A DNA stretch of 64,000 bases, from positions 2,877 to 66,876 of the forward strand of contig NZ_JAANOP010000005.1 of assembly GCF_011250515.1 (NCBI RefSeq), written 5' to 3'. A model generated the notes under the pieces. It was not told where the DNA came from. It ran no database searches and saw only the letters and a program-made list of their open reading frames with translations. The position numbers and the translations under genes are program-made. Source of the DNA: Aquirufa ecclesiirivi. Its GTDB lineage: Bacteria; Bacteroidota; Bacteroidia; Cytophagales; Spirosomataceae. Shown here piece by piece: positions 1 through 64,000 of the stretch (positions are counted from its first letter, which is position 1; every line of letters begins with the position of its first letter).

Positions 1-3000
1 TCGGTTTACTAATTGGATTAGCTGTAGTACTTGCACCGGAAAAAGTTAGTGTTTTTGTTCCTGAATATTCAATAGCATCATTCCCATAGGCATCTACCGC
101 TTTTATACTCAAAGTTTGGGTGGCACCAACTTGTTGACTTGATTGGCCACTGATGACAAAATGAGTAGCAGCATTAGATTTTACCTGAATTGAAAACGCT
201 GATTTAGCTGATATGCTACCAACACTTACCTGGATATTCGCAGTTTCCACTTGGTATAAAATCAAATCTACTTGGGCTATTCCGTTTGTAAATACCACTT
301 GAACGGGTTGACCAAAATCGATTCCAGAAACACTCGGTTTACTAATTGGATTAGCTGTAGTACTTGCACCGGAAAAAGTTAGTGTTTTTGTTCCTGAATA
401 TTCAATAGCATCATTCCCATAGGCATCTACCGCTTTTATACTCAAAGTTTGGGTGGCACCAGCTTGTTGACTTGATTGGCCACTGATGACAAAATGAGTA
501 GTTGAGCTAGCATTTACTTGAATCCCTAATAGACTACTAGCTAAAACTCCACTCGATACAACAATGGATGCCTGCTCTGCCCTAAACAAAGTCAAATCCA
601 CAGATGCAACTCCTTGATTAAACAATACGACTAAACCTTGATTGAATGTCCCTTTTATATATCGACCTTGAACTGAAGGATTCAATACTGGATTTAAGGA
701 GGCATTGGCCCCTGAAAAAACAAGATTTACATCCGAAAAACCTCCCATAAATCCTGTATCCACATTCCCATAGGCATCCACCGCTTTTATACTCAAGGTC
801 TGGATGGCCCCTACTTGTTGGGTCGCATTTCCACTGGTAACAAAATGAGTAGCAGAGCTAGCATTTACTTGAATGGCCAAAGGTGAACTTGTCTTGATTG
901 TCCCCTCATTTACGGAAATAGACGCAGTTTCCACTTGGTATAAAATCAAATCTACTTGAGCCATTCCGTTCGTAAAAACCAGTTGGACAGGTAGTCCAAA
1001 ATCTATCCCAGAGACACTCGGTTTACTAATTGGGTTAGTCGTTGTACTTGCCCCAGAAAAAGTTAGCGTTTTTGCTCCTGAATATTCAATAGCCTCATTC
1101 CCATAAGCATCTACCGCTTTTATGCTCAACAACTGGGTGCTTCCAGCTTGTTGGGTCGCAGTTCCACTAATCACAAAATGAGTAGCGGGATTAGATATTA
1201 CCTGAATCGAAAACACTGATTTGGCGGATATGCTACCATCACTTACCTGGATATTCGCCGTTTCCACTTGGTATAAAATCAAATCAACCTGAGCCATTCC
1301 GTTCGTGAAAACCACTTGGACAGGTAGTCCAAAATCTATCCCAGAGACACTCGGTTTACTAATTGGGTTAGTCGTTGTACTTGCCCCAGAAAATATCAGT
1401 GTTTTTGTTCCTGAATATTCAATAGCACCATTCCCATAAACATCTACCGCTTTTATGCTCAACGACTGGGTACTTCCAGCTTGTTGGGTCGCAGTTCCAC
1501 TGATGACAAAATGAGTAGCGGGATTAGATATTACCTGAATCGAAAACGCTGATTTGGCTGATATGCTACCATCTGTTACCTGGATATTCGCAGTTTCCAC
1601 TTGGTATAAAATCAAATCTACTTGAGCCATTCCGTTTGTGAAAACCACTTGAACGGGTTGACCAAAATCTACCGCAGAAACACTCGGTTTACTTATTTGG
1701 TTGGTTGTAGTACTTGCCCCAGAAAAAATCAGTGTTTTTGTTCCTGAATATTCAATAGCCTCATTCCCATAGTCATCTAAAGCTTTTATACCCAAAGTCT
1801 GCGTTGCTCCAGCTTGTTGAGTTGCAGTCCCACTGATGACAAAATGAGTAGCAGCATTAGATTTTACCTGAATCGAAAACGCTGATTTGGTAGATATGCT
1901 ACCATCACTTACCTGGATATTCGCCGTTTCCAATTGGTATAAAACCAAATCTACTTGGGCCATTCCGTTCGTAAAAACCACTTGGACAGGTAGTCCAAAA
2001 TCAACACCTGATACTGTAGGATTTCTTATTGGGTTGGTTGTATTACTTGCCCCAGAAAAAGTCAGTGTTTTTGTTCCTGTATATTCAATAACCTCATTCC
2101 CATAGGCATCTACCGCTTTAATTCTCAAAGTCTGAGTAGTTCCTGCTTGCTGAGTCTCATTCCCACTGATGACATTATGAGTTGCTGAACCAGCTTTTAC
2201 TTGAATGGCTAAAGGTGCTTGGGGTAAAATCACCCCATCAGTTACTGAAATTGAAGCTTTTTCTGCTTTATAAAGTGTTAAGTCGACTAATGCTATTCCT
2301 TTGTTAAACAATACCCTTAGACTTTGATTCATTGCTCCAGTTTCATATCGACCTTTAACGACGGGATTCAATACTGGATTATTGGATGCATTGGCCCCTG
2401 TGAAAACTAGATTTACATCTGTGAAACCTCCCATAAACCCTGTATCCACATTCCCGTAGGCATCCACAGCTTTTATAATCAACGATTGGGTGCTTCCAAC
2501 TTGTTGGGTCGCATTTCCACTGATGACAAAATGAGTTGCTGAACTAGGTTTTACTTGAATTGAAAAAGCTGATTTTTCTGAAATAGTACCATCACTTACC
2601 TGGATACTCGCCGTTTCCACTTGGTATAAGATCAAATCCACTTGGGCAATTCCGTTCGTGAAAACCACTTGAACGAGTTGACCAAAATCGATTGCAGAAA
2701 TACTTGGATTTCTAAGTGGATTGCTCGTCGAGCTGGCTCCAGAAAAGATGAGGGATTTCGTACCAGAAAAAAAACTACTGGCTACATTACCATAGATATC
2801 TATCTCGCGGATACTTAAAGTCTGTACTCTTCCTGCCTCTTGTTTGTTTAAACCTAGAATTTCAAAATGAGTAAAATTACCAGATATCACTTGTACAGAT
2901 AAAGGAGAATTCGATGCTATTGTACTATCAGAAACGATTATACTAGCTTGTTCTGCTTTTCTAAGAATTAAATTGACTTCAGCTATCCCTGATACAAAAT

Positions 3001-3060
3001 TCACTTCTATTTCCTCTCCAAAATTGACCCCATTGGCAGTTGGACTATAAATTCCAATGG
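1..3060 (-). repeat. Tandem array of about 111-codon repeats inside the giant protein gene
   Basis: The anchor motif for ATHFVISG recurs at plus-strand positions 161, 494, 845, 1178, 1511, 1844, 2177, 2531 and 2867. The spacings are 333, 351, 333, 333, 333, 333, 354 and 336 bp. The 333-bp units are nearly identical. The two longer steps (351 and 354 bp) contain a second unit type with a VDTGFMGGF segment, seen near 600-840 and 2240-2490. All spacings are multiples of three, so the frame is kept. Confidence 0.9.
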
Positions 3061-4066
3061 TAAGGGCTCCTCCAAACCGTAATTTTTTTCTACCTACATA
3101 ATTTGATTCTGTAAAACCTAATATATTTTTAGCCACTACTCTTACAGGGTATACCGCACCCACATGGACAGCATTTAAACCTTCAAGAACAAAGTAATTA
3201 TTATCAAAATCTTGAGGAAGTATTTCAACAGGCTCACTGTCTACATAAACTCCATTTTCTGTAGACACATTTAATATATCAGTATTAATATTTTGGCCAG
3301 AATATATCATCCCTAAAGCTGTTAAGTCAGCAATACCATCCACAAAATCCGTAGGTTGATCTAATACATTATTTCCTTTTGAACCCAATCCACTAATTAC
3401 TCCATCTAATGCGGCACTCGTAATGGTTACAGGATTTTTACTTGCGTCAAAATCTAGAACAACATTTCCAAAACCGTCAATTGCTAAAATTTGATTTTCC
3501 CCTTTGATAGGTGATTGGTTTTTAAAATTGGGCTCTAATTTAATTTGAAAACTATTCCATGCTCCATTAATAACTTGAATGGAAAAAACATTGGAAACCA
3601 TTCCAGAATGACTCGCTTGAATAGTTGTTAAACCTGCTGTAAATAACTCCAATTCAACTTGAGCTTTACCTTTGTTAAAGCTTACAGTTATAAGTTCTCC
3701 GAAGTTGGACCCATTAACCAAAGCAGGATAATCCAACAATTGAATTTCAAATATAGAAAATGACACATGTTTAGTACCTTGATACGTAAGATCCACTTGA
3801 CCTTGAGAATCAATGGCTTCGATATTAACAGTCAAATATTCACCTGCCACCGAAGTAGTATTTGTGGAAGTTAATCTGAGCTGAGTTGCAGCTTGACTTT
3901 TAGACAAAGCTTGGGAATAAGCAAGTTTTGTGAATTCATCATTTTTGTTAATTCCTGTTGAATAAACTATTTCCGAATGAAAAAGTAAAATCAAAAAAAT
4001 CAGGTTTGTCAGAATAGCCCAATCTCTAAAAGAATGAGGAATTCTTAATTTATTAGTGGTATACAT
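1..4066 (-). CDS. Giant secreted tandem-repeat protein, C-terminal part beyond the window
   Basis: The reading frame is open from an ATG at 4066 to the left edge, giving at least 1,355 residues with no stop. The N-terminus looks like a signal peptide: basic residues, then a hydrophobic stretch (ILTNLIFLILLF) ending near residue 35. Residues of about 60-390 are non-repetitive. After that come beta-sandwich-like repeats with the recurring motifs ATHFVISG, LSIKAVDAYGN and KTLTFSGAS, followed by a segment with VVFTNGMAQVDL. Such Ig-like repeats are common in large Bacteroidota surface proteins, which often end in a type IX secretion sorting domain; that end is not visible here. An adhesin or surface-layer role is an inference. 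The PorW/SprE gene at 44042 shows that type IX secretion is plausible in this organism. No convincing promoter was found upstream. Confidence 0.85.
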   Translation of the reverse strand, partial: MYTTNKLRIPHSFRDWAILTNLIFLILLFHSEIVYSTGINKNDEFTKLAYSQALSKSQAATQLRLTSTNTTSVAGEYLTVNIEAIDSQGQVDLTYQGTKHVSFSIFEIQLLDYPALVNGSNFGELITVSFNKGKAQVELELFTAGLTTIQASHSGMVSNVFSIQVINGAWNSFQIKLEPNFKNQSPIKGENQILAIDGFGNVVLDFDASKNPVTITSAALDGVISGLGSKGNNVLDQPTDFVDGIADLTALGMIYSGQNINTDILNVSTENGVYVDSEPVEILPQDFDNNYFVLEGLNAVHVGAVYPVRVVAKNILGFTESNYVGRKKLRFGGALTIGIYSPTANGVNFGEEIEVNFVSGIAEVNLILRKAEQASIIVSDSTIASNSPLSVQVISGNFTHFEILGLNKQEAGRVQTLSIREIDIYGNVASSFFSGTKSLIFSGASSTSNPLRNPSISAIDFGQLVQVVFTNGIAQVDLILYQVETASIQVSDGTISEKSAFSIQVKPSSATHFVISGNATQQVGSTQSLIIKAVDAYGNVDTGFMGGFTDVNLVFTGANASNNPVLNPVVKGRYETGAMNQSLRVLFNKGIALVDLTLYKAEKASISVTDGVILPQAPLAIQVKAGSATHNVISGNETQQAGTTQTLRIKAVDAYGNEVIEYTGTKTLTFSGASNTTNPIRNPTVSGVDFGLPVQVVFTNGMAQVDLVLYQLETANIQVSDGSISTKSAFSIQVKSNAATHFVISGTATQQAGATQTLGIKALDDYGNEAIEYSGTKTLIFSGASTTTNQISKPSVSAVDFGQPVQVVFTNGMAQVDLILYQVETANIQVTDGSISAKSAFSIQVISNPATHFVISGTATQQAGSTQSLSIKAVDVYGNGAIEYSGTKTLIFSGASTTTNPISKPSVSGIDFGLPVQVVFTNGMAQVDLILYQVETANIQVSDGSISAKSVFSIQVISNPATHFVISGTATQQAGSTQLLSIKAVDAYGNEAIEYSGAKTLTFSGASTTTNPISKPSVSGIDFGLPVQLVFTNGMAQVDLILYQVETASISVNEGTIKTSSPLAIQVNASSATHFVTSGNATQQVGAIQTLSIKAVDAYGNVDTGFMGGFSDVNLVFSGANASLNPVLNPSVQGRYIKGTFNQGLVVLFNQGVASVDLTLFRAEQASIVVSSGVLASSLLGIQVNASSTTHFVISGQSSQQAGATQTLSIKAVDAYGNDAIEYSGTKTLTFSGASTTANPISKPSVSGIDFGQPVQVVFTNGIAQVDLILYQVETANIQVSVGSISAKSAFSIQVKSNAATHFVISGQSSQQVGATQTLSIKAVDAYGNDAIEYSGTKTLTFSGASTTANPISKP

Positions 4067-4450
4067 CGTGATTAGAGCTTCAAAGCTTACACTTTGAATC
4101 AAATATTAAATATGTGTTCAGGCAGACATGTAAGGCGACTGAGCGATTAGACTCATGATTTAAACAAATTGATATTCGATTAGAATCATCTCAAATCAAT
4201 GCCATTGACAGACCGAAGTCCACAAAGCACGATGAACAAACGAGAATACTCTTGTTGTAAAAAAGACCAAAAATGCAAAAATGGATGTACCCAATTTGGG
4301 CCAAATGAAGAAGACATGGGATATATTTTAGTGGTTAGATTGCCATTAGGCAATGCTAAACTAGGAAATCACCCGTATGAATCCAATTAATTGGCAAGAA
4401 GATTTGTACTCAATTTGGAATGTTGCTTTTGGGTATCTCAATTACACGGG

Positions 4451-4481
4451 TTTGCATAAAAACTTTTTTTTTATACCTTTG
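4451..4481 (+). promoter_or_regulatory. Bacteroidota-type promoter of the tyrosine operon
   Basis: A TTTG at 4451-4454 is followed by a 19-bp spacer and a TACCTTTG at 4474-4481. This matches the Bacteroidota consensus TTTG-N19-TAnnTTTG exactly. The predicted transcription start is near 4485, directly before the leader-peptide ATG codons at 4486 and 4492. Confidence 0.7.
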
Positions 4482-4485
4482 GGAC

Positions 4486-4551
4486 ATGATTATGCATTCA
4501 ACTACTTATTACTACGCTTATTATTACGCAGGATATCCATCCTGCCAATAG
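4486..4551 (+). CDS. Tyrosine-rich leader peptide (attenuator peptide)
   Basis: A 21-codon open frame (ATG 4486, TAG 4549-4551; a second in-frame ATG lies at 4492) encodes seven tyrosines. Six of them fall in one block of seven residues, YYYAYYY, at 4507-4527. The frame begins about 5 bases after a consensus -7 box and ends about 40 bases before a terminator that precedes an aminotransferase-tyrA operon. This is the classic arrangement of a ribosome-stalling leader peptide: when charged tRNA-Tyr is scarce the ribosome stalls on the Tyr codons and downstream RNA folding changes. The transcript may be leaderless if translation starts at 4486. The function is inferred from codon content and position. 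Confidence 0.75.
   Translation: MIMHSTTYYYAYYYAGYPSCQ
4528..4545 (+). promoter_or_regulatory. Leader stem-loop just after the Tyr codons
   Basis: GCAGGAT (4528-4534) pairs perfectly with ATCCTGC (4539-4545) around a 4-base loop. It starts on the base after the Tyr block, so a ribosome stalled there would cover it. It is the likely first structure of the attenuator. A weak competing pairing, GGCT 4551-4554 with AGCC 4589-4592, could act as antiterminator. Confidence 0.55.
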
Positions 4552-4588
4552 GCTATTGTAGGTATAGATTTAATTTAAACTTATTATG

Positions 4589-4612
4589 AGCCGGCCCAAA
4601 GTCGGTTTTTTT
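4589..4612 (+). terminator. Attenuator terminator in front of the tyrosine operon
   Basis: AGCCGGC (4589-4595), loop CCAAA and GTCGGTT (4601-4607) form a short stem with two G-U pairs. The T run starts at 4606 and reaches 4612. The first structural gene begins at 4618, so the terminator sits between leader peptide and operon, as expected for attenuation. Confidence 0.7.
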
Positions 4613-4617
4613 GTTTT

Positions 4618-5793
4618 ATGAGCTTCACCATTTCTCCAGCTTCTCGGTTACAAGTTGTACAAGAATACTACTTTTCTACCAAGCTAAAACAGATTGCAGC
4701 CTTGAAAGCATCAGGTATCCCTGTGCTTAATCTTGGTATTGGTAGTCCTGACCTAGCACCCTCAGATGTCACCATTCAGGCATTGATTACTAGCGCCCAG
4801 AAAAAAGAAAACCATGCCTACCAAGGTTACCAAGGTATTCCTGCTTTGCGTGAAGCTTTTGCTCAATTTTACCAGAAACACTACCAACTAGACTTAAATC
4901 CCAATTCCGAAATATTACCTCTAATGGGCTCCAAAGAAGGCATCATGCACATTGCTATGGCATATTTGGAAAAAGGAGATATCACCTTAATCCCCAATCC
5001 TGGTTACCCAACCTACCAAGCTGCTTGTGCCCTAACAGGGGCAGAAGTACAAAGTTATGAGCTGTCGGAAGCCAATGGCTGGCTACCTGATTTAGATGCC
5101 TTGGCCAAGCGCGATTTATCTCAAGTGAAAATCATGTGGGTCAACTATCCTCATATGCCAACGGGTGCTAAGGCCGATAAAGCATTTTTTGAAAAGCTGC
5201 GTGATTTTGCCGTCACTCATTCCATCTTATTGGTCAATGACAACCCGTATAGCTTTATCTTAAATGAAGAACCTATCAGTATGTTAAGTATACCTGGGAT
5301 GAAAGAGGTGGCCTTGGAATTAAATTCTCTTTCCAAATCCCATAACATGGCGGGTTGGAGAATTGGTGCTGTGATGGGAAAACAAGAATTCTTAGCGCCC
5401 ATTTTGACTTTTAAATCCAACATGGACTCAGGTATGTTTTTACCTCTTCAAGAAGCCGCGGCGGAAGCATTAAAAGCCGATTCGGCTTGGTTTAAACAAC
5501 AAAATGAGATTTATGCTGGCCGTCAAAAAGTAGTATTTCAATTGATGGACTTATTAAACTGTAGCTATGATCCGAAACAAAGCGGCATGTTTGTTTGGGC
5601 TAAAATTCCCCATACTTATGCTGACGGATATGAGCTTTCCGACAAAATTCTTAGCGAAAATGCCGTCTTCATCACTCCAGGCGGTATTTTTGGAAGTCAA
5701 GGAAATAATTACATCCGCATCTCTCTATGTGCCCCCATTTCCCTTTTTGAAACAGCTATCAAGCGCATAAAAACACAGTCGAATGGAATCTAA
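4618..5793 (+). CDS. Class I/II PLP-dependent aminotransferase (aromatic/aspartate type)
   Basis: This 391-residue fold-type I aminotransferase would move an amino group between an amino acid and a keto acid. The PLP lysine is K240 in SLSKSHNMAGWRIG, the ring-nitrogen aspartate lies in NDNPYS (about 208), and the carboxylate-binding arginine in YIRIS near the C-terminus. The usual NNPTG signature is changed to PHMPTG (178-183), so the common PLP-contacting Asn is replaced. The ATG follows the attenuator T run by five bases and there is no Shine-Dalgarno motif, which is normal in this phylum. It overlaps tyrA by 11 bases. With the Tyr leader upstream, the likely step is conversion of 4-hydroxyphenylpyruvate to tyrosine; aspartate or phenylalanine activity cannot be excluded. 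Confidence 0.88.
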   Translation: MSFTISPASRLQVVQEYYFSTKLKQIAALKASGIPVLNLGIGSPDLAPSDVTIQALITSAQKKENHAYQGYQGIPALREAFAQFYQKHYQLDLNPNSEILPLMGSKEGIMHIAMAYLEKGDITLIPNPGYPTYQAACALTGAEVQSYELSEANGWLPDLDALAKRDLSQVKIMWVNYPHMPTGAKADKAFFEKLRDFAVTHSILLVNDNPYSFILNEEPISMLSIPGMKEVALELNSLSKSHNMAGWRIGAVMGKQEFLAPILTFKSNMDSGMFLPLQEAAAEALKADSAWFKQQNEIYAGRQKVVFQLMDLLNCSYDPKQSGMFVWAKIPHTYADGYELSDKILSENAVFITPGGIFGSQGNNYIRISLCAPISLFETAIKRIKTQSNGI

Positions 5794-6646
5794 CAAAGTC
5801 GTAGGAATATTAGGTATAGGATTAATCGGTGGTTCCATGGCGCTAGGTCTACGTAAAAGTGGATGGGCCAAAGCGTGTATTGGAATTGATACGAATCGCC
5901 CGAACCAAAAGAGGGCTTTGGAATTAGGTTTAATCGATCAACTATTACCTTTGGAAGAAGCTTTACAAGTGATTGATATCCTCATTATTGCTACTCCAGT
6001 AGATAATTTGGTCGAACAATTACCCAACATGTTGGACCAATTCAACGATAAGCAAATCGTGATCGAAGTGGGTTCAACCAAAAGCCCCATTTACGAGGCG
6101 CTAAAAAATCACCCAAGAAGAAAGCAATTTGTGTCTACTCACCCCATGGCTGGAACCGAATTTTCGGGCCCAGAAGCGGCTATTGATGGGCTTTTTGAAG
6201 GAAAACGCTGTGTGATTTGTGATCAAGAACTAAGTGATCCAGATGCTGAAAAAACCATTGAGAGTCTATACCAAGACGGTTTACACATGAACTTAATCTA
6301 TATGGATTCCATCAGCCATGATGTCCATACAGCCTACATTTCCCATATTTCTCACATCTGCTCCTTTGCCTTAGCCAATACCGTGTTGGAAAAAGAGAAA
6401 GATGAAAAACGTATTTTCGAATTGGCTTCCACGGGTTTTGAATCAACCGTCCGTTTGGCCAAATCATCTCCTGAAACATGGATTCAAATCTTTCACCAAA
6501 ATCAAGAAAATTTGATGGATGTATTGGATGAATACATCAACACACTATTGAAATACAAAGGACTGATGCTTTCTGGAAGTTATGAAAAACTCAAAGAGGA
6601 ATTAGCTAAAGCCAATGACATTGGGCGGATTCTAAACCGTAAATAA
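5783..6646 (+). CDS. tyrA: Prephenate dehydrogenase
   Basis: A 287-residue NAD(P)-dependent enzyme that oxidatively decarboxylates prephenate to 4-hydroxyphenylpyruvate, the committed step to tyrosine. The Rossmann loop GIGLIGGS is at residues 16-23. Family motifs EVGSTKSPI and STHPMAGTEFSGP, and the histidine-rich DVHTAYISHISH helix, are all present. No chorismate mutase or ACT domain is attached, so this is the monofunctional form. The start overlaps the end of the aminotransferase gene by 11 bases, which implies translational coupling. It is the last gene of the attenuator-controlled unit; the next gene is on the other strand. Confidence 0.93.
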   Translation: MESNKVVGILGIGLIGGSMALGLRKSGWAKACIGIDTNRPNQKRALELGLIDQLLPLEEALQVIDILIIATPVDNLVEQLPNMLDQFNDKQIVIEVGSTKSPIYEALKNHPRRKQFVSTHPMAGTEFSGPEAAIDGLFEGKRCVICDQELSDPDAEKTIESLYQDGLHMNLIYMDSISHDVHTAYISHISHICSFALANTVLEKEKDEKRIFELASTGFESTVRLAKSSPETWIQIFHQNQENLMDVLDEYINTLLKYKGLMLSGSYEKLKEELAKANDIGRILNRK

Positions 6647-6653
6647 AATATAA

Positions 6654-6681
6654 GCTCCAGACTTCTTGCGATGTCTGGAGC
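6654..6681. terminator. Strong stem-loop between tyrA and the convergent peptidase gene
   Basis: GCTCCAGAC (6654-6662) pairs perfectly with GTCTGGAGC (6673-6681) around a 10-base loop. There is no clear T run next to it on the plus strand, so it is either a weak terminator or an mRNA 3'-end stabiliser for tyrA. Confidence 0.55.
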
Positions 6682-6739
6682 ATGTTAGTTGTGCTGATGA
6701 AAGCATAATTAAATGTATAGAAAAAAAGGTTTTTACCTA

Positions 6740-8707
6740 TTAATTCGCCTTAGGTGCTCGATATGAATACGGTTTCCACGTATTATTTTGAGGGTTCAAA
6801 TCAGGAAATACATGATCTGGGTCAATGGTTACTGACTTAATGGGCAAAGTGGTATTAGTCTTAAAATCCCAACTGCCTCCTCGCTGCCAGATCTCCACAG
6901 GAAAAGTATAACGCTCCTTTTTACCATCAGATAGTTCTACCTCGACGATTCCCGGCATAACCATTTTATCCAAATTCTTAATCGTCACAATGGCTCCATT
7001 GCTAGGATTTTGATCTACATACACCACATCACTGACCGTTTGATCTAACTTCCACAATTCAAAAAACCATTGTCTCCAAAACCAAGTTAAATCCTCCCCT
7101 GCTCCATCTTCCATGGCATGGAAAAAGTCGTAAGGAGTCGGGTGTTTAAAGGCCCAGTTCTTGATGTAATTCTTAAATGCATAATCAAAACGGTCAGCAC
7201 CCAATATTTGCTCACGCAAAATCTTTAATCCAAAACCCGGCTTATTGTAGGCTTCCCATCCTAAGTTTCTAGGTTGAACCACATCAGGAATCGACATGAT
7301 AGGATCGGCATTTTCTCTAAACATGGCTTTAGCGATTTGATGCATATCAAACTTGCGGTTCTTGTATTCTCCATCGTTGAACGCATCCGTAGAATAAAAA
7401 TTGATGAAGGTATTAAATCCCTCATCCATCCAAGGAAACTTGCGCTCATTGGTTCCTACGATCATCGGGAACCAGTTATGACCAAATTCATGATCTGTTA
7501 CCCCCCACAAAGCCGCTGTTTGATCACGAAATCCGCAGAAGATTATTCCCGGATATTCCATGCCGGATACGATACCTGCTACGTTAGTCGCACTAGGATA
7601 CGTGTACTCATACAACCATTTAGAATAATACTCAATGGACGCTTTTACGTATTCGGTGGATCTTCCCCAAGAATTTTTACCATTGGACTCTTCTGGATAA
7701 ACGGATATCGCCATGGATTTTTTTCCGCTAGGCAAATTGATTCTGGCCGCATCCATGATAAATGATTTTGATGTTGCAAAAGCCACATCACGGGCATTCT
7801 GACATTTAAACTTCCATGTCAAACGGTCTTTCGCTGGTCGAGAAGCTGGATTTTTCACTTCATCTTCCCCACGAATGATTACCGTTGTTTCAGAATTGGC
7901 AGCTGCATTCCAACGTTTTACCTGCTCGACGGTAAATACTTCAGATGGATTTAGTAACTCTCCAGAACCCACCACTAAATGCGAAGCGGGTACATTGATG
8001 GCATATTCAAAATTGCCATATTCCAAATAAAATTCACCAGCTCCTAAATAAGGAAGTACATTCCAACCCTCAATATCATCGTAGACACACATGCGAGGAA
8101 ACCACTGGGCTACCTGAAATATCATGCCATTTTTAGTCTCCTGCAAACCCATACGATCAGATCCATTTTTAGGAGAAGTAAATGAATAAACAATCTTGAT
8201 TTTGGCTTGACCTAGTTTTTCTGCCAAAGGCTGCGCCAAACGAATTTGCATGCGAGTATCTTCCACGATAAATGGAGTTACTTTACCATCTACCAATACG
8301 CTTTCAATTTTATAGCCTCCATCAAAACCCACATTGCCAAAACGTCCACCAGAAATAGGAGTCGTTTTACCGCCTCTTGATTGGGTATTAAAGGAATTTT
8401 GATCCAATTGTAACCACAAAAAACCTAATTTATCTGGGGAATTGTTTTTGTAAGTAATCTCTACATCTCCTGAAATTTTTCTAGCCTCCTCATCCAAACT
8501 CACCTGAATTTTATAATCAGCGGAGTTTTGCCAATAAGATGGCCCTGGAATACCTGCACCCGAACGATAGGGTGAGTTGGATTGATAATTCCATAAAGGG
8601 TGAAATAATTCGTAAGCACTATATGTCGACTTTGTCTGGGCATTTGCTGTCCAAGTAATGCTCAATAAAAGACAAGCGTAAGCCAATATTCTATTCATAT
8701 AAATCAT
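6740..8707 (-). CDS. Secreted M1-family metallopeptidase
   Basis: A 655-residue zinc peptidase of the gluzincin clan. The zinc motif HEFGH is at 406-410 and the third ligand E429 comes 18 residues later in MDEGFN, the exact M1 spacing. The GAMEN-like substrate loop reads GMEYPG. A signal peptide ([17 protein letters not shown]) precedes the N-terminal beta-domain; an ATG at 8698 would give a tidier signal than the one at 8707. It follows the acyl-CoA dehydrogenase gene by 5 bases and is probably co-transcribed. A periplasmic or outer-membrane aminopeptidase role is likely; the substrate is not evident. Confidence 0.93.
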
Positions 8708-8712
8708 TGTTT

Positions 8713-10494
8713 TTAAGATTCAAATACAGTTAAATTTTCCGTATCCAGTAATCGTTTATTTAATCCCAAAGCCTTAGGCACCTCATAGTGATAAAAGAAC
8801 TTCATGGTATGTAACTTATCCTGATAAAACTCCTTATCTAGTGCAGATGGGCTTTCTTCTAAAGCTTTACTAGCCACTGTTCCTTGCTTTAACCACTGCC
8901 ATGCTACCACAATTAGTCCGAACAATTCCATGTATAAAGTAGAATCAGCTAGGAATAATTCTGGTTTTCCCTCGGCCGCTATTTTTAGTTTATGCATCGT
9001 CACTTGACCTAATTTGGCCACTTCTTGCTCTAACTCTTCTGCATATCGCTGAATATTGGCTTGCTTTTTAGCCTCTTCAATATCTTTCTGAATCAAGTTT
9101 ACCAATAACTTTAAAGCCTTCCCTTGATTGGCTGGAATTTCTCTCCCCAATAAAGTTAAACCATGAATACCGGTAGTCCCTTCGTAAATGGACATAATCC
9201 GCACATCGCGAGCCATTTGTTCCAAAGGAAAGTCTTCGGTATATCCATAACCACCTAATACTTGAACTCCCTGATTTACCGCCTGCAATCCCATTTCGGC
9301 AGGATAAGTCTTCGCCACTGGCGTCATCAAATTCAATAAAGTATGGTAGTTTTCAGCTTCTTCTCCTGTTAAACATTTGGAATAATCTTCCCACATAAAA
9401 CTTTGGAATAACAATCCCATGGCTCCTTCTACGATGGTCTTCTGGAAATAAAGCATACGCTGAACATCCGGATGGTTTTTGATCAAAGTGGGTGGTGTTT
9501 CTGGGTCTTTATTACTCAACTTACGTCCTTGAGAGCGCTCATTGGCGTATTGTTTGGAGAAATGATAAGCCGCAGAAGCGATATAAGCGCCTCCCATACC
9601 TACTCCTAAACGAGCTTCATTCATCATTTGAAACATGTAGGATAGTCCTTTGTTCGGCTCTCCAACCAAATAACCAATGGAATCTCCTTTATCACCGAAA
9701 GATAAATGCAATGCCGGCGTTCCTTTTTGACCCATTTTATGGTAAAGTCCCAAAGAAGTCACTTCATTGGAAACCCAAGCTCCATTTTCTTTTCTGCGCT
9801 TGGGAACCACAAATAAGGAAATCCCCTTAGTTCCTTTCGGCGCTCCTTCTAATCGAGCTAATACCAAGTGAATAATGTTTTCTGAGAATTGATTATCTCC
9901 CCCAGAAATAAATATTTTTTGTCCTTTGATGGAAAAAGTCCCATTGCCTAAATCCTTGGCTTGGGTAGACACATCATTCAGTGAGCTACCTGCCTGTGGT
10001 TCGGTCAAACACATGGTTCCTGTCCATCGGCCATTTAACATATTTGGTACATATTCCGCTTTCAATTCCTCGGATCCGAAAGAAGCAATTAAGTGTGCTG
10101 CTCCATTGGTTAATCCCGTAAACATGACAATGGAATTACTCGCCGCGCCACGAATAAACTCATGGGCTCCTCCTACTGTACTAGGCAATTGCTGTCCCCC
10201 TTTTTCATACGAAAATGTGGCGCCTATCATTCCTGACTCCCCCATTTCTTTAACATAGGCCTCTGTAGATGGATGTACGTGTACCGTTCCATCAATCAAT
10301 TCAGCAGGATGCCTGTCGGTATCCACAAAATGAGGACGTAAATAGCGTTCAGCAATGGATTCCGCTGAGTCTAATACCATGTCGAACATGTCGGGTGTAT
10401 AATCCGCAAAATAAGGGTGTGAACATAAGGAACCGAAGTCCAACACTTCTTTTAAAATAAAGTCGAGATTCCGACGATCATATTCTTTTGCCAT
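8713..10494 (-). CDS. Acyl-CoA dehydrogenase with C-terminal extension domain
   Basis: A roughly 593-residue FAD flavoenzyme that would introduce the alpha-beta double bond in acyl-CoA. The order is an N-terminal ACAD domain, a middle domain with [11 protein letters not shown] and FISGGD (flavin and substrate contacts), and a C-terminal domain with [20 protein letters not shown]. The catalytic Glu is probably in [11 protein letters not shown], as in the larger FadE-like branch, and an ACAD_C-like tail follows. The ATG at 10494 (MAKEYDRR) is chosen over one at 10545 because the extra 17 residues are phenylalanine-rich and unlike the family, and a promoter-like pair lies at 10515-10546. It heads a two-gene unit with the M1 peptidase. 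Confidence 0.92.
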
Positions 10495-10514
10495 ATAGTA
10501 ACACATTAGAAATT

Positions 10515-10546
10515 CAAAAATGCAGAAAAAAAATATATTATGCAAG
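10515..10546 (-). promoter_or_regulatory. Candidate promoter of the acyl-CoA dehydrogenase gene
   Basis: On the minus strand a CTTG (10543-10546) lies 20 bp before CATTTTTG (10515-10522), a near match to TTTG-N19-TAnnTTTG with one mismatch per box. It ends 20 bp before the ATG at 10494 and supports that start. Confidence 0.4.
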
Positions 10547-10636
10547 CATACTAGTTTGTGTTTCTATGAGTCAATTCTCCCGACCTGTATGGATTGCCGG
10601 AATAAAGGGTAAAATGAATTTAAAAACGGTTTATGA

Positions 10637-11698
10637 TTAATACACGGGTAAGGTCAATCCCACGTTGTACGGAATCCAAGCAGCAAGTCGGCAATCCCAC
10701 AATGGGGTATTTTGATGTCGCAATTTGTTGAAATCGATGTAACTAACCAGCTTTTGATACGATTCGGATGGAATCCCTTGATATCTATCTACGAACTTGC
10801 GTTCTTTCGATTTTCCAGCGACCATAAAATATCCTAAGACCTGCCGATCTGGCTTGTTTAAACAGGTCAAATTTCCGATGATTTGTGCGGGTATCTTATC
10901 AAAAATCCCACCGTCTAAGATGCGCTGATCTTCCTGGCGTTTCCAGTATTGATACGCCAATTTATCGACGTGGTAGACCTCCAGCTGTACATACCATTCA
11001 GTAAAATCATCATAGGGAATCGATTCCAAGGGCAAAGCTATTTCTCGTCCATCTAAAAAGGTATCTTCCATTAATATGGGTTGCGTATTTTGGGTTGCCT
11101 GCCAGCACTTATTGTAACAAATTGGTACTGGAGCCGGTGGCGGTGGAGGGCTAGGGCAAGTAGTTAAAAACTGAATGAGATCTTGGCGTTTAACAAAATA
11201 ATAATCTTCCGTTCCGCGGCTATCTTGAATACTGGCCTGCAATTTAAAATTCATGTCCTTCACCTTATCTGCATTTTGATAGGTGGATGTAAAAGTCTTT
11301 AGCCCAACAGGTACTGATAGTTGCTGCCAATTCGATGCAATTTCGAGTCCGTCTGCTGTCCTAATTTCTAAGCGATATTTCTTGCCAATCTGACCCTGAA
11401 ATGTCGCTGGTGTTTGATACATTCCTTTTTGCATCTCTTTTAACGAAATGACTGAGCCAGCTTCATCCACAATCCGTACAGCCGCACCGGGAATCGGCTG
11501 CCCCTGAAATTCGGTAGGATCAAATGGCGAGTAAGCAGAAGTATAATTTAAACGAACGGTATAAGGGCCTGCCAAATTTGATATCTCTCCATATACAACA
11601 AGGGCGTCACTCAAGTTTTTTGTCTTGAAATCTGTGATTTCCGTCTCACAAGAGAACAAACCCAATAAGCCCAAGAATACCAATAATCTCTTCATCAA
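10637..11698 (-). CDS. DUF4249-family outer-membrane lipoprotein
   Basis: A 353-residue protein with a lipoprotein signal (LLVFLGLLGLFSC, lipid cysteine about residue 17). The start of the mature part, ITDFKTKNLSDALVVYGEISN and then a PYTVRLNYTS segment, matches DUF4249, a family usually encoded beside TonB-dependent receptors in Bacteroidota. A proline-rich loop (CPSPPPPPAPVPICYNKC) with three cysteines near residues 180-200 is unusual. Its ATG overlaps the stop of the TonB receptor by 4 bases, so the two are translationally coupled and probably form one uptake pair, with this protein as surface partner. The molecular function of DUF4249 is unknown. Confidence 0.85.
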   Translation of the reverse strand: MMKRLLVFLGLLGLFSCETEITDFKTKNLSDALVVYGEISNLAGPYTVRLNYTSAYSPFDPTEFQGQPIPGAAVRIVDEAGSVISLKEMQKGMYQTPATFQGQIGKKYRLEIRTADGLEIASNWQQLSVPVGLKTFTSTYQNADKVKDMNFKLQASIQDSRGTEDYYFVKRQDLIQFLTTCPSPPPPPAPVPICYNKCWQATQNTQPILMEDTFLDGREIALPLESIPYDDFTEWYVQLEVYHVDKLAYQYWKRQEDQRILDGGIFDKIPAQIIGNLTCLNKPDRQVLGYFMVAGKSKERKFVDRYQGIPSESYQKLVSYIDFNKLRHQNTPLWDCRLAAWIPYNVGLTLPVY

Positions 11699-14184
11699 AA
11701 TTTAAAATTATAAGTCAGGGACGGAATTGCTGCACCCAACACGGATAATTGATAGGTGCGCGCTTGGTTTATCAAACCTGTGGATGACCTAAAAAAAATC
11801 GAATAGGCGTTTTCTCGGGCTAACAGGTTATAGATGGAAAAATTCCAACTACCCTGCCATCGTTTACCTTCCTTCGGCTCAATCGTAAACCCAATATCCA
11901 AACGCATATAATAAGGAATTCGCTCTTGGTTACGCAAGGTGAAACTTGGACTCGAATATCCATCCAACAAGGGCTGAATGGTTGTATTCGTCAAATAGGA
12001 ATTACCATTGGAGGATGGAGCCAAGCCCGGCCGAGGAAAAATTCCACTCGCATATCCATAATCAAATAAATCATTGAACGCATATACCTTATAGCGGGCG
12101 TTCGGATAGGTTATCGGCCGGCCGGAAGTATAAGTAAAATTCGCATTAAAAGAGATTCGTTTGGATAAACGATTATTCAACACAAATTTAAAATTGTGCG
12201 GCATATCAAAGTTGGCCGGAAACTCCTTCCCGAAATTGGCTGCCATTTGATTTTCATTGGCTTCAATCAACCGAAACGAGCGTGCATAGGTATAGGAAAT
12301 CCAACCTGTCAAACGTTTTCCCCGTGCCTTTTTCAAAAAAAACTCAGCCCCATAGGCTCGGCCTTCCCCAACCAATAATTCTGTCTCCACCGTTGGATTC
12401 AAATAAATAGCGGCCCCATCGATGTAATCAATAACATGAGATAAACGCTTGTAATATACTTCTGCCGATGCCTCGAAAATGGCATTTTGTGCATTGCTAA
12501 AATTCCTAAAAATCCCGATTGAATATTGATCAGCTACTTGTTGGGGTAAATAGGGATTTGAATTCTTCCAAATATCCACAGGCGACACTGCCATGGTATT
12601 GGACAATAAATGCATAAACTGCTGCATGCGGTTAAAGCCCATTTTGATGGATGTATTGGTGTCCAATTTTATGGCTAATGACAATCGTGGTTCAAAGCCT
12701 CCATAAGATTGAATCACATCACCAGATTGAAAGCTTAACGTGTCTGAAATTGTGTTGATGGCACGGGGTAATCCTGGTTTATAGCGATAAAACTGCTGTG
12801 GACCGCGTAATTGATAATAAGCATACCTTAAGCCAACATCCAGGCTGAAGCGCTTATTAATCTGCAGGTTATGCCCAAGGTATACAGACATTTCGCGCGA
12901 ATATTCCGCTTGCATGGGAAAAGTATTCACGGCAGAATTTATTGTACTTGGCTGAAAAGTCCCAGCATCATTACGGTAAGCTGTATATTCTACTCCAAGA
13001 TCACTCCTTCCCCACTTTTTCAAATCAAGGCTGAGGTCTTCACGCAGAGTTTTTTGAGCAATCGACGGTCGCCAAATAAACTCATAGCCCGATTTCAAGC
13101 CCTCAATACCATAAGCGTATTCACTCGCAAAGGCAGTGAAATGATGTGACCAATTTCGCCATAGAGCAAAGTGTTGAAAGCTTAAGGTCTTGGTTTGCCA
13201 AGCATACAAAGTATCTGCTGCAAATTTGAACCCGTCATTACTCACATAAGTAGATAAGGAAAAGCGTTGGTTATTACCGATGCGGTGGGTTAATTTGACA
13301 TTGACATCATAAAAATTAGCTCTACTTTTTTGAAGTGCTGGATTGGGAAAATAACCCAAATAAAAATCTGAAAGCGACCCACGGGCACCCAAAATCAAGG
13401 ACGTTTTCCCCTTACTCAATGGCCCATCTACTAGCAGCCGACTGGAAATGGGACTAATTCCCCCTTGAATTTGCCATTTATCAAAATCACCTTCTTTCAT
13501 GCGCACATCTAACACGGAAGAAGCACGACCTCCATACTTACTTGGAATACCTCCTTTGTACAAACTCAAATCTTGCACCAAGTCGGCATTAAAACTCGTA
13601 AAAAAACCAAATAAATGGGAAGTATTAAACAGCGGCACTCCATCTAGCAAGACCAAATTTTGATCCACATTACCACCTCGCACGTTAAAACCAGAAGCTC
13701 CCTCTCCAACGGTCGAGACACCTGGAAGCAACATGATGCTTCGAATCACATCTGCCTCTCCCATCAAATTGGGCAATTTTTTCAGCGTCTTACTGGTCAT
13801 CTTTTCCACCCCCATCAAGGTTCTGCTCACATTGGCATCAGACTTCTCCTCCGATATGACCACTTCATCTAACATTTGTTCCGACTTCTCTAAATAAACC
13901 GAAATTCGTATATTTTCTTTTAGGTCAATTTTAGCTGTTTTATATTTATACCCAAGGCTGCGAAAAACGGCTCCGTAGGAACGAGAGGGAAGTGATAATG
14001 AAAAATGTCCAGAAGAATCTGTTCTTGCTCCAATTGTAAGACCGGAAAAAAAGATAGAAGCCCCTTCGATAGGAGTCTTTGTTTCGTTATCTTGGATCGT
14101 TCCTGAAAATATGAAATTCCCATTTTTTTGACCCAAGGTGGCGAAGGATAATAGAAAACAATACACCAGTAATACCTGTTTCAT
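11695..14184 (-). CDS. TonB-dependent outer-membrane receptor with carboxypeptidase-regulatory-like domain
   Basis: An 829-residue receptor: signal peptide (MKQVLLVYCFLLSFATLG), a carboxypeptidase-like domain (FSGTIQDNETKTPIEGASIFF), a plug domain (DVIRSIMLLPGVSTVGEGAS ... FNVRGGNVDQNLVLLDGVPL) and a 22-strand-type barrel ending in the aromatic TYNFKF. The ATG at 14184 overlaps the stop of the upstream heme-VCBS gene (ATGA), and it removes 15 unlikely residues given by an ATG at 14229. It is not a SusC: it lacks the SusC-type length and pairs with DUF4249 instead of SusD. It imports an unknown substrate using energy from TonB-ExbBD, whose genes are not here. It is the sixth of seven genes in uptake locus 1. 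Confidence 0.9.
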   Translation of the reverse strand: MKQVLLVYCFLLSFATLGQKNGNFIFSGTIQDNETKTPIEGASIFFSGLTIGARTDSSGHFSLSLPSRSYGAVFRSLGYKYKTAKIDLKENIRISVYLEKSEQMLDEVVISEEKSDANVSRTLMGVEKMTSKTLKKLPNLMGEADVIRSIMLLPGVSTVGEGASGFNVRGGNVDQNLVLLDGVPLFNTSHLFGFFTSFNADLVQDLSLYKGGIPSKYGGRASSVLDVRMKEGDFDKWQIQGGISPISSRLLVDGPLSKGKTSLILGARGSLSDFYLGYFPNPALQKSRANFYDVNVKLTHRIGNNQRFSLSTYVSNDGFKFAADTLYAWQTKTLSFQHFALWRNWSHHFTAFASEYAYGIEGLKSGYEFIWRPSIAQKTLREDLSLDLKKWGRSDLGVEYTAYRNDAGTFQPSTINSAVNTFPMQAEYSREMSVYLGHNLQINKRFSLDVGLRYAYYQLRGPQQFYRYKPGLPRAINTISDTLSFQSGDVIQSYGGFEPRLSLAIKLDTNTSIKMGFNRMQQFMHLLSNTMAVSPVDIWKNSNPYLPQQVADQYSIGIFRNFSNAQNAIFEASAEVYYKRLSHVIDYIDGAAIYLNPTVETELLVGEGRAYGAEFFLKKARGKRLTGWISYTYARSFRLIEANENQMAANFGKEFPANFDMPHNFKFVLNNRLSKRISFNANFTYTSGRPITYPNARYKVYAFNDLFDYGYASGIFPRPGLAPSSNGNSYLTNTTIQPLLDGYSSPSFTLRNQERIPYYMRLDIGFTIEPKEGKRWQGSWNFSIYNLLARENAYSIFFRSSTGLINQARTYQLSVLGAAIPSLTYNFKF

Positions 14185-15734
14185 CGCTTCTGATTTCGTA
14201 AAATCAAAACTCCTTTTGCTTGTTTCCAAGCAGGGTCAAAACTTCCTTCTGGGAATTTTGCGACGGCATGACTGCCTAAAGCGATATCCACGTCTCCATC
14301 CCCGTCTAGATCACCTACATCCATCACCGACCAGCGACCAAGATGCTGTATAGGTAAACTCTTTGTCTGGAAAGTATTTCCCATATTTTCCAAATACAAA
14401 AATCCTTCTTCGCTTCGCTTCTGAACATCCGGAAAAAGAGCAATAGAAACTAAATCTTGATCTCCATCCATATCAAAATCAGAGGCCAGTACTTTCGTGG
14501 CGCCATTTTGAGGAAAAAATGCGCTCTGTTTAAACTGATAATTTCCTTGATTCCTGAATACATATATACCATGATAAGGCTTCAAAACCGTTGAAAAATC
14601 TGCATTGTCTCCAGCTGTACATACAATATCCCAATCTCCATCTTGATCCAAATCCGCGATATCAAAAGAACTAGTTCCATAAATAGGAGGAAAACGCAAT
14701 AGGATTTTACGACGAAACTGTAGCTTACCTTGGTTCAAATACAGGATTATACGCTCATCTCCTTGAGCAAACAAAGCCAACAAATCTTGTTTCCCGTCTT
14801 GGTTAAAATCTTTTATAATAACTCGAGTAGCCCCAGTTTGCGCCTCCACTACTTGTTGCGCCCAAGCCCCTGTTTTCCCTTTTTTCCAAATGGACAAGCC
14901 CCCCACTTGAAAGCCAAATTCACAAGACACCAACTCCTCTTCAGAATCTTCATCCATATTGGCAGCACTCACTTGCAATGGCCTATTTAAGTTTATCAAA
15001 TCCTGTTGATTGACCAGCGATTTGTTGGAAGCCAATGTCACCAATTGGCTTACACCATTCACATCGGGATTCGCCTGGGTGGTTGTACCAATGTAGGTGA
15101 AACGGTATTTTCCAGCACTCCCATCCACATGAGTTAGTGCATTTTGATCTTTCCATTGTTGGATGGCTTTCCCTTGCTTGTCTAAGAGCCAAATGATACG
15201 GTTCGATTGGTCTCCTGCGATAATCTGTCGATGAGCCTCATCTATTTTTATTGCTGTATAATTAGGGAAAGTTCCTCCTTCCAATTTTACAGGTAAATCT
15301 TCTACGGTAAACAGGTTTTTAAGTGGTGTAACTGGATTAGGTTTTGTTTCAGGAAATTTAGCTGTAGATTCCGCTAAATAGTAAGCCTTTATCTTATCCC
15401 AATCTTCGTCGGAAATGAGCGCTTGGGGAGATTTTAAAATAGCATAATCTGATAAAGGTTTCTGCAATTGATCTATTTCTTTCTGAACCCCCATAAGTGT
15501 TCCCATGTAGGGCAAAGTACTGTATTTCCAGACATTGTTGGGTAATACATCAGGACTTGGCAATGCATGGCAAGTAGCACAATGTTTTTGGGCTAATGCC
15601 TTACCTTCGGCCACTTGTGTATCTTGACAACTCCAAGTAAAAAATGAAATATACAAGAATATTAACCCAAGCAATAACCTAAACCCACTGGGAAAAATCC
15701 GAAAAACGAGAAGCTTCTTTTGGTTTAGCCCCAT
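14181..15734 (-). CDS. Monoheme c-type cytochrome-like lipoprotein with VCBS/FG-GAP repeats
   Basis: A 517-residue protein. A long N-terminal hydrophobic segment ends in a possible lipobox (FFTWSC, C36). A heme c attachment motif CATCH is at 52-56, followed by a short cytochrome-like region. From about residue 120 there is a beta-propeller-like region with FG-GAP/VCBS motifs such as DFNQDGKQDLL, DLDQDGDWDIV, DFDMDGDQDLV and DLDGDGDVDIA, which fit calcium-binding loops. It is a paralogue of the gene at 48472-49950, with the same order of domains and a matching C-terminal motif. It is placed between ASPIC proteins and a TonB receptor, so a surface redox or electron-transfer role is possible but unproven. 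It overlaps the next gene by 4 bases. Confidence 0.8.
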   Translation of the reverse strand: MGLNQKKLLVFRIFPSGFRLLLGLIFLYISFFTWSCQDTQVAEGKALAQKHCATCHALPSPDVLPNNVWKYSTLPYMGTLMGVQKEIDQLQKPLSDYAILKSPQALISDEDWDKIKAYYLAESTAKFPETKPNPVTPLKNLFTVEDLPVKLEGGTFPNYTAIKIDEAHRQIIAGDQSNRIIWLLDKQGKAIQQWKDQNALTHVDGSAGKYRFTYIGTTTQANPDVNGVSQLVTLASNKSLVNQQDLINLNRPLQVSAANMDEDSEEELVSCEFGFQVGGLSIWKKGKTGAWAQQVVEAQTGATRVIIKDFNQDGKQDLLALFAQGDERIILYLNQGKLQFRRKILLRFPPIYGTSSFDIADLDQDGDWDIVCTAGDNADFSTVLKPYHGIYVFRNQGNYQFKQSAFFPQNGATKVLASDFDMDGDQDLVSIALFPDVQKRSEEGFLYLENMGNTFQTKSLPIQHLGRWSVMDVGDLDGDGDVDIALGSHAVAKFPEGSFDPAWKQAKGVLILRNQKR

Positions 15735-15737
15735 AGC

Positions 15738-18700
15738 TTATTTCAGCTTTTTGAATATTTGCAATTGGTCGTTATTCCTACTCACTAAATATAAAAGTCC
15801 CTTCACCGTTTTGATTGGCTTGATATCTCGTATGTCGCCCTCTAAGAGTAAACCTGTATCGGTTGGAACCAAGGCTTTAAAATCTCCTCGACCATTTCCG
15901 GCCAAAATCAGTCCAAAGAATGCGTCATATCGAGCCTGATACATGGATGCTCCATTAAAATTTCCACCTATAATCACATCTAAATTCCCATCCTGATTCA
16001 CATCCTCGGTCTTGATCACCATGATTTTGGATACTTGGGCCAGGCTTGGCAAATCTTTTCTTTTAAACTTACCTCCCCCTAGATTTTCCACGTAAATGGA
16101 TTCAAAGGTATTAATTCGTTTTTCGAGAGCTCCTTCCAGCTCCTCCTTTTCAAATAGTTCATCAATGCTTAAACCCGCAAATTTCTTATAATCTGTAAAG
16201 CGTTTATTGATGATGCTTGGAATCTGTTTCCCCATTTCATCTTTACTGTTGATCGGATACCAGGTATCTTTTCCAGCTCGGTTATAGGAAACAATATGTT
16301 CTTTGGTTTCATTATGGTCTATATCCTTAATCAACATCTTCAGCTCTCCACCCGGATCACGTCGTAGCTTGGAATTGGTTCCCAAATTACCCACCACTAA
16401 ATCCATATCACCATCTTTGTCGAAATCTCCCACACTTAATCCTCCCCAGAAGCCTGTCAAATCCGACAATTCATTTTCCTTCAATGTCAGTTTTCCGCGG
16501 TCATAATAAAACATTTTGATCGGCATCCAATCTCCGATGACCACCAAATCTTGATCCCGGTCATTGTCTAAGTCAACCCACACGGCTTCACTAATCATCC
16601 CTGCTTCACGTAATTCTGGAGCTAGTTGCTGAGTTTTGTCTGCAAATTTTCCCTTTCCATCGTTGATTAATAAATAGGATTTAGGAGAAAGCCCATATTG
16701 ATAAGCCAATACCCGCCCACCTACAAACAAGTCTATATCTCCATCTCGGTCAAAGTCGATAGGTCGAACAACCGATTTATTATCATACATAGGAGGCAAA
16801 GCCTTTGTATTTCGCGTAAAGTTCCCCTTACCGTCATTGATGTACAAACGATCAAATTGCTCAGGCATGTTGTCATAAAACTCATTACCCCCACTAACCA
16901 CGTACAAATCTTGGTCTTTGTCTCCATCCGCATCAAAAAACAAGGCATCCACATCCTCTTGCAAAGAATCTGCTAAAAAGGCTGTTTGTTTTGAAAGCAC
17001 AAATCCTGTACTTTTTTGAAGGAACAATTGTCCCGCTTGGTATTTGGCACCTCCTACATAAAAGTCCTCTAATCCATCCCCATTGACATCACCAAGGGCT
17101 AATTTAGGTCCCTCGATGGAGACTTTGAAAGGAATCAATAATTCACGGTTAAAGTCGAAATAGGTATTTTCTTGATGCTTGTAAGGAATATTCATAACCT
17201 TACTCAGCTCTTCAAAAAGGGGCTTAGGCTTGGTCACAAATGAAAAATCTTTTACCCAGGTAGTCGCATTTTTTTGTTCGACTGTCAAGGTCGTATTAAT
17301 GCTAGGCTTGGTCAAGATTTGCATTTTTTCGTTCTCCCAAATGACCAATACCGAGTCTATTTGAGTTTGTTTTCCTATTCCAAACAACAGACTTGGCTCC
17401 ACTGAACTCATGAATCCTCGAGTGGGCACTAACTGTTGTAATTGCTGCCCGTCCTTGGTCTTTAGAATAACTTTAGCTCCTACCCCAAAAGTGTTTTTAT
17501 CTGAGCCCTTGAATTTAATTTTGATGTAATTATTCTTTAATAATTGTCGGGCATTATTTTGATAAATTCCTGCAGCCTCATTCAAGTTATTGGTGATTAA
17601 ATCCAAATCGCCATCATTATCTAAATCCGCATAGGAACTACCATTGGAAATACTAGCTGCTTCAAATCCCCAAGCGGTAGATTTATCCTTAAAACGTAAA
17701 TCTTTAGAACCTTGGAAAAGGTAATTATGCCACTTTCCGCTGGGCATTAAATCGATGGCCTTTTGATCCAACTGATGTGAAGTGGGTAAGCCATAATGCA
17801 AAGAATCTCCAATAACAAATTTGAGATAATCTAAGTCATTCGGTCTGCGTAAAATACCATTGGAAACAAAGATGTCTTTGATGCCATCTCCATCGTAATC
17901 GGCCATCAAAGTACTCCAAGACCAGTCGGTGGCAGCTACCCCCGAAGAAACAGCCACATCACTAAATTTCTCCCCACCCATGTTCAGCTGTAAGCAGTTG
18001 CGACTATACTGATTGAAATAGCCAAATTGTAATTTGTATAAATAAATATCTAATGGGTCTTCTCCTACAGATGATTTTTCTACTTTTTCGTCTTCTGGGT
18101 ACATATCCAGCGTCATAATATCTTGGTATCCGTCGTTGTTGATATCCGCAATATCAGATCCCATAGAAAAACGACTTAAATGCTTAAAATGCTCTTTGAT
18201 ACCCTCATGAAAAGTACCATTTTTCTGGTTGATGTAGTAGTAATCATCTTCATGAAAATCATTACTTACATAGATATCCATCCAACCATCATTATTCAAA
18301 TCAGCCACTGATATTCCTAAACCATAGCCCATAGCGGCTTGGTAAATTCCTGCTTCTTTGGACACATCCACAAAACGCCCACCATCATTTCGGTATAAAT
18401 AATCCCCCGCCTCATTGTCTTTCAGCATACGGGTATTGACACGGTCATAAGAACGTGTATTATGAACGGCATGATTCAATAAATAACAATCCAGATCCCC
18501 ATCTTTGTCATAATCGAAAAAAGCAGCTTGCGTAGAAAAGCCTGTGAAATCCAAACCAAACTGACTCGCTTTTTCCGTAAATGTTAGGTCTCCATTATTG
18601 ATGTACAATTCATTGGAACCTTCCATTCCTTTGAAATTACCTACGGCACAAACATAAATATCCAGCAAACCATCACCATTCACATCGGCCATGCTGACAC

Positions 18701-19067
18701 CCGTTTTCCAATCCGAAAACCCTTCGATACCTGCCTTTTGAGAGATATCCTCAAACTGCATGTTGCCTTTGTTCAAATACAATTTACTTTTTCCTTGATT
18801 TGATACAAAAAACAGATCCACCAATCCATCATTATTGATGTCGCCAGATGCCACACCACCTCCATTATAAAAATAGAGGTAATCTAAAATATTAAAATCT
18901 TTGGTTTCTGTAATTTGATTGGTGAAGTTGATGTTGGTTTGACTAGGTTCCAATTTCTCAAACAAGACCACATCGGAATCATTCGTCCGACAAGCGAACA
19001 AGATACAAGATAAAAAAAGGGCTACTAAGGCTTTATTCACTACTTTCATGTATAAAAAACAGGTCAT
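15738..19067 (-). CDS. Large VCBS/FG-GAP and ASPIC/UnbV lipoprotein (CRTAC1-like)
   Basis: A 1,109-residue lipoprotein with lipobox FLSCILFAC. FG-GAP/VCBS motifs such as DINNDGLVDLFF, DVNGDGLLDIYV and DLNNDGWMDIYV fill the N-terminal half. An ASPIC/UnbV domain (PTRGFMSSVEPSLLFGIG, then IDSVLVIWEN) is centred near residue 547, and a second set of repeats follows. Each repeat carries a DxDxDG-type calcium loop. The ATG at 19067 overlaps the upstream stop by 4 bases, as elsewhere in this cluster; an ATG at 19049 gives a more standard lipoprotein signal (MKVVNKALVALFLSC), so the start is not settled. It resembles the gene before it. Function unknown; surface-exposed binding or adhesion is inferred. 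Confidence 0.88.
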   Translation of the reverse strand: MTCFLYMKVVNKALVALFLSCILFACRTNDSDVVLFEKLEPSQTNINFTNQITETKDFNILDYLYFYNGGGVASGDINNDGLVDLFFVSNQGKSKLYLNKGNMQFEDISQKAGIEGFSDWKTGVSMADVNGDGLLDIYVCAVGNFKGMEGSNELYINNGDLTFTEKASQFGLDFTGFSTQAAFFDYDKDGDLDCYLLNHAVHNTRSYDRVNTRMLKDNEAGDYLYRNDGGRFVDVSKEAGIYQAAMGYGLGISVADLNNDGWMDIYVSNDFHEDDYYYINQKNGTFHEGIKEHFKHLSRFSMGSDIADINNDGYQDIMTLDMYPEDEKVEKSSVGEDPLDIYLYKLQFGYFNQYSRNCLQLNMGGEKFSDVAVSSGVAATDWSWSTLMADYDGDGIKDIFVSNGILRRPNDLDYLKFVIGDSLHYGLPTSHQLDQKAIDLMPSGKWHNYLFQGSKDLRFKDKSTAWGFEAASISNGSSYADLDNDGDLDLITNNLNEAAGIYQNNARQLLKNNYIKIKFKGSDKNTFGVGAKVILKTKDGQQLQQLVPTRGFMSSVEPSLLFGIGKQTQIDSVLVIWENEKMQILTKPSINTTLTVEQKNATTWVKDFSFVTKPKPLFEELSKVMNIPYKHQENTYFDFNRELLIPFKVSIEGPKLALGDVNGDGLEDFYVGGAKYQAGQLFLQKSTGFVLSKQTAFLADSLQEDVDALFFDADGDKDQDLYVVSGGNEFYDNMPEQFDRLYINDGKGNFTRNTKALPPMYDNKSVVRPIDFDRDGDIDLFVGGRVLAYQYGLSPKSYLLINDGKGKFADKTQQLAPELREAGMISEAVWVDLDNDRDQDLVVIGDWMPIKMFYYDRGKLTLKENELSDLTGFWGGLSVGDFDKDGDMDLVVGNLGTNSKLRRDPGGELKMLIKDIDHNETKEHIVSYNRAGKDTWYPINSKDEMGKQIPSIINKRFTDYKKFAGLSIDELFEKEELEGALEKRINTFESIYVENLGGGKFKRKDLPSLAQVSKIMVIKTEDVNQDGNLDVIIGGNFNGASMYQARYDAFFGLILAGNGRGDFKALVPTDTGLLLEGDIRDIKPIKTVKGLLYLVSRNNDQLQIFKKLK

Positions 19068-22000
19068 TTATTCCATTGAAACAACTGAGCGGCTTCATTG
19101 TTTTTGGCTAAAACCAGCAATATTCCTTGTTTTGCTGATTTAATTTTGGCCATATTTCGAACCTGGCCTAAGGTCTTAAATCCAGAATTTTTAGATGTAA
19201 GCACATCGAATTTACCTTGACCTTTTCCCAAAAGAAGAAGGCCATAATTGGCATCAAACCTTCCCCATTCAGGAAGAGTATCAAAGAAATTTCCAGCCAA
19301 GAGTATGTCCAGTTTGCCATCTTGATTAAAGTCTCCGGTTTCTATCGCTTTAATGGGAGAAAACTGTGCCTCCACCGGCATGGCAACAAGCGTAAAATTG
19401 CCTTTGCCATCATTCATCATAAATGAGGAAGAGGTCGTGGTAATTTGTTTGGTCACCATATCTTGTCTTTGATCTTCATCAAACAATTCTTCTATGGTCT
19501 TATTGGCATAATCCTTGTACTTGATAAATTTCTTTTTAATCAATGGCAAAGCACGTTGAATTTCACCTTTAAGCACCATCGGATAGGTGTTACCATCTTC
19601 TGTGATGCATGAAATGATTTGCTCATAGCTACCATTTTTGTCAAAATCGTTCACATGTAAAAAGGCGGGTTTCTCTAGCGTAGCTTTGATCTTGGCGTTC
19701 AATCCCATATTACCTAGGATTAAATCCATATCTCCATCACCATCAATATCCGCTGACTTCATCGAACTCCATAAACCTGCTGTGCCCTTTGTTTCTTCCA
19801 TCAAGCTAAGCTGTCTTCCTCGTTCATTTTTAAATACCTTAATGGCACCCCAATCTTGCGCTACTACTAAATCAACATAACGATCTCCATCCACATCCAC
19901 CCACTCAGCATCGGTCACCATTCCTAATTCAGACACCTGGGGCATATAGCGCTTACTTTGATTTTTGAATCCACCTGTACCGTCGTTGATATACAGATTA
20001 CTCACGGGATTCAATCCGTATTTTGCCGAAAGCATGCGGGTACCTACAAATAAATCGAGGTCTCCATCTTGGTCAAAATCTCCTGCTGCTACAGATGACC
20101 CATTTTCATTAATTGCTGGAAAGCGAGTATCTCGTTTAAACTGGCCTTTGCCATTGTTTAAATACAATAAATCATGCAATTCAGGTGCATTGATCTCAAA
20201 TTCATTACTGCCTGTTACCACGAACAAGTCTAAGTCGCCATCTTTATCCGCATCAAAAAACAGCGCATCTGTATTTTCGGTGGTTCTGTCAAAAGCAAAA
20301 TCGGCTTGTTGAGATTCTTTAAATGCACCAGAGAATTGCTGGATAAATAGTTTTTTATCCTGACCAGCCGCACCCCCTAAATAAATGTCGTCCAGTCCAT
20401 CTCCATTCACATCTCCCACAGCCATGGCTGGTCCCATGGTAGAAAACTTTTGCTTCAATAATACGTCTCGGTCGTAGTCGTTAAAAATACTTTCTTGATG
20501 TAGATAATTCAAATTACCAGAAGTCACATCTGCAAAAAGCAAATGCCTATTAGCTTCCTTCATGGACCACTTATCCTTGGCAGCTGATTGATTCAAAACG
20601 ACTAACTGATCCACTTTGACTGACTTAATCACCTGATATGAATCATCGGGCCAAACTACTTTTAGCGAATCAATTATTGATTTATTTCCGAGCCCAAAGA
20701 CCATTTGATGGTCACATGAAGACTGAAAGCCCCGGTTAGGCATTTGTTGCAAAATTTTGGTTTGACCTTGCTGATAAACCGTCACCGTAGCGCCAATTCC
20801 ATTTAAATTTTTTGCTTTGCCTTTGAGTGCAACGCGTAAAAAATGGTGCTTCAGCTTTTCGGTTGATTTATTTTTATAAACAGACAAAGGGGAATTCACG
20901 TTATTCACAACCAAATCCAGATCCCCATCATTATCTAAATCTCCATAGGCCGAACCGTTGGAAAATCCAGGACCTTCTAAACCCCAAGCTTTCACTTGAT
21001 TGGTAAATTTTAGCTCACCCTGATTTTGGTAGGCATAATTAGGAATCGGTACTGAGGATATCTTATCGGTAAATTCTTTATAGTCAAATTTCTTCCCATT
21101 CAGCATTTGTTGCATGGTGTTTCGGTCACCTAGAAAATCGACAAAATCCTGATCTGTCAAATCTTTGGCGATTCCATTGGCCACAAAGATGTCTTTTTTG
21201 CCATCATTGTCCATGTCAAAAATCAATGCTCCCCAGCTCCAATCCGTGGCATGTACTCCTGACAATTGGCCAATTTCACTGAAGGTTCCATCCCCATTAT
21301 TTAAATGTAGGTTGTTGCGCATGTATTGATGCCAAAAACCTTGTTTCAGCTTCAGTTCCATGAGGTTATAGCCTTCAAAAATACTGGTCGTTTTTAAGCG
21401 ACGATCATCCCCTGGCAGCATATCAGTTACAAAAATATCCAGGTTACCATCGTCATTGATATCCGCAATATCTGCTCCCATAGAGCTTAAGCTAATGTGG
21501 GGCATTGATTTCTCTAAGTCTTCTTTGAAAGTGCCATCCTGTTGATTGATGTACAAATAATCCCTTTCATAAAAATCATTGGATATATATATATCTGGCC
21601 AATTGTCATTGTTGACATCGCCAATGGTGATTCCTAATCCAAAGCCAATCAAACTTCCATAAATACCTGCTTCTTCTGAAACATCGGTGAATTTGATTTG
21701 ACCTTCACTATCATTTCTAAATAGCTTATCTCCCCCCAATTTATCGCGTTGTTCACGCAAATTCATATATCCCAATTTACCAATAGGCGTAAAACTATTG
21801 TTGAGCAAATACATATCTAAATCTCCATCGCGGTCATAGTCAAAAAATGCCGCATGGGTAGAAAACCCACCATCCTCAAGTCCTGCCTCTTTGGCTATTT
21901 CTTTGTATTGGGGAATCCCCGCTTTAATGCCTTGATTCAAATATAATTGGTTCCCTCGTTGATCTCTGGAACCTGAGTTACACACATAAATATCCATCAG

Positions 22001-22366
22001 ACCATCGCCATTGATATCGGCAAAAGTAACACCTGTAGACCAAAACTTTTTTCCGCTAATGCCTGCTTTTTGAGTAATATCCTCAAAATGCATATTGCCT
22101 TGATTGAGGTATAATTTATTGTCTTCAAAATTAGATGTCACAAATAAATCAGACAATCCATCATTATTAACATCTCCGATGGCAACGCCTCCACCATTAT
22201 AAAAATTTCTGTAATTAAAGATATTGAAATCTTTTCTGTCCAAACTTCGATTGACAAAATCGATCCCCGTTTCGGAAGCAGGTAGTTCTTCGAATAGCGT
22301 GTCTTCTTTGGTAGAACAAGAAAACAGGACGATTGAAAAAGAAAAAAACAGGAAATACTGCTTCAT
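19064..22366 (-). CDS. Large VCBS/FG-GAP and ASPIC/UnbV lipoprotein (CRTAC1-like)
   Basis: A 1,100-residue paralogue of the next gene. The signal is MKQYFLFFSFSIVLFSC with the lipid cysteine at 17. The mature protein opens with the family motif FEELPASETGIDFVN and NFYNGGGVAIGDVNNDG. Calcium-loop repeats (DINGDGLMDIYV, DYDRDGDLDMYL, DIDGDGDMDLIL) lie on both sides of a central ASPIC/UnbV domain (NRGFQSSCDHQMVFGLGN ... DSLKVVWPDDS, about residues 515-590). It is the first gene after susD, beyond a strong stem-loop at 22423-22453, so it may be expressed below the level of susCD. Proteins of this family often accompany SusC/SusD pairs; their ligand is not known. Confidence 0.88.
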   Translation of the reverse strand: MKQYFLFFSFSIVLFSCSTKEDTLFEELPASETGIDFVNRSLDRKDFNIFNYRNFYNGGGVAIGDVNNDGLSDLFVTSNFEDNKLYLNQGNMHFEDITQKAGISGKKFWSTGVTFADINGDGLMDIYVCNSGSRDQRGNQLYLNQGIKAGIPQYKEIAKEAGLEDGGFSTHAAFFDYDRDGDLDMYLLNNSFTPIGKLGYMNLREQRDKLGGDKLFRNDSEGQIKFTDVSEEAGIYGSLIGFGLGITIGDVNNDNWPDIYISNDFYERDYLYINQQDGTFKEDLEKSMPHISLSSMGADIADINDDGNLDIFVTDMLPGDDRRLKTTSIFEGYNLMELKLKQGFWHQYMRNNLHLNNGDGTFSEIGQLSGVHATDWSWGALIFDMDNDGKKDIFVANGIAKDLTDQDFVDFLGDRNTMQQMLNGKKFDYKEFTDKISSVPIPNYAYQNQGELKFTNQVKAWGLEGPGFSNGSAYGDLDNDGDLDLVVNNVNSPLSVYKNKSTEKLKHHFLRVALKGKAKNLNGIGATVTVYQQGQTKILQQMPNRGFQSSCDHQMVFGLGNKSIIDSLKVVWPDDSYQVIKSVKVDQLVVLNQSAAKDKWSMKEANRHLLFADVTSGNLNYLHQESIFNDYDRDVLLKQKFSTMGPAMAVGDVNGDGLDDIYLGGAAGQDKKLFIQQFSGAFKESQQADFAFDRTTENTDALFFDADKDGDLDLFVVTGSNEFEINAPELHDLLYLNNGKGQFKRDTRFPAINENGSSVAAGDFDQDGDLDLFVGTRMLSAKYGLNPVSNLYINDGTGGFKNQSKRYMPQVSELGMVTDAEWVDVDGDRYVDLVVAQDWGAIKVFKNERGRQLSLMEETKGTAGLWSSMKSADIDGDGDMDLILGNMGLNAKIKATLEKPAFLHVNDFDKNGSYEQIISCITEDGNTYPMVLKGEIQRALPLIKKKFIKYKDYANKTIEELFDEDQRQDMVTKQITTTSSSFMMNDGKGNFTLVAMPVEAQFSPIKAIETGDFNQDGKLDILLAGNFFDTLPEWGRFDANYGLLLLGKGQGKFDVLTSKNSGFKTLGQVRNMAKIKSAKQGILLVLAKNNEAAQLFQWNK

Positions 22367-22422
22367 GCTTAAGGATTTCTAATTAGGGCTGCAAATTACA
22401 AAGGGAATAGACAGAATAAAAT

Positions 22423-22453
22423 AAAAAGGCAGAACCAGGGGCTCTGCCTTTTT
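22423..22453 (-). terminator. Stem-loop between susD and the ASPIC genes, locus 1
   Basis: AAAAAGGCAGA (22423-22433) and TCTGCCTTTTT (22443-22453) pair perfectly around a 9-base loop. Read on the minus strand it ends in a T run. It lies 17 bases after the susD stop and about 56 bases before the ASPIC start, so it would cut most transcription after susD. Confidence 0.8.
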
Positions 22454-22469
22454 ATCAACAAATGATAAA

Positions 22470-23939
22470 TTAATACCCAGGGTTTTGTTTCAACAATGGG
22501 TTCGCGTCAATACGTGGTTGAGGTATTGGGAATAATTCACGCGATTTATCCGTTACTTTCATGAATTTACGAACTTGAGAGAAAGTTCCGAAACGAATCA
22601 TATCGTTACGTCTCCATCCTTCCCAAGCAAATTCACGTCCACGCTCAGCTAAAATGTCTTCAGCTGTAACCGCTTTTAATGGATCTACGCCAGAACGAGT
22701 TCTGATGCTATTCAAGTCAGCTAATGCTTGAGCTGTATTTCCTAAACGGAAAGCAGCCTCAGCACGCATCATGATGGCATCTGCCAAACGGAAAACAACA
22801 TAGTCATTTGACTGGTCACCATTCGGGTTATTGCGTTGGATCTCATATTTCTGAGAACGAATACCCGCAATTTGGAACTCAGGATCCGCATCCGTCATCT
22901 GATCTTTTTGGAAATCAGCAACGAAAGCCAACGGTGCTCCTTTAGCGTCCGTCAAAGGAGCTCCAGATGCAGCAAATTGTTGACCTTTGATCCACATCGA
23001 TTGACGTAAATCTTTGGATTCAAACGAGTTATAAAAATCTGCTAACGTACAGAAACCATTCCAAGGCGAGTTACCTAAACCGTATGTCTGCTGATTCGCA
23101 TAGTGTAGTGTTCTCATTTGGAAGTTCATACCACCTGCTTTGAAGCTATCGAAAGGAATAGTCCAAATATTCTCTCCTGAACCTTGGTTCTGAACGATGA
23201 AGTTTGAAGCCGTAGAAGATGATAAGCTGTAATTGTTAGTCGATTTAATAACTGCATCAGCAGCATTATAAGCACCTTGCCAATCCGCAGTTCCAGAATA
23301 AACCGCAGCGTTCAACTTCAACTTAGCTAGCAACATGGTCGCTGCATCTTTTGTCATACGAGAATATGCCTTACCTGCAACTAAATTAGGAATCGAAGAT
23401 TCCAATTCAGACTTGATGAAAGCGTATACTTGAGCACGTGGCTTAGTATCACTTTTCGAAGTAGGGTCGGTGATAATAGGTACATTACCAAATGCGTCAA
23501 TGGCCATGAAGTAATAGAATGCACGGATAGCACGAAGCTCATCTACTGCTTTCTGATTTGTTTTTACTACTGGAATCAATTGGTTCACTTGGGAAATGTT
23601 ACCAAAAATGAATCCCCACATACCGTTGATAGGACCGTGTTGTGGAGTCCAAGTATGGCGAGAATAAGCTAACCAGTCTCCACCATCATACCAGTCACCA
23701 CCACGGGTAGGTACAATTAACTCATCTGAAGACGCTTCACTAGGATTGAACCAATCCCATGTAATACCTCTCAAACCTCCATAAGCAGGTCCAAGTGCCG
23801 CTGCAATCTGTGCATCCGTTTTCAAGAATTGATCTGCCGGAATAGCATCATACACTGGCTCAGTTAAATCTGTACAAGACGATAGGGCTAACGATGAAAT
23901 TACACCTACTGAAAGTACTTTATATATGTATTTTTTCAT
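22470..23939 (-). CDS. SusD/RagB-family nutrient-binding lipoprotein, locus 1
   Basis: A 489-residue outer-membrane lipoprotein (signal SVGVISSLALSSC, lipid C about 22). It has the SusD-like N-terminal part (EPVYDAIPADQFLKTDAQIAA) and the C-terminal RagB/SusD helices (DAIMMRAEAAFRLGNTAQAL, then LAERGREFAWEGWRRNDMIRFG). SusD proteins form the lid that captures a ligand over the SusC channel. It lies 46 bases after susC and is followed by a terminator. No glycoside hydrolase, peptidase or sulfatase is adjacent, so the substrate cannot be named. Confidence 0.93.
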   Translation of the reverse strand: MKKYIYKVLSVGVISSLALSSCTDLTEPVYDAIPADQFLKTDAQIAAALGPAYGGLRGITWDWFNPSEASSDELIVPTRGGDWYDGGDWLAYSRHTWTPQHGPINGMWGFIFGNISQVNQLIPVVKTNQKAVDELRAIRAFYYFMAIDAFGNVPIITDPTSKSDTKPRAQVYAFIKSELESSIPNLVAGKAYSRMTKDAATMLLAKLKLNAAVYSGTADWQGAYNAADAVIKSTNNYSLSSSTASNFIVQNQGSGENIWTIPFDSFKAGGMNFQMRTLHYANQQTYGLGNSPWNGFCTLADFYNSFESKDLRQSMWIKGQQFAASGAPLTDAKGAPLAFVADFQKDQMTDADPEFQIAGIRSQKYEIQRNNPNGDQSNDYVVFRLADAIMMRAEAAFRLGNTAQALADLNSIRTRSGVDPLKAVTAEDILAERGREFAWEGWRRNDMIRFGTFSQVRKFMKVTDKSRELFPIPQPRIDANPLLKQNPGY

Positions 23940-23985
23940 ATTTCAATAATATTAATTAATGTCTATAACTAATCTATTTGTATGT

Positions 23986-26985
23986 CTAGAACGTAAGATT
24001 AATACCCGCAGTTAATGCACGAGTTTTGTAATACGTCTCACGAACATCAATTCCTGGAGCAGCAGAACCGATTGATAATGCTTGACTAACCTCAGGATCT
24101 ACACCAGTATAACTAGTGAATACAGCTAAATTATTACCTGCCACATAAATACGAGCTCTTTTGAATACTCCTTTTACTGGTAAAGTATAACCTAAAGAAG
24201 CGTTGTTGATACGGAAGAAATCTCCTGACTCTACATAATAGTCCATTGGGATGGTACGCTCATCATTGATTACAGATGTCAAAGCTGATTTCAAAGCTCC
24301 TGATTCAGCGATACGTCCATCCTGACGTCCTAACAATAAGGCGTTCGTGTTGACGATTTTCGCACCTAATTGGCTAGTTACTTGGAACTGGAAGTCAAAC
24401 GCTTTGTAACGAACGTTGGTTGTAATACCTCCTACAAAAGTAGGGTTAGGATTTCCTAAATACGTTCTATCTTTTGCGTTTGGATCTACTACACCGTCAC
24501 CATTAAGGTCTTGGAATACGTATTTACCATTTTCAATCTTAGCAATCTTAGCTCCGTAGAACTCTCCTACTGGGTGGCCAGCTTGTAACACGGAGAAGTT
24601 AACCGCTGATGTACCACGGATGAAGCTACCTAAGGAAGTAGATAAAAATACTTGGTCTGGCGCAGCAAACTGATCATTTCTTAAGCTAACAATTTCATTT
24701 TGGTTAAATGAACCTGCCAACGTTGAATAAATAGACCAATCTCCTTTATCAATCCACTGGTAAGTTAAGGTTAATTCAACTCCACGGTTTTGCATGGTTC
24801 CGATATTCGCTAACATCGATGGATACACATAACCTTGCTCTTGTGGCACGTTTACGGTGTACAACATATCTTTTGTTTGACGCGTATACCAATCCAATGA
24901 ACCGGTTAACTTTCCTTTGTAAATGGAGAAGTCAATACCAGCACCGTAGTTTTCGTTTACTTCCCATTTCAAGTTTGGATTTGGGTTTGATTGAATAGCA
25001 TAAGCTGGTAAGAAGTCGTCCGCAGCTCCATCATAATAAGAACCATTGGCTCCGTAAAATGATTTAGATAACAAGGGACGAATACCTTCCGAGTTACCTG
25101 TTCTACCCCAGCTAGCACGAATTTTCATGTTATCCAAAGTACTAGATCCTTTTAAGAAATCTTCTTCGCTGATTGCCCAACCCACAGAAACAGATGGGAA
25201 TAAACCCCATTTATTGTTATCTCCGAATTTAGTAGAACCATCGCGGCGCACATTCATGGTAGCGAAATATTTGTTCAATAAGCTATACTGGGCACGAGCT
25301 AAGAAAGAAACCAATTTGTACTCATTCTTGTAAGAACCTAATAAGTTCGGGTTAGAACGGATACCTAAACCAGCTCCTAAATTATTCGCTTCAAATGCAT
25401 CCGTTAAGAAATTATTGTTGGATGCACCAAAACCATCATTCACTACATCTTGATATGTATAACCAGCTAAAACAACCAAGTTAGACACATCGTTTAATTT
25501 CTTCGTGTAGTTCAACGTAGCTTCTAACTGCTGATCTGTAACCGAGTTCAAGAATCTTTGAGCCGAGTTACCTCCTACAGTTAACAACAAGTTACCTGGA
25601 GTAGAACGAGCAAAAGCCGAATTATCTGCTGTCTGAGTACGTAAAGTTCCTGACACGTTGAATACTAAACCTGGAGTAATGGTATAAGCAGCTTGTGCAT
25701 TGAACAAAAAGTCATGCAAACGTTGCTTGTTCGATCTGTTTTCTAAAGTAGCCAATGGATTGAAGTTGGCAAATGTCCCAGGAATCTGAAAATACGTACC
25801 ATCCGCATTGTACACAGGATCTGTTGGACGCATGTTCATGGCAAAACCAATCGCACGGTTGTCTGTAAATTGACCATCCGTTTGAGAAGCAGACATATTG
25901 AACTTCATGTTCAATTTTCCGTCAATAGCTTTAGCGTCTAAGTTCAAACGACCTGTTAAACGCTTTTTACCTGACCCAATCAAAGTACCGATTTGGTCTA
26001 AATAACCAACAGAAGCACGATACGCTAAATTTTCTGATCCACCTGAAACACCTAAGTTGTGGTTCTGAGAAACAGCATTACGGGTAATCACTTTTAACCA
26101 ATCCGTATTAGCTCCACGATCATCAAAAGTCTGATTGTATTTCTTAGCTGCAGCACGAAATTCTGCACCGTTCAACAACTCTGGACGCTGAGAAATAGAC
26201 TCGCTACCCACGTAGGTAGAGTAATCTACCGTAGGAATACCTGATTTACCACGTTTTGTGTTGATCAAAATAACACCGTTAGCTCCACGAGAACCGTAAA
26301 TAGCGGCCGCAGATGCATCACGTAACACGTCCATAGAAGCGATATCTTCTGGAGCAATGTTCTCAATAGGAGCACCAATCACGCCATCAATCACATATAG
26401 TGGCTCAGAACCTGCGTTCAATGAACCTGTACCTCTCAAACGTACGGTAGGACGAGCATTGGGGTCACCACTCGATTGAGTAATTACCAAACCTGCCACT
26501 TTACCTTGAGCAGCCGCTAGTGGGTTCGTTACAACCCCAGCATTAAAATCTCTAGCACCTAAACTAGTTACTGTTCCAGAAATTTCTTTTCTTTTTTGAG
26601 TACCGTAACCTACTACAACTACCTCCTCCAATGATCTAGCTTCTTGTGAAAGCTTTACCTCTAAAACGGATTTTCCTGCAACAGGAACCTCTTTTGAAGA
26701 ATAACCAACAAAAGAAAATACCAAAGTCGCATTGGACGCAGCATTAATTTTGAAGTTACCATTAACATCTGTTTGAGCACCTTTGGTGGTACCTTTAATC
26801 AAGACAGACACGCCAGGAATTCCTGAGCCATCGCTAGCATCAGTCACTTTCCCTGAAACTGCATCCTGAGCGTAAGAACTCAAGGACAATAATAGTGCAA
26901 ATGCAACACCAAAAACCTGTAAAAGGCCAAGATTGCATGCACCTGATCGCACTAGGCGACCCACTCTTTTGTAAGAATGCATCAT
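23986..26985 (-). CDS. SusC/RagA-family TonB-linked outer-membrane transporter, locus 1
   Basis: A 999-residue transporter. A long signal peptide (VFGVAFALLLSLSSYAQ) is followed by a carboxypeptidase-like domain (VSGKVTDASDGSGIPGVSVL), the TonB-box-like VVVGYGTQKRKEISG, a plug with the SusC signature (PLYVIDGVIG, DVLRDASAAAIYGSRGANG) and a C-terminal barrel ending in GINLTF. It works with the SusD lid protein encoded next to import oligomers (glycans or peptides) across the outer membrane. It starts the seven-gene locus 1; 456 bases of non-coding DNA lie upstream. Confidence 0.95.
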   Translation of the reverse strand: MMHSYKRVGRLVRSGACNLGLLQVFGVAFALLLSLSSYAQDAVSGKVTDASDGSGIPGVSVLIKGTTKGAQTDVNGNFKINAASNATLVFSFVGYSSKEVPVAGKSVLEVKLSQEARSLEEVVVVGYGTQKRKEISGTVTSLGARDFNAGVVTNPLAAAQGKVAGLVITQSSGDPNARPTVRLRGTGSLNAGSEPLYVIDGVIGAPIENIAPEDIASMDVLRDASAAAIYGSRGANGVILINTKRGKSGIPTVDYSTYVGSESISQRPELLNGAEFRAAAKKYNQTFDDRGANTDWLKVITRNAVSQNHNLGVSGGSENLAYRASVGYLDQIGTLIGSGKKRLTGRLNLDAKAIDGKLNMKFNMSASQTDGQFTDNRAIGFAMNMRPTDPVYNADGTYFQIPGTFANFNPLATLENRSNKQRLHDFLFNAQAAYTITPGLVFNVSGTLRTQTADNSAFARSTPGNLLLTVGGNSAQRFLNSVTDQQLEATLNYTKKLNDVSNLVVLAGYTYQDVVNDGFGASNNNFLTDAFEANNLGAGLGIRSNPNLLGSYKNEYKLVSFLARAQYSLLNKYFATMNVRRDGSTKFGDNNKWGLFPSVSVGWAISEEDFLKGSSTLDNMKIRASWGRTGNSEGIRPLLSKSFYGANGSYYDGAADDFLPAYAIQSNPNPNLKWEVNENYGAGIDFSIYKGKLTGSLDWYTRQTKDMLYTVNVPQEQGYVYPSMLANIGTMQNRGVELTLTYQWIDKGDWSIYSTLAGSFNQNEIVSLRNDQFAAPDQVFLSTSLGSFIRGTSAVNFSVLQAGHPVGEFYGAKIAKIENGKYVFQDLNGDGVVDPNAKDRTYLGNPNPTFVGGITTNVRYKAFDFQFQVTSQLGAKIVNTNALLLGRQDGRIAESGALKSALTSVINDERTIPMDYYVESGDFFRINNASLGYTLPVKGVFKRARIYVAGNNLAVFTSYTGVDPEVSQALSIGSAAPGIDVRETYYKTRALTAGINLTF

Positions 26986-27441
26986 AGGTGATTAATTAAG
27001 GGTTTAAAATGATAAATGATTATATAACTTAGAACAACCAAGAGTTTATTGGGAATGTTTTGAAGTATTCGAACACCAGAGTAAGCTCGCAATAATGGTT
27101 CGTTGTTGTTTCTAAATTTTTACAAAAAAACTAAGAATAAACGAGAAAAAAAATGATTTAACGGTAAAAGGTAGAATAATTCAACAAAAAAATTGGATAA
27201 TAGATATTTCAAAACACCCCAAGTAAGAAATTAGCTCATCCAAAAAAATGCGCATTTATCCCCTTTGCGAATCATTTTACCCCTTTAATATGAGGTAAAT
27301 CGATGACAAAATTAGACCAAAGTCATCCTTTGATTATATCTACTCATTTTTGAAAAATGCGTATTTTTTGCCCTAATTCCTTTCTTTTTAAATGAAAATT
27401 TAAGTCCAAAGCAATGCGGTATACTCTAAATGATTGAAATA
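26986..27441. other. Non-coding stretch upstream of susC, locus 1
   Basis: This AT-rich region of 456 bases holds the 5' region of susC and the end of yidD. A perfect minus-strand -7 box TAATTTTG lies at 27307-27314, but no TTTG is found 19-20 bp before it, so a promoter is only possible; it would leave a leader of about 320 bases. No open frame or strong hairpin was seen. Confidence 0.4.
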
Positions 27442-27678
27442 TTAATCCTCCGGCACGGGATCATAGCCACTACCTCCCCAAGGATGGCAACGAGAAATTC
27501 GCTTGGCAGCCAGTTTACTTCCCTTCCAGATTCCATGTTTGATTAAAGCCTGTTTGGCATATTCAGAACAGGTAGGAGTATAACGACAAGCATTAGGCAA
27601 AAAGGGAGAAATCATTCCTTGGTAAAGCCGAAGTAGCAATAACATGAAATGCCTTACGAGATTAGAAATTATTCCCAT
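27442..27678 (-). CDS. yidD: Membrane protein insertion efficiency factor YidD
   Basis: A 78-residue protein of normal length for the family. The conserved core is complete: [32 protein letters not shown] and [15 protein letters not shown]. YidD is thought to help YidC insert membrane proteins and acts at the inner membrane. In many bacteria it sits in the rpmH-rnpA-yidD-yidC cluster; here it stands alone between susC and a serine hydrolase. Confidence 0.95.
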
Positions 27679-27800
27679 TTTGATGTATTATTTCCCAAAA
27701 TAAGTCTTTTTACTCCAATTTTATTCGTTTTTACTGGATTTGAGTTGAATAAACTATACATTTCTACTATATTGTGAAGCATAAAAAGACCCAACCGTTC

Positions 27801-29030
27801 ATGAAATTGAATCTCACAAAATCCATCTTTTTATTCTCCCTAAGTGCATTTATCGGGATTCTGTCTTGTTCTCATCAACCAGGACATTTATTTGAATTCA
27901 GTTCAGCCACGGAAAAAAGAAATGATAGTATTGCTTCCTTATACAATCCCTCGGTAGCGAAACAGAAGGCGGTCAAATTAGATACCTTTTTCCAAAAGCT
28001 TCATTCCAAAACTGGTTTCAATGGAGTCGTACTCGTATCCCAATACGGTAAAATCATATATAAAAAGGCTTTTGGCTTTGCTAATTACTTCACTAAAAAT
28101 CCTTTAACCACTCAAACACATTTTCAACTGGCTTCGGTATCTAAACAGTTTACCGCCGTGGCCATCATGCAATTGAAAGAAAAAAACCAACTGAATTACG
28201 ACGATCCTATCTACAAGCATATCCCCGGATTCCCTTATGATTCTAGCCTAACGATTCGTAGTTTATTGACTCACCGCTCAGGTTTACCGAATTATGCCTA
28301 TTGCTTGGATAAATTTTACGATAAAAAAAGTCCATTGACCAATAAAATGGTGGTGGATATGATGATTCGCTTGAAACCTAGAATCGACTACCGACCGAAT
28401 GCCAAGTTTAGCTATAACAATACCAATTACCTGCTCTTGGCACATATTGTGGAACGTTTAAGTGGAGAGGATTTCCGTGGATATTTGAAGAAACATATTT
28501 TTGAGCCTGCAGGAATGCACAACACTTTTGTGTATGACCCCATGCATCCAGAAATGTTAAAAACAGCTGCCACCGGTTACTCTCCAAGAAGAGGACAACC
28601 CGCTGTGGTAGGTTTTGACCACCTAGATGGCGTGGTAGGAGATAAAGGGATTTATTCGACAGTTGATGACATGCATCACTGGGACATGGCCTTAAATGAT
28701 GAATCTATTGTTAAATTTAGTACGCTAGAAGAAGCATTTTCTCCACAGCACCGCACTCCCAATGTATTACCTAAAAACTATGGGTTCGGTTGGAGATTGA
28801 CCCAATTAGATAATGGTGAATGGCTAACTTACCACACAGGTTGGTGGCATGGATTTAAAAATTATTATTTACACAATGCCAAAGACAATTCGGCCATCAT
28901 CATTTTAGGAAATATGGCCAACCATTCTTTGGGCAAAGTAAACATCGTTCAATCGATTCTATATCCCGAAAAAACTGCACTTTTCATGAAAGGGGAATCT
29001 CTACCCATGGAATTTACGGGTGGCATTTAA
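27801..29030 (+). CDS. Serine hydrolase of the class C beta-lactamase/PBP4* family (lipoprotein)
   Basis: A 409-residue protein with a lipobox (SLSAFIGILSC). The SxxK motif SVSK is at 112-115 (nucleophile S112, base K115), the YxN motif is in SYNNTNYL, and the third motif is HTG in TYHTGWWHG in place of KTG. This is typical of the Beta-lactamase (PF00144) family, which includes esterases and D-aminopeptidases, not only antibiotic-resistance enzymes. The ATG at 27801 is preferred to an in-frame GTG at 27774 because it gives a clean lipoprotein signal. It is followed at 16 bases by a small secreted protein and is likely co-transcribed. Resistance is not implied. Confidence 0.88.
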   Translation: MKLNLTKSIFLFSLSAFIGILSCSHQPGHLFEFSSATEKRNDSIASLYNPSVAKQKAVKLDTFFQKLHSKTGFNGVVLVSQYGKIIYKKAFGFANYFTKNPLTTQTHFQLASVSKQFTAVAIMQLKEKNQLNYDDPIYKHIPGFPYDSSLTIRSLLTHRSGLPNYAYCLDKFYDKKSPLTNKMVVDMMIRLKPRIDYRPNAKFSYNNTNYLLLAHIVERLSGEDFRGYLKKHIFEPAGMHNTFVYDPMHPEMLKTAATGYSPRRGQPAVVGFDHLDGVVGDKGIYSTVDDMHHWDMALNDESIVKFSTLEEAFSPQHRTPNVLPKNYGFGWRLTQLDNGEWLTYHTGWWHGFKNYYLHNAKDNSAIIILGNMANHSLGKVNIVQSILYPEKTALFMKGESLPMEFTGGI

Positions 29031-29046
29031 TTAAAATGACAAAATC

Positions 29047-29556
29047 ATGAAAATCAAAACTACTTTACTCACCTGTCTAGCCTGCCTATGTTTTAGTACA
29101 TTGGCTTGGTCACAAGACGACGATGCCATTAAAAACACAGTCAATGCCTATTTGGATGGTATCACTAAAGGAGATACTGCTTCATTGGGTAAAGCCTTCC
29201 ACCCAACGGCCATTTTAAGAACCTTCAATGCTGGCACGGGTAAAATCCAAGATTTTCCTGTTAGAAACTTCATTCGAAATACACCAGCAGGTGGAGCTAA
29301 AGCAACGACCAAATTAATAAGCTATTCCTATGCTGGCATTTCTGCAACTGCGACAGTTGAATTAGAATTTCAAGATTTCAAATACATTGACTTATTGAGT
29401 TTGTTAAAAGTCAACGATGAATGGAAAATAGTATGCCGCGTATTCAGTCGGGTAGACCACGATGTACAGGTAAAAGGATCGGCTGGAATAACTGGGAAGA
29501 CTCCTGCCAGTGCAACAAAGAAAGCGGTAAAACCTAAAAAGGATGATGGCTGGTAA
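29047..29556 (+). CDS. Secreted putative lumazine-binding/SnoaL-like protein
   Basis: A 169-residue protein with a signal peptide (LLTCLACLCFSTLAWSQ). The mature part is a single NTF2-like alpha-beta barrel: IKNTVNAYLDGITKGDTASLGKAFHP and VNDEWKIVCRVFSRV, as in the putative lumazine-binding family (PF12893). The C-terminal 25 residues are basic and lysine-rich. The family name is historical and no ligand can be assigned. It follows the serine hydrolase at 16 bases and is closed by a strong terminator. Confidence 0.75.
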   Translation: MKIKTTLLTCLACLCFSTLAWSQDDDAIKNTVNAYLDGITKGDTASLGKAFHPTAILRTFNAGTGKIQDFPVRNFIRNTPAGGAKATTKLISYSYAGISATATVELEFQDFKYIDLLSLLKVNDEWKIVCRVFSRVDHDVQVKGSAGITGKTPASATKKAVKPKKDDGW

Positions 29557-29573
29557 AATAACAGCTACTCCAT

Positions 29574-29607
29574 AAAAAAAGGTCTGAAAAAATTCAGACC
29601 TTTTTTT
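29574..29607. terminator. Bidirectional terminator
   Basis: GGTCTGAA (29581-29588) and TTCAGACC (29593-29600) pair perfectly around AAAA. A run of seven A lies before the stem and a run of seven T after it, so it can stop transcription both from the plus-strand gene pair and from the convergent inositol oxygenase gene. Confidence 0.9.
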
Positions 29608-29626
29608 ATTTATATCTATCATGAAA

Positions 29627-30457
29627 CTACCAATAGATAGGACCTTTTCCTAGGTACTTCTCTACGATTGGCTCATAATATGGCTTCAATTCGTTGTAAT
29701 CAGGCACTTTAGGAGATTTGGTATACAAATCATATTTATTAAAATCCTTGATCCAATCTAAGTACTGCTCATCTTCAGCAGTCATAAACTGCTTGTAAGC
29801 ACCACCTGTATGCCAAGGGTAGAATGAGTGATAACGAACCATCACCATACCTGCATGAGGGATTTTATTGTCTTTATGGTTTTTCAATACTTGGTACAAG
29901 TACTCATCATGTCCCCAAGCTAATTCCAAATTATCTAAACCACAACCAGGAGCATATACCCCTAAATCAGTATTGTATAGGTCCACTAAGGAATCAGGAT
30001 TCAAAGCATTGAATTCTGGGTAAACACAAGAATCAGGGAATTTACATCCTACGGCAAAAACATCACCAACTAATCCCCACTGCTCGGCTTGAGAAGTACC
30101 ATCTTCATCACTACCAAATAAATACATGGCTTTACCCAAATCGTGAATCAAACCTACCAATTGCATCCAATCTGGGCGGCCTTCTGCACGAAGTCCTTCA
30201 GCTGTTTGCAATAAGTGTATCACATTAGGAAGATTCAAATCTGGATCACTTACGTCCACCAAGGCATTCAAACGCTCCATCATATCCCATAAGTCCATAG
30301 GGCGCTCAAAAGTCAAATACTTTTTCTTCATCCTTTGAACATACTCATAGGTTTGACGCGAACGCATCTTTCTATAATGCTCTTTAACTGCAGCAGTAAT
30401 ATCTCCCTGCTCGTAATTTCTAAACTCACTTTTTTCCTTGGCAATAGTAGTTTCCAT
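29627..30457 (-). CDS. myo-Inositol oxygenase
   Basis: A 276-residue di-iron HD-fold oxygenase that cleaves myo-inositol to D-glucuronate with O2. All six iron ligands expected from the animal enzyme can be placed: H81 (NVIHLLQTAEG), H105 and D106 (LIHDLGK), H183 (WGHDEYL), H210 (RYHSFYPWHTG) and D243 (FNKYDLYTK). The substrate-site motifs FYPWHTGG and the C-terminal GPIYW are also kept. The length is close to the eukaryotic enzyme. No inositol transporter, inositol dehydrogenase or uronate-pathway gene lies nearby, so the source of inositol and the fate of glucuronate are not shown. Confidence 0.95.
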   Translation of the reverse strand: METTIAKEKSEFRNYEQGDITAAVKEHYRKMRSRQTYEYVQRMKKKYLTFERPMDLWDMMERLNALVDVSDPDLNLPNVIHLLQTAEGLRAEGRPDWMQLVGLIHDLGKAMYLFGSDEDGTSQAEQWGLVGDVFAVGCKFPDSCVYPEFNALNPDSLVDLYNTDLGVYAPGCGLDNLELAWGHDEYLYQVLKNHKDNKIPHAGMVMVRYHSFYPWHTGGAYKQFMTAEDEQYLDWIKDFNKYDLYTKSPKVPDYNELKPYYEPIVEKYLGKGPIYW

Positions 30458-30512
30458 GGTGCTTTACATAATTTGGAATACAAATTACTAACTAAGATTT
30501 TAAAAATAAAAA

Positions 30513-30983
30513 TTAGGGATGTATTACTGATAAAATAATCGCGCTGATTAACATCAGTATACCAAGGATAAAAAACACATTGGGACTCAAAACGGGCACA
30601 GATTGCTCATTTAAAGAGGCTTCATAAGGCTTTTCAGATAAATAACGAACGGGTATTTCCTGACCAATCTCATAATTTTTCATCAAACCTCGTTCAGCTT
30701 CCCGACGAAATTCGAGTCCATTTACCTGATAAGATACTATAGGGAAATAAATTGGAAAACGACCAGCATGGTCTCCACGTGCGTAGCGACGAGAAATCTC
30801 AACGACCTTACCGTAAGTTAATTTACTATGTTCAATCCAAGCTTTACGTTTTTGATATAACCTTCCACCTACTCCTATAAGGACTAAAGCTATGATAGCA
30901 AATAGAGCCATGAACAAAGCTGTTGAGCCCTGAAAATTGCCTGTTGGCCTAGCTGAAATCAAAAAAACGAAATTTAACTCCAT
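30513..30983 (-). CDS. DUF3592 small membrane protein
   Basis: A 156-residue protein with a hydrophobic segment near residues 24-42 (LFMALFAIIALVLIGVGG), a soluble beta-rich middle (YGKVVEISRRYARG, FPIVSYQVNGLEFR, GQEIPVRYLSEKP) and a second hydrophobic segment at the end (VFFILGILMLISAIILSV). This layout is that of DUF3592, whose function is unknown. It lies 55 bases upstream of the inositol oxygenase gene on the same strand; a functional link is not supported. Confidence 0.75.
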   Translation of the reverse strand: MELNFVFLISARPTGNFQGSTALFMALFAIIALVLIGVGGRLYQKRKAWIEHSKLTYGKVVEISRRYARGDHAGRFPIYFPIVSYQVNGLEFRREAERGLMKNYEIGQEIPVRYLSEKPYEASLNEQSVPVLSPNVFFILGILMLISAIILSVIHP

Positions 30984-31261
30984 AGTGACTATTCAATAAA
31001 AAGGTAATTCAATACCTAAATATTGGTCAAACTAACAACAAATATCACTGAAAATCAAATACTTAAGGAGTTGCCAACAAAAGACAGATAATCCTTTTTA
31101 GGGCTATTTTTTGATATATTTTGTTACATTTCAATTTTTGAGGTTTAAATTTTTGGGCTAGAAATCAAAAAAATGTAAAATCATTAATTAAAGAGTTCAA
31201 ATTTATCACCGAATGAGCCTAAAAAATATTTTCTAAAAGAAGTAAAATTCATTCAAATTTG

Positions 31262-31269
31262 TATTTTTG
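31262..31269 (+). promoter_or_regulatory. Candidate -7 box of the nucleoside transporter gene
   Basis: TATTTTTG matches TAnnTTTG and lies 21 bases before the ATG at 31291. No TTTG is found at the expected -33 distance. The 307 bases between 30984 and 31290 hold no other recognisable element and are very AT-rich. Confidence 0.35.
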
Positions 31270-31290
31270 GTTCACTCAATAAACGGCAAA

Positions 31291-32484
31291 ATGAAAAATA
31301 GTACTCGAATTCAGTTGATGGTCATGATGTTCCTAATGTTCTTTTCATGGGGATCATGGTATGGTCAAATGAGTAAATACCTGTTAACGACGCTACATGC
31401 CACTGGAGATCAAGTAGGTAATGCTTATACCACATTTTCGATAGCTTGTATCACAGCCCCGTTTTTTGTGGGATTAATTGCTGACCGTTTTTTTTCTGCC
31501 CAAAAAGTGATGGGGGTTTTAAATATTTTGGGTGGTATCATCTTGTTTTTCTTAAGTCAAAATAAAGACCCTGAAACTTTCTTTTGGTATATCCTGGCCT
31601 ATACGCTTTGCTTTGCTCCTAACCTAGCCTTGTCAAATTCTATCGCCATGAACCAAATGAATAATCCAGAAAAAGAATTTCCGAGTATACGAGTAACAGG
31701 AACTGTGGCATGGATTGTGGTGACCAATATCATTGGATTTTTAGCTTTAGGAGATCAGGTGGCCATATTCCAAATCTCCATGATTAGTTCATTTATCTTG
31801 GGGATTTATGCCTTTTTCTTACCAGATACTCCTCCTAAAGCAGATAAAAACTCTTCGATAGCTCAAATCATCGGACTAGATGCCTTGAAATTATTCAAAG
31901 ATCGTTCTTTCTTAATCTTCTTTGTTTCCTCTATTTTGATCTGCATTCCTTTATCATTTTACTATGCCATGGCAAATCCTTCCTTGACAGATTCGCATAT
32001 GCAAAATGTAGAAAATAAAATGTCCTTTGGACAGGCTTCTGAAGTTATTTTCATGTTATTGATTCCTTTGGCATTTACTCGTTTGGGAGTTAAAAAAATG
32101 TTAATCGTTGGTTTGGTTGCATGGGTAATCCGCTTCCTTTGCTTTGGTTATGGAGATGGAATCAGTTCAGAATGGATTTTGTTCATTGGTATTATTTTAC
32201 ACGGAGTTTGTTATGATTTTTTCTTTGTGACGGGCCAAATCTATACCGATCAAAAAGCGGGCGAGAAAGTGAAAAACGCGGCACAAGGGTTAATTACACT
32301 GGCCACCTATGGTGTAGGTATGGGTATTGGTTCCAAATTGTCGGGAATCGTATTAGACCATTATACCGTGAATGGAATACATGATTGGCAAGCCGTTTGG
32401 ATGGTTCCAGCGGCCATAGCAGGACTTGTATTAGTCTTGTTTATTCTATTCTTTAGTGATAAAAAAGAAGCAGCGAGTGCTTAA
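31291..32484 (+). CDS. MFS nucleoside:proton symporter (NupG/XapB-like)
   Basis: A 397-residue transporter with about 12 membrane segments. The opening MFLMFFSWGSWYGQMSKYLLTTL and the motif GLIADRFFSAQKVMG fit the Nuc_H_symport family, which takes up nucleosides with protons across the inner membrane. The ATG at 31291 is chosen over an in-frame TTG at 31267, which would add eight polar residues and would overlap the -7 box. The last 4 bases overlap the convergent dehydrogenase gene. Specificity for purine or pyrimidine nucleosides is not visible. Confidence 0.88.
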   Translation: MKNSTRIQLMVMMFLMFFSWGSWYGQMSKYLLTTLHATGDQVGNAYTTFSIACITAPFFVGLIADRFFSAQKVMGVLNILGGIILFFLSQNKDPETFFWYILAYTLCFAPNLALSNSIAMNQMNNPEKEFPSIRVTGTVAWIVVTNIIGFLALGDQVAIFQISMISSFILGIYAFFLPDTPPKADKNSSIAQIIGLDALKLFKDRSFLIFFVSSILICIPLSFYYAMANPSLTDSHMQNVENKMSFGQASEVIFMLLIPLAFTRLGVKKMLIVGLVAWVIRFLCFGYGDGISSEWILFIGIILHGVCYDFFFVTGQIYTDQKAGEKVKNAAQGLITLATYGVGMGIGSKLSGIVLDHYTVNGIHDWQAVWMVPAAIAGLVLVLFILFFSDKKEAASA

Positions 32485-33278
32485 GTATTTTTGATCTTTC
32501 TGATCATCCAAAACAATAATGATGGACTGAGGCGCTTGACGAATAAACCGAGCGCTTCCAGTTTTCCTCCGATAAAATATTCTTTCTTTTTTTCAAAAAC
32601 GGCTTGAACGATGCCTTGAGCAGTGATGTTAGGATCTAAGCCTTTCGCTTGATTGGGATCCATTTTACCATAGGCTTCTCCATGTTCGTTCATGGCATTC
32701 AAGGAGATATTTGTCTTGATATAACCTGGCAATATGGTACAAACGTGAATTCCATAGTCGTAAACTTCTGCCCGTACCGAATCAAAAAAACCAATCAAAG
32801 CATGCTTGGATGCCCCATAGGCTCCTCTCCTTGGTGTTGAGATTCTTCCAGCAACAGAAGCGATCGGGACAAAAGTCCCAGAACCTTGTTTTTTAAATAA
32901 GGGTAACAACTTCTGGGTCAAAGCCACGATGGAAAAGAAATTGATTTCAAACAATTTTCGATATACTTCCAATTGCGTATCCTCTACAAAGGATCGTTGA
33001 CTCACACCTGCATTCAAGACCATAACATCGATACGCCCAAAGGTAGCCACGACCTTTTCAAGCATTAAATCATGTTGATCCAATTGGGTCATATCAAAAG
33101 GCAAAACCAAGACGGAATGGCCATACACTTGACAAAGATTCGCCACACGCTGGAGCTCATCTTCTCTTCTTGCTGATAAAACCAAATGTGCTCCTTCTTG
33201 CGCAAAGGCCTGTGCTAAAGCTTCACCAATGCCTGAAGATGCACCTGTGATCCAAACAACTTGATCGGTAAATTTCAT
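32481..33278 (-). CDS. Short-chain dehydrogenase/reductase
   Basis: A 265-residue classical SDR. The cofactor loop TGASSGIG is at 11-18, NAG at 89-91, and the catalytic residues are S141 (IASVAG), Y154 and K158 (YGASK). An Arg pair after strand beta-2 (SARR, 36-38) suggests preference for NADPH. The C-terminus has a hydrophobic segment (LLFWMIRKI), as in membrane-associated members of the DHRS7-like branch. It starts 2 bases after the metX stop, so it is likely to be in the riboswitch-controlled transcript; why a dehydrogenase of unknown substrate would be coupled to methionine synthesis is unclear. Confidence 0.88.
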   Translation of the reverse strand: MKFTDQVVWITGASSGIGEALAQAFAQEGAHLVLSARREDELQRVANLCQVYGHSVLVLPFDMTQLDQHDLMLEKVVATFGRIDVMVLNAGVSQRSFVEDTQLEVYRKLFEINFFSIVALTQKLLPLFKKQGSGTFVPIASVAGRISTPRRGAYGASKHALIGFFDSVRAEVYDYGIHVCTILPGYIKTNISLNAMNEHGEAYGKMDPNQAKGLDPNITAQGIVQAVFEKKKEYFIGGKLEALGLFVKRLSPSLLFWMIRKIKNT

Positions 33279-33280
33279 GA

Positions 33281-34375
33281 TTAAGAAGCGTAAGAAATAT
33301 GTCTAATTTCTAATTCTTTGAAAAAATCAGCCATAGGATTCACTTCCAAACGTAGTAGTTTTTGCCATAGGCGAATCGCCTTGGTCATCAAACCACTTTC
33401 GATTAAAAAACCATCATGGCCGTAAAGGGAATCGATCACTTGAAAAGATGCCCCAGGGATATGCTTGGCCAAATATTCCTGTTCGACTATAGGAAATAAG
33501 GCATCTGATTTGATACCAATGACTAAGGTTTTGGATTTCACAGACTTTAAGGCTTTTATCACCCCTCCTCTATTTCTACCTACATCTTGGGAATCCATCA
33601 TTTTCGACAAAATATAATAGGAATAGGCATTAAATCGGCCAGCTAATTTTTCTCCTTGGTAGCGTTGATAGGATATCGCACGAAGGGATTCGCCAGTTGT
33701 ATTTTCTTGTCGGGCCTGCGTAATTTGATAAGTTTCATAATTACGGTAAGAAATTAATGCCGTAGCACGTGCCGCTTTCATACCTTCAATACCCGCTTTG
33801 GGCTGAGATTCTTTCCACGTAGGATCCACCTCGATGGACATACGTTGGGACTCATTGAAAGCGATACCCCAAGGCGAATGAACGGCATTGGTGGCAATTA
33901 GGATAAGATTTTCAATTAAATCTGGTTGGATGATGGACCATTCAAGGGCTTGTTGACCTCCCAAAGATCCTCCTATACAGGTTTTGATACGATCTATACC
34001 TAAATCCTTTCTTAGTAATTCAAAGCTATTGACCACATCCCGAATGGTGACGTTTGGAAAAGTATGGTAATAAGGCTGGCCAGTCAAGGGGTTGGTAGAA
34101 AGCGGACCGGTGGAACCGTAATGAGAACCCAAGATATTGCAACAAACAATAAAATGGTTTTCTGGATTAAACAGTTTACCTGAACCGACGAGTCCTTGCC
34201 ACCAATCAGACACTTCATGACTTCCGGTGAAGGCATGACAAATCCAAACTACATTATCTTTTTGGGCATTTAATTTCCCCATGGTTTCATAGGCCAATTG
34301 AACGGAAGGAAGAACACCACCCATTTCTAGGTCAAAAGAAAAAGAAGAATGAAAATGATGAAACTCAGCTTGCAT
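33281..34375 (-). CDS. metX: Homoserine O-acetyltransferase (MetX family)
   Basis: A 364-residue alpha/beta-hydrolase-fold acyltransferase, the usual length for MetX. The nucleophile is S137 in GGSLGGQQALEW; the acid and base are probably in SDALFPIVEQ and SLYGHDGFLIE. Oxyanion-region motifs HAFTGSHEVSDWW and GSHYGSTGP are intact. It makes O-acetylhomoserine from homoserine and acetyl-CoA for methionine synthesis by direct sulfhydrylation or through cystathionine. Whether acetyl or succinyl is preferred cannot be decided by eye. A SAM-I riboswitch and promoter precede it, so high S-adenosylmethionine should reduce expression. Confidence 0.92.
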   Translation of the reverse strand: MQAEFHHFHSSFSFDLEMGGVLPSVQLAYETMGKLNAQKDNVVWICHAFTGSHEVSDWWQGLVGSGKLFNPENHFIVCCNILGSHYGSTGPLSTNPLTGQPYYHTFPNVTIRDVVNSFELLRKDLGIDRIKTCIGGSLGGQQALEWSIIQPDLIENLILIATNAVHSPWGIAFNESQRMSIEVDPTWKESQPKAGIEGMKAARATALISYRNYETYQITQARQENTTGESLRAISYQRYQGEKLAGRFNAYSYYILSKMMDSQDVGRNRGGVIKALKSVKSKTLVIGIKSDALFPIVEQEYLAKHIPGASFQVIDSLYGHDGFLIESGLMTKAIRLWQKLLRLEVNPMADFFKELEIRHISYAS

Positions 34376-34401
34376 GAACTAATCGTTTATATTTCCCTAA
34401 A

Positions 34402-34484
34402 CAGGCATTTGCCTGGGGTAGGAGTTAGCACCTTAGTTTTTCAACTGGTTGCCAGAAGTTCGTTGAGCCTAGTCTCTCCCTTCT
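34402..34484 (-). promoter_or_regulatory. SAM-I (S-box) riboswitch with expression-platform hairpin
   Basis: Read on the minus strand from 34484, the core is GGGAGAGACUAGGCUC, then CUUCUGGCAACC, then AAGGUGCUAACUCCU. These are the conserved S-box elements in the right order, including the GGCAACC and GGUGCUAA blocks. P1 can form between GGGAG (34476-34480) and CUCCU (34420-34424). Directly downstream CAGGCA/UGCCUG (34402-34415) forms a hairpin that may be the expression platform. It ends about 27 bases before the metX ATG. Confidence 0.82.
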
Positions 34485-34526
34485 TCTTTATAAATCAATG
34501 CTGCTTGTGCGATTGACTTGGGACTG

Positions 34527-34558
34527 CAAAGTAAAGGATGAAATGGAAGAATTCCAAA
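34527..34558 (-). promoter_or_regulatory. Promoter of the metX transcript
   Basis: On the minus strand TTTG (34555-34558) is followed after 20 bp by TTACTTTG (34527-34534), one mismatch from TAnnTTTG. The start of transcription would be near 34522, about 40 bases before the riboswitch core. Confidence 0.55.
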
Positions 34559-34565
34559 AAGGAGA

Positions 34566-34740
34566 AGATTTGTCGGTTTAGATTTGTCAATTTAGATTCA
34601 TCGGTTTTAGTTTCGACGATCTTGTTTCTTCGATTTTGCTTCGACGATGTAAGCTTCATCGATTTTGCTTCGACGATTTAGATTTGTCAACTTTTGAAAA
34701 GTTGACAAATCTAAGTTGACAGAGCTAAGTTGACAAAGCT
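34566..34740. repeat. Array of 14-bp units in opposite orientations with a long perfect inverted repeat
   Basis: On the left are AGATTTGTCGGTTT (34566-34579), AGATTTGTCAATTT (34580-34593) and a variant (34594-34607). On the right are AAGTTGACAAATCT (34699-34712), AAGTTGACAGAGCT (34713-34726) and AAGTTGACAAAGCT (34727-34740), which are reverse-complement relatives of the left units. In between, TCGATTTTGCTTCGACGAT occurs twice (34630-34648 and 34659-34677). A perfect palindrome with 16-bp arms (34680-34695 and 34697-34712) and a single central base joins the two halves. Confidence 0.85.
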
Positions 34741-34859
34741 ACCTTCAATATGGCGTACATTTAATTCATTACTTGATAATTATTACCTACCTATTGGTAA
34801 AAGAATAATTTAGTCTTGAATGGAATAACATTATAAGACTTAATTCAGATATTTGTACC

Positions 34860-35219
34860 ATGCTTAAATTAGTCAGTTTTTACGGAGGAATAGGTTTGGT
34901 ACTTTGGGGACTCCATCAAAGTAGTTTAGCGAGCTGGTTACATTCAGATGTAAAATTCATTTGGGCCTTCTTCTTCTTTCTAGCCTATTTAAGTCATGCA
35001 TTACATCAACTAGGTTGGAAAAATGACCGTGAAAAATTTATACCTTTCCACATGGCTTCCCTAGCCATCCGCTTCATAGCTAGCCTTATTTTTATCGGTG
35101 TTTTTGGATATATGGATACTCCGGAAATGATCTTATTTGTGGGGAATTTTTTTGTACTCTATTTATGTAGTACAAATTTTGAAATAATTGGTTTGCTTCG
35201 TAACTTGCGACGTTTTTAG
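34860..35219 (+). CDS. Small four-helix membrane protein preceding atpB
   Basis: A 119-residue protein with about four hydrophobic segments (VSFYGGIGLVLWGL, FIWAFFFFLAYLSHAL, FIASLIFIGVFGY, MILFVGNFFVLYLC) and a basic C-terminal tail (LLRNLRRF). I do not recognise a family by motif. Its place directly before atpB and its size fit an AtpI-like accessory protein that helps F0 assembly, as found at this position in many ATP synthase operons; this is inference from position. The gap to atpB is 102 bases. Confidence 0.75.
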   Translation: MLKLVSFYGGIGLVLWGLHQSSLASWLHSDVKFIWAFFFFLAYLSHALHQLGWKNDREKFIPFHMASLAIRFIASLIFIGVFGYMDTPEMILFVGNFFVLYLCSTNFEIIGLLRNLRRF

Positions 35220-35321
35220 AAAAGACTAAGACCAAAAGTCATAAAAATCCTTTTCTACATCCAGCTAATCAACGTATTAGCTATATTATTCAAAGAAATT
35301 AAAGTAAAAGCGAGCATTAAG

Positions 35322-36383
35322 ATGTCGGGTAAGTCCATTTTCAAAAAAGTGTATTTTTCAAATATAATCCTGGGATTATTCATTTCCCTTTTTAGTTTCT
35401 CCGCATGGGCCAATGAGCCTGCTGCTGCAGAAGCGACCGAACATGCTCCTCAGCAAGAAGAGAAGTTCGATGCAGGAAAAATGATCTTACACCACATTGC
35501 CGATGAGCACGAGTGGCATTTTTTTACCATCGGACATTTCCATGCTACGATACCTCTCCCTTGCATCGTATACACTGAATCGGCTGGCTTACAAGTATTT
35601 TCTTCTTCTAATTTCAAAAACGAACATCATGAAGAAGTGCCTTACCAAGGTTTAAAATTAGAACATGGAAAAATCCATGCGGAAAATGGTGAGACCGTTT
35701 ATGATATATCCATCACTAAAAACGTAGCTTCCTTATTACTTTCTGCCGTTTTATTATTAAGTATTTTCATCGGCATCGGTAAAACCTACAAAGAAAACCC
35801 ACACCGTGCACCTAAAGGAATTCAATCTTTATTTGAACCCATCATTATTTTTGTGCGCGATGAAATCGCCAAAAACAACATAGGCGAAAAACACTACCGT
35901 CGTTTTATGCCTTATTTATTGACGGTATTTTTCTTCATTTGGTTCAACAACATGCTGGGCTTAATTCCAGGTGGCGCTAACGTTACAGGAAATATTGCGG
36001 TAACAGCTGTTATGGCTATTATTGCCTTTTTTGTAACAAACTTAAATGGTAAAGCTACCTACTGGACGCACGTATTTGCTATGCCAGGTGTTCCAAAATG
36101 GATGTTAATCATCATGACTCCCGTGGAGATTGTGGGTGTATTCATGAAGCCTTTCTCTTTAATGGTGCGTTTATTTGCTAACATGACAGCAGGTCACATC
36201 ATTTTATTAAGTTTGGTTTCCTTAATTTTCATTTTTGAAAATGCCGCTTTAGGAATTGCCGTAGTACCGTTCTCTTTATTCATGAACGTAATTGAATTGA
36301 TTGTGGCCTTCATTCAAGCCTTTATTTTCACCATGTTGGTTTCTACTTACATTGGTGCAGCCATTGAAGAACATCATCACTAG
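35322..36383 (+). CDS. atpB: ATP synthase F0 subunit a
   Basis: A 353-residue membrane subunit that forms the two proton half-channels next to the c-ring. The essential arginine is R283 in LMVRLFANMTAGHI. About six membrane segments fill the last 230 residues. The N-terminus has a cleavable-looking hydrophobic segment (NIILGLFISLFSFSAWA) and a polar extension rich in Glu and His, which makes it about 80 residues longer than the E. coli subunit; this is common in Bacteroidota. The gene is followed at 38 bases by atpE. Confidence 0.95.
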   Translation: MSGKSIFKKVYFSNIILGLFISLFSFSAWANEPAAAEATEHAPQQEEKFDAGKMILHHIADEHEWHFFTIGHFHATIPLPCIVYTESAGLQVFSSSNFKNEHHEEVPYQGLKLEHGKIHAENGETVYDISITKNVASLLLSAVLLLSIFIGIGKTYKENPHRAPKGIQSLFEPIIIFVRDEIAKNNIGEKHYRRFMPYLLTVFFFIWFNNMLGLIPGGANVTGNIAVTAVMAIIAFFVTNLNGKATYWTHVFAMPGVPKWMLIIMTPVEIVGVFMKPFSLMVRLFANMTAGHIILLSLVSLIFIFENAALGIAVVPFSLFMNVIELIVAFIQAFIFTMLVSTYIGAAIEEHHH

Positions 36384-36421
36384 AATTTGTATTTTAATTT
36401 TTATTCATAAACCCAATTAGT

Positions 36422-36667
36422 ATGTCTCTTTTATCAATTTTATTGGAAGTTTCTGTAGGAACTGGTCTTGCAGGTGTTGGAGCTGGTTTAGCTGCAGTTG
36501 GTGCTGGTTTAGGTATCGGTAACATCGGTGGTTCTGCTATGGAATCTATCGCTCGTCAACCAGAAGCTTCAGGAAAAATCCAAGGTGCGATGTTGATCGT
36601 AGCTGCTTTCGTTGAGGCGGTTGCTCTTTTCGCAGCAGTAATTTGTTTGTTGGTTACTTTAAAGTAA
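36422..36667 (+). CDS. atpE: ATP synthase F0 subunit c
   Basis: An 81-residue hairpin of two helices. Helix 1 has the glycine-rich GAGLAAVGAGLGIGNIGG, the polar loop is RQPE (45-48), and the ion-carrying carboxylate is E65 in AAFVEAVALFA. The Thr that follows the Glu in many Na+ rings is not present (VEAVA), so proton coupling is more likely. Several copies form the rotor ring, so it must be made in excess over subunits a and b; a strong stem-loop lies after it (36722-36760). Confidence 0.95.
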   Translation: MSLLSILLEVSVGTGLAGVGAGLAAVGAGLGIGNIGGSAMESIARQPEASGKIQGAMLIVAAFVEAVALFAAVICLLVTLK

Positions 36668-36721
36668 TTCAATACCAGGTCATGCCTCGGGTTAGCCTTG
36701 GCAAATGACTCCCTTATTTTC

Positions 36722-36760
36722 AAACGCAATTTGGTTGCAATAGGCTCCAAATTGCGTTTT
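36722..36760 (+). terminator. Stem-loop between atpE and atpF
   Basis: AAACGCAATTTGG (36722-36734) pairs perfectly over 13 bp with CCAAATTGCGTTT (36747-36759) around a 12-base loop and is followed by a short T run. It sits in the 127-base gap after atpE and 34 bases before atpF. It may stop part of the transcripts or protect the atpE mRNA end. Confidence 0.75.
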
Positions 36761-36794
36761 TAAGAAGATTCTAACATCTTAATTATACACAAGT

Positions 36795-37289
36795 ATGGAG
36801 TTAATTACCCCAGATTTTGGACTTATCTTTTGGCAAATTCTCGTATTCGGAATTTTGTTTTTTCTTCTAGCAAAATTTGCTTGGAAGCCTATCATTCAAT
36901 CATTACATGAGCGCGAAGAGTCGATCGACCAAGCAATCAAACTTTCTGAGGAAACAAAGAAAGAAATGGCTGAACTGAAAGCTGGAAATGAACAATTATT
37001 AGTTTCTGCCCGTGCTGAGCGTGATGCTTTAATCAAACAAGCGAAAGAAGCTGCCGATGCCATGATTTCTCAAGCTAAATTAGATGCTCAAACCGCCGCT
37101 AATCAAGAAATTGAAAAAGCACGTGTCGCATTTGAACAAGAAAAAGTAGCCGCTGTTGCCTCTATTCGTAAAGAAGCAGCTAGCCTATCTCTTGATTTAG
37201 CAGAAAAAGTATTAAAAAGCCAATTGAAAGACAAAGCTGCTCAAGAAAAATTAGTTTCTGAGTGGATAGCTGATGTCACATTAAAATAA
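36795..37289 (+). CDS. atpF: ATP synthase F0 subunit b
   Basis: A 164-residue peripheral-stalk subunit. One N-terminal membrane helix (FGLIFWQILVFGILFFLLAKFAW) is followed by the family motif KPIIQSLHEREESIDQAI and a long charged coiled coil that runs almost to the end. The length is typical. Spacing to atpH is 25 bases. It links F0 to the catalytic F1 head through the delta subunit. Confidence 0.95.
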   Translation: MELITPDFGLIFWQILVFGILFFLLAKFAWKPIIQSLHEREESIDQAIKLSEETKKEMAELKAGNEQLLVSARAERDALIKQAKEAADAMISQAKLDAQTAANQEIEKARVAFEQEKVAAVASIRKEAASLSLDLAEKVLKSQLKDKAAQEKLVSEWIADVTLK

Positions 37290-37314
37290 GAAGCAACACC
37301 TTAAATTTGATCAA

Positions 37315-37851
37315 ATGTCTGAGTTAATTGTTGCCCACCGTTATGCTAAATCTTTGCTCGATTTAGCCATTGAAAAAAAGGTGGTGGAAGATGTTTACCA
37401 AGATATGGTGAGCTTCCAAGAAACCTGCCAAAATAGTAAAGAATTGGTACTAGCGTTTAAAAGCCCTATTATCAAGCACGGTACGAAAATGACTATCTTG
37501 AGTAAACTATTCAAAGATAAATTTCATGCTGTGTCTTATTCTATCTTTGAAATTATTACCCGTAAAAACAGAGAAGAATTCTTACCCGCTATTGCTAAAC
37601 AATTCATTGAATTATATACTACTTATAAAGGAATTCAAAAAGCAGATGTGGTCACTTCTTCTACATTAACAGAAGAGCAACGTAAACAAGTGATTGCCAT
37701 TGTAAAAGAATATTCTGGCAAAGATGTTCAATTGCATGAGTCCATTGACGAATCATTAATCGGTGGATTTATTCTACGTGTAGGAGACAAACAAGTCGAT
37801 GATTCCATCCGACGGAAACTAAATGATTTAAAAGTTTCTTTCGCCTCATAA
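37315..37851 (+). CDS. atpH: ATP synthase F1 subunit delta
   Basis: A 178-residue OSCP/delta subunit. The N-terminal helical bundle starts HRYAKSLLDLAIEKKVVEDVY and the C-terminal signature IGGFILRVGDKQVDDSIRRKL is complete. It binds the top of the F1 head to the b stalk. The usual next genes, atpA and atpG, do not follow; a terminator (37857-37882) closes the unit here. Confidence 0.95.
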   Translation: MSELIVAHRYAKSLLDLAIEKKVVEDVYQDMVSFQETCQNSKELVLAFKSPIIKHGTKMTILSKLFKDKFHAVSYSIFEIITRKNREEFLPAIAKQFIELYTTYKGIQKADVVTSSTLTEEQRKQVIAIVKEYSGKDVQLHESIDESLIGGFILRVGDKQVDDSIRRKLNDLKVSFAS

Positions 37852-37856
37852 ATTAA

Positions 37857-37882
37857 AAGCCTTGTTCATCAAGGCTTTTTTT
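37857..37882 (+). terminator. Terminator after atpH
   Basis: AAGCCTTG (37857-37864) pairs with CAAGGCTT (37870-37877) around TTCAT and continues into a T run to 37882. It ends 11 bases before the DUF423 gene, which therefore needs read-through or its own start site. Confidence 0.85.
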
Positions 37883-37893
37883 ATCCATTTATC

Positions 37894-38268
37894 ATGAAAC
37901 GTTTTTGCTTACTTTCAGGCTCTATCTTAGCTACTTTATCCGTAGCCATCGGTGCTTTTGGCGCGCATGCATGGAAAGCCTATTTACTGTCGACACAGCG
38001 GCTAGATACCTTTGAAACGGCATCAACCTACCAAATGTATGGCGCTTTAGCCTTACTACTTTTAGGTATTTGGCAAATCAATTCAGGAAATCGCTTTTTA
38101 AAAATTGCCTCTTATCTCATGTTGGCAGGAAGCATCATTTTTCCAGGAGCCTTGTATTTGATATGCATCACCCAACAAAATATTTGGGGAGCTGTAGCTC
38201 CACTAGGTGGACTTTCCCTGATAGTAGGATTTTCCTGCATGGCCATGGCTGCCTACCAAAAAGCTTAA
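37894..38268 (+). CDS. DUF423 family membrane protein (YgdD-like)
   Basis: A 124-residue protein with four membrane segments. The signature LSVAIGAFGAHAWK and the ALYLICIT and APLGGLSLIVGFSCMA segments are those of DUF423. Function unknown. Its last 4 bases overlap the convergent kinase-like gene. Confidence 0.88.
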   Translation: MKRFCLLSGSILATLSVAIGAFGAHAWKAYLLSTQRLDTFETASTYQMYGALALLLLGIWQINSGNRFLKIASYLMLAGSIIFPGALYLICITQQNIWGAVAPLGGLSLIVGFSCMAMAAYQKA

Positions 38269-39287
38269 TGCCGCATCACCAACTCTAAACTACTCCAAAC
38301 AATTTCGCCCATCGTTTTACAATTCAAAAAACGCTCATCATTATAATGACGAGCTAAATCCAAGCGCAATTGCTCCATGTTCTCAATTGGTGCTATATCG
38401 TCCTTGGCCATGACTGTCATCAAATCATATACCCGCTGACTCTCCGATTTCAAACGACTCGCAATCATCGATCTTTCCTCAATTTGGTACTGCCAAACAG
38501 ATTCGGGTGTCATGAACTTCATGCCCAACTCAACCAAACGATTATTTTGTTTGAAATATTGCGGTAAATACACCGACCGCTTCCCTTCATAGCATTGCTG
38601 ATCAAAATCAATTGGTCGAATTCGATAATAGATATCATCAAAATCAGGCGTTGTAATCACAACATAATTCGTGCTGTGCATATCTCCTAAAAGTTGTACC
38701 AAACAACGCTCATTGAACTTGACAAATTCCTTAGCTAAACGGATGGGCGATTCCAAATCATTCTCTAAATCTTGCTTCAAAAAAACATCTCCTGGAACTC
38801 CGGCGATATGCTCTTCGACCAAGGTATTGTCGTAAGTCACATAATTGATACGATTCGGAGAAAGAATATGCTCCAATTCCAAACCATAAACACGAGAAGC
38901 ATCAGCTACTTTAATATAGAAATAATCAAAAATATCATTGACTTTATTGACAATCCGAATGCGAAATGGATGCGTATTCCCATAAGTACAATAGTCCACC
39001 CGATCAATCACCAAGTGCTTAATAACGCCTTCATTACCATCTGTCTTCAAATCCGCATAAATGTTCTTCAGAGATTCATGCACTTCTTCCTGATCTGCTG
39101 GAGAATAAAAAACGGTTTCCCATAAAGTATCATGACCATTTTTATCGTACAAGGTAATTGCATTATCATACCGAAGTAAATCCTGGTAACTTATATTCAT
39201 GGCATGCTCACGACCATACTTATGCAAGTAGCGTCTCAGCTGGTTATTAATCCGATACAGGTTTTTCTTCCGAGATATTAATGCCAT
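38265..39287 (-). CDS. Protein kinase-like/aminoglycoside phosphotransferase-like protein of unknown role
   Basis: A 340-residue protein that I do not recognise as a named family. Several features suggest a kinase-like fold: a possible beta-3 lysine K126 in YFYIKVADA with a following Glu-rich helix (GLELEH, about 135-140); an APH-type catalytic loop GDMHSTN at 201-207; and a metal-binding DFD in IRPIDFDQ (226-229). The N-terminal 100 residues are charged and not assigned. No membrane segment is seen, so a cytoplasmic location is likely. The ATG overlaps the stop of the MFS transporter by one base (TAATG), so it is coupled to it and follows rodA. The substrate is unknown and a pseudokinase is possible. 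Confidence 0.75.
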   Translation of the reverse strand: MALISRKKNLYRINNQLRRYLHKYGREHAMNISYQDLLRYDNAITLYDKNGHDTLWETVFYSPADQEEVHESLKNIYADLKTDGNEGVIKHLVIDRVDYCTYGNTHPFRIRIVNKVNDIFDYFYIKVADASRVYGLELEHILSPNRINYVTYDNTLVEEHIAGVPGDVFLKQDLENDLESPIRLAKEFVKFNERCLVQLLGDMHSTNYVVITTPDFDDIYYRIRPIDFDQQCYEGKRSVYLPQYFKQNNRLVELGMKFMTPESVWQYQIEERSMIASRLKSESQRVYDLMTVMAKDDIAPIENMEQLRLDLARHYNDERFLNCKTMGEIVWSSLELVMRH

Positions 39288-40522
39288 TATTCTTCTATAA
39301 AATCCAATGATTTGCCAAATGTCTCTTTCAAGTGACTAACAGACCAAATTGATAATCCAAAACAAAGCGCCCCGACAATAGCCGCCGAATTCACCATACC
39401 TACGCTAGGTATTAAAAACTTAAACAATAAGCTAATGGGGATTAATGCTCCGCGTACAAAATTAGGAACTGTGGTAGTCACTGTCATACGTAAATTAGTG
39501 CCAAACTGCTCAGATGAACTAGTCAAAAACACAGCCCAATATCCCCCAAAGAATCCAAGCAATGTGATCATGATGTTTCCATAAACAACCGAAATATCTG
39601 ACATGGCATAGAGGAAATAAATGGTCAAGACCCATGCAATAACCAAATAGCTCATGACCGCTTTATTCCTACTTTTCAATACTTGACTTAAATAACCGCT
39701 AGCAAAATCCCCAACGGATAAACCTAAATAACAATACATGATAGCATCCCCTCCTGTTATCACGCCCTTCAAACCCATACTCTGTAATAATTCTGGTGAT
39801 GAAAAAACCAAAATGCCAATGATGTACCAAATCGGCAAGCCCATTAAAATACAATACAGGTATTTCTTGAAAATTTGTCCATGGGAAAACAATTGGAAGA
39901 AATTTCCTCGTTTGACATCCATCTCCAATTCCAAAAACATACCGGACTCAAATGTCCCTAAACGTAAGAGCAATAAAGCTAATCCCATAGCTCCACCAAT
40001 GTAATAGCAGGTTCTCCACCATTCAGGATCTGAACTGAAATTAGATACTATGGGAGCAAAAATAGCACCAGAGGCACCAACCCCAGCAATAATTAAGGTT
40101 CCTATTCCTCGCTTAGAGGGAGGTAGCGTTTCGTTGACTAAGGTAATTCCAGCTCCCAATTCACCTGCCAAACCTATCCCTGCGAGAAATCGTAACCAGG
40201 CATAAGTATCTAAATCATGTACCATTCCATTCAAGGCATTCGCTATAGAATACAATAAAATAGACCCGAATAAAACAGACTTCCTACCCTTTTTATCGCC
40301 ATAAATTCCCCACAAAATACCTCCTAATAACATACCACCCATCTGAATATTCATCAGATTCAGTCCTTGATTCAATAAATCAGGGCCCACCAAGCCCAAA
40401 CTTTTTAAGCTGGGATTACGTACCACTGAAAAAAGAATTAAATCGTAGACGTCTACAAAATAACCTAGGGCTGCAACGGCAATTAATAGTTTAGCTTTAG
40501 AACTTAGTTTTTCTTCTATCAT
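39287..40522 (-). CDS. MFS transporter (metabolite:proton symporter-like)
   Basis: A roughly 411-residue transporter with about 12 membrane segments. The first-loop motif GGILWGIYGDKKGRKSVLFG is a clear MFS motif, and ELGAGITLVNETLPPSKRG in the fourth and fifth segments resembles the metabolite:H+ symporter branch. The ATG at 40522 (MIEEKLSS) is used instead of one at 40606, because the longer form would run back into the rodA gene by over 70 bases. The start is 11 bases after rodA. The substrate cannot be read from sequence. Confidence 0.85.
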   Translation of the reverse strand: MIEEKLSSKAKLLIAVAALGYFVDVYDLILFSVVRNPSLKSLGLVGPDLLNQGLNLMNIQMGGMLLGGILWGIYGDKKGRKSVLFGSILLYSIANALNGMVHDLDTYAWLRFLAGIGLAGELGAGITLVNETLPPSKRGIGTLIIAGVGASGAIFAPIVSNFSSDPEWWRTCYYIGGAMGLALLLLRLGTFESGMFLELEMDVKRGNFFQLFSHGQIFKKYLYCILMGLPIWYIIGILVFSSPELLQSMGLKGVITGGDAIMYCYLGLSVGDFASGYLSQVLKSRNKAVMSYLVIAWVLTIYFLYAMSDISVVYGNIMITLLGFFGGYWAVFLTSSSEQFGTNLRMTVTTTVPNFVRGALIPISLLFKFLIPSVGMVNSAAIVGALCFGLSIWSVSHLKETFGKSLDFIEE

Positions 40523-40533
40523 AGGTTTAGGTT

Positions 40534-41823
40534 TTAACGAGAAAGCATATCCGAACGATGCGAATCTAATTTCAGAAATATAAACAATAGTATGGTAAAT
40601 GACCAAAGGGAAGATCCTCCATAGCTAAAAAATGGAAGTGGTATTCCCATGATTGGCATCAAGCCAATAGTCATACCAATGTTCACCAAAAAGTGAAAAA
40701 ACAAAATACCAACTACCCCATATCCATAAGCCCGTGCAAATCTAGATCGTTGCTGATCCGCTAAATACATGAGTCGCCATAAAAATGCCACAAACAAAAG
40801 TATGACTACTAATACTCCAAAAAAACCATGTTCTTCGCCAATCGTACAAAAAATGAAATCGGTACTTTGCTCAGGAACAAAATCAAATTTTGTTTGTGTG
40901 CCTTGCAGGTAACCTTTACCCCAAAAACCACCTGAACCGATGGCAATTTTAGATTGTGTAACTTGATAACCTAAACCTCGGGGGTCAAAAGATGGATCAA
41001 TGAGTACTTTGATACGATTCCTTTGGTGCTCTTTTAGTACTGTATTAACGGCTAAATCAACCAAAAAAACCATGAACATAATCCCTACAATGAACAAAGC
41101 TGCTTTAATATAGGTTTGTTTTAAGCGTTGAATATAAATTGGCGAAAGTGCAATAATAATCCCCGCAATGAGGATTAACGTGGCCAAAATAGTCCATGGA
41201 CTCAGTAACAAAGCAGAAACAAAAATAGTCACTGTTCCAACAAATAATCCAGGGTATTCTCCAGGTAATCCCTCTCGATAAAGCAAGATTAAAAATGAGG
41301 CAAATACCAACGCAGATCCCGTTTCATTGGAGGCGATAATCAATAGCATGGGTAATCCTATGATGGCCCCAGATATCCATTGATTTTTCCACTTAGACAA
41401 ATTCACTTGTGGTTCATTGATGTATTTTGCTAATAACAAGGCCGTGGCAGTCTTAGCAAATTCAGCAGGTTGAATGGTGATTGAACCAAACTTAAACCAG
41501 GAATGAGACCCGTTAATCGTGACCCCCAAAAATGGTACCAAGATTAATAAACCTATAAAACTAGCATAAATGATCGGCGCAAAAGCCTCAAAAAAACGAA
41601 AATCAATGGCAAAAATACAGATGATGAGTATCAGACTTGTCCCGATCCAAATCAATTGTTTACCCGCATTGGAATCATAAAATTTAGCGTCAAATATCCA
41701 CAAATGAGTCTCTGGATTGTATACGGCCGAATATATATTCATCCAGCCAGCTAACACAAATAATCCGTACAAGGATATGGTAATCCAATCAACCTTACTC
41801 ACTAATTGGTTTTGATTACTCAT
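40534..41823 (-). CDS. rodA: Rod-shape-determining SEDS glycosyltransferase
   Basis: A 429-residue SEDS protein with about ten membrane segments. Family motifs are intact: RGLGYQVTQSKIAIGSGGFWGKGYLQGTQTKFDFVPEQSTDFIFC (split across the loop) and the C-terminal LMPIMGIPLPFFSYGGSSLW. It polymerises lipid II in the elongation complex with PBP2, whose gene overlaps it by 4 bases upstream. The organism is therefore likely rod-shaped or at least elongating. Confidence 0.95.
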   Translation of the reverse strand: MSNQNQLVSKVDWITISLYGLFVLAGWMNIYSAVYNPETHLWIFDAKFYDSNAGKQLIWIGTSLILIICIFAIDFRFFEAFAPIIYASFIGLLILVPFLGVTINGSHSWFKFGSITIQPAEFAKTATALLLAKYINEPQVNLSKWKNQWISGAIIGLPMLLIIASNETGSALVFASFLILLYREGLPGEYPGLFVGTVTIFVSALLLSPWTILATLILIAGIIIALSPIYIQRLKQTYIKAALFIVGIMFMVFLVDLAVNTVLKEHQRNRIKVLIDPSFDPRGLGYQVTQSKIAIGSGGFWGKGYLQGTQTKFDFVPEQSTDFIFCTIGEEHGFFGVLVVILLFVAFLWRLMYLADQQRSRFARAYGYGVVGILFFHFLVNIGMTIGLMPIMGIPLPFFSYGGSSLWSFTILLFIFLKLDSHRSDMLSR

Positions 41824-43688
41824 TTTAAGGTGTCTTTTTTAGTTTTTGAGGGCCTTGGACCTGTCACGGATAACACATTTGGAAGATAACTTTTATTCAT
41901 AAATTTCTCCTCCACGGCCTTTCTATCAACCTTTCCTTTCAAATATTTCTCAATAATTAAAGAAGCAATAGGCGCAGCAGCAAAGCCTCCAAATCCGGCA
42001 TTTTCTACAAAAACAGCAATGGCAATTTTAGGATTATCCTTGGGAGCAAAAGCAATAAAAACGGAGTGATCTTCTCCCTTAGCATTTTGTGAAGTACCCG
42101 TTTTCCCACACATCACAATATCTGGAATTTTACCATCACCCCCCACCGTTCCATGCAGTACTGCATCTTTCATGCCTTCAATGACTACACCAAAATGCTT
42201 GGCATCTATACCCACGGAAACTGGGGTTTTATAAAATGGATCCACTACTTTATTATCCCCAATGGCCTTCACTAAATGAGGAGGAATATACCAGCCTCGA
42301 TTGGCAATAATGGCTGCCACATTGGCCATTTTCAATGGATTTACCACCAATTCCCCTTCCCCGATACTCAAGGAATAAATATTGGAAAACTTCCACGTAT
42401 TTTCTCCTTTATACACTTTATTGTAATATTCAACATTGGGTAATATCCCCTTTTTCTCATTGCCCAAATCCACCCCTAACTTCCTTCCAAATCCAAAATT
42501 AGCCACTAATTCTGACCATCGCTGTAAACCTTGTGCCGATCGCTCAAAGGTATTTCCTTGCGTATCTTCGTACAAAATCTTACGAAATGCATGGTAAAAA
42601 TAAGGGTTACAAGACCATTGTATGGCATTGTGCAAATCATTGTGTGAGGTATTGTGCGAGTGACACTTGACAGGAGCACCAGCGTGCGTAAAAACACTAC
42701 CCGGCGTAATGATTCCCAGCTGTAAACCCACCAAGGCTTGAATCAATTTAAAGGTTGAACCTGGACGATAATACGCTGAGGGTGGACGATTCAACAATGG
42801 TTTCATGGGATCCAAAGCTAAATCCTGATAATACTTGGAAAAATTACGCCCTGCTAATAAACTTGGATCATAAGAGGGAGCCGAAACCATTGTCAAGATT
42901 TCTCCTGTTGCCGGTTCTATAGCCACCACGGAGCCTACCTTATGCTGCATTAAACTATCGGCATATTCTTGCAATCGAATATCCACCCCTGTATATAAAT
43001 TCTTTCCTGCTATGGGTTGTATGTCCAAGCTTCCCTCCTTGAAATCGCCTTTTTCCACCCCATTACTATTGACCATTCGGTATTTGACCCCTCTTTGTCC
43101 CCGTAAATCTTCTTCATAAAAACTTTCAATTCCAGACACTCCCACATAATCCCCTTGGCGATAATAATCGTCCTTTTGATTTTGAAGTGAGTTCGAATTA
43201 ATCTCCGCTACATAACCTAAGGCATTAGAAAAAGCCTTGGATTGATAGGTTCTAAATGCGGTAGTCGTAAAAGTAAATCCCGGAAAATCGACCATGGCAT
43301 CTTGAACACGAGCAAAATCTTCTTTTGACAAATGCTTCAAAAACAAATAGGGCTTTACACGAGAATATGCTTTGGCTTGCTTGCAGGTTGAATCAAAATA
43401 AGCCCTTGTAATTCCAAATAGTTGACAAAACTGCAAGGTATCCCGAACATGTGCTTTACGTGGTGTGATGTACAAATCATAAACCGGCGTATTGTACACG
43501 ATAAGTTTTTGATGACGGTCATACACCTCCCCACGAAAAGGTATCTGAATGATTTTGCGAATAGCATTGTTGTCGGCCGCCTTTTCGTAACTATCATCAA
43601 TCACTTGAAGGAAAAATAACTTTCCAATAAACACCAAACCTATGATGATAAAGAACAACAAAAGAATTTGTCTGCGACCCTCGAACAC
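41820..43688 (-). CDS. mrdA: Penicillin-binding protein 2 (class B transpeptidase)
   Basis: A 622-residue protein. One N-terminal membrane anchor (ILLLFFIIIGLVFIGKLFFL) is followed by the PBP dimerisation domain (PFRGEVYDRHQKLIVYN) and the transpeptidase domain. Catalytic motifs are SxxK at 311-314 (STFK), SxN (SCN in IQWSCNPYF) and KTG (GKTGTSQN). It cross-links peptidoglycan during elongation and works with RodA, encoded next with a 4-base overlap. mreB, mreC and mreD are not in the window. Confidence 0.95.
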   Translation of the reverse strand: MFEGRRQILLLFFIIIGLVFIGKLFFLQVIDDSYEKAADNNAIRKIIQIPFRGEVYDRHQKLIVYNTPVYDLYITPRKAHVRDTLQFCQLFGITRAYFDSTCKQAKAYSRVKPYLFLKHLSKEDFARVQDAMVDFPGFTFTTTAFRTYQSKAFSNALGYVAEINSNSLQNQKDDYYRQGDYVGVSGIESFYEEDLRGQRGVKYRMVNSNGVEKGDFKEGSLDIQPIAGKNLYTGVDIRLQEYADSLMQHKVGSVVAIEPATGEILTMVSAPSYDPSLLAGRNFSKYYQDLALDPMKPLLNRPPSAYYRPGSTFKLIQALVGLQLGIITPGSVFTHAGAPVKCHSHNTSHNDLHNAIQWSCNPYFYHAFRKILYEDTQGNTFERSAQGLQRWSELVANFGFGRKLGVDLGNEKKGILPNVEYYNKVYKGENTWKFSNIYSLSIGEGELVVNPLKMANVAAIIANRGWYIPPHLVKAIGDNKVVDPFYKTPVSVGIDAKHFGVVIEGMKDAVLHGTVGGDGKIPDIVMCGKTGTSQNAKGEDHSVFIAFAPKDNPKIAIAVFVENAGFGGFAAAPIASLIIEKYLKGKVDRKAVEEKFMNKSYLPNVLSVTGPRPSKTKKDTLK

Positions 43689-43764
43689 GTAAAATTTGAG
43701 TTAATATGGAAAATCTCAGCAATTTACAGAAATATATCGGCTTATAAATCGAGCTAATTCGCAA

Positions 43765-43950
43765 TTATTTTGGCAAACTCCGAATCAAAGCCACCATGGA
43801 AATGGCAATAGAGCCTAAAGAAAAAACAATGGTTAACCAGGGCTTTTCGAATTGAAAATATCCATCCAAATACCTCCCCAACCAAACACCTAACAAGATG
43901 GTCACCAACATTTGAAATGCTGCTCCAATGTATTTTTGGTAAGAGTTCAT
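43765..43950 (-). CDS. AtpZ/AtpI-family small membrane protein
   Basis: A 61-residue protein with two membrane helices (GAAFQMLVTILLGVWLGRYLDGYF and WLTIVFSLGSIAISMVALIRSL). The GRYLDG signature is that of AtpZ/AtpI-like proteins (PF09527), thought to assist F0 assembly or Mg2+ supply. It is about 6 kb from the atpB cluster and next to mrdA, so it is detached from the other ATP synthase genes. Confidence 0.82.
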   Translation of the reverse strand: MNSYQKYIGAAFQMLVTILLGVWLGRYLDGYFQFEKPWLTIVFSLGSIAISMVALIRSLPK

Positions 43951-44014
43951 CCCTTTGAATTAAATTAATCGTAATGCCACGCTAAATTTATCCCTTTTTC
44001 GTTGAGATAAATTG

Positions 44015-44022
44015 TAAATTTG
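44015..44022 (+). promoter_or_regulatory. Candidate -7 box of the porW-PBP1A transcript
   Basis: TAAATTTG is a perfect TAnnTTTG match, 19 bases before the ATG at 44042. No good -33 TTTG is seen at the usual distance. Confidence 0.4.
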
Positions 44023-44041
44023 AACAATTTTGGTTTTCTGC

Positions 44042-46156
44042 ATGATTAGAAGATATTGGCTTCTCGGATTATTGGCTCTTGTAAGTGCTTGTTCTCAACA
44101 AAGCACAAAGCCTGCTGCCGTCGCATTTCATAATCTAAATGCCAAATACAACGCCATTTGGCAAGCTGATCGCTTAAAAAAGACCATACAAAAGAAGTTT
44201 TGGGAAGAACATAAAGAGAATTACAAATCCATTCTTCCTATTATTCCAGCCATTGATTCGGCATTTGGCCAGCAACATGCTTCCGATATTGATTTAGTTA
44301 TCAAAAAAGCCTCCTTGGTGATTGATCGTCACCAAAATTCTCATTTTGTGGATGATGCCTATACCTTGATTGGTTGGGGCCGATACATCAAAAAAGATTA
44401 TAAAAATGCCCTAGAGACGTTTAAGTTTGTCAATTCCATTGACAATGACCCTCGTTCTCAAAGTACCTCACTGATCCATTTATACCAAATTTATACCCAA
44501 CAGCATGATTTCACTTCGGCAGAAAAAGTAGCTGAGTTCATCCAAAGTCTAGACCTTAGCCAGTCACAGAAGAATAATTATTTATTGGCTAGAGCTTATT
44601 ATCACCAAAGTAAAAATGAAATAATCCCAACCATCGCGCTCTTAGAAGAAATCATTCCTTCGCTTTCCTCAGGAGAAGAAAAAGCTCGCCTTCGCTTTAT
44701 TTTGGGTCAATTATTTGAATCGCAAGGAAAAAGCCAATTAGCCTTAGAGAATTATGCGGCTGTAAAAAAATCCAAAGCTAGCTATGACTTACAATTCCAT
44801 GCAACATTGGCAGTACATCAATTAAACAATGCGCCCGAAGAATTAGAAAAAATGATTCGCGAGCCAAAGAATGAAGATCATGTTCCTGCTTTGTACGCAG
44901 CTTTAGGAGAAATATCTTTCAGAAATAAGGATTATGATAAGGCTAAAGTCTATTGGACCCAAGGTGGTAAAAGCGGAAGCGACCGAGGAGAACTTTATTT
45001 ACAATTGGGTAATCTATTTGCCAAACAATTGAAACGTTTTGATGAAGCTGCCAAATACTATGATAGTGCCGCCACTTACCTTAACCCGAATCATCCAGCA
45101 TACACCAATACTCAGAAATTAAAAAAGACGTGGTCTAGCTATTTACAATTAAGCAAAGCGCTAAGTCAAGAGGACTCTTTATTAAAATTAAGCAATATGT
45201 CCATGATCGAATTAACGGACATGTACCAAAAGACACAAAAAAAGCAACAAAGAAAAGCGGATTCCTTATTGAGCAAAACGGTGCAAGTACAAAGCAATGT
45301 CGTTTTTACGCGCAGACCTCCTAGTCCAGAGCAACAAAGTTTTTACTTTAACAATGACCAAGCTAGAATCCAAGGTCAACAAGAATTCAGTAATAAATGG
45401 GGCGTTCGGACCTTAGAAGATTTTTGGAATCGTAAAAATAAAAATAACAACTTGACTAACCGTATTGTAGATTTGACACAAAATACGTCGAATGCCCCTT
45501 CAGAAAATGCGAAGACAAACAGCAACAATCCTGTCGAGAATGATTCTTTACAAATTTGGTTAAACTCCATTCCCAAAAGCCCCGCTCAAATTTCACAAGT
45601 AAAAAAACGAGAAGAGGATGCCCTATTTGAATTAGGAAAATTTGTACAATTGGAATTGGGAGAAAAGGAACAAGCCAGTGGCTTATTGAAGAAATTATTG
45701 GTTAATTATCCAGGCACAAGCCATGAAGCAGAAGCGCTCTACTTGCTATATTTAAGTAGCGACAAAGATTCTCCAGATCAAAAAAACTACCGCAATCAAT
45801 TATTTGACCGCTTCCCTACGGCCTATTTCAAACAATTAATCTTAAAAATTGAACATGGTAGTTTGACAGAAAGCAATGAATTGGCCGCACAAAAAGCCTA
45901 TGAATTGGCCTATGAGCAATTTAAAACTCATAATTATAATGAGGCCTCGCGTCAATGTCAACAAATCTTACAACAATTTCCAGGTAGTAACTTAGAAGAT
46001 AAAGTCGTATTTTTAAAAGCGCTTTGTTACGGTGGGTTAAAGGAATTCACTAGCTATCAAGATAATTTAAAAAACTTCATTCAAGCTTTCCCAAAAAGCC
46101 CATTAACAACAGAGGCAGAAGCTTTATTAAAAGCCTACACCAAAAATAAAAACTAA
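44042..46156 (+). CDS. PorW/SprE-family TPR lipoprotein of the type IX secretion system
   Basis: A 704-residue lipoprotein (signal MIRRYWLLGLLALVSAC). It opens with the family features FHNLNAKYNAIWQA and NSHFVDDAYTLIGWGRYIKKDYKNALETF, then many TPR-like helical pairs to the end, with a low-complexity Asn/Ser stretch near residues 470-500. PorW and SprE are outer-membrane-associated lipoproteins needed for type IX secretion and gliding in Bacteroidota. The ATG at 44042 replaces an in-frame TTG at 44030. It is one base from the next gene, so the two are coupled. The giant repeat protein at 1-4066 could be a client. Confidence 0.82.
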   Translation: MIRRYWLLGLLALVSACSQQSTKPAAVAFHNLNAKYNAIWQADRLKKTIQKKFWEEHKENYKSILPIIPAIDSAFGQQHASDIDLVIKKASLVIDRHQNSHFVDDAYTLIGWGRYIKKDYKNALETFKFVNSIDNDPRSQSTSLIHLYQIYTQQHDFTSAEKVAEFIQSLDLSQSQKNNYLLARAYYHQSKNEIIPTIALLEEIIPSLSSGEEKARLRFILGQLFESQGKSQLALENYAAVKKSKASYDLQFHATLAVHQLNNAPEELEKMIREPKNEDHVPALYAALGEISFRNKDYDKAKVYWTQGGKSGSDRGELYLQLGNLFAKQLKRFDEAAKYYDSAATYLNPNHPAYTNTQKLKKTWSSYLQLSKALSQEDSLLKLSNMSMIELTDMYQKTQKKQQRKADSLLSKTVQVQSNVVFTRRPPSPEQQSFYFNNDQARIQGQQEFSNKWGVRTLEDFWNRKNKNNNLTNRIVDLTQNTSNAPSENAKTNSNNPVENDSLQIWLNSIPKSPAQISQVKKREEDALFELGKFVQLELGEKEQASGLLKKLLVNYPGTSHEAEALYLLYLSSDKDSPDQKNYRNQLFDRFPTAYFKQLILKIEHGSLTESNELAAQKAYELAYEQFKTHNYNEASRQCQQILQQFPGSNLEDKVVFLKALCYGGLKEFTSYQDNLKNFIQAFPKSPLTTEAEALLKAYTKNKN

Positions 46157-46157
46157 T

Positions 46158-48470
46158 ATGTTCGAATTTGAAGAGGGAAAATATCTAAAACTGATTCGAT
46201 TTACCTATAAATTTCTTTTGGGTTCCACGCTGTTTGTGGTCCTGTTTATTACGGCTGTCAACTTTAATTTTCTTTGGCTGTTTGGTGGAATGCCTAGTTT
46301 ATATGAATTAGAAAATCCCAAAAGCCAAGAAGCATCTCTACTGATTTCCGAAGATGGACAAGAAATAGGTAAATATTTCAGAGAAAATAGAAATCCTGTG
46401 GAATTTGAAGATCTCTCTCCCACCATTATCAATACCTTAATGGCCACGGAAGATGCCCGTTTTACCACACACTCCGGCATTGATATGCGCTCCATGATGC
46501 GGGTCGTGTTAAGTTTGGGAACATCGGGTGGAGGAAGTACCATTTCTCAGCAGTTGGCCAAAAATCTTTTTCATACGCGCTCGGTGGAATTCGGGGAGGA
46601 TGACCCACTTTACATGGGTTTACTCATGAAAATTGGTGGTTTAAAAACAGCCATAGCTAAAGTCAAAGAGTGGATTTTAGCCATCAAATTAGAAAGACGC
46701 TACACCAAACAGGAAATTATGGCCATGTACCTCAATGAGGTGAGTTTTGGCAATAATGCCTATGGTATACAAGTGGCTTGTCGGACTTATTTCCAAAAAG
46801 ATGTAAAAACAGTTTCCTTACCAGAAGCAGCAACCTTGATAGGTTTATTACAAAACCCATCGCTTTATGATCCGCGGATAAGACCAGAAAAAACATTAGA
46901 AAGACGTAATGTGGTTTTGGGTCAATTAGCCAAATACGATTATGTGCTGGAAGATGACGCTCGTAGCATGATGGAGAGTCCTTTGAATCTCAAGTTTAAA
47001 GTAGAAAACCAAAATACAGGTGCCGCTCCTTATTTCAGAGAAAGTATCCGTAAACAGATATTATCTGTCATCAAAGAAATCAATGCTGACCGTCCGGAAG
47101 ACCAGCAAATCAACTTATATACCTCTGGATTACGCATTTATACCAGTATAGACTCTCGCATGCAAAAATATGCGGAAGAGTCCATCCAAGAGCATATGAA
47201 AGCCGAGCAGAGCCTTTTTTATTCGCATTGGAGAGGAAGAAACCCTTGGGTGAATGAAGAAATGAAAGAAATCAAAGGTTTCTTGAAAGATGCCATGAAA
47301 CGTACCGACCGTTACCGTGAATTAATGACAGCTTACAATAATGATGAATTCAAGGTGTGGGAAGAATTGAATAAAAAAGTAAAAATGACTGTATTCTCCT
47401 ACCAAGGGGATATTGATACCACGATGAGTTCCATGGATTCCTTAAATTACTACAAGCGGATTTTAAATTGCGGTTTTATGGCCATGGACCCAACCAACGG
47501 CCACGTGAAGGCTTGGATTGGAGGCATCAATTATAAATACTTTAAGTTTGACCACATTACCCAAAGTAAAAGGCAGCCCGGCTCAACCTTCAAACCCTTT
47601 GTGTATGGTGCAGCTATTGAAAATGAGATTGCCACTCCCTGTGATGAGTTGATCGATGAACCGGTGACTTTTGGAGAAGAAGATGGACTTACCAATGGAA
47701 CATGGACACCTCAAAACTCCGATGGAAAATATAGTTATGAAAAGCTCAAATTGAGAAGAGCCATGGCCTTATCCATCAATACCATTTCTGCCAAATTAAT
47801 GAAAGAAATGGGACCACAGAAAATTGCTGAATTTGCACATAAAGCAGGGATTTCCAGCGCCCTGTATGAAGGCCCTTCCCTTTGCTTAGGAGCCTCAGAA
47901 GTATCTGTATTTGAGCAAGTGTCTGCCTATAGCACTTTTGCGAACGCAGGCGAGCGAATTGAGCCTATTTTGATCTTGAAAATCACTGATAAGGTAGGAA
48001 ATGTTCTGCGTGAATTCTCTCCAACGGCCAAAGCAGCCATAAAACCTGAAACGGCCTACCTCATGACCTACATGCTACAAGGTGCTGTGCAGGAACCTGG
48101 TGGAACCGCAGAAGGATTAAAAAGAACTTCCATTGTGGCAGGTAATGAAATTGGTGCCAAAACAGGTACAACTTCCAACTATTCCGATGGCTGGTTCATG
48201 GGAGTAACCCAGAAACTAGTGGCGGGTGTATGGGTCGGTGGAGATGACCGAAGCATCCACTTTAGATCATTAGCCCTGGGTCAAGGAGCTAAAATGGCCA
48301 TGCCTGCTTATGCCAAATTCATGGAAAAAGTTTATTCCGACCAATCTTTAGCCATAGAAGGCTATCGAAAAATGCCTTTCCTGAAGCCCGAAAAATTTGT
48401 GTTCGATTTCACCTGTAGTGGAAAAGTGGACATCGATTCTACGGCTGTTCAAAATACCAATGTTCAATAA
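46158..48470 (+). CDS. Bifunctional penicillin-binding protein 1A (transglycosylase/transpeptidase)
   Basis: A 770-residue class A PBP. An N-terminal membrane helix (FLLGSTLFVVLFITAVNFNFLWLFGG) precedes the GT51 domain with the catalytic glutamate E98 in ATEDARFTTHSGID and GGSTISQQLAKNLF. The transpeptidase has SxxK at 476-479 (STFK), SxN (SINTISAKL) and KTG (GAKTGTTSNYSDGWF). It makes and cross-links peptidoglycan. The start lies one base after porW and the stop one base before a heme-VCBS gene, so the three form a tight operon. Confidence 0.95.
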   Translation: MFEFEEGKYLKLIRFTYKFLLGSTLFVVLFITAVNFNFLWLFGGMPSLYELENPKSQEASLLISEDGQEIGKYFRENRNPVEFEDLSPTIINTLMATEDARFTTHSGIDMRSMMRVVLSLGTSGGGSTISQQLAKNLFHTRSVEFGEDDPLYMGLLMKIGGLKTAIAKVKEWILAIKLERRYTKQEIMAMYLNEVSFGNNAYGIQVACRTYFQKDVKTVSLPEAATLIGLLQNPSLYDPRIRPEKTLERRNVVLGQLAKYDYVLEDDARSMMESPLNLKFKVENQNTGAAPYFRESIRKQILSVIKEINADRPEDQQINLYTSGLRIYTSIDSRMQKYAEESIQEHMKAEQSLFYSHWRGRNPWVNEEMKEIKGFLKDAMKRTDRYRELMTAYNNDEFKVWEELNKKVKMTVFSYQGDIDTTMSSMDSLNYYKRILNCGFMAMDPTNGHVKAWIGGINYKYFKFDHITQSKRQPGSTFKPFVYGAAIENEIATPCDELIDEPVTFGEEDGLTNGTWTPQNSDGKYSYEKLKLRRAMALSINTISAKLMKEMGPQKIAEFAHKAGISSALYEGPSLCLGASEVSVFEQVSAYSTFANAGERIEPILILKITDKVGNVLREFSPTAKAAIKPETAYLMTYMLQGAVQEPGGTAEGLKRTSIVAGNEIGAKTGTTSNYSDGWFMGVTQKLVAGVWVGGDDRSIHFRSLALGQGAKMAMPAYAKFMEKVYSDQSLAIEGYRKMPFLKPEKFVFDFTCSGKVDIDSTAVQNTNVQ

Positions 48471-48471
48471 C

Positions 48472-49950
48472 ATGCGATTAATTGCCGCCTTACTTCTTTT
48501 TTCAACTGTATTTACGGCATGTCAACAAAGTGCTGAAGAAAAAAGCGAAGCTCTAGCCAAAGAGACCTGTTCCTCTTGCCATAAATTCCCTGACCCTTCT
48601 TTACTCGATAAAAAGACTTGGAAAGATGGAGTATTACCTGAAATGGGCTACAGACTAGGCATTGGGGATCGTTTCCAACTAATGACACGTATCTCCGAGG
48701 AGCAGTATCAAAGCGCCATGGCCATGGACATATATCCGCTAGATCCTAAAATCAGCGAAGAAGATTGGCAATCCGTTGTGGATTATTATGTCAAAAATGC
48801 TCCTGAAAAACCCCTTCCTCAAAAGCAACGAAGTCCTATCAGTACCTCCACCTTGCATTTTAAAGAAGAATCATACATTTCTAAGAAAGATCAACTGGGT
48901 GTCGTTATTTCACTACGCATTCACCCTGAAAAACCTGAGATTTGGGCAGGTACACGTAACCGCACGTTATGGGTCTTGGATGCCAATAAACAAGTAAAAA
49001 AGACGATTGAAACCAAAAGCCCTGTAGCGCTAACTCAAATTTTAGCCAGCAAACCCTACTTATTGGCCATTGGTAAAATGTATCCCAATGATGAAAAAAT
49101 TGGAAGCATGTATGGAATCAATACTCAAGGTAAAATGGAAGCCGAGATCGATTCACTCAAAAGACCTGTGGATATACAAATCAGTGATTTTAATAGTGAT
49201 GGAGTACAAGATTTTGTCATTTGTGAATACGGTTTTGAACGAGGTCAATTAACCTGGATTGATGGAAAAAATAAAAGTCGACATGTATTAAAAGCCCAAG
49301 CAGGAGCACGTAATGTTGTCATTAAAGATTACACCGGTGATGGAAATCCTGATTTATTGGTACTAATGGCTCAATCTCGTGAGGGCGTATCCTTATTCAT
49401 CAATAAAGGTCAAGGTATTTTTGTGGAAAAACCTTTATTACAATTTGACTCCGTATTTGGCAGTAGCTATATGGAAGTGGCAGATATCAATAAAGATGGA
49501 CATGATGATATCATTGTTTCTAATGGGGATAATGCGGATTACTCTCGTTCTAAAAAAGCCTTTCATGGAGTACATGTGTATCTAAACGACGGAAGAAATA
49601 ATTTTAAGGAAGGTTATTTTTATCCTTCTTATGGTGCTTCCAAAACGGTAGCAAGGGACTTTGATCAAGATGGGGATTTGGATTTAGCTATGATTGCCTT
49701 TTTCGCTGAAAACGACCAAGGGCGCAATGAGAACTTCCTCTATTTTCAGAATCAAGGAAATATGACCTTTCAGGTAAGTAATTTAAACATTGGAGCTGGA
49801 GGTCATTACATCTGCATGGATGCAGGTGACGTGGATAAAGACGGAGATATTGATATCGTTTTAGGGAATTACCAATTCGGTGCAGTGAAACCAGGAACCA
49901 AATTGACTCCTGGACTTCAACTGACCTATTTCAAGAATTTAATTCGCTAA
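48472..49950 (+). CDS. Monoheme c-type cytochrome-like lipoprotein with VCBS/FG-GAP repeats
   Basis: A 492-residue lipoprotein (signal MRLIAALLLFSTVFTAC, lipid C17). The heme motif CSSCH is at 33-37. A linker of about 80 residues leads to a propeller-like domain with FG-GAP/VCBS loops such as DFNSDGVQDFV, DYTGDGNPDLLV, DINKDGHDDIIV and DVDKDGDIDIVLG. It is a paralogue of 14181-15734. The ATG at 48472 follows the PBP1A stop by one base; longer starts would run inside the PBP gene. It overlaps the convergent ASPIC gene by 12 bases. The link to a PBP is unexplained; the heme is seen only as a motif. Confidence 0.82.
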   Translation: MRLIAALLLFSTVFTACQQSAEEKSEALAKETCSSCHKFPDPSLLDKKTWKDGVLPEMGYRLGIGDRFQLMTRISEEQYQSAMAMDIYPLDPKISEEDWQSVVDYYVKNAPEKPLPQKQRSPISTSTLHFKEESYISKKDQLGVVISLRIHPEKPEIWAGTRNRTLWVLDANKQVKKTIETKSPVALTQILASKPYLLAIGKMYPNDEKIGSMYGINTQGKMEAEIDSLKRPVDIQISDFNSDGVQDFVICEYGFERGQLTWIDGKNKSRHVLKAQAGARNVVIKDYTGDGNPDLLVLMAQSREGVSLFINKGQGIFVEKPLLQFDSVFGSSYMEVADINKDGHDDIIVSNGDNADYSRSKKAFHGVHVYLNDGRNNFKEGYFYPSYGASKTVARDFDQDGDLDLAMIAFFAENDQGRNENFLYFQNQGNMTFQVSNLNIGAGGHYICMDAGDVDKDGDIDIVLGNYQFGAVKPGTKLTPGLQLTYFKNLIR

Positions 49951-52900
49951 ACTGGCCCCTTTAGGTACAAATCCTTGAGCAGATCCACTTTGACTCAAGT
50001 AAGATGAGCCATAATTCCAGTTTACTTTTTGCTTCTTACCCATAAACTGGTAAGTAAAATCTTTTCCTGCTTTAGCTAAAGGAACAAAGCTTTTAACAGG
50101 TTTAAATACATACATAGTCCCTCTATTTTGGAACGCAATAAATCCTATTTGATCTTTACCCAGCTGAATACTCACCAATGATTTGGCATCACTTGGTACA
50201 AATAAACCTGAATTAGGCTGGTATCTAAATTTCCCTTTTCCATCACCCAATAACACGCCTCCATTAGAAGCATCATATCTTCCCGTGGAAACCTCATTAC
50301 CAAAATTATTTCCCACAAACAAGACATCTAAATATCCATCTTGGTTAATATCAATCACTTGCATACCATTTAAAGCCGAAACCTGAGCCATCACAGGTAA
50401 TTCATGCACCACAAATTTCCCTTTTCCTACATTTTCTATATAGACAGACGCATTTTCTGTCAAGGAAACTTTGGACGATTTCTTCTTTTCAGCATCTGTA
50501 AAAAGATCCTCTTGCTTGGCCTTACCAAAGTCTTTGTAATACACATATCGAGCACGAGTGGCATTCAATTGCTTATGTGTATCATCTTTACCAAACAATG
50601 GATAGGACTCATATAAACCTTTAGGGCCTTGGAAATAGACAAAAGGGAAAATATCGTATAGACCATTTCCATCTAAGTCTCCATGTACCATTTCTACGGG
50701 TTGTTTATTAGAAGCCCTTAAAATGGTGTTTTTGCCCATATTTCCTGCGATAAAATCCATATCGCCATCTTGGTCAAAATCAGCACTTGTAATGGATGCC
50801 CACAAACCTGTATTTTTTTCTAATCCCGTTTCATTCCATTTTTTCAATTTTGCCTTCTGGTTTTCAAATACTTGAATCGGTGCATACTCTCCAGCTAATA
50901 CCAAATCCACCCAACCATCTTGATTGACATCAGTCCAAATAGCATCACAGACCAAGGATTCTTTCAATAGTTCAGGAGCCCATTGAGCTGTTTGATCCGA
51001 AAATATAATTTGACCTGGTTTAGAATCATTTCGTAATAATCGAGAAACGGTTCCTTTAGGATATTCAAATGGTACATTTCTTCCGCTGACAAATACGTCT
51101 AAATCTCCATCACGATCAAAATCGATGGACCTAACCGCTGAATTACTTTCAAAAAAAACGGGCAAGGCGGCTACATCTAACTTGAAATTACCTTGACCAT
51201 CATTCGTGTATAGCACATCTTGAAAACTCGGTGAATTAGCCTTATCTTCTGTTCCTCCTCGGGTAATATACAAATCCAAATCCCCATCTCGATCAAAATC
51301 AGCCAATAGCGAACCCAAATCCTCCCCCATCTTTTTGGGTTGATCTATAGCCCCATCCAGTGGTTTGGAAACAAATTGGCCATTAGCTTGCTGCACATAA
51401 AAAAGTCCAGAATAAAACTTAGCCCCACCTACAAAAAAGTCCTCTAATCCATCCCCATTGATATCTCCGACCGAACAACCCGGGCCTAATTGAGATAATT
51501 TAAAAGGTGTTAATGTTTGAAAATTAAAATCGACAAAATCGTATTCTTTATGTACATCTGCCACTTGTAGGCTTTTACTTATATCTTCCAAAAGAGGCTT
51601 TTCATAATCAAACATACTTTGAATAGGCATTTTGGCTTCCCCTATTTTCACGGTCATCACCTTATTTTTACCTGGGTTTTTAATCACTTGCATGGAATCA
51701 TTCGGCCAAAAAATACGCATTTCTTTGATGGCCAATTTAGATCCTAAACCAATATGGGCAACTGTTTCTACACTAGACAAATATCCTCGATAGGGTGTAT
51801 TTTCGTAATAAAAGCGAGATCCATCCGCAAAAACACCTTCAATTTTTGCTCCAATACCTAACACATTTTTTCCTTTTCCCTCAAACTTAACCCGTAAAAA
51901 CTGTGACTTCTCTTTCTCTTGATCGATGGTATTATTTTTATAAACAAAGGCTTCATCGTTGATATTATTCACTACATAATCCAAATCACCATCATTATCC
52001 AAGTCGCCATACACCGCTCCATTAGAAAAAGACGCAATATTGATTCCCCAATTGGCACTCACATCATCAAATTTCAAGCCTCCCATATTTTTGAAGGCAT
52101 AATTATTGATTTTGATGACAGGCAATTTTTCCAGCATGATCGATTCTGATGTCAAACGCTTTGATTCTGCCTGATACGACATAAAATCCCTATCTGTAAC
52201 ATCTTTAGGGAAGCCATTGGTAATCAACAAATCACGATATCCATCATTATCAAAATCGGCTAAAGAAGGACACCAACTCCACTCCGTTTCTGCTACACCA
52301 GCCATTAAACCTATTTCTTGGAAAGGATAGGGTTGACCATTGGTTTGTTTACCGGCGTTCAACTGCAAGGTATTCCGCATATATTGGTAAGTAAAACCAT
52401 AGGTATCACTGTTCAAATAGGATTGATAATGATTTCCTGGAGCTAATTGCTTTTTACGATCATTACTTTTAGGAAGCATATCCAAAGCAACGATATCTGC
52501 CAAACCATCATTGTTGATGTCAGCTACATCATTACCCATAGCACTTAAACTGGTATGCTTAAAATAGGCCTTAGATTGATCGGTAAAAGTTCCATTCTGG
52601 TTGTTGATGTAAAGAATATCATCCGATACATAATCATTCGTAACATAGATATCTGGCCAATTATCTTGATTGATATCACAAATATTAATCCCTAAACCAA
52701 AACCTTCTAAAGTAACTCCTGCCTCTTTAGAGACATTGGTATAAACAGGGTGCTTCAATGTTTCCGACCAATCATTTCGATACAAACGATCTGTATTAGG
52801 GTAAGTACCATCATTCACTTTCGGGCGAAAAAGCGAAGGGAATTCCGTGATTTTATCCGTTAAGACATATAAATCTAAATCCCCATCTTTATCATAATCA

Positions 52901-53433
52901 AAAAATGCAGCGTGTTGGCTGTGACCAGAATCATTAATACCATATTCCACCGCCATTTCTTTGAAGGTTGGAATACCCTCTTTGATACCTTGGTTTACAA
53001 ACAATAGATTCTCCCGGTCTTTGTCGCTATTTTTCAAGGTTACTGACACATATACGTCCAGTAACCCATCACCATTGATATCCACCACACTTACCCCAGC
53101 ACACCAACGATTCTTGGTATCAATTCCCGCTTTTTTAGAGACATCTTCAAACTTCATTTCCCCTTTATTGAGGTACAAAGTTCCATTAGCTTGATTGCCA
53201 GAAAAGAACAAATCCAATAAACCATCATTATTAAAATCGCCCATTCCAACCCCGCTACCGTTGTAAAGATATTCATACTTCAAGATGCTCAAGGTGTCGT
53301 TTTCAACAATTTGATTTGAAAAATGAATGCCTGTTTGATCACTAGGCAGTAGTTCGAAAGTCGTTTTGCTTTTACAAGAAATAATTCCGAAGAAAAGCAG
53401 ACTCAAATAAAGTAGTTGTCGAGAATTCATCAT
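49939..53433 (-). CDS. Large VCBS/FG-GAP and ASPIC/UnbV lipoprotein (CRTAC1-like), locus 2
   Basis: A 1,164-residue lipoprotein (signal LLYLSLLFFGIISC). The mature part opens with FELLPSDQTGIHFSNQIVEN and YLYNGSGVGMGDFNNDG, as in the two locus-1 proteins. Calcium-loop repeats (DINGDGLLDVYV, DYDKDGDLDLYV, DFDRDGDLDLYI) flank an ASPIC/UnbV domain (YRGYLSSVETVAHIGLGS, then MRIFWPNDS) centred near residue 546. It is about 55 residues longer than the locus-1 copies, mainly through a C-terminal extension. It follows susD after a strong stem-loop. Ligand and role unknown. Confidence 0.88.
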   Translation of the reverse strand: MMNSRQLLYLSLLFFGIISCKSKTTFELLPSDQTGIHFSNQIVENDTLSILKYEYLYNGSGVGMGDFNNDGLLDLFFSGNQANGTLYLNKGEMKFEDVSKKAGIDTKNRWCAGVSVVDINGDGLLDVYVSVTLKNSDKDRENLLFVNQGIKEGIPTFKEMAVEYGINDSGHSQHAAFFDYDKDGDLDLYVLTDKITEFPSLFRPKVNDGTYPNTDRLYRNDWSETLKHPVYTNVSKEAGVTLEGFGLGINICDINQDNWPDIYVTNDYVSDDILYINNQNGTFTDQSKAYFKHTSLSAMGNDVADINNDGLADIVALDMLPKSNDRKKQLAPGNHYQSYLNSDTYGFTYQYMRNTLQLNAGKQTNGQPYPFQEIGLMAGVAETEWSWCPSLADFDNDGYRDLLITNGFPKDVTDRDFMSYQAESKRLTSESIMLEKLPVIKINNYAFKNMGGLKFDDVSANWGINIASFSNGAVYGDLDNDGDLDYVVNNINDEAFVYKNNTIDQEKEKSQFLRVKFEGKGKNVLGIGAKIEGVFADGSRFYYENTPYRGYLSSVETVAHIGLGSKLAIKEMRIFWPNDSMQVIKNPGKNKVMTVKIGEAKMPIQSMFDYEKPLLEDISKSLQVADVHKEYDFVDFNFQTLTPFKLSQLGPGCSVGDINGDGLEDFFVGGAKFYSGLFYVQQANGQFVSKPLDGAIDQPKKMGEDLGSLLADFDRDGDLDLYITRGGTEDKANSPSFQDVLYTNDGQGNFKLDVAALPVFFESNSAVRSIDFDRDGDLDVFVSGRNVPFEYPKGTVSRLLRNDSKPGQIIFSDQTAQWAPELLKESLVCDAIWTDVNQDGWVDLVLAGEYAPIQVFENQKAKLKKWNETGLEKNTGLWASITSADFDQDGDMDFIAGNMGKNTILRASNKQPVEMVHGDLDGNGLYDIFPFVYFQGPKGLYESYPLFGKDDTHKQLNATRARYVYYKDFGKAKQEDLFTDAEKKKSSKVSLTENASVYIENVGKGKFVVHELPVMAQVSALNGMQVIDINQDGYLDVLFVGNNFGNEVSTGRYDASNGGVLLGDGKGKFRYQPNSGLFVPSDAKSLVSIQLGKDQIGFIAFQNRGTMYVFKPVKSFVPLAKAGKDFTYQFMGKKQKVNWNYGSSYLSQSGSAQGFVPKGASLAN

Positions 53434-53460
53434 TTTATAATTACTAGGCTAAAATTAAAA

Positions 53461-53487
53461 AAGGTGGGAACAAGTTCCCACCTTTTT
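53461..53487 (-). terminator. Stem-loop between susD and the ASPIC gene, locus 2
   Basis: AAGGTGGGAAC (53461-53471) pairs perfectly with GTTCCCACCTT (53474-53484), with T runs on both strands. It lies 19 bases after the susD stop and 27 bases before the ASPIC start, the same place as in locus 1. Confidence 0.85.
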
Positions 53488-53506
53488 AAGAATAAAATAC
53501 AATCAA

Positions 53507-55264
53507 TTAATAACTAGGGTTCTGCTTCAAGATAGAAGATCCTTGGATATCAATTTGAGCTTGTGGGATAGGAAGATATTCCTTACCTGTAGTGAATTTA
53601 GCACCACCAAACATTGTAACTAAAATACCACCTTCGTAAGCTAGGTATGCATTTAACACTTTGCTGGCATCACCCCAACGAACTAAGTCGAAGAAACGGT
53701 GACCTTCTGTTGCTAACTCCAACATACGCTCCATTTTAAGCGCTTTCATAGCTTCATCTGCGTTAGCAAATGCTGCATAAGGAGCGATTGAATAATTTGC
53801 CTCTAACTCACCAGACTTAGCATTTCTAACAAAGCTAGCTGGGTTAGCTGCACGGTTACGAACTTGGTTGATATAACCTAAAGCAGTAGCTAAACTTCCA
53901 CCACCTTTGATTTCAGCTTCTGCAGCCATTAACAATACATCAGAAAAACGAATGATGTTATAGTTAAGCGTTGCATAACCACGTGTCCAACCAGAACCAT
54001 CAGTCAATGTGTTCTCCTGAGTTTTGTAATACACATATTTCTTAGGAGAATATGGACCTGCATAAGTTTGGTCACGAATCCAGTTTTTACCTGGGTGCTC
54101 GATCCAGTCTAAGTACTGAATACCACGACGACCGATCGTGTGGTCAATACGAGGATCCAAAGGATCTTTATCTTCAGCAAATGGTTCACTAGAAGCTAAC
54201 TTATAGTCATGTTTTACCGCATTTTCAGGGGCGTTGTATGCTGGAGCACCATTTGACTCTGACAATAATGGTAAACCATCTTTAGTACGGTAAGCATTTG
54301 CTAAAGAGAATGAAGGCTGGAAGAATCCGCAGCAGTTACCTGGACCATCAGTACCTGTATTATATGGGTAGTTCAATACGTCGAAAGCATTCGAGTTAGT
54401 AACACTACCCGAATTCATCGAAGACTGAATAGCAAATACTGCTTCTTCATTGTTATCGTTCGCTGCATTAAACACATCTTGGAATCTTGGAACCAAGCCA
54501 TATTTCTTACCATTGGTTGTTTTGCCACTAGCAATTACAGTAGTGAATAGAGCTTTAGCCTCTGCAAATTTTCCTTGGTACAACAAAGACTTAGCTAGGT
54601 AAGCACCTGCTGCCCATTTGTTAGCACGACCTGCTGAAGACTGAGTCTCAGGCAAATTATCGTATGCAAATTTAAAATCTGTATCGATTTTACCCCAAAC
54701 ATCTGGAGTATTACCTACCTTCTCGATTCCTTTACCATAATCCATTGTCTCGTCAACGTATGGAACTGAATTGAATAAGCGCTTCAATTCAAAGTAAAAG
54801 TGAGCACGTAAGAAACGAGCTTCCGCAATGATACGAGTTTTTTCTGCAGCTGAAAGAGCCTTAGACTCATTTGCTAAATTAATAGTCGCATTAGCACGCG
54901 CAATACCTTCGTATTTTGCTTGCCAAGTACCATTTACCTCTCCTTGTACTGGTGAGGTTTCATAGCGCTGCATTGGGTTAATCGCAGAAAAGTCTCCAGC
55001 ATCTGTTCCTTTGTTGTTCTCTCCACCAAGGATTGAACCCCAAAGCCAGTTGTTAGAAGCGGCTACCTGAGTAAAGTTTTTTGCTGCTAAAGCAGAATAA
55101 GCTCCAATCAAAGTACCCTCAACACCAGCCTTAGAAGTCAATTGCGCCTGAGCTAATGAGCCAGTAGGCAAAACCTCTAAAAACTGATCCTTACAAGCGA
55201 ATGTCAAGGTAAATGCCGATGCACTTACTAAGGCTAATCGTTTTAAAATATGATATTTTTTCAT
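53507..55264 (-). CDS. SusD/RagB-family nutrient-binding lipoprotein, locus 2
   Basis: A 585-residue lipoprotein with signal LALVSASAFTLTFAC. The SusD-type N-terminus (FLEVLPTGSLAQAQLTSKAGVEGTLIGAYSAL) and C-terminal helices (FSDVLLMAAEAEIKGGGSLATALGYINQVRNRA and RMLELATEGHRFFDLVRWGD) are complete. It is about 100 residues longer than the locus-1 copy and clearly not a recent duplicate of it. It lies 30 bases after susC. The substrate is not evident. Confidence 0.93.
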   Translation of the reverse strand: MKKYHILKRLALVSASAFTLTFACKDQFLEVLPTGSLAQAQLTSKAGVEGTLIGAYSALAAKNFTQVAASNNWLWGSILGGENNKGTDAGDFSAINPMQRYETSPVQGEVNGTWQAKYEGIARANATINLANESKALSAAEKTRIIAEARFLRAHFYFELKRLFNSVPYVDETMDYGKGIEKVGNTPDVWGKIDTDFKFAYDNLPETQSSAGRANKWAAGAYLAKSLLYQGKFAEAKALFTTVIASGKTTNGKKYGLVPRFQDVFNAANDNNEEAVFAIQSSMNSGSVTNSNAFDVLNYPYNTGTDGPGNCCGFFQPSFSLANAYRTKDGLPLLSESNGAPAYNAPENAVKHDYKLASSEPFAEDKDPLDPRIDHTIGRRGIQYLDWIEHPGKNWIRDQTYAGPYSPKKYVYYKTQENTLTDGSGWTRGYATLNYNIIRFSDVLLMAAEAEIKGGGSLATALGYINQVRNRAANPASFVRNAKSGELEANYSIAPYAAFANADEAMKALKMERMLELATEGHRFFDLVRWGDASKVLNAYLAYEGGILVTMFGGAKFTTGKEYLPIPQAQIDIQGSSILKQNPSY

Positions 55265-55294
55265 TTTATTTTAATTTAAATTGGCTTTCGCGGA

Positions 55295-58200
55295 TTAAAA
55301 TGACAAGTTGATAGCAGCGTTGAATGAACGAGTAACAGGGTAGTTACCTACGTCAATACCAAAACTAGTATCGGCTGCACCACCAACACCTGGATCTAAA
55401 CCTTTGTACTTAGTAAAGGTTAACAAGTTGTTAGCAGAAAGAGTCAACTTCGCACGTTTGATACCAAGCTTAGAAGAGAATTTCGAAGGAATGTTATATC
55501 CGAAAGAGATATTCTGGAAACGGATGTAATCTCCGTCCTCCACATACCATGAGTTCTCTGCACCGTTGGTTGAGATATTAGATGCTGATTCCCAAATTGG
55601 AGCTAAAGCACTGTTTCCTAAAGCTGGAGTCCAAGACTGCTTAGCACGCTCTCCTTTACCAGAACCTTCGAATGAACCGTGGAAATCAGTAAACCACTTA
55701 GACTGGTTCCAGATTTTGTTACCAGCAGAAGCATATACATACATGTTCAATTCAAACGCTCTGTAAGTTAAACCTACGTTGATACCACCTGTGTAAGTTG
55801 GTACTGGAGAACCTAAATAAGTACGGTCATCTGGAGTGATTTTACCATCTCCGTTCATATCAGCATAGCGGAAACGACCTACACCTGCACCTGATTGAGA
55901 CGGTGCACTAGTCACCTCAGCAGCTGTATTGAAGTATCCAAGTACTTTGTAGCCATAGAAAGAAGACAATGAACGTCCGATTTCCATACGAACTGGAGTA
56001 ATACCACGGAAACCACCACCTGTTAGGTTAGTAATACCTGGAGCAAATGCGATGATTTCGTTTTTCAAGAATGAATTATTGAAAGTCAATTCGTATTTCA
56101 ACTCGTTAGTAATGTTACCACGGTTAATCACTTGGAAGTCGATACCCTCGTTACGCATTTTTGCTACGTTAACGGATGGTGCTGATGCGTTAGGACCAAC
56201 AACCGCAGGAAGAGGTACGTTGAATAACAAATCACGTGTATCTTTTCTCCATAAATCAAATACCAATTCCCACTTACCATTTAAGAAAGTAGCATCAATA
56301 CCGATGTTCGTTGTCTCTGAAGTCTCCCATTTTGCAGCTGGGTTACCAATACGTGAACGGATATAACCTTCGTTAGCTCCTGAGCTCTGACCATCAATTG
56401 GATAGAAAGAAATATCACGTCTTGCAGCGTACAATGAATATTGGTTAGCAGGGTCTACGTTGTTTGAGTTACCCATTTCTCCCCAACCTCCACGAATTTT
56501 CAAATCCGTGATACCTGGAAGATCTTTCATGAATTCCTCCGATGTTACACGCCAAGCTGCAGAGAATGCAGGGAAAATACCATAACGGTTTTGAGAACCG
56601 AAACGAGATGAACCATCACGACGAACCACAGCTGTTAAATAATACTTCTCATTGAAGTTATAATCAGCTTTACCGAATAATGAGTAGAAATTAACTCCAC
56701 TGAATAAGTTAGAGTTAACTACCGGCGACTGTACAGCATTCAATGTAACGAAGTCTAAGTCCATCGAGAATGGGTTGATACCCGATCCTGAGATACCGCG
56801 ACCACGGCCTGTGTTCAATGACTCAATACCAGCTAAAGCTTTAATACCATGTTTTCTCCACTGGTATTTGTAAGCAGCCGTATTTGAGAATACCCATGCA
56901 AAAGAATAACCTGAACCTTCAGAGAAACTATCAGAAGCCTCTGGCTCTGAATCTCCTAAGTACTTGTAGTTGTAGTTAACAAAGTATGAGTTATTATACT
57001 GACCTCCGATACTAGATTTGATAATTAAATCTTTAACAGGCTCAAATTCAACATAAATATTACCTACAGCGTTAGCATTGTAGTTCTGGTCATTGATTTG
57101 GTTTGTCATTAATGAACGAACCGGGTTACGAGGGTTGTTGAAACCTGCAGCTCTTGTCGATGCAAAACTTCCAAAATCATCATAAACAGGAATAACGGTT
57201 GGCATACGATAGGCTGATAAGATCACTGACTCATCACCAGCAATACCTAATCCACCATTACCACCTGCTTGACCTCTTACTGAACGGTAAGTGAACTGTA
57301 AGTTCTCTCCAATTCTTACGTGCTTTCCTAAATCAAACTCAGAGTTAAAACGAGCTGAATAACGACGGAAATCATTTTCTAATAAGATACCTTGTTGCTC
57401 TTGAGCAGATAAGCCAATGTAGAAACGACCGTTGTCTGTTCCGCCAGAGAATCCTAACGAATGACGTTGTGTATTACCAAAACGAGTAATCTCGTCATAC
57501 CAGTTAGTACCAGCTAAGTTTGGACGAATCGCAAAGGTAGTCAATGGACTAGCCGCATAAGCAGCTTGTGCAGCAGCCATGTCAACAGCTCCTCTTACAC
57601 CATTTGCTCCATTAAAGTGCAAATAAGTTGGTAAAGAAGCTTGTGCTGAAGTACCATATTGTGGGTGAGAATAAGAAGCTGCTGTTCCGTTAGCTGCCGC
57701 ATTGTTACGGTATGCTACGTGAGTCCAATCTGCTTGCTCTTGTGGAGTTAACATTTTTGGAGCACCTCCTACGTTAGGGTCTGTACCACCGTACAATCCA
57801 TCATAAGTAATTTGCAAAGGTTTCTTTCCTTTTGTACCACGCTTCGTAGTATAAACGATTACACCGTTAGCAGCACGCGCTCCATAAATAGAAGCTGCAG
57901 CTGCATCTTTCAATACAGTAGTACTTTCAATATCATCTGGTGATAAGAAATCAGTAGAACCTACTGGTACTCCATCAACAATGTACAATGGCTCATTACC
58001 ACCGAAAGCACCAAAACCACGTACACGAATAATACTGTTCGTTCCTGGCTGACCGTTCGTGATCAATGTAACACCGGCTACACGACCTTGTAATTGTTGC
58101 TCAACGTTTCCTGAAGGGGCAATTTGTAAATCTTTAGCCTTAACAATAGATGCTGCAGCAGTCGACTCTTTTTTGTTGGTTACTGAATAACCCGTAACGA

Positions 58201-58534
58201 TAACCTCGCTCAATTGGCTAACATCTTCTTCCAATGTAACCGAAATAGAGGCTTGTGAACCTACAGTAACATCTTTCGTTTTGTAACCTACAGCAGAAAT
58301 AGATAATACTGCGTTTCCAGATTTAACTGTAACCGAGAATGCTCCATTAATGTCAGTAGTGGTTCCTGTATTGGTTCCTTTTACCAATATACTCACGCCT
58401 GGGATACCTTGTGAATCAGTACCAACCACTTTACCCGAAACCTTGCGGTCCTGAGCAAATGACGCAAAGCTCCCGAGCACCATAATGGCTAGCAATAAGA
58501 AGCTTTTGAAAATTTGATAATAATTGTGTTTCAT
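55295..58534 (-). CDS. SusC/RagA-family TonB-linked outer-membrane transporter, locus 2
   Basis: A 1,079-residue transporter: signal peptide (SFLLLAIMVLGSFASFAQ), carboxypeptidase-like domain (VSGKVVGTDSQGIPGVSILVKGT), plug with the SusC signature (PLYIVDGVPVGSTDFLSPDDI, TVLKDAAAASIYGARAANG) and a barrel ending in AAINLSF. It should form the channel for the adjacent SusD lid. It differs in sequence and length from the locus-1 SusC, so the two loci probably import different ligands. Upstream lies a 519-base gap with a candidate promoter and an inverted repeat. Confidence 0.95.
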   Translation of the reverse strand: MKHNYYQIFKSFLLLAIMVLGSFASFAQDRKVSGKVVGTDSQGIPGVSILVKGTNTGTTTDINGAFSVTVKSGNAVLSISAVGYKTKDVTVGSQASISVTLEEDVSQLSEVIVTGYSVTNKKESTAAASIVKAKDLQIAPSGNVEQQLQGRVAGVTLITNGQPGTNSIIRVRGFGAFGGNEPLYIVDGVPVGSTDFLSPDDIESTTVLKDAAAASIYGARAANGVIVYTTKRGTKGKKPLQITYDGLYGGTDPNVGGAPKMLTPQEQADWTHVAYRNNAAANGTAASYSHPQYGTSAQASLPTYLHFNGANGVRGAVDMAAAQAAYAASPLTTFAIRPNLAGTNWYDEITRFGNTQRHSLGFSGGTDNGRFYIGLSAQEQQGILLENDFRRYSARFNSEFDLGKHVRIGENLQFTYRSVRGQAGGNGGLGIAGDESVILSAYRMPTVIPVYDDFGSFASTRAAGFNNPRNPVRSLMTNQINDQNYNANAVGNIYVEFEPVKDLIIKSSIGGQYNNSYFVNYNYKYLGDSEPEASDSFSEGSGYSFAWVFSNTAAYKYQWRKHGIKALAGIESLNTGRGRGISGSGINPFSMDLDFVTLNAVQSPVVNSNLFSGVNFYSLFGKADYNFNEKYYLTAVVRRDGSSRFGSQNRYGIFPAFSAAWRVTSEEFMKDLPGITDLKIRGGWGEMGNSNNVDPANQYSLYAARRDISFYPIDGQSSGANEGYIRSRIGNPAAKWETSETTNIGIDATFLNGKWELVFDLWRKDTRDLLFNVPLPAVVGPNASAPSVNVAKMRNEGIDFQVINRGNITNELKYELTFNNSFLKNEIIAFAPGITNLTGGGFRGITPVRMEIGRSLSSFYGYKVLGYFNTAAEVTSAPSQSGAGVGRFRYADMNGDGKITPDDRTYLGSPVPTYTGGINVGLTYRAFELNMYVYASAGNKIWNQSKWFTDFHGSFEGSGKGERAKQSWTPALGNSALAPIWESASNISTNGAENSWYVEDGDYIRFQNISFGYNIPSKFSSKLGIKRAKLTLSANNLLTFTKYKGLDPGVGGAADTSFGIDVGNYPVTRSFNAAINLSF

Positions 58535-58765
58535 AAGTAATAGTTGATTAATTATTTATTTAAAATTATGCTTTTGATTAATCGCCATTATTAAACCATT
58601 CGACCTCCTTTCATTTTAACGTATTTAAACAATTTGTAGAACTGAACATTTTCTTAAAATAATACCAGAAGATTTAATGCAAACGATTGCCATTTGCCTT
58701 TACTTTAGATATAAATCTTCCAAGAACTTAACTATCCTACACTGTCCTATGGCACAGGATACTCC

Positions 58766-58797
58766 CAAATATGTATAATTCAATACTCATCTGCAAA
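58766..58797 (-). promoter_or_regulatory. Candidate promoter of susC, locus 2
   Basis: On the minus strand TTTG (58794-58797) is followed after 20 bp by CATATTTG (58766-58773), one mismatch from TAnnTTTG. It would give a leader of about 225 bases before the susC ATG. The rest of 58535-59053 holds no open frame that I can support. Confidence 0.4.
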
Positions 58798-58838
58798 TAT
58801 TAAATGCAAATTTTTAGTGGTAAAGTATTATTTGTGGG

Positions 58839-58862
58839 TATATAGCTTAAAAAGGCTATATA
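58839..58862. promoter_or_regulatory. Perfect inverted repeat between susC and uvrC (possible operator)
   Basis: TATATAGC (58839-58846) and GCTATATA (58855-58862) are separated by 8 bases. It lies about 40 bases upstream of the candidate susC promoter. A regulator site or a small RNA hairpin are both possible. Confidence 0.4.
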
Positions 58863-59041
58863 ATATATTCTGTTGATTCATTAGCAAGATGTTAAGTTTC
58901 CATTATTGTTTGGTTTTGAGTAAATGGTACAAACTCCTGAACTTTTGTAGCAAAAAAATAAACTAAAAAAGCAAATAAAAGTTCGCATCAAAATAAAGAT
59001 TCTTTGAAAAATCCTAAAAACGATATTCGAAATGAATTTAT

Positions 59042-59049
59042 TAAATTTG
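59042..59049 (+). promoter_or_regulatory. Candidate -7 box of uvrC, implying a leaderless mRNA
   Basis: TAAATTTG matches TAnnTTTG perfectly and ends only 4 bases before the ATG at 59054. If used, transcription would begin at or next to the start codon. No matching -33 TTTG is seen at 19-20 bp. Confidence 0.35.
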
Positions 59050-59053
59050 AGAT

Positions 59054-60862
59054 ATGAATAGCTTCGACCCTAAAAGCATACTTCCTTCGCTACCAGAAGA
59101 GCCTGGCGTTTATCGATATTTTGATGCACATGATACCATCATCTATATTGGAAAAGCCAAAAATCTCAAAAATCGAATTAGCAGCTATTTTGTCAATCCA
59201 AAAAACCACGATACTAAAACAAGAAGGCTAGTCCAGCAAATCAACAAATTAGAATTCACCATTGTGCATTCCGAATTTGATGCCCTCCTACTGGAAAATA
59301 CCCTAATCAAACAATTTCAACCTAAATACAACATTCTATTAAGGGATGACAAAACCTACCCATTCATATGCCTAAGCAATGAACGCTTTCCTCGCTTATT
59401 GACTGCCAGAAGAATTGATCATAAGTTGGGAACCTATTATGGGCCATTTGCTAACCCTAAATCCATGAACGCCCTGTTGGAAATGTTGCATCAGCTTTTT
59501 CCTATTCGAACCTGTTCTTTAGCATTAAAACAAAGCTCCATCGATGACGGAAAGTTTAAAGTCTGTTTGGAATACCATATTGGCAATTGCAAAGGACCCT
59601 GTGAAAATTTACAAAGCGAAGAGGACTATTTGCAATACATCGAACAAATCAGCCAAATACTTAAAGGCCATTTCCAAAAACCGAAACAGTTTTTTGTGGA
59701 GAAAATGCAAGCTGCAGCAGATAAGCTTGCTTTCGAACAAGCACAAGAATGGAAAGAAAAGTGGCAACTCTTGGAAAACTTCCAAGCCAAATCCACTGTC
59801 GTGAACCCCGCCATTCATGATGTTGATGTTTTTTCCATCGTTTCGGATGAACAACTTTCCTACATCAATTTCATGAAGGTAATCAATGGTACGATTACTC
59901 AATCCCAAACTTGGGAGGTGAAGAAAAAATTAAATGAAGAGGAAGCCGATGTATTAACGATGCTCATCTGGGAAAAAAGAGATGAATTTCACAGCAGTGC
60001 CAAAGAAATCATTTCCAATATTCCCATGGCCATTGAATTTCAAGGTGTTAAGAATAGTATTCCGCAAATGGGCGACAAAAGAAAGCTCCTCGACATGTCT
60101 TTAAAAAATGTCTTGTATTTCAGAAAAGAAAAAGCGGATCGGAAAGCTGCAGAAGAAAGTGGGGGAGACCGAAAAATGCGCATCCTCTTAACCCTTAAGA
60201 ACGATTTACACCTAAGTAAACTACCTCAGAGAATTGAATGCTTTGATAACTCCAATTTACAAGGCACCAATCCTGTATCAGCTATGGTCTGCTTTTTGCA
60301 AGGGGTCCCTGCTAAGAAAGAGTACCGACTTTTTACGCCAAGAACCGTGGAAGGACCTAACGACTTTGCTACCATGACGGAAGTAGTAGGTAGAAGATAT
60401 TCTCGCTTATTAGAGGAAGAAGCTGAGCTTCCTGACCTGATTATCATCGACGGAGGAAAAGGTCAATTAAGCGCCGCTTGTGATGCCTTAAATGCGATTG
60501 GAATATATGGACAGATTCCTATCATTGGTATTGCGAAAAGGTTAGAAGAAATCTATTTTCCTGAGGATAGTCTTCCCCTTTACATCGATAAAAAATCAGA
60601 ATCCCTAAAACTCATTCAGCAATTACGTGATGAGGCTCACCGCTTTGGGATCACTGCCCATCGAAATAAACGGAGTAAACATTTTATCGTAAGTCAATTA
60701 GAAGAGTTAGATGGGATAGGAAAATTAACAGCACAAAAACTATTGAAGAAATTTGGTACCATCAAACAAATCAATGAAGCACCTATGGAAGAGCTCGAAA
60801 AAGTCTTGGGCAAAATGAAGGCCTTGAGCCTAAAGAACCAAATCAAAAATTGGGTCGATTAA
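59054..60862 (+). CDS. uvrC: Excinuclease ABC subunit C
   Basis: A 602-residue repair nuclease that makes the two incisions in nucleotide excision repair with UvrA and UvrB. The order is complete: GIY-YIG nuclease at the N-terminus (PGVYRYFDAHDTIIYIGKAK), the cysteine-containing middle (CLEYHIGNCKGPCENL), the UVR-type helix (FFVEKMQAAADKLAFEQAQ), the RNase H-like nuclease (ECFDNSNLQGTNPVSAMVCF) and a helix-hairpin-helix end (LDGIGKLTAQKLLKKFG). The stop overlaps the convergent nuoK gene by 4 bases. Confidence 0.97.
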   Translation: MNSFDPKSILPSLPEEPGVYRYFDAHDTIIYIGKAKNLKNRISSYFVNPKNHDTKTRRLVQQINKLEFTIVHSEFDALLLENTLIKQFQPKYNILLRDDKTYPFICLSNERFPRLLTARRIDHKLGTYYGPFANPKSMNALLEMLHQLFPIRTCSLALKQSSIDDGKFKVCLEYHIGNCKGPCENLQSEEDYLQYIEQISQILKGHFQKPKQFFVEKMQAAADKLAFEQAQEWKEKWQLLENFQAKSTVVNPAIHDVDVFSIVSDEQLSYINFMKVINGTITQSQTWEVKKKLNEEEADVLTMLIWEKRDEFHSSAKEIISNIPMAIEFQGVKNSIPQMGDKRKLLDMSLKNVLYFRKEKADRKAAEESGGDRKMRILLTLKNDLHLSKLPQRIECFDNSNLQGTNPVSAMVCFLQGVPAKKEYRLFTPRTVEGPNDFATMTEVVGRRYSRLLEEEAELPDLIIIDGGKGQLSAACDALNAIGIYGQIPIIGIAKRLEEIYFPEDSLPLYIDKKSESLKLIQQLRDEAHRFGITAHRNKRSKHFIVSQLEELDGIGKLTAQKLLKKFGTIKQINEAPMEELEKVLGKMKALSLKNQIKNWVD

Positions 60863-61164
60863 AACCTCGATTTCTCCGCTCCTAGATCAATGTTTTTGAA
60901 ATGACGATAAATTTGTAAAATGATCGCCAAGGCTACTGTCATTTCACATACACCAATCACTAAGACAAATACAGAAAAGACTATTCCCTGCATCTGATCA
61001 TCTTGTCTTGAAAAAGCAATCAAATTTAAATTAGCTGCATTCAGCATCAACTCGATCCCCATCAATACAAATATCATGTTGCGCTTGAGTAACATAATAC
61101 CTAAACCTACCGAAAACAATAAGGCACTTACGATCAAGAAATAGCCTAATGGAATATCATTCAT
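60859..61164 (-). CDS. nuoK: NADH-quinone oxidoreductase subunit K
   Basis: A 101-residue subunit with three membrane helices. The conserved acidic residue sits in VLMGIELMLNAANLNLIAF, which is characteristic of NuoK and takes part in proton transfer. It overlaps nuoJ by 8 bases. The expected next genes nuoL, nuoM and nuoN are missing; uvrC lies there on the other strand. Confidence 0.96.
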   Translation of the reverse strand: MNDIPLGYFLIVSALLFSVGLGIMLLKRNMIFVLMGIELMLNAANLNLIAFSRQDDQMQGIVFSVFVLVIGVCEMTVALAIILQIYRHFKNIDLGAEKSRF

Positions 61165-61678
61165 GGTGTTTCGCTATATAAGTGGCCCCCACTAGGGCGA
61201 TTAAAAGAAATATGCCTGCCAATTCAAATGCAAAGGAATATTCCGTTAACAAAGCCAAACCTAGATATGTCAATTTAGAAGATCGCTGTATCTCCCCTGA
61301 AAGCATGCCAAACGAAGCCATGGATCGATTTAGAATCCAGAGTAAACCCAAGAATATGGAAAGACTAATCGATAAAGCCCAAAAACGTCCCGACTGCTTG
61401 GTCCACAAATCATTGGAGACATCATATGGGTCGGTTCGAGGAGTATGTGTCAACATGATTCCAAATAGAATCAAGATCAAGACTCCCCCAACATAAATTA
61501 GTAAATGTGCCACGGCCATCACATCAGCATAGGCCATCACGTATAAACCTGCTAAGCCCAACATACAAAGAAACATAGCTAAGGCAGCATGTAATAAATT
61601 TTTTGTCCAAGCCATGGCCAAGGCGCTTGCGCAAGTCAATCCAGCCAATATCAAAAATGAGGCGATCATTGGATTCAT
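61157..61678 (-). CDS. nuoJ: NADH-quinone oxidoreductase subunit J
   Basis: A 173-residue membrane subunit with about five helices. The family region AVAHLLIYVGGVLILILFGIML is clear. It overlaps nuoI by 4 bases (ATGA) and nuoK by 8, so the three are translationally coupled. It is part of the membrane arm of complex I. Confidence 0.95.
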   Translation of the reverse strand: MNPMIASFLILAGLTCASALAMAWTKNLLHAALAMFLCMLGLAGLYVMAYADVMAVAHLLIYVGGVLILILFGIMLTHTPRTDPYDVSNDLWTKQSGRFWALSISLSIFLGLLWILNRSMASFGMLSGEIQRSSKLTYLGLALLTEYSFAFELAGIFLLIALVGATYIAKHHE

Positions 61679-62859
61679 GATTCTGTGGAGGGTGGCTTCG
61701 GTTTAAAACTTGGTTTAAAAGCAGGTTTAGCAGCTGGTTTTTCTTCTTCCACAGGCTTTTCATCCTTCGGAATCTCGGTCTTAGGTTTAAAGCTCGGTTT
61801 AAAAACAGGCTTAGCCACAGATTTTACTTCTTCTGTCTTTACTTCCTCTGAACTAGTTTCTGGCTTAGGTTTAAAGCTCGGTTTAAAAGCTGGCTTAGCC
61901 GCAGGTTTTAATTCTTCTGTCTTTACTTCCTCTGAACTAGTTTCTGCCTTAGGTTTAAAGCTTGGTTTAAAAGCAGGCTTGGCAGCAGGTTTAACATCTT
62001 CTGCCTTTACTTCCTCTGAACTAGTTTCTGCCTTAGGTTTAAAGCTTGGTTTAAAAGCAGGCTTGGCAGCAGGTTTAACATCTTCTGCCTTTACTTCCTC
62101 TGAACTAGCTTCTGGCTTTGCTTTGAAACTTGGTTTAAAAGCTGGTTTAGCCACAGGTTTTACTTCTTCTGCCTTTACTTCCTCTGAACTAGCTTCTGGC
62201 TTTGCTTTGAAACTTGGTTTAAAAGCAGGCTTGGCAGCAGCGGGAGCTTCCTCTTTTTTTGTCTCTACCGAAGAAATGGCCGCCTGTTTCAAGGCTTCTT
62301 TTTCTGCCACAAACTGCTCATATAATTGTTTCTTTTCAGCTGCTTGTTCAGGATTTAAATTAGCAAAAGAAAAATTGTGCTCCTTGACATCAAATACAGA
62401 GAAATCATATTCCGATGTCATGGTTAAACATTCAGTAGGACATACAGTAGTACAAAGCCCACAAAAACAGCATTTCGACATATCAATGTCAAATTTGGCT
62501 GCGTATAAACGAATAGGAGAACCGTCGGAAGTATAACCAACCAAACCCGTAGCTTTGATGGGTTCTATTTCAATGCAATCCACGGGACAGACCTTGACAC
62601 ATTTGTCACAGACGATACAATCGTCCATTTCATTGTGCAATTGATATCGTCCATTGACGGGGGTAGGAATTTCTTGGTGTGGATATTGTAAAGTAAAAAC
62701 CCCTTCATTCGACTTGAAGTAATCTGGGTTTTGGATGTTTTGAATCGTTCTTTGTTTCCTGGCATTCCAAGCATGCTTCCATGTTAATGCCAAGCCCTTC
62801 CGCGTACTTGAGATCGCGGATTTAATATTTTGAAAATAAAGGGCTAGGGACGAATTCAT
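61675..62859 (-). CDS. nuoI: NADH-quinone oxidoreductase subunit I with long repetitive C-terminal tail
   Basis: The first 200 residues are a normal NuoI with two 4Fe-4S clusters: C81-x2-C84-x2-C87-x3-C91 and C130-x2-C133-x2-C136-x3-C140, each followed by Pro. From residue 210 to the end (394) the protein is a tandem repeat of 28 residues built on KPAFKPSF, then a lysine/glutamate-rich linker (ASSEEVKAEDVKP). The tail doubles the protein and is not part of the family. The start overlaps the E1 stop by one base (TAATG), so translation is coupled. The two-cluster domain should sit in the peripheral arm of complex I; the role of the tail is unknown. Confidence 0.93.
   Translation of the reverse strand: MNSSLALYFQNIKSAISSTRKGLALTWKHAWNARKQRTIQNIQNPDYFKSNEGVFTLQYPHQEIPTPVNGRYQLHNEMDDCIVCDKCVKVCPVDCIEIEPIKATGLVGYTSDGSPIRLYAAKFDIDMSKCCFCGLCTTVCPTECLTMTSEYDFSVFDVKEHNFSFANLNPEQAAEKKQLYEQFVAEKEALKQAAISSVETKKEEAPAAAKPAFKPSFKAKPEASSEEVKAEEVKPVAKPAFKPSFKAKPEASSEEVKAEDVKPAAKPAFKPSFKPKAETSSEEVKAEDVKPAAKPAFKPSFKPKAETSSEEVKTEELKPAAKPAFKPSFKPKPETSSEEVKTEEVKSVAKPVFKPSFKPKTEIPKDEKPVEEEKPAAKPAFKPSFKPKPPSTES
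61678..62232 (-). repeat. 84-bp tandem repeats encoding the NuoI tail
   Basis: Seven units start at 62232, 62148, 62064, 61980, 61896, 61812 and 61728, each 84 bp (28 codons); the last is partial. Units two to five are nearly identical, while the sixth diverges (IPKDEKPVEEEK). The exact period and high identity point to expansion by slippage or unequal crossing-over. Confidence 0.92.
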
Positions 62860-64000
62860 TAGAAATATATAGCTGGGAAAAGCCCTGGATCAGACTCTCG
62901 CATCATTTCATAAATGGTATCAACCACATTCTCTACATTGGGCTTAGAGAAATAATCCCCATCTGAACTATAAGCAGGACGATGTGGAGGTGCTGCTAAA
63001 CAACGCGCTGGTGTGTCTAACCAAGCAAAAGCTCCTTGTTTGTCTAAGACCTCTTGCATCATATAGGCAGTTGTTCCACCAGGCATATCTTCATCCGCAA
63101 AAAGCACTCGATGTGTCTTTTGAATAGAAGCCGATATACTTTGTGTTCGATCAAATGGCAACAAAGTTTGTACATCAACAACCTCAACAGAAATACCCAT
63201 CGATGATAAGGTTTCTGATGCTTCCATTACAATGCGACACATGGAACCATAGGTTACTATAGTAATATCAGTTCCTTCTCGCAATACTTCAGGAATACCT
63301 AAGGGTACTGTAATTTCATGTAAGTTTTCTGGCATTGCTTCTTTGAGGCGATACCCATTTAAGCATTCCACCACGATACCTGGATCATCTCCTTTTAATA
63401 AGGTTCTGTACATACCCGCAGCCTGAGTCATGTTTCTAGGTACACAAAAATGTATTCCTCTCAATCCATTGATTAACACGGCCATGGGACTACCTGAATG
63501 CCAGATACCTTCCAAACGATGGCCGCGGGTTCGTAGAATCATGGGGGCTTTTTGTCCCCCTGCTGTACGGTAATGTAAACAAGCTAAATCATCTGATAAG
63601 ATAGGAAAAGGATAAAAAATGTAGTCCAAATATTGAATTTCCACAATAGGCCTCAAGCCTCGCATGGAAGCTCCAATCCCTTGACCTACAATGCTTATTT
63701 CTCGAATACCTGTATCCGTAATTTTCAAATCTCCGAATACCTCTTGCAAGCCAGCAAGCGTTTGATTGACATCCCCTATTTTACCTACGTCCTCTCCTAA
63801 TATAAATACTCTAGGATCTTCTAAAAAATGAGCAAAGCTTTTGTTCAAAATCTCTCGACCATCTACATAATTTGCCTCTTTTTTATAGATAGGTTTAACC
63901 GCATTAATTAGCAAAGGAGAATGTTGAGATTCACTAATCTGATGTGAACTAAATCTCCGACGATTTCTTTGCTCTAATTCACTTAACCACTTTCTGAGCA
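62859..64000 (-). CDS. 2-Oxoacid dehydrogenase E1 component, fused alpha-beta, 5' part beyond the window
   Basis: The frame is open to the right edge. The last 350 residues are the beta (transketolase-like pyrimidine-binding and C-terminal) part: ILGEDVGKIGDVNQTLAGLQEVFG, EIQYLDYIFYPFPILSDDLA, VECLNGYRLKEAMPE and the C-terminal domain with ITIVTYGSMCRIVMEA and LFADEDMPGGTTAYMM. Upstream residues read WLSELEQRNRRRFS and continue without a stop, so this is the end of an alpha domain joined to beta, as in the single-chain E1 of Bacteroidota. A TTG at 63914 is not a likely start. With TPP it would decarboxylate pyruvate or a branched-chain oxoacid; which one is not decided. It overlaps nuoI by one base. 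Confidence 0.9.
   Translation of the reverse strand, partial: LRKWLSELEQRNRRRFSSHQISESQHSPLLINAVKPIYKKEANYVDGREILNKSFAHFLEDPRVFILGEDVGKIGDVNQTLAGLQEVFGDLKITDTGIREISIVGQGIGASMRGLRPIVEIQYLDYIFYPFPILSDDLACLHYRTAGGQKAPMILRTRGHRLEGIWHSGSPMAVLINGLRGIHFCVPRNMTQAAGMYRTLLKGDDPGIVVECLNGYRLKEAMPENLHEITVPLGIPEVLREGTDITIVTYGSMCRIVMEASETLSSMGISVEVVDVQTLLPFDRTQSISASIQKTHRVLFADEDMPGGTTAYMMQEVLDKQGAFAWLDTPARCLAAPPHRPAYSSDGDYFSKPNVENVVDTIYEMMRESDPGLFPAIYF

Follow-up and report, generated by a model that had tools for sequence, protein, structure and literature searches.

The 64-kb stretch of the Aquirufa genome analysed here (the window) carries two genes attributed to tyrosine synthesis in the first-pass annotation. 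The second of them, tyrA (5783–6646, + strand), encodes prephenate dehydrogenase (NF006307, 340.6 bits, cut-off 295; PF02153 and PF20463 also matched), which secures its part of that attribution. The first (4618–5793, +) encodes a class I/II aminotransferase (PF00155) with an LL-diaminopimelate-aminotransferase-like sequence. This protein scores below the cut-off of each of the 25 families listed, and the seven solved chains matching it at E ≤ 1e-40 are labelled as unspecified, aspartate, aromatic or succinyldiaminopimelate aminotransferases; its substrate is therefore deduced from its neighbours. Located beside tyrA here and between pheA and tyrA in relatives, the gene probably encodes an aromatic aminotransferase of tyrosine synthesis. 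A long divergent frame (2–4102, minus strand) lies upstream and extends beyond the window, and a 63-aa open frame (4199–4390, +) is found between this divergent gene and the leader promoter described below. Elsewhere the window contains a SAM riboswitch (34384–34496, minus strand; RF00162, 70.4 bits).

The promoter preceding the operon (4451–4481, +) can be read directly as a Bacteroidota primary-sigma site, with a −33 element TTTG (4451–4454) and a −7 element TACCTTTG (4474–4481). The full layout is TTTG-N19-TACCTTTG, then four bases, then the leader ATG at 4486; TAnnTTTG is the Bacteroidota −7 consensus reported in parts of PMC7366714 and PMC9723704. The promoter elements noted in the first-pass annotation are thus present, but they are of the Bacteroidota type, and a sigma-70 reading was rejected, as a sigma-70 scan shows no plus-strand site there. 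The leader frame (4486–4551, +) comprises 21 codons encoding MIMHSTTYYYAYYYAGYPSCQ and ends with the stop codon TAG (4549–4551), with an in-frame alternative AUG at 4492. Seven of its codons specify Tyr (4507, 4510, 4513, 4519, 4522, 4525 and 4534), six of them inside seven codons. The frame described earlier is therefore where it was placed, and it is unique in the window: no other short frame (8–40 codons) has at least six Tyr per seven codons, and 40 dinucleotide-preserving shuffles of the 64 kb produced no comparable Tyr run.

The sensor codons YYYAYYY (4507–4527, +) also form region 1 of a protector pairing with region 2 (1:2). The stem-loop claimed directly after them is present (4528–4545, +), ahead of the stop codon, and probably acts as an RNA polymerase pause hairpin. 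Region 2, the antiterminator 5′ arm (4551–4563, +), consists of GGCU (4551–4554) and GUAGGU (4558–4563), and region 3, the 3′ arm (4579–4592, +), of ACUUAU (4579–4584) and AGCC (4589–4592); both arms are supported by folding and coevolution. AGCC is common to region 3 and the 5′ arm of an intrinsic terminator (4588–4612, +; −9.4 kcal/mol), whose stem GAGCCGGC/GUCGGUUU (4588–4595/4601–4608) has coevolving arms and continues into a U tail reaching 4612, ahead of the first gene at 4618, as the earlier description had it. The antiterminator is composed of two stacked helices, an outer one (4551–4554/4589–4592) and an inner one of 6 bp (4558–4563/4579–4584). Only the outer pairing, GGCT with AGCC, had been recognized previously and had been judged weak; the pairing holds, and the second helix stacks on it. 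Of 200 shuffles, three fold as well as the leader (z −2.6).

Relatives of the aminotransferase (E ≤ 1e-60) are encoded by 118 of 150 genomes of the host family, and 90 of these 118 were inspected, namely all 42 at ≥62.9% identity and 48 of the 76 at ≤52%. A Tyr-run leader, defined by at least three Tyr per six codons, is found upstream of all 42 orthologous genes with ≥62.9% identity and at none of the 48 more distant loci examined (47–52% identity). The 42 leaders span ten genera, including Aquirufa, Flectobacillus, Arcicella, Siphonobacter and Pseudarcicella; they are 15–21 codons long from the chosen ATG and contain 4–8 Tyr each, and since three are duplicates, 39 are distinct. Residues outside the Tyr run and leader length vary among genera, while the run is conserved. 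A perfect-stem scan finds a hairpin with a T tail in 35 of the 42 orthologs (the hairpin of L042 is poor), and in those failing the scan folding gives a terminal hairpin with bulges or mismatches. The small hairpin between Tyr run and stop is absent or weak in other leaders (e.g., L014, L023, L044); in the region corresponding to 4528–4545, at most 5% of shuffles match the fold in 18 of the 39 distinct leaders.

RNAalifold applied to a MAFFT alignment of the leaders left five pairs, all within the terminator, an outcome probably due to rows in which the alignment shifts region 2. The argument is carried by an alignment-free swap test, made beforehand so as not to depend on the alignment, in which duplex energies were computed for each leader's own arms and for arms swapped among 15 hand-assigned genus-level groups, one representative each. 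With permutations that ignore the descent linking the 15 groups, own arms averaged −14.6 versus −11.8 kcal/mol for swapped ones in the antiterminator pairing 2:3 (better in 14 of 15 groups; 6 of 20000 permutations as good), −11.4 versus −8.75 kcal/mol in the terminator pairing 3:4 (15 of 15; 0 of 20000), and −13.8 versus −11.0 kcal/mol in 1:2 (13 of 15; 0 of 20000). For the Aquirufa window itself, 2:3 gains from its own arms (−12.4 versus −8.6 kcal/mol), and 1:2 shows no gain over swaps (−9.6 versus −9.9 kcal/mol). By this measure, which leaves kinship among the groups aside, the three competing pairings coevolve.

The same comparison bears on a different explanation of the locus, in which the Tyr-rich frame encodes a small functional peptide and the terminator merely insulates the operon from upstream transcription. 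The conserved reading frame and Tyr run would suit such a peptide, but its residues outside the run and its length (15–21 codons) change from genus to genus, and the pairings that coevolve reach past the frame. Similarly, the putative 63-aa frame on the same strand (4199–4390) could supply transcription to be insulated against, but the promoter lies after it, and the large upstream gene (2–4102) is transcribed divergently from the minus strand. We consider this explanation extremely improbable. As had been proposed for orthologous leaders under attenuation, all 42 of them retain the Tyr run along with the competing pairings, while other bases and residues drift.

Folding predictions with simulated ribosome positions indicate how the pairings could alternate. 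Free leader RNA is predicted to adopt the 1:2 pairing (4506–4522 with 4547–4567, around the hairpin 4528–4545) together with the terminator. Since region 2 begins within the stop codon, it is masked by a ribosome that has arrived there; in our model the ribosome blocks 14 nt beyond the start of the A site, or 12 nt beyond the stop. In the absence of region 4, the 3′ arm of the terminator, a ribosome on any of the seven Tyr codons gives a predicted antiterminator pair probability of 0.82–1.00, whereas with a ribosome at the stop the antiterminator pairs fall to 0.00 and the terminator is predicted at 0.80–1.00. The two ribosome positions thus resolve the switch that the earlier description had left partly unexplained. 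In the full transcript at equilibrium the 3:4 pair probabilities are 0.31–0.99 depending on stall position; since the terminator competes under these conditions, the switch must be kinetic. Naked RNA lacking region 4 forms 2:3 as well (0.81–0.98), which makes it doubtful that the operon is off when the leader is untranslated. A coarser fold measure, blunt partly because only four of the eight arm bases lie in the helix, gave means over the 42 leaders of 0.74 when stalled, 0.13 at the stop, 0.63 when free and 0.53 for shuffled spacers. By this measure 19 of 42 leaders beat shuffled spacers at 0.05, and the own lineage of the Aquirufa window is not favoured (0.50 versus 0.57).

The anatomy of the leader, its conservation, the coevolution of its pairings, folding with simulated ribosome positions and the identities of the genes are the basis for our main conclusion, that the aminotransferase-tyrA operon is very probably controlled by a ribosome-mediated transcription attenuator sensing tyrosyl-tRNA(Tyr), as the first-pass annotation had suggested. 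From these data we infer the transcription start, stalling, pausing, leaderless translation and the direction of regulation. Transcription would begin at the leader AUG or beside it, and this 5′ AUG would be the loading site of a ribosome. With plentiful Tyr-tRNA, it would pass the seven Tyr codons, reach the stop at 4549–4551 and cover region 2; region 3 would then be free, allowing the terminator (4588–4612) to form and switching aminotransferase-tyrA off. With scarce Tyr-tRNA, the ribosome would stall in the Tyr run and break the 1:2 protector, and region 2 would pair with region 3 ahead of the synthesis of region 4, thereby pre-empting the terminator and permitting transcription of the operon.

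The proposed position of the transcription start is based on spacing. TAnnTTTG ends 4 nt (26 leaders) or 5 nt (8 leaders) before the leader AUG, i.e., in 34 of the 42; in the remaining eight, the 9 nt ahead of the ATG hold no TTTG, and the transcript may carry a short 5′ UTR. As this motif occupies the −7 region in the part of PMC7366714 describing it, the AUG would lie at about +1, and the spacing of 4–5 nt in 34 of 42 leaders makes a leaderless or nearly leaderless transcript probable for the window and most of its relatives. Within the phylum only a minority of mRNAs is leaderless, amounting to 5.5% in Flavobacterium psychrophilum (PMC9723704); for Bacteroides thetaiotaomicron, PMC7366714 gives about 3.7% with a 5′ UTR below 10 nt.

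To place this leader within the phylum, a wider scan was run with a seven-sequence aminotransferase alignment, and the best 80 named loci were listed. Where pheA is located directly upstream of the aminotransferase, a leader containing both Phe and Tyr codons sits before pheA at 67 of 71 loci among the matches listed that have at least 250 nt of sequence upstream, and none of these 71 has a Tyr-only leader. Further pheA loci divide evenly, 8 of 16 with a Phe+Tyr leader and 8 of 16 with no leader, giving 75 of 87 examined pheA-aminotransferase loci, some of which possibly represent the same species twice. The upstream stretches, coding sequence included, hold 118 aromatic-rich short frames versus 23 on the opposite strand. 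At 28 of the 71 loci the script threshold for two leaders is passed, with L252, L265 and L268 looking spurious. Such tandem Phe/Tyr-rich leaders, about 140–190 nt apart, occur in Chitinophaga, Hymenobacter and other Bacteroidota. Each of the two leaders before pheA is followed by a terminator at 7 of 14 inspected loci (L209, L211, L216, L145, L204, L212, L250), and L128 and L269 have two leaders and one terminator by scan. Loci of the L128–L145 type appear Hymenobacter-like, judging by named loci that share their leaders (L213, L216, L232, L245).

Where no pheA was found within 500 nt, 49 loci have Tyr-only leaders (nine of them repeat genomes already counted), two have mixed leaders (L040, L138), in which Phe codons persist beside a Tyr run, and 75 have none by the script. 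The last group includes real Tyr leaders below the script threshold (L015, L019, L044, L200), mixed leaders before a more distant pheA (L203), a mixed frame at −558, beyond the 450-nt limit (L245), and six loci with less than 900 nt of upstream sequence (L155, L157, L166, L173, L174, L178). Apart from two or three exceptions, loci lacking pheA carry either a Tyr-only leader or no leader. At the level of the order, 64 of 65 loci inspected showed no Tyr run up to 450 nt from the aminotransferase; at many of them the leader sits before pheA, further upstream. At L251 (Lentimicrobium), MYYYAYYYLNGNKGSYVLL and a terminator precede aminotransferase-tyrA, with the Tyr run directly after the start codon, making this locus a candidate independent Tyr-only case. 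L138, with no pheA found upstream, has a second leader whose run lacks Phe where relatives have several, hinting at possible independent retuning.

Tyr leaders are also found before tyrosyl-tRNA synthetase genes. An RNA model, R1, was built from the 39 distinct leaders (128 positions, mostly sequence, five pairs) and run with strict filters on the 150 family genomes. It matched 43, namely the 42 source genomes (by construction, at the same gene) and G025, where MKTAINTYYYAYYCS is followed by a terminator (by eye) and then by tyrS (TIGR00234, 378.2 bits against a cut-off of 113.8). G030 gave a second R1 match (E 0.002), which falls within a coding frame and was put down to chance. Of the 133 genomes with a tyrS match, 50 loci were inspected up to 500 nt upstream, revealing two further tyrS loci, L343 and L344, with a Tyr leader and terminator (by eye). 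The tyrS leaders accordingly come from three family genomes, at L325 (reverse complement, leader start near 1500), L343 and L344, and all three also show the spacing TTTG-N4-ATG. Tyr-containing frames were flagged upstream of tyrS at L354 and L364 as well. The host genome's own tyrS (L357) has no Tyr leader within up to 500 nt upstream.

These comparisons are relevant to the identity of the signal. A translated leader could respond to something other than Tyr-tRNA, such as a general translation slowdown, Rho/NusG coupling or an RNA-binding protein, and termination through loss of coupling would require no particular codon. Codon content, however, follows the genes: Tyr codons are found where only Tyr genes follow and Phe+Tyr codons where pheA follows (0 of 71 Tyr-only), and Tyr codons recur before tyrS in three genomes. 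As tyrS is a gene that Tyr-tRNA should control, its leaders support Tyr-tRNA sensing. With no Rfam family matched at the leader either, we regard a sensor of another kind as very unlikely. The absence of an Rfam match also led us to reject a riboswitch, T-box or other known RNA family at this position; RF01859 (Phe_leader) gave no gathering-score match in the window and none for the Aquirufa leader (L001) at E ≤ 0.5. A plasmid-borne copy was searched for, with no match.

Other amino acid genes were surveyed for similar leaders. Upstream of separate pheA genes of the host family, 30 loci yielded no convincing aromatic leader, several starts being poorly located; the Tyr-rich frame at L117 falls within a coding region and the frame at L118 is just eight codons long with three Tyr, and neither was accepted. 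No attenuator leader was found upstream of hisG and the two ilvD genes of the host genome. Just upstream of trpE in the same genome, outside the window (L291), a short frame MTKTTYNKNWWQG contains two Trp codons side by side, and a strong terminator-like hairpin separates it from trpE, suggesting a probable trp attenuator.

How the Tyr-only sensor arose can be approached by aligning leaders, bearing in mind that repeated Tyr codons inflate the alignment scores. The Siphonobacter leader L032 and the Hymenobacter first leader L129 are identical at 25 of 27 bases from the end of the run through the stop codon, one T/A difference between them being a Phe/Tyr codon difference; none of 300 shuffles is as good, for this one of 25 pairs tested. 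The Aquirufa leader L001 aligns no better than chance with L129 (44 of 300 shuffles as good), L145 (95 of 300) and L204 (19 of 300), and beats shuffles against L138 (1 of 300) and L251 (0 of 300). Considering the L032/L129 match together with the chance-level alignments of L001, descent of the Tyr-only sensor from a Phe+Tyr sensor after pheA left is likely but not proven.

We hypothesize, with confidence a little above even, the following history. Bacteroidota pheA-aminotransferase-tyrA operons would possess a family of attenuators, often in tandem pairs, every one of them equipped with a separate leader and terminator and with mixed Phe/Tyr codons that report on two tRNA pools. With the loss of pheA in Aquirufa, Siphonobacter, Arcicella, Flectobacillus and Pseudarcicella, the second leader would have disappeared and the other would have lost its Phe codons by point changes, leaving a sensor of Tyr alone that in most genera has a leaderless start; tyrS would be under related Tyr leaders, and sensor codons would evolve to fit operon content. 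There is a substantial chance, though short of even, that the Tyr leaders of the host family arose independently of the Phe+Tyr leaders in other Bacteroidota. Independent origin would accord with the failure of Aquirufa L001 to align with Hymenobacter L129 better than shuffles do (44 of 300), with the similarity that low-complexity Tyr codons force, and with the lack of a leader at family aminotransferase loci of 47–52% identity (0 of 48 examined); it is opposed by L032/L129, where 25 of 27 bases agree, the Phe/Tyr codon difference is included and 0 of 300 shuffles are as good (one of 25 pairs).

Among known systems, the enterobacterial pheA attenuator (pheL, RF01859) is alike in its short ORF, where a single aromatic codon is repeated, in the choice between antiterminator and terminator folds, and in the aromatic biosynthetic gene that follows. 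Unlike it, the Aquirufa leader uses Tyr rather than Phe codons, a probably leaderless start and a Bacteroidota promoter, and precedes aminotransferase-tyrA instead of pheA. The Phe+Tyr leader of Chitinophaga L209 scores 43.1 bits against RF01859, a family that presumably rests on enterobacterial pheL, below the gathering score of 55. Proteobacterial trp and his attenuators follow the 1:2/2:3/3:4 logic with the leader stop codon beside region 2; pairing logic and stop placement are the same here, whereas the amino acid and the probable position of the AUG almost at the transcript 5′ end differ. T-box elements of Firmicutes sense uncharged tRNA(Tyr) and control tyrS or Tyr synthesis, similar targets, but they bind the tRNA directly without translation, while the Aquirufa leader would depend on translation and has no T-box match. 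Mycobacteria have leaderless Cys-rich attenuator ORFs, which resemble it in the codon run and in its probably leaderless peptide and differ in phylum, amino acid and regulatory detail. Computational surveys of classical-type attenuation (Vitreschak, Gelfand, Lyubetsky, Seliverstov, Lopatovskaya) may contain Bacteroidota cases.

The first-pass annotation knew of no Tyr leader of this kind described in the phylum. A Tyr-only leader and its link to gene content were indeed not found in the open PMC literature, the scope of our search, but leader-peptide attenuation as such has been reported before. Part of the Flavobacterium psychrophilum transcriptome study gives strong clues for it before amino-acid operons (PMC9723704), the same phylum and type of target, with no amino acid or gene named: the words tyrosine, phenylalanine, tryptophan and histidine are absent from the main text of PMC9723704. 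In Bacteroides thetaiotaomicron, short ORFs reminiscent of leader peptides are mentioned in a part of PMC7366714.

The mechanism class is thus classical, and what appears new is the Tyr-only sensor, its probably leaderless start, its use on tyrS and the match between sensor codons and operon content. The leader comparison amounts to a natural experiment in which sensor specificity follows the controlled genes, seen as single-base Phe-to-Tyr codon differences. It also provides what is likely an example of attenuation with hardly any 5′ UTR, which bears on ribosome loading and transcription-translation coupling in Bacteroidota, and the leader permits annotation of tyrosine operons in many genomes.
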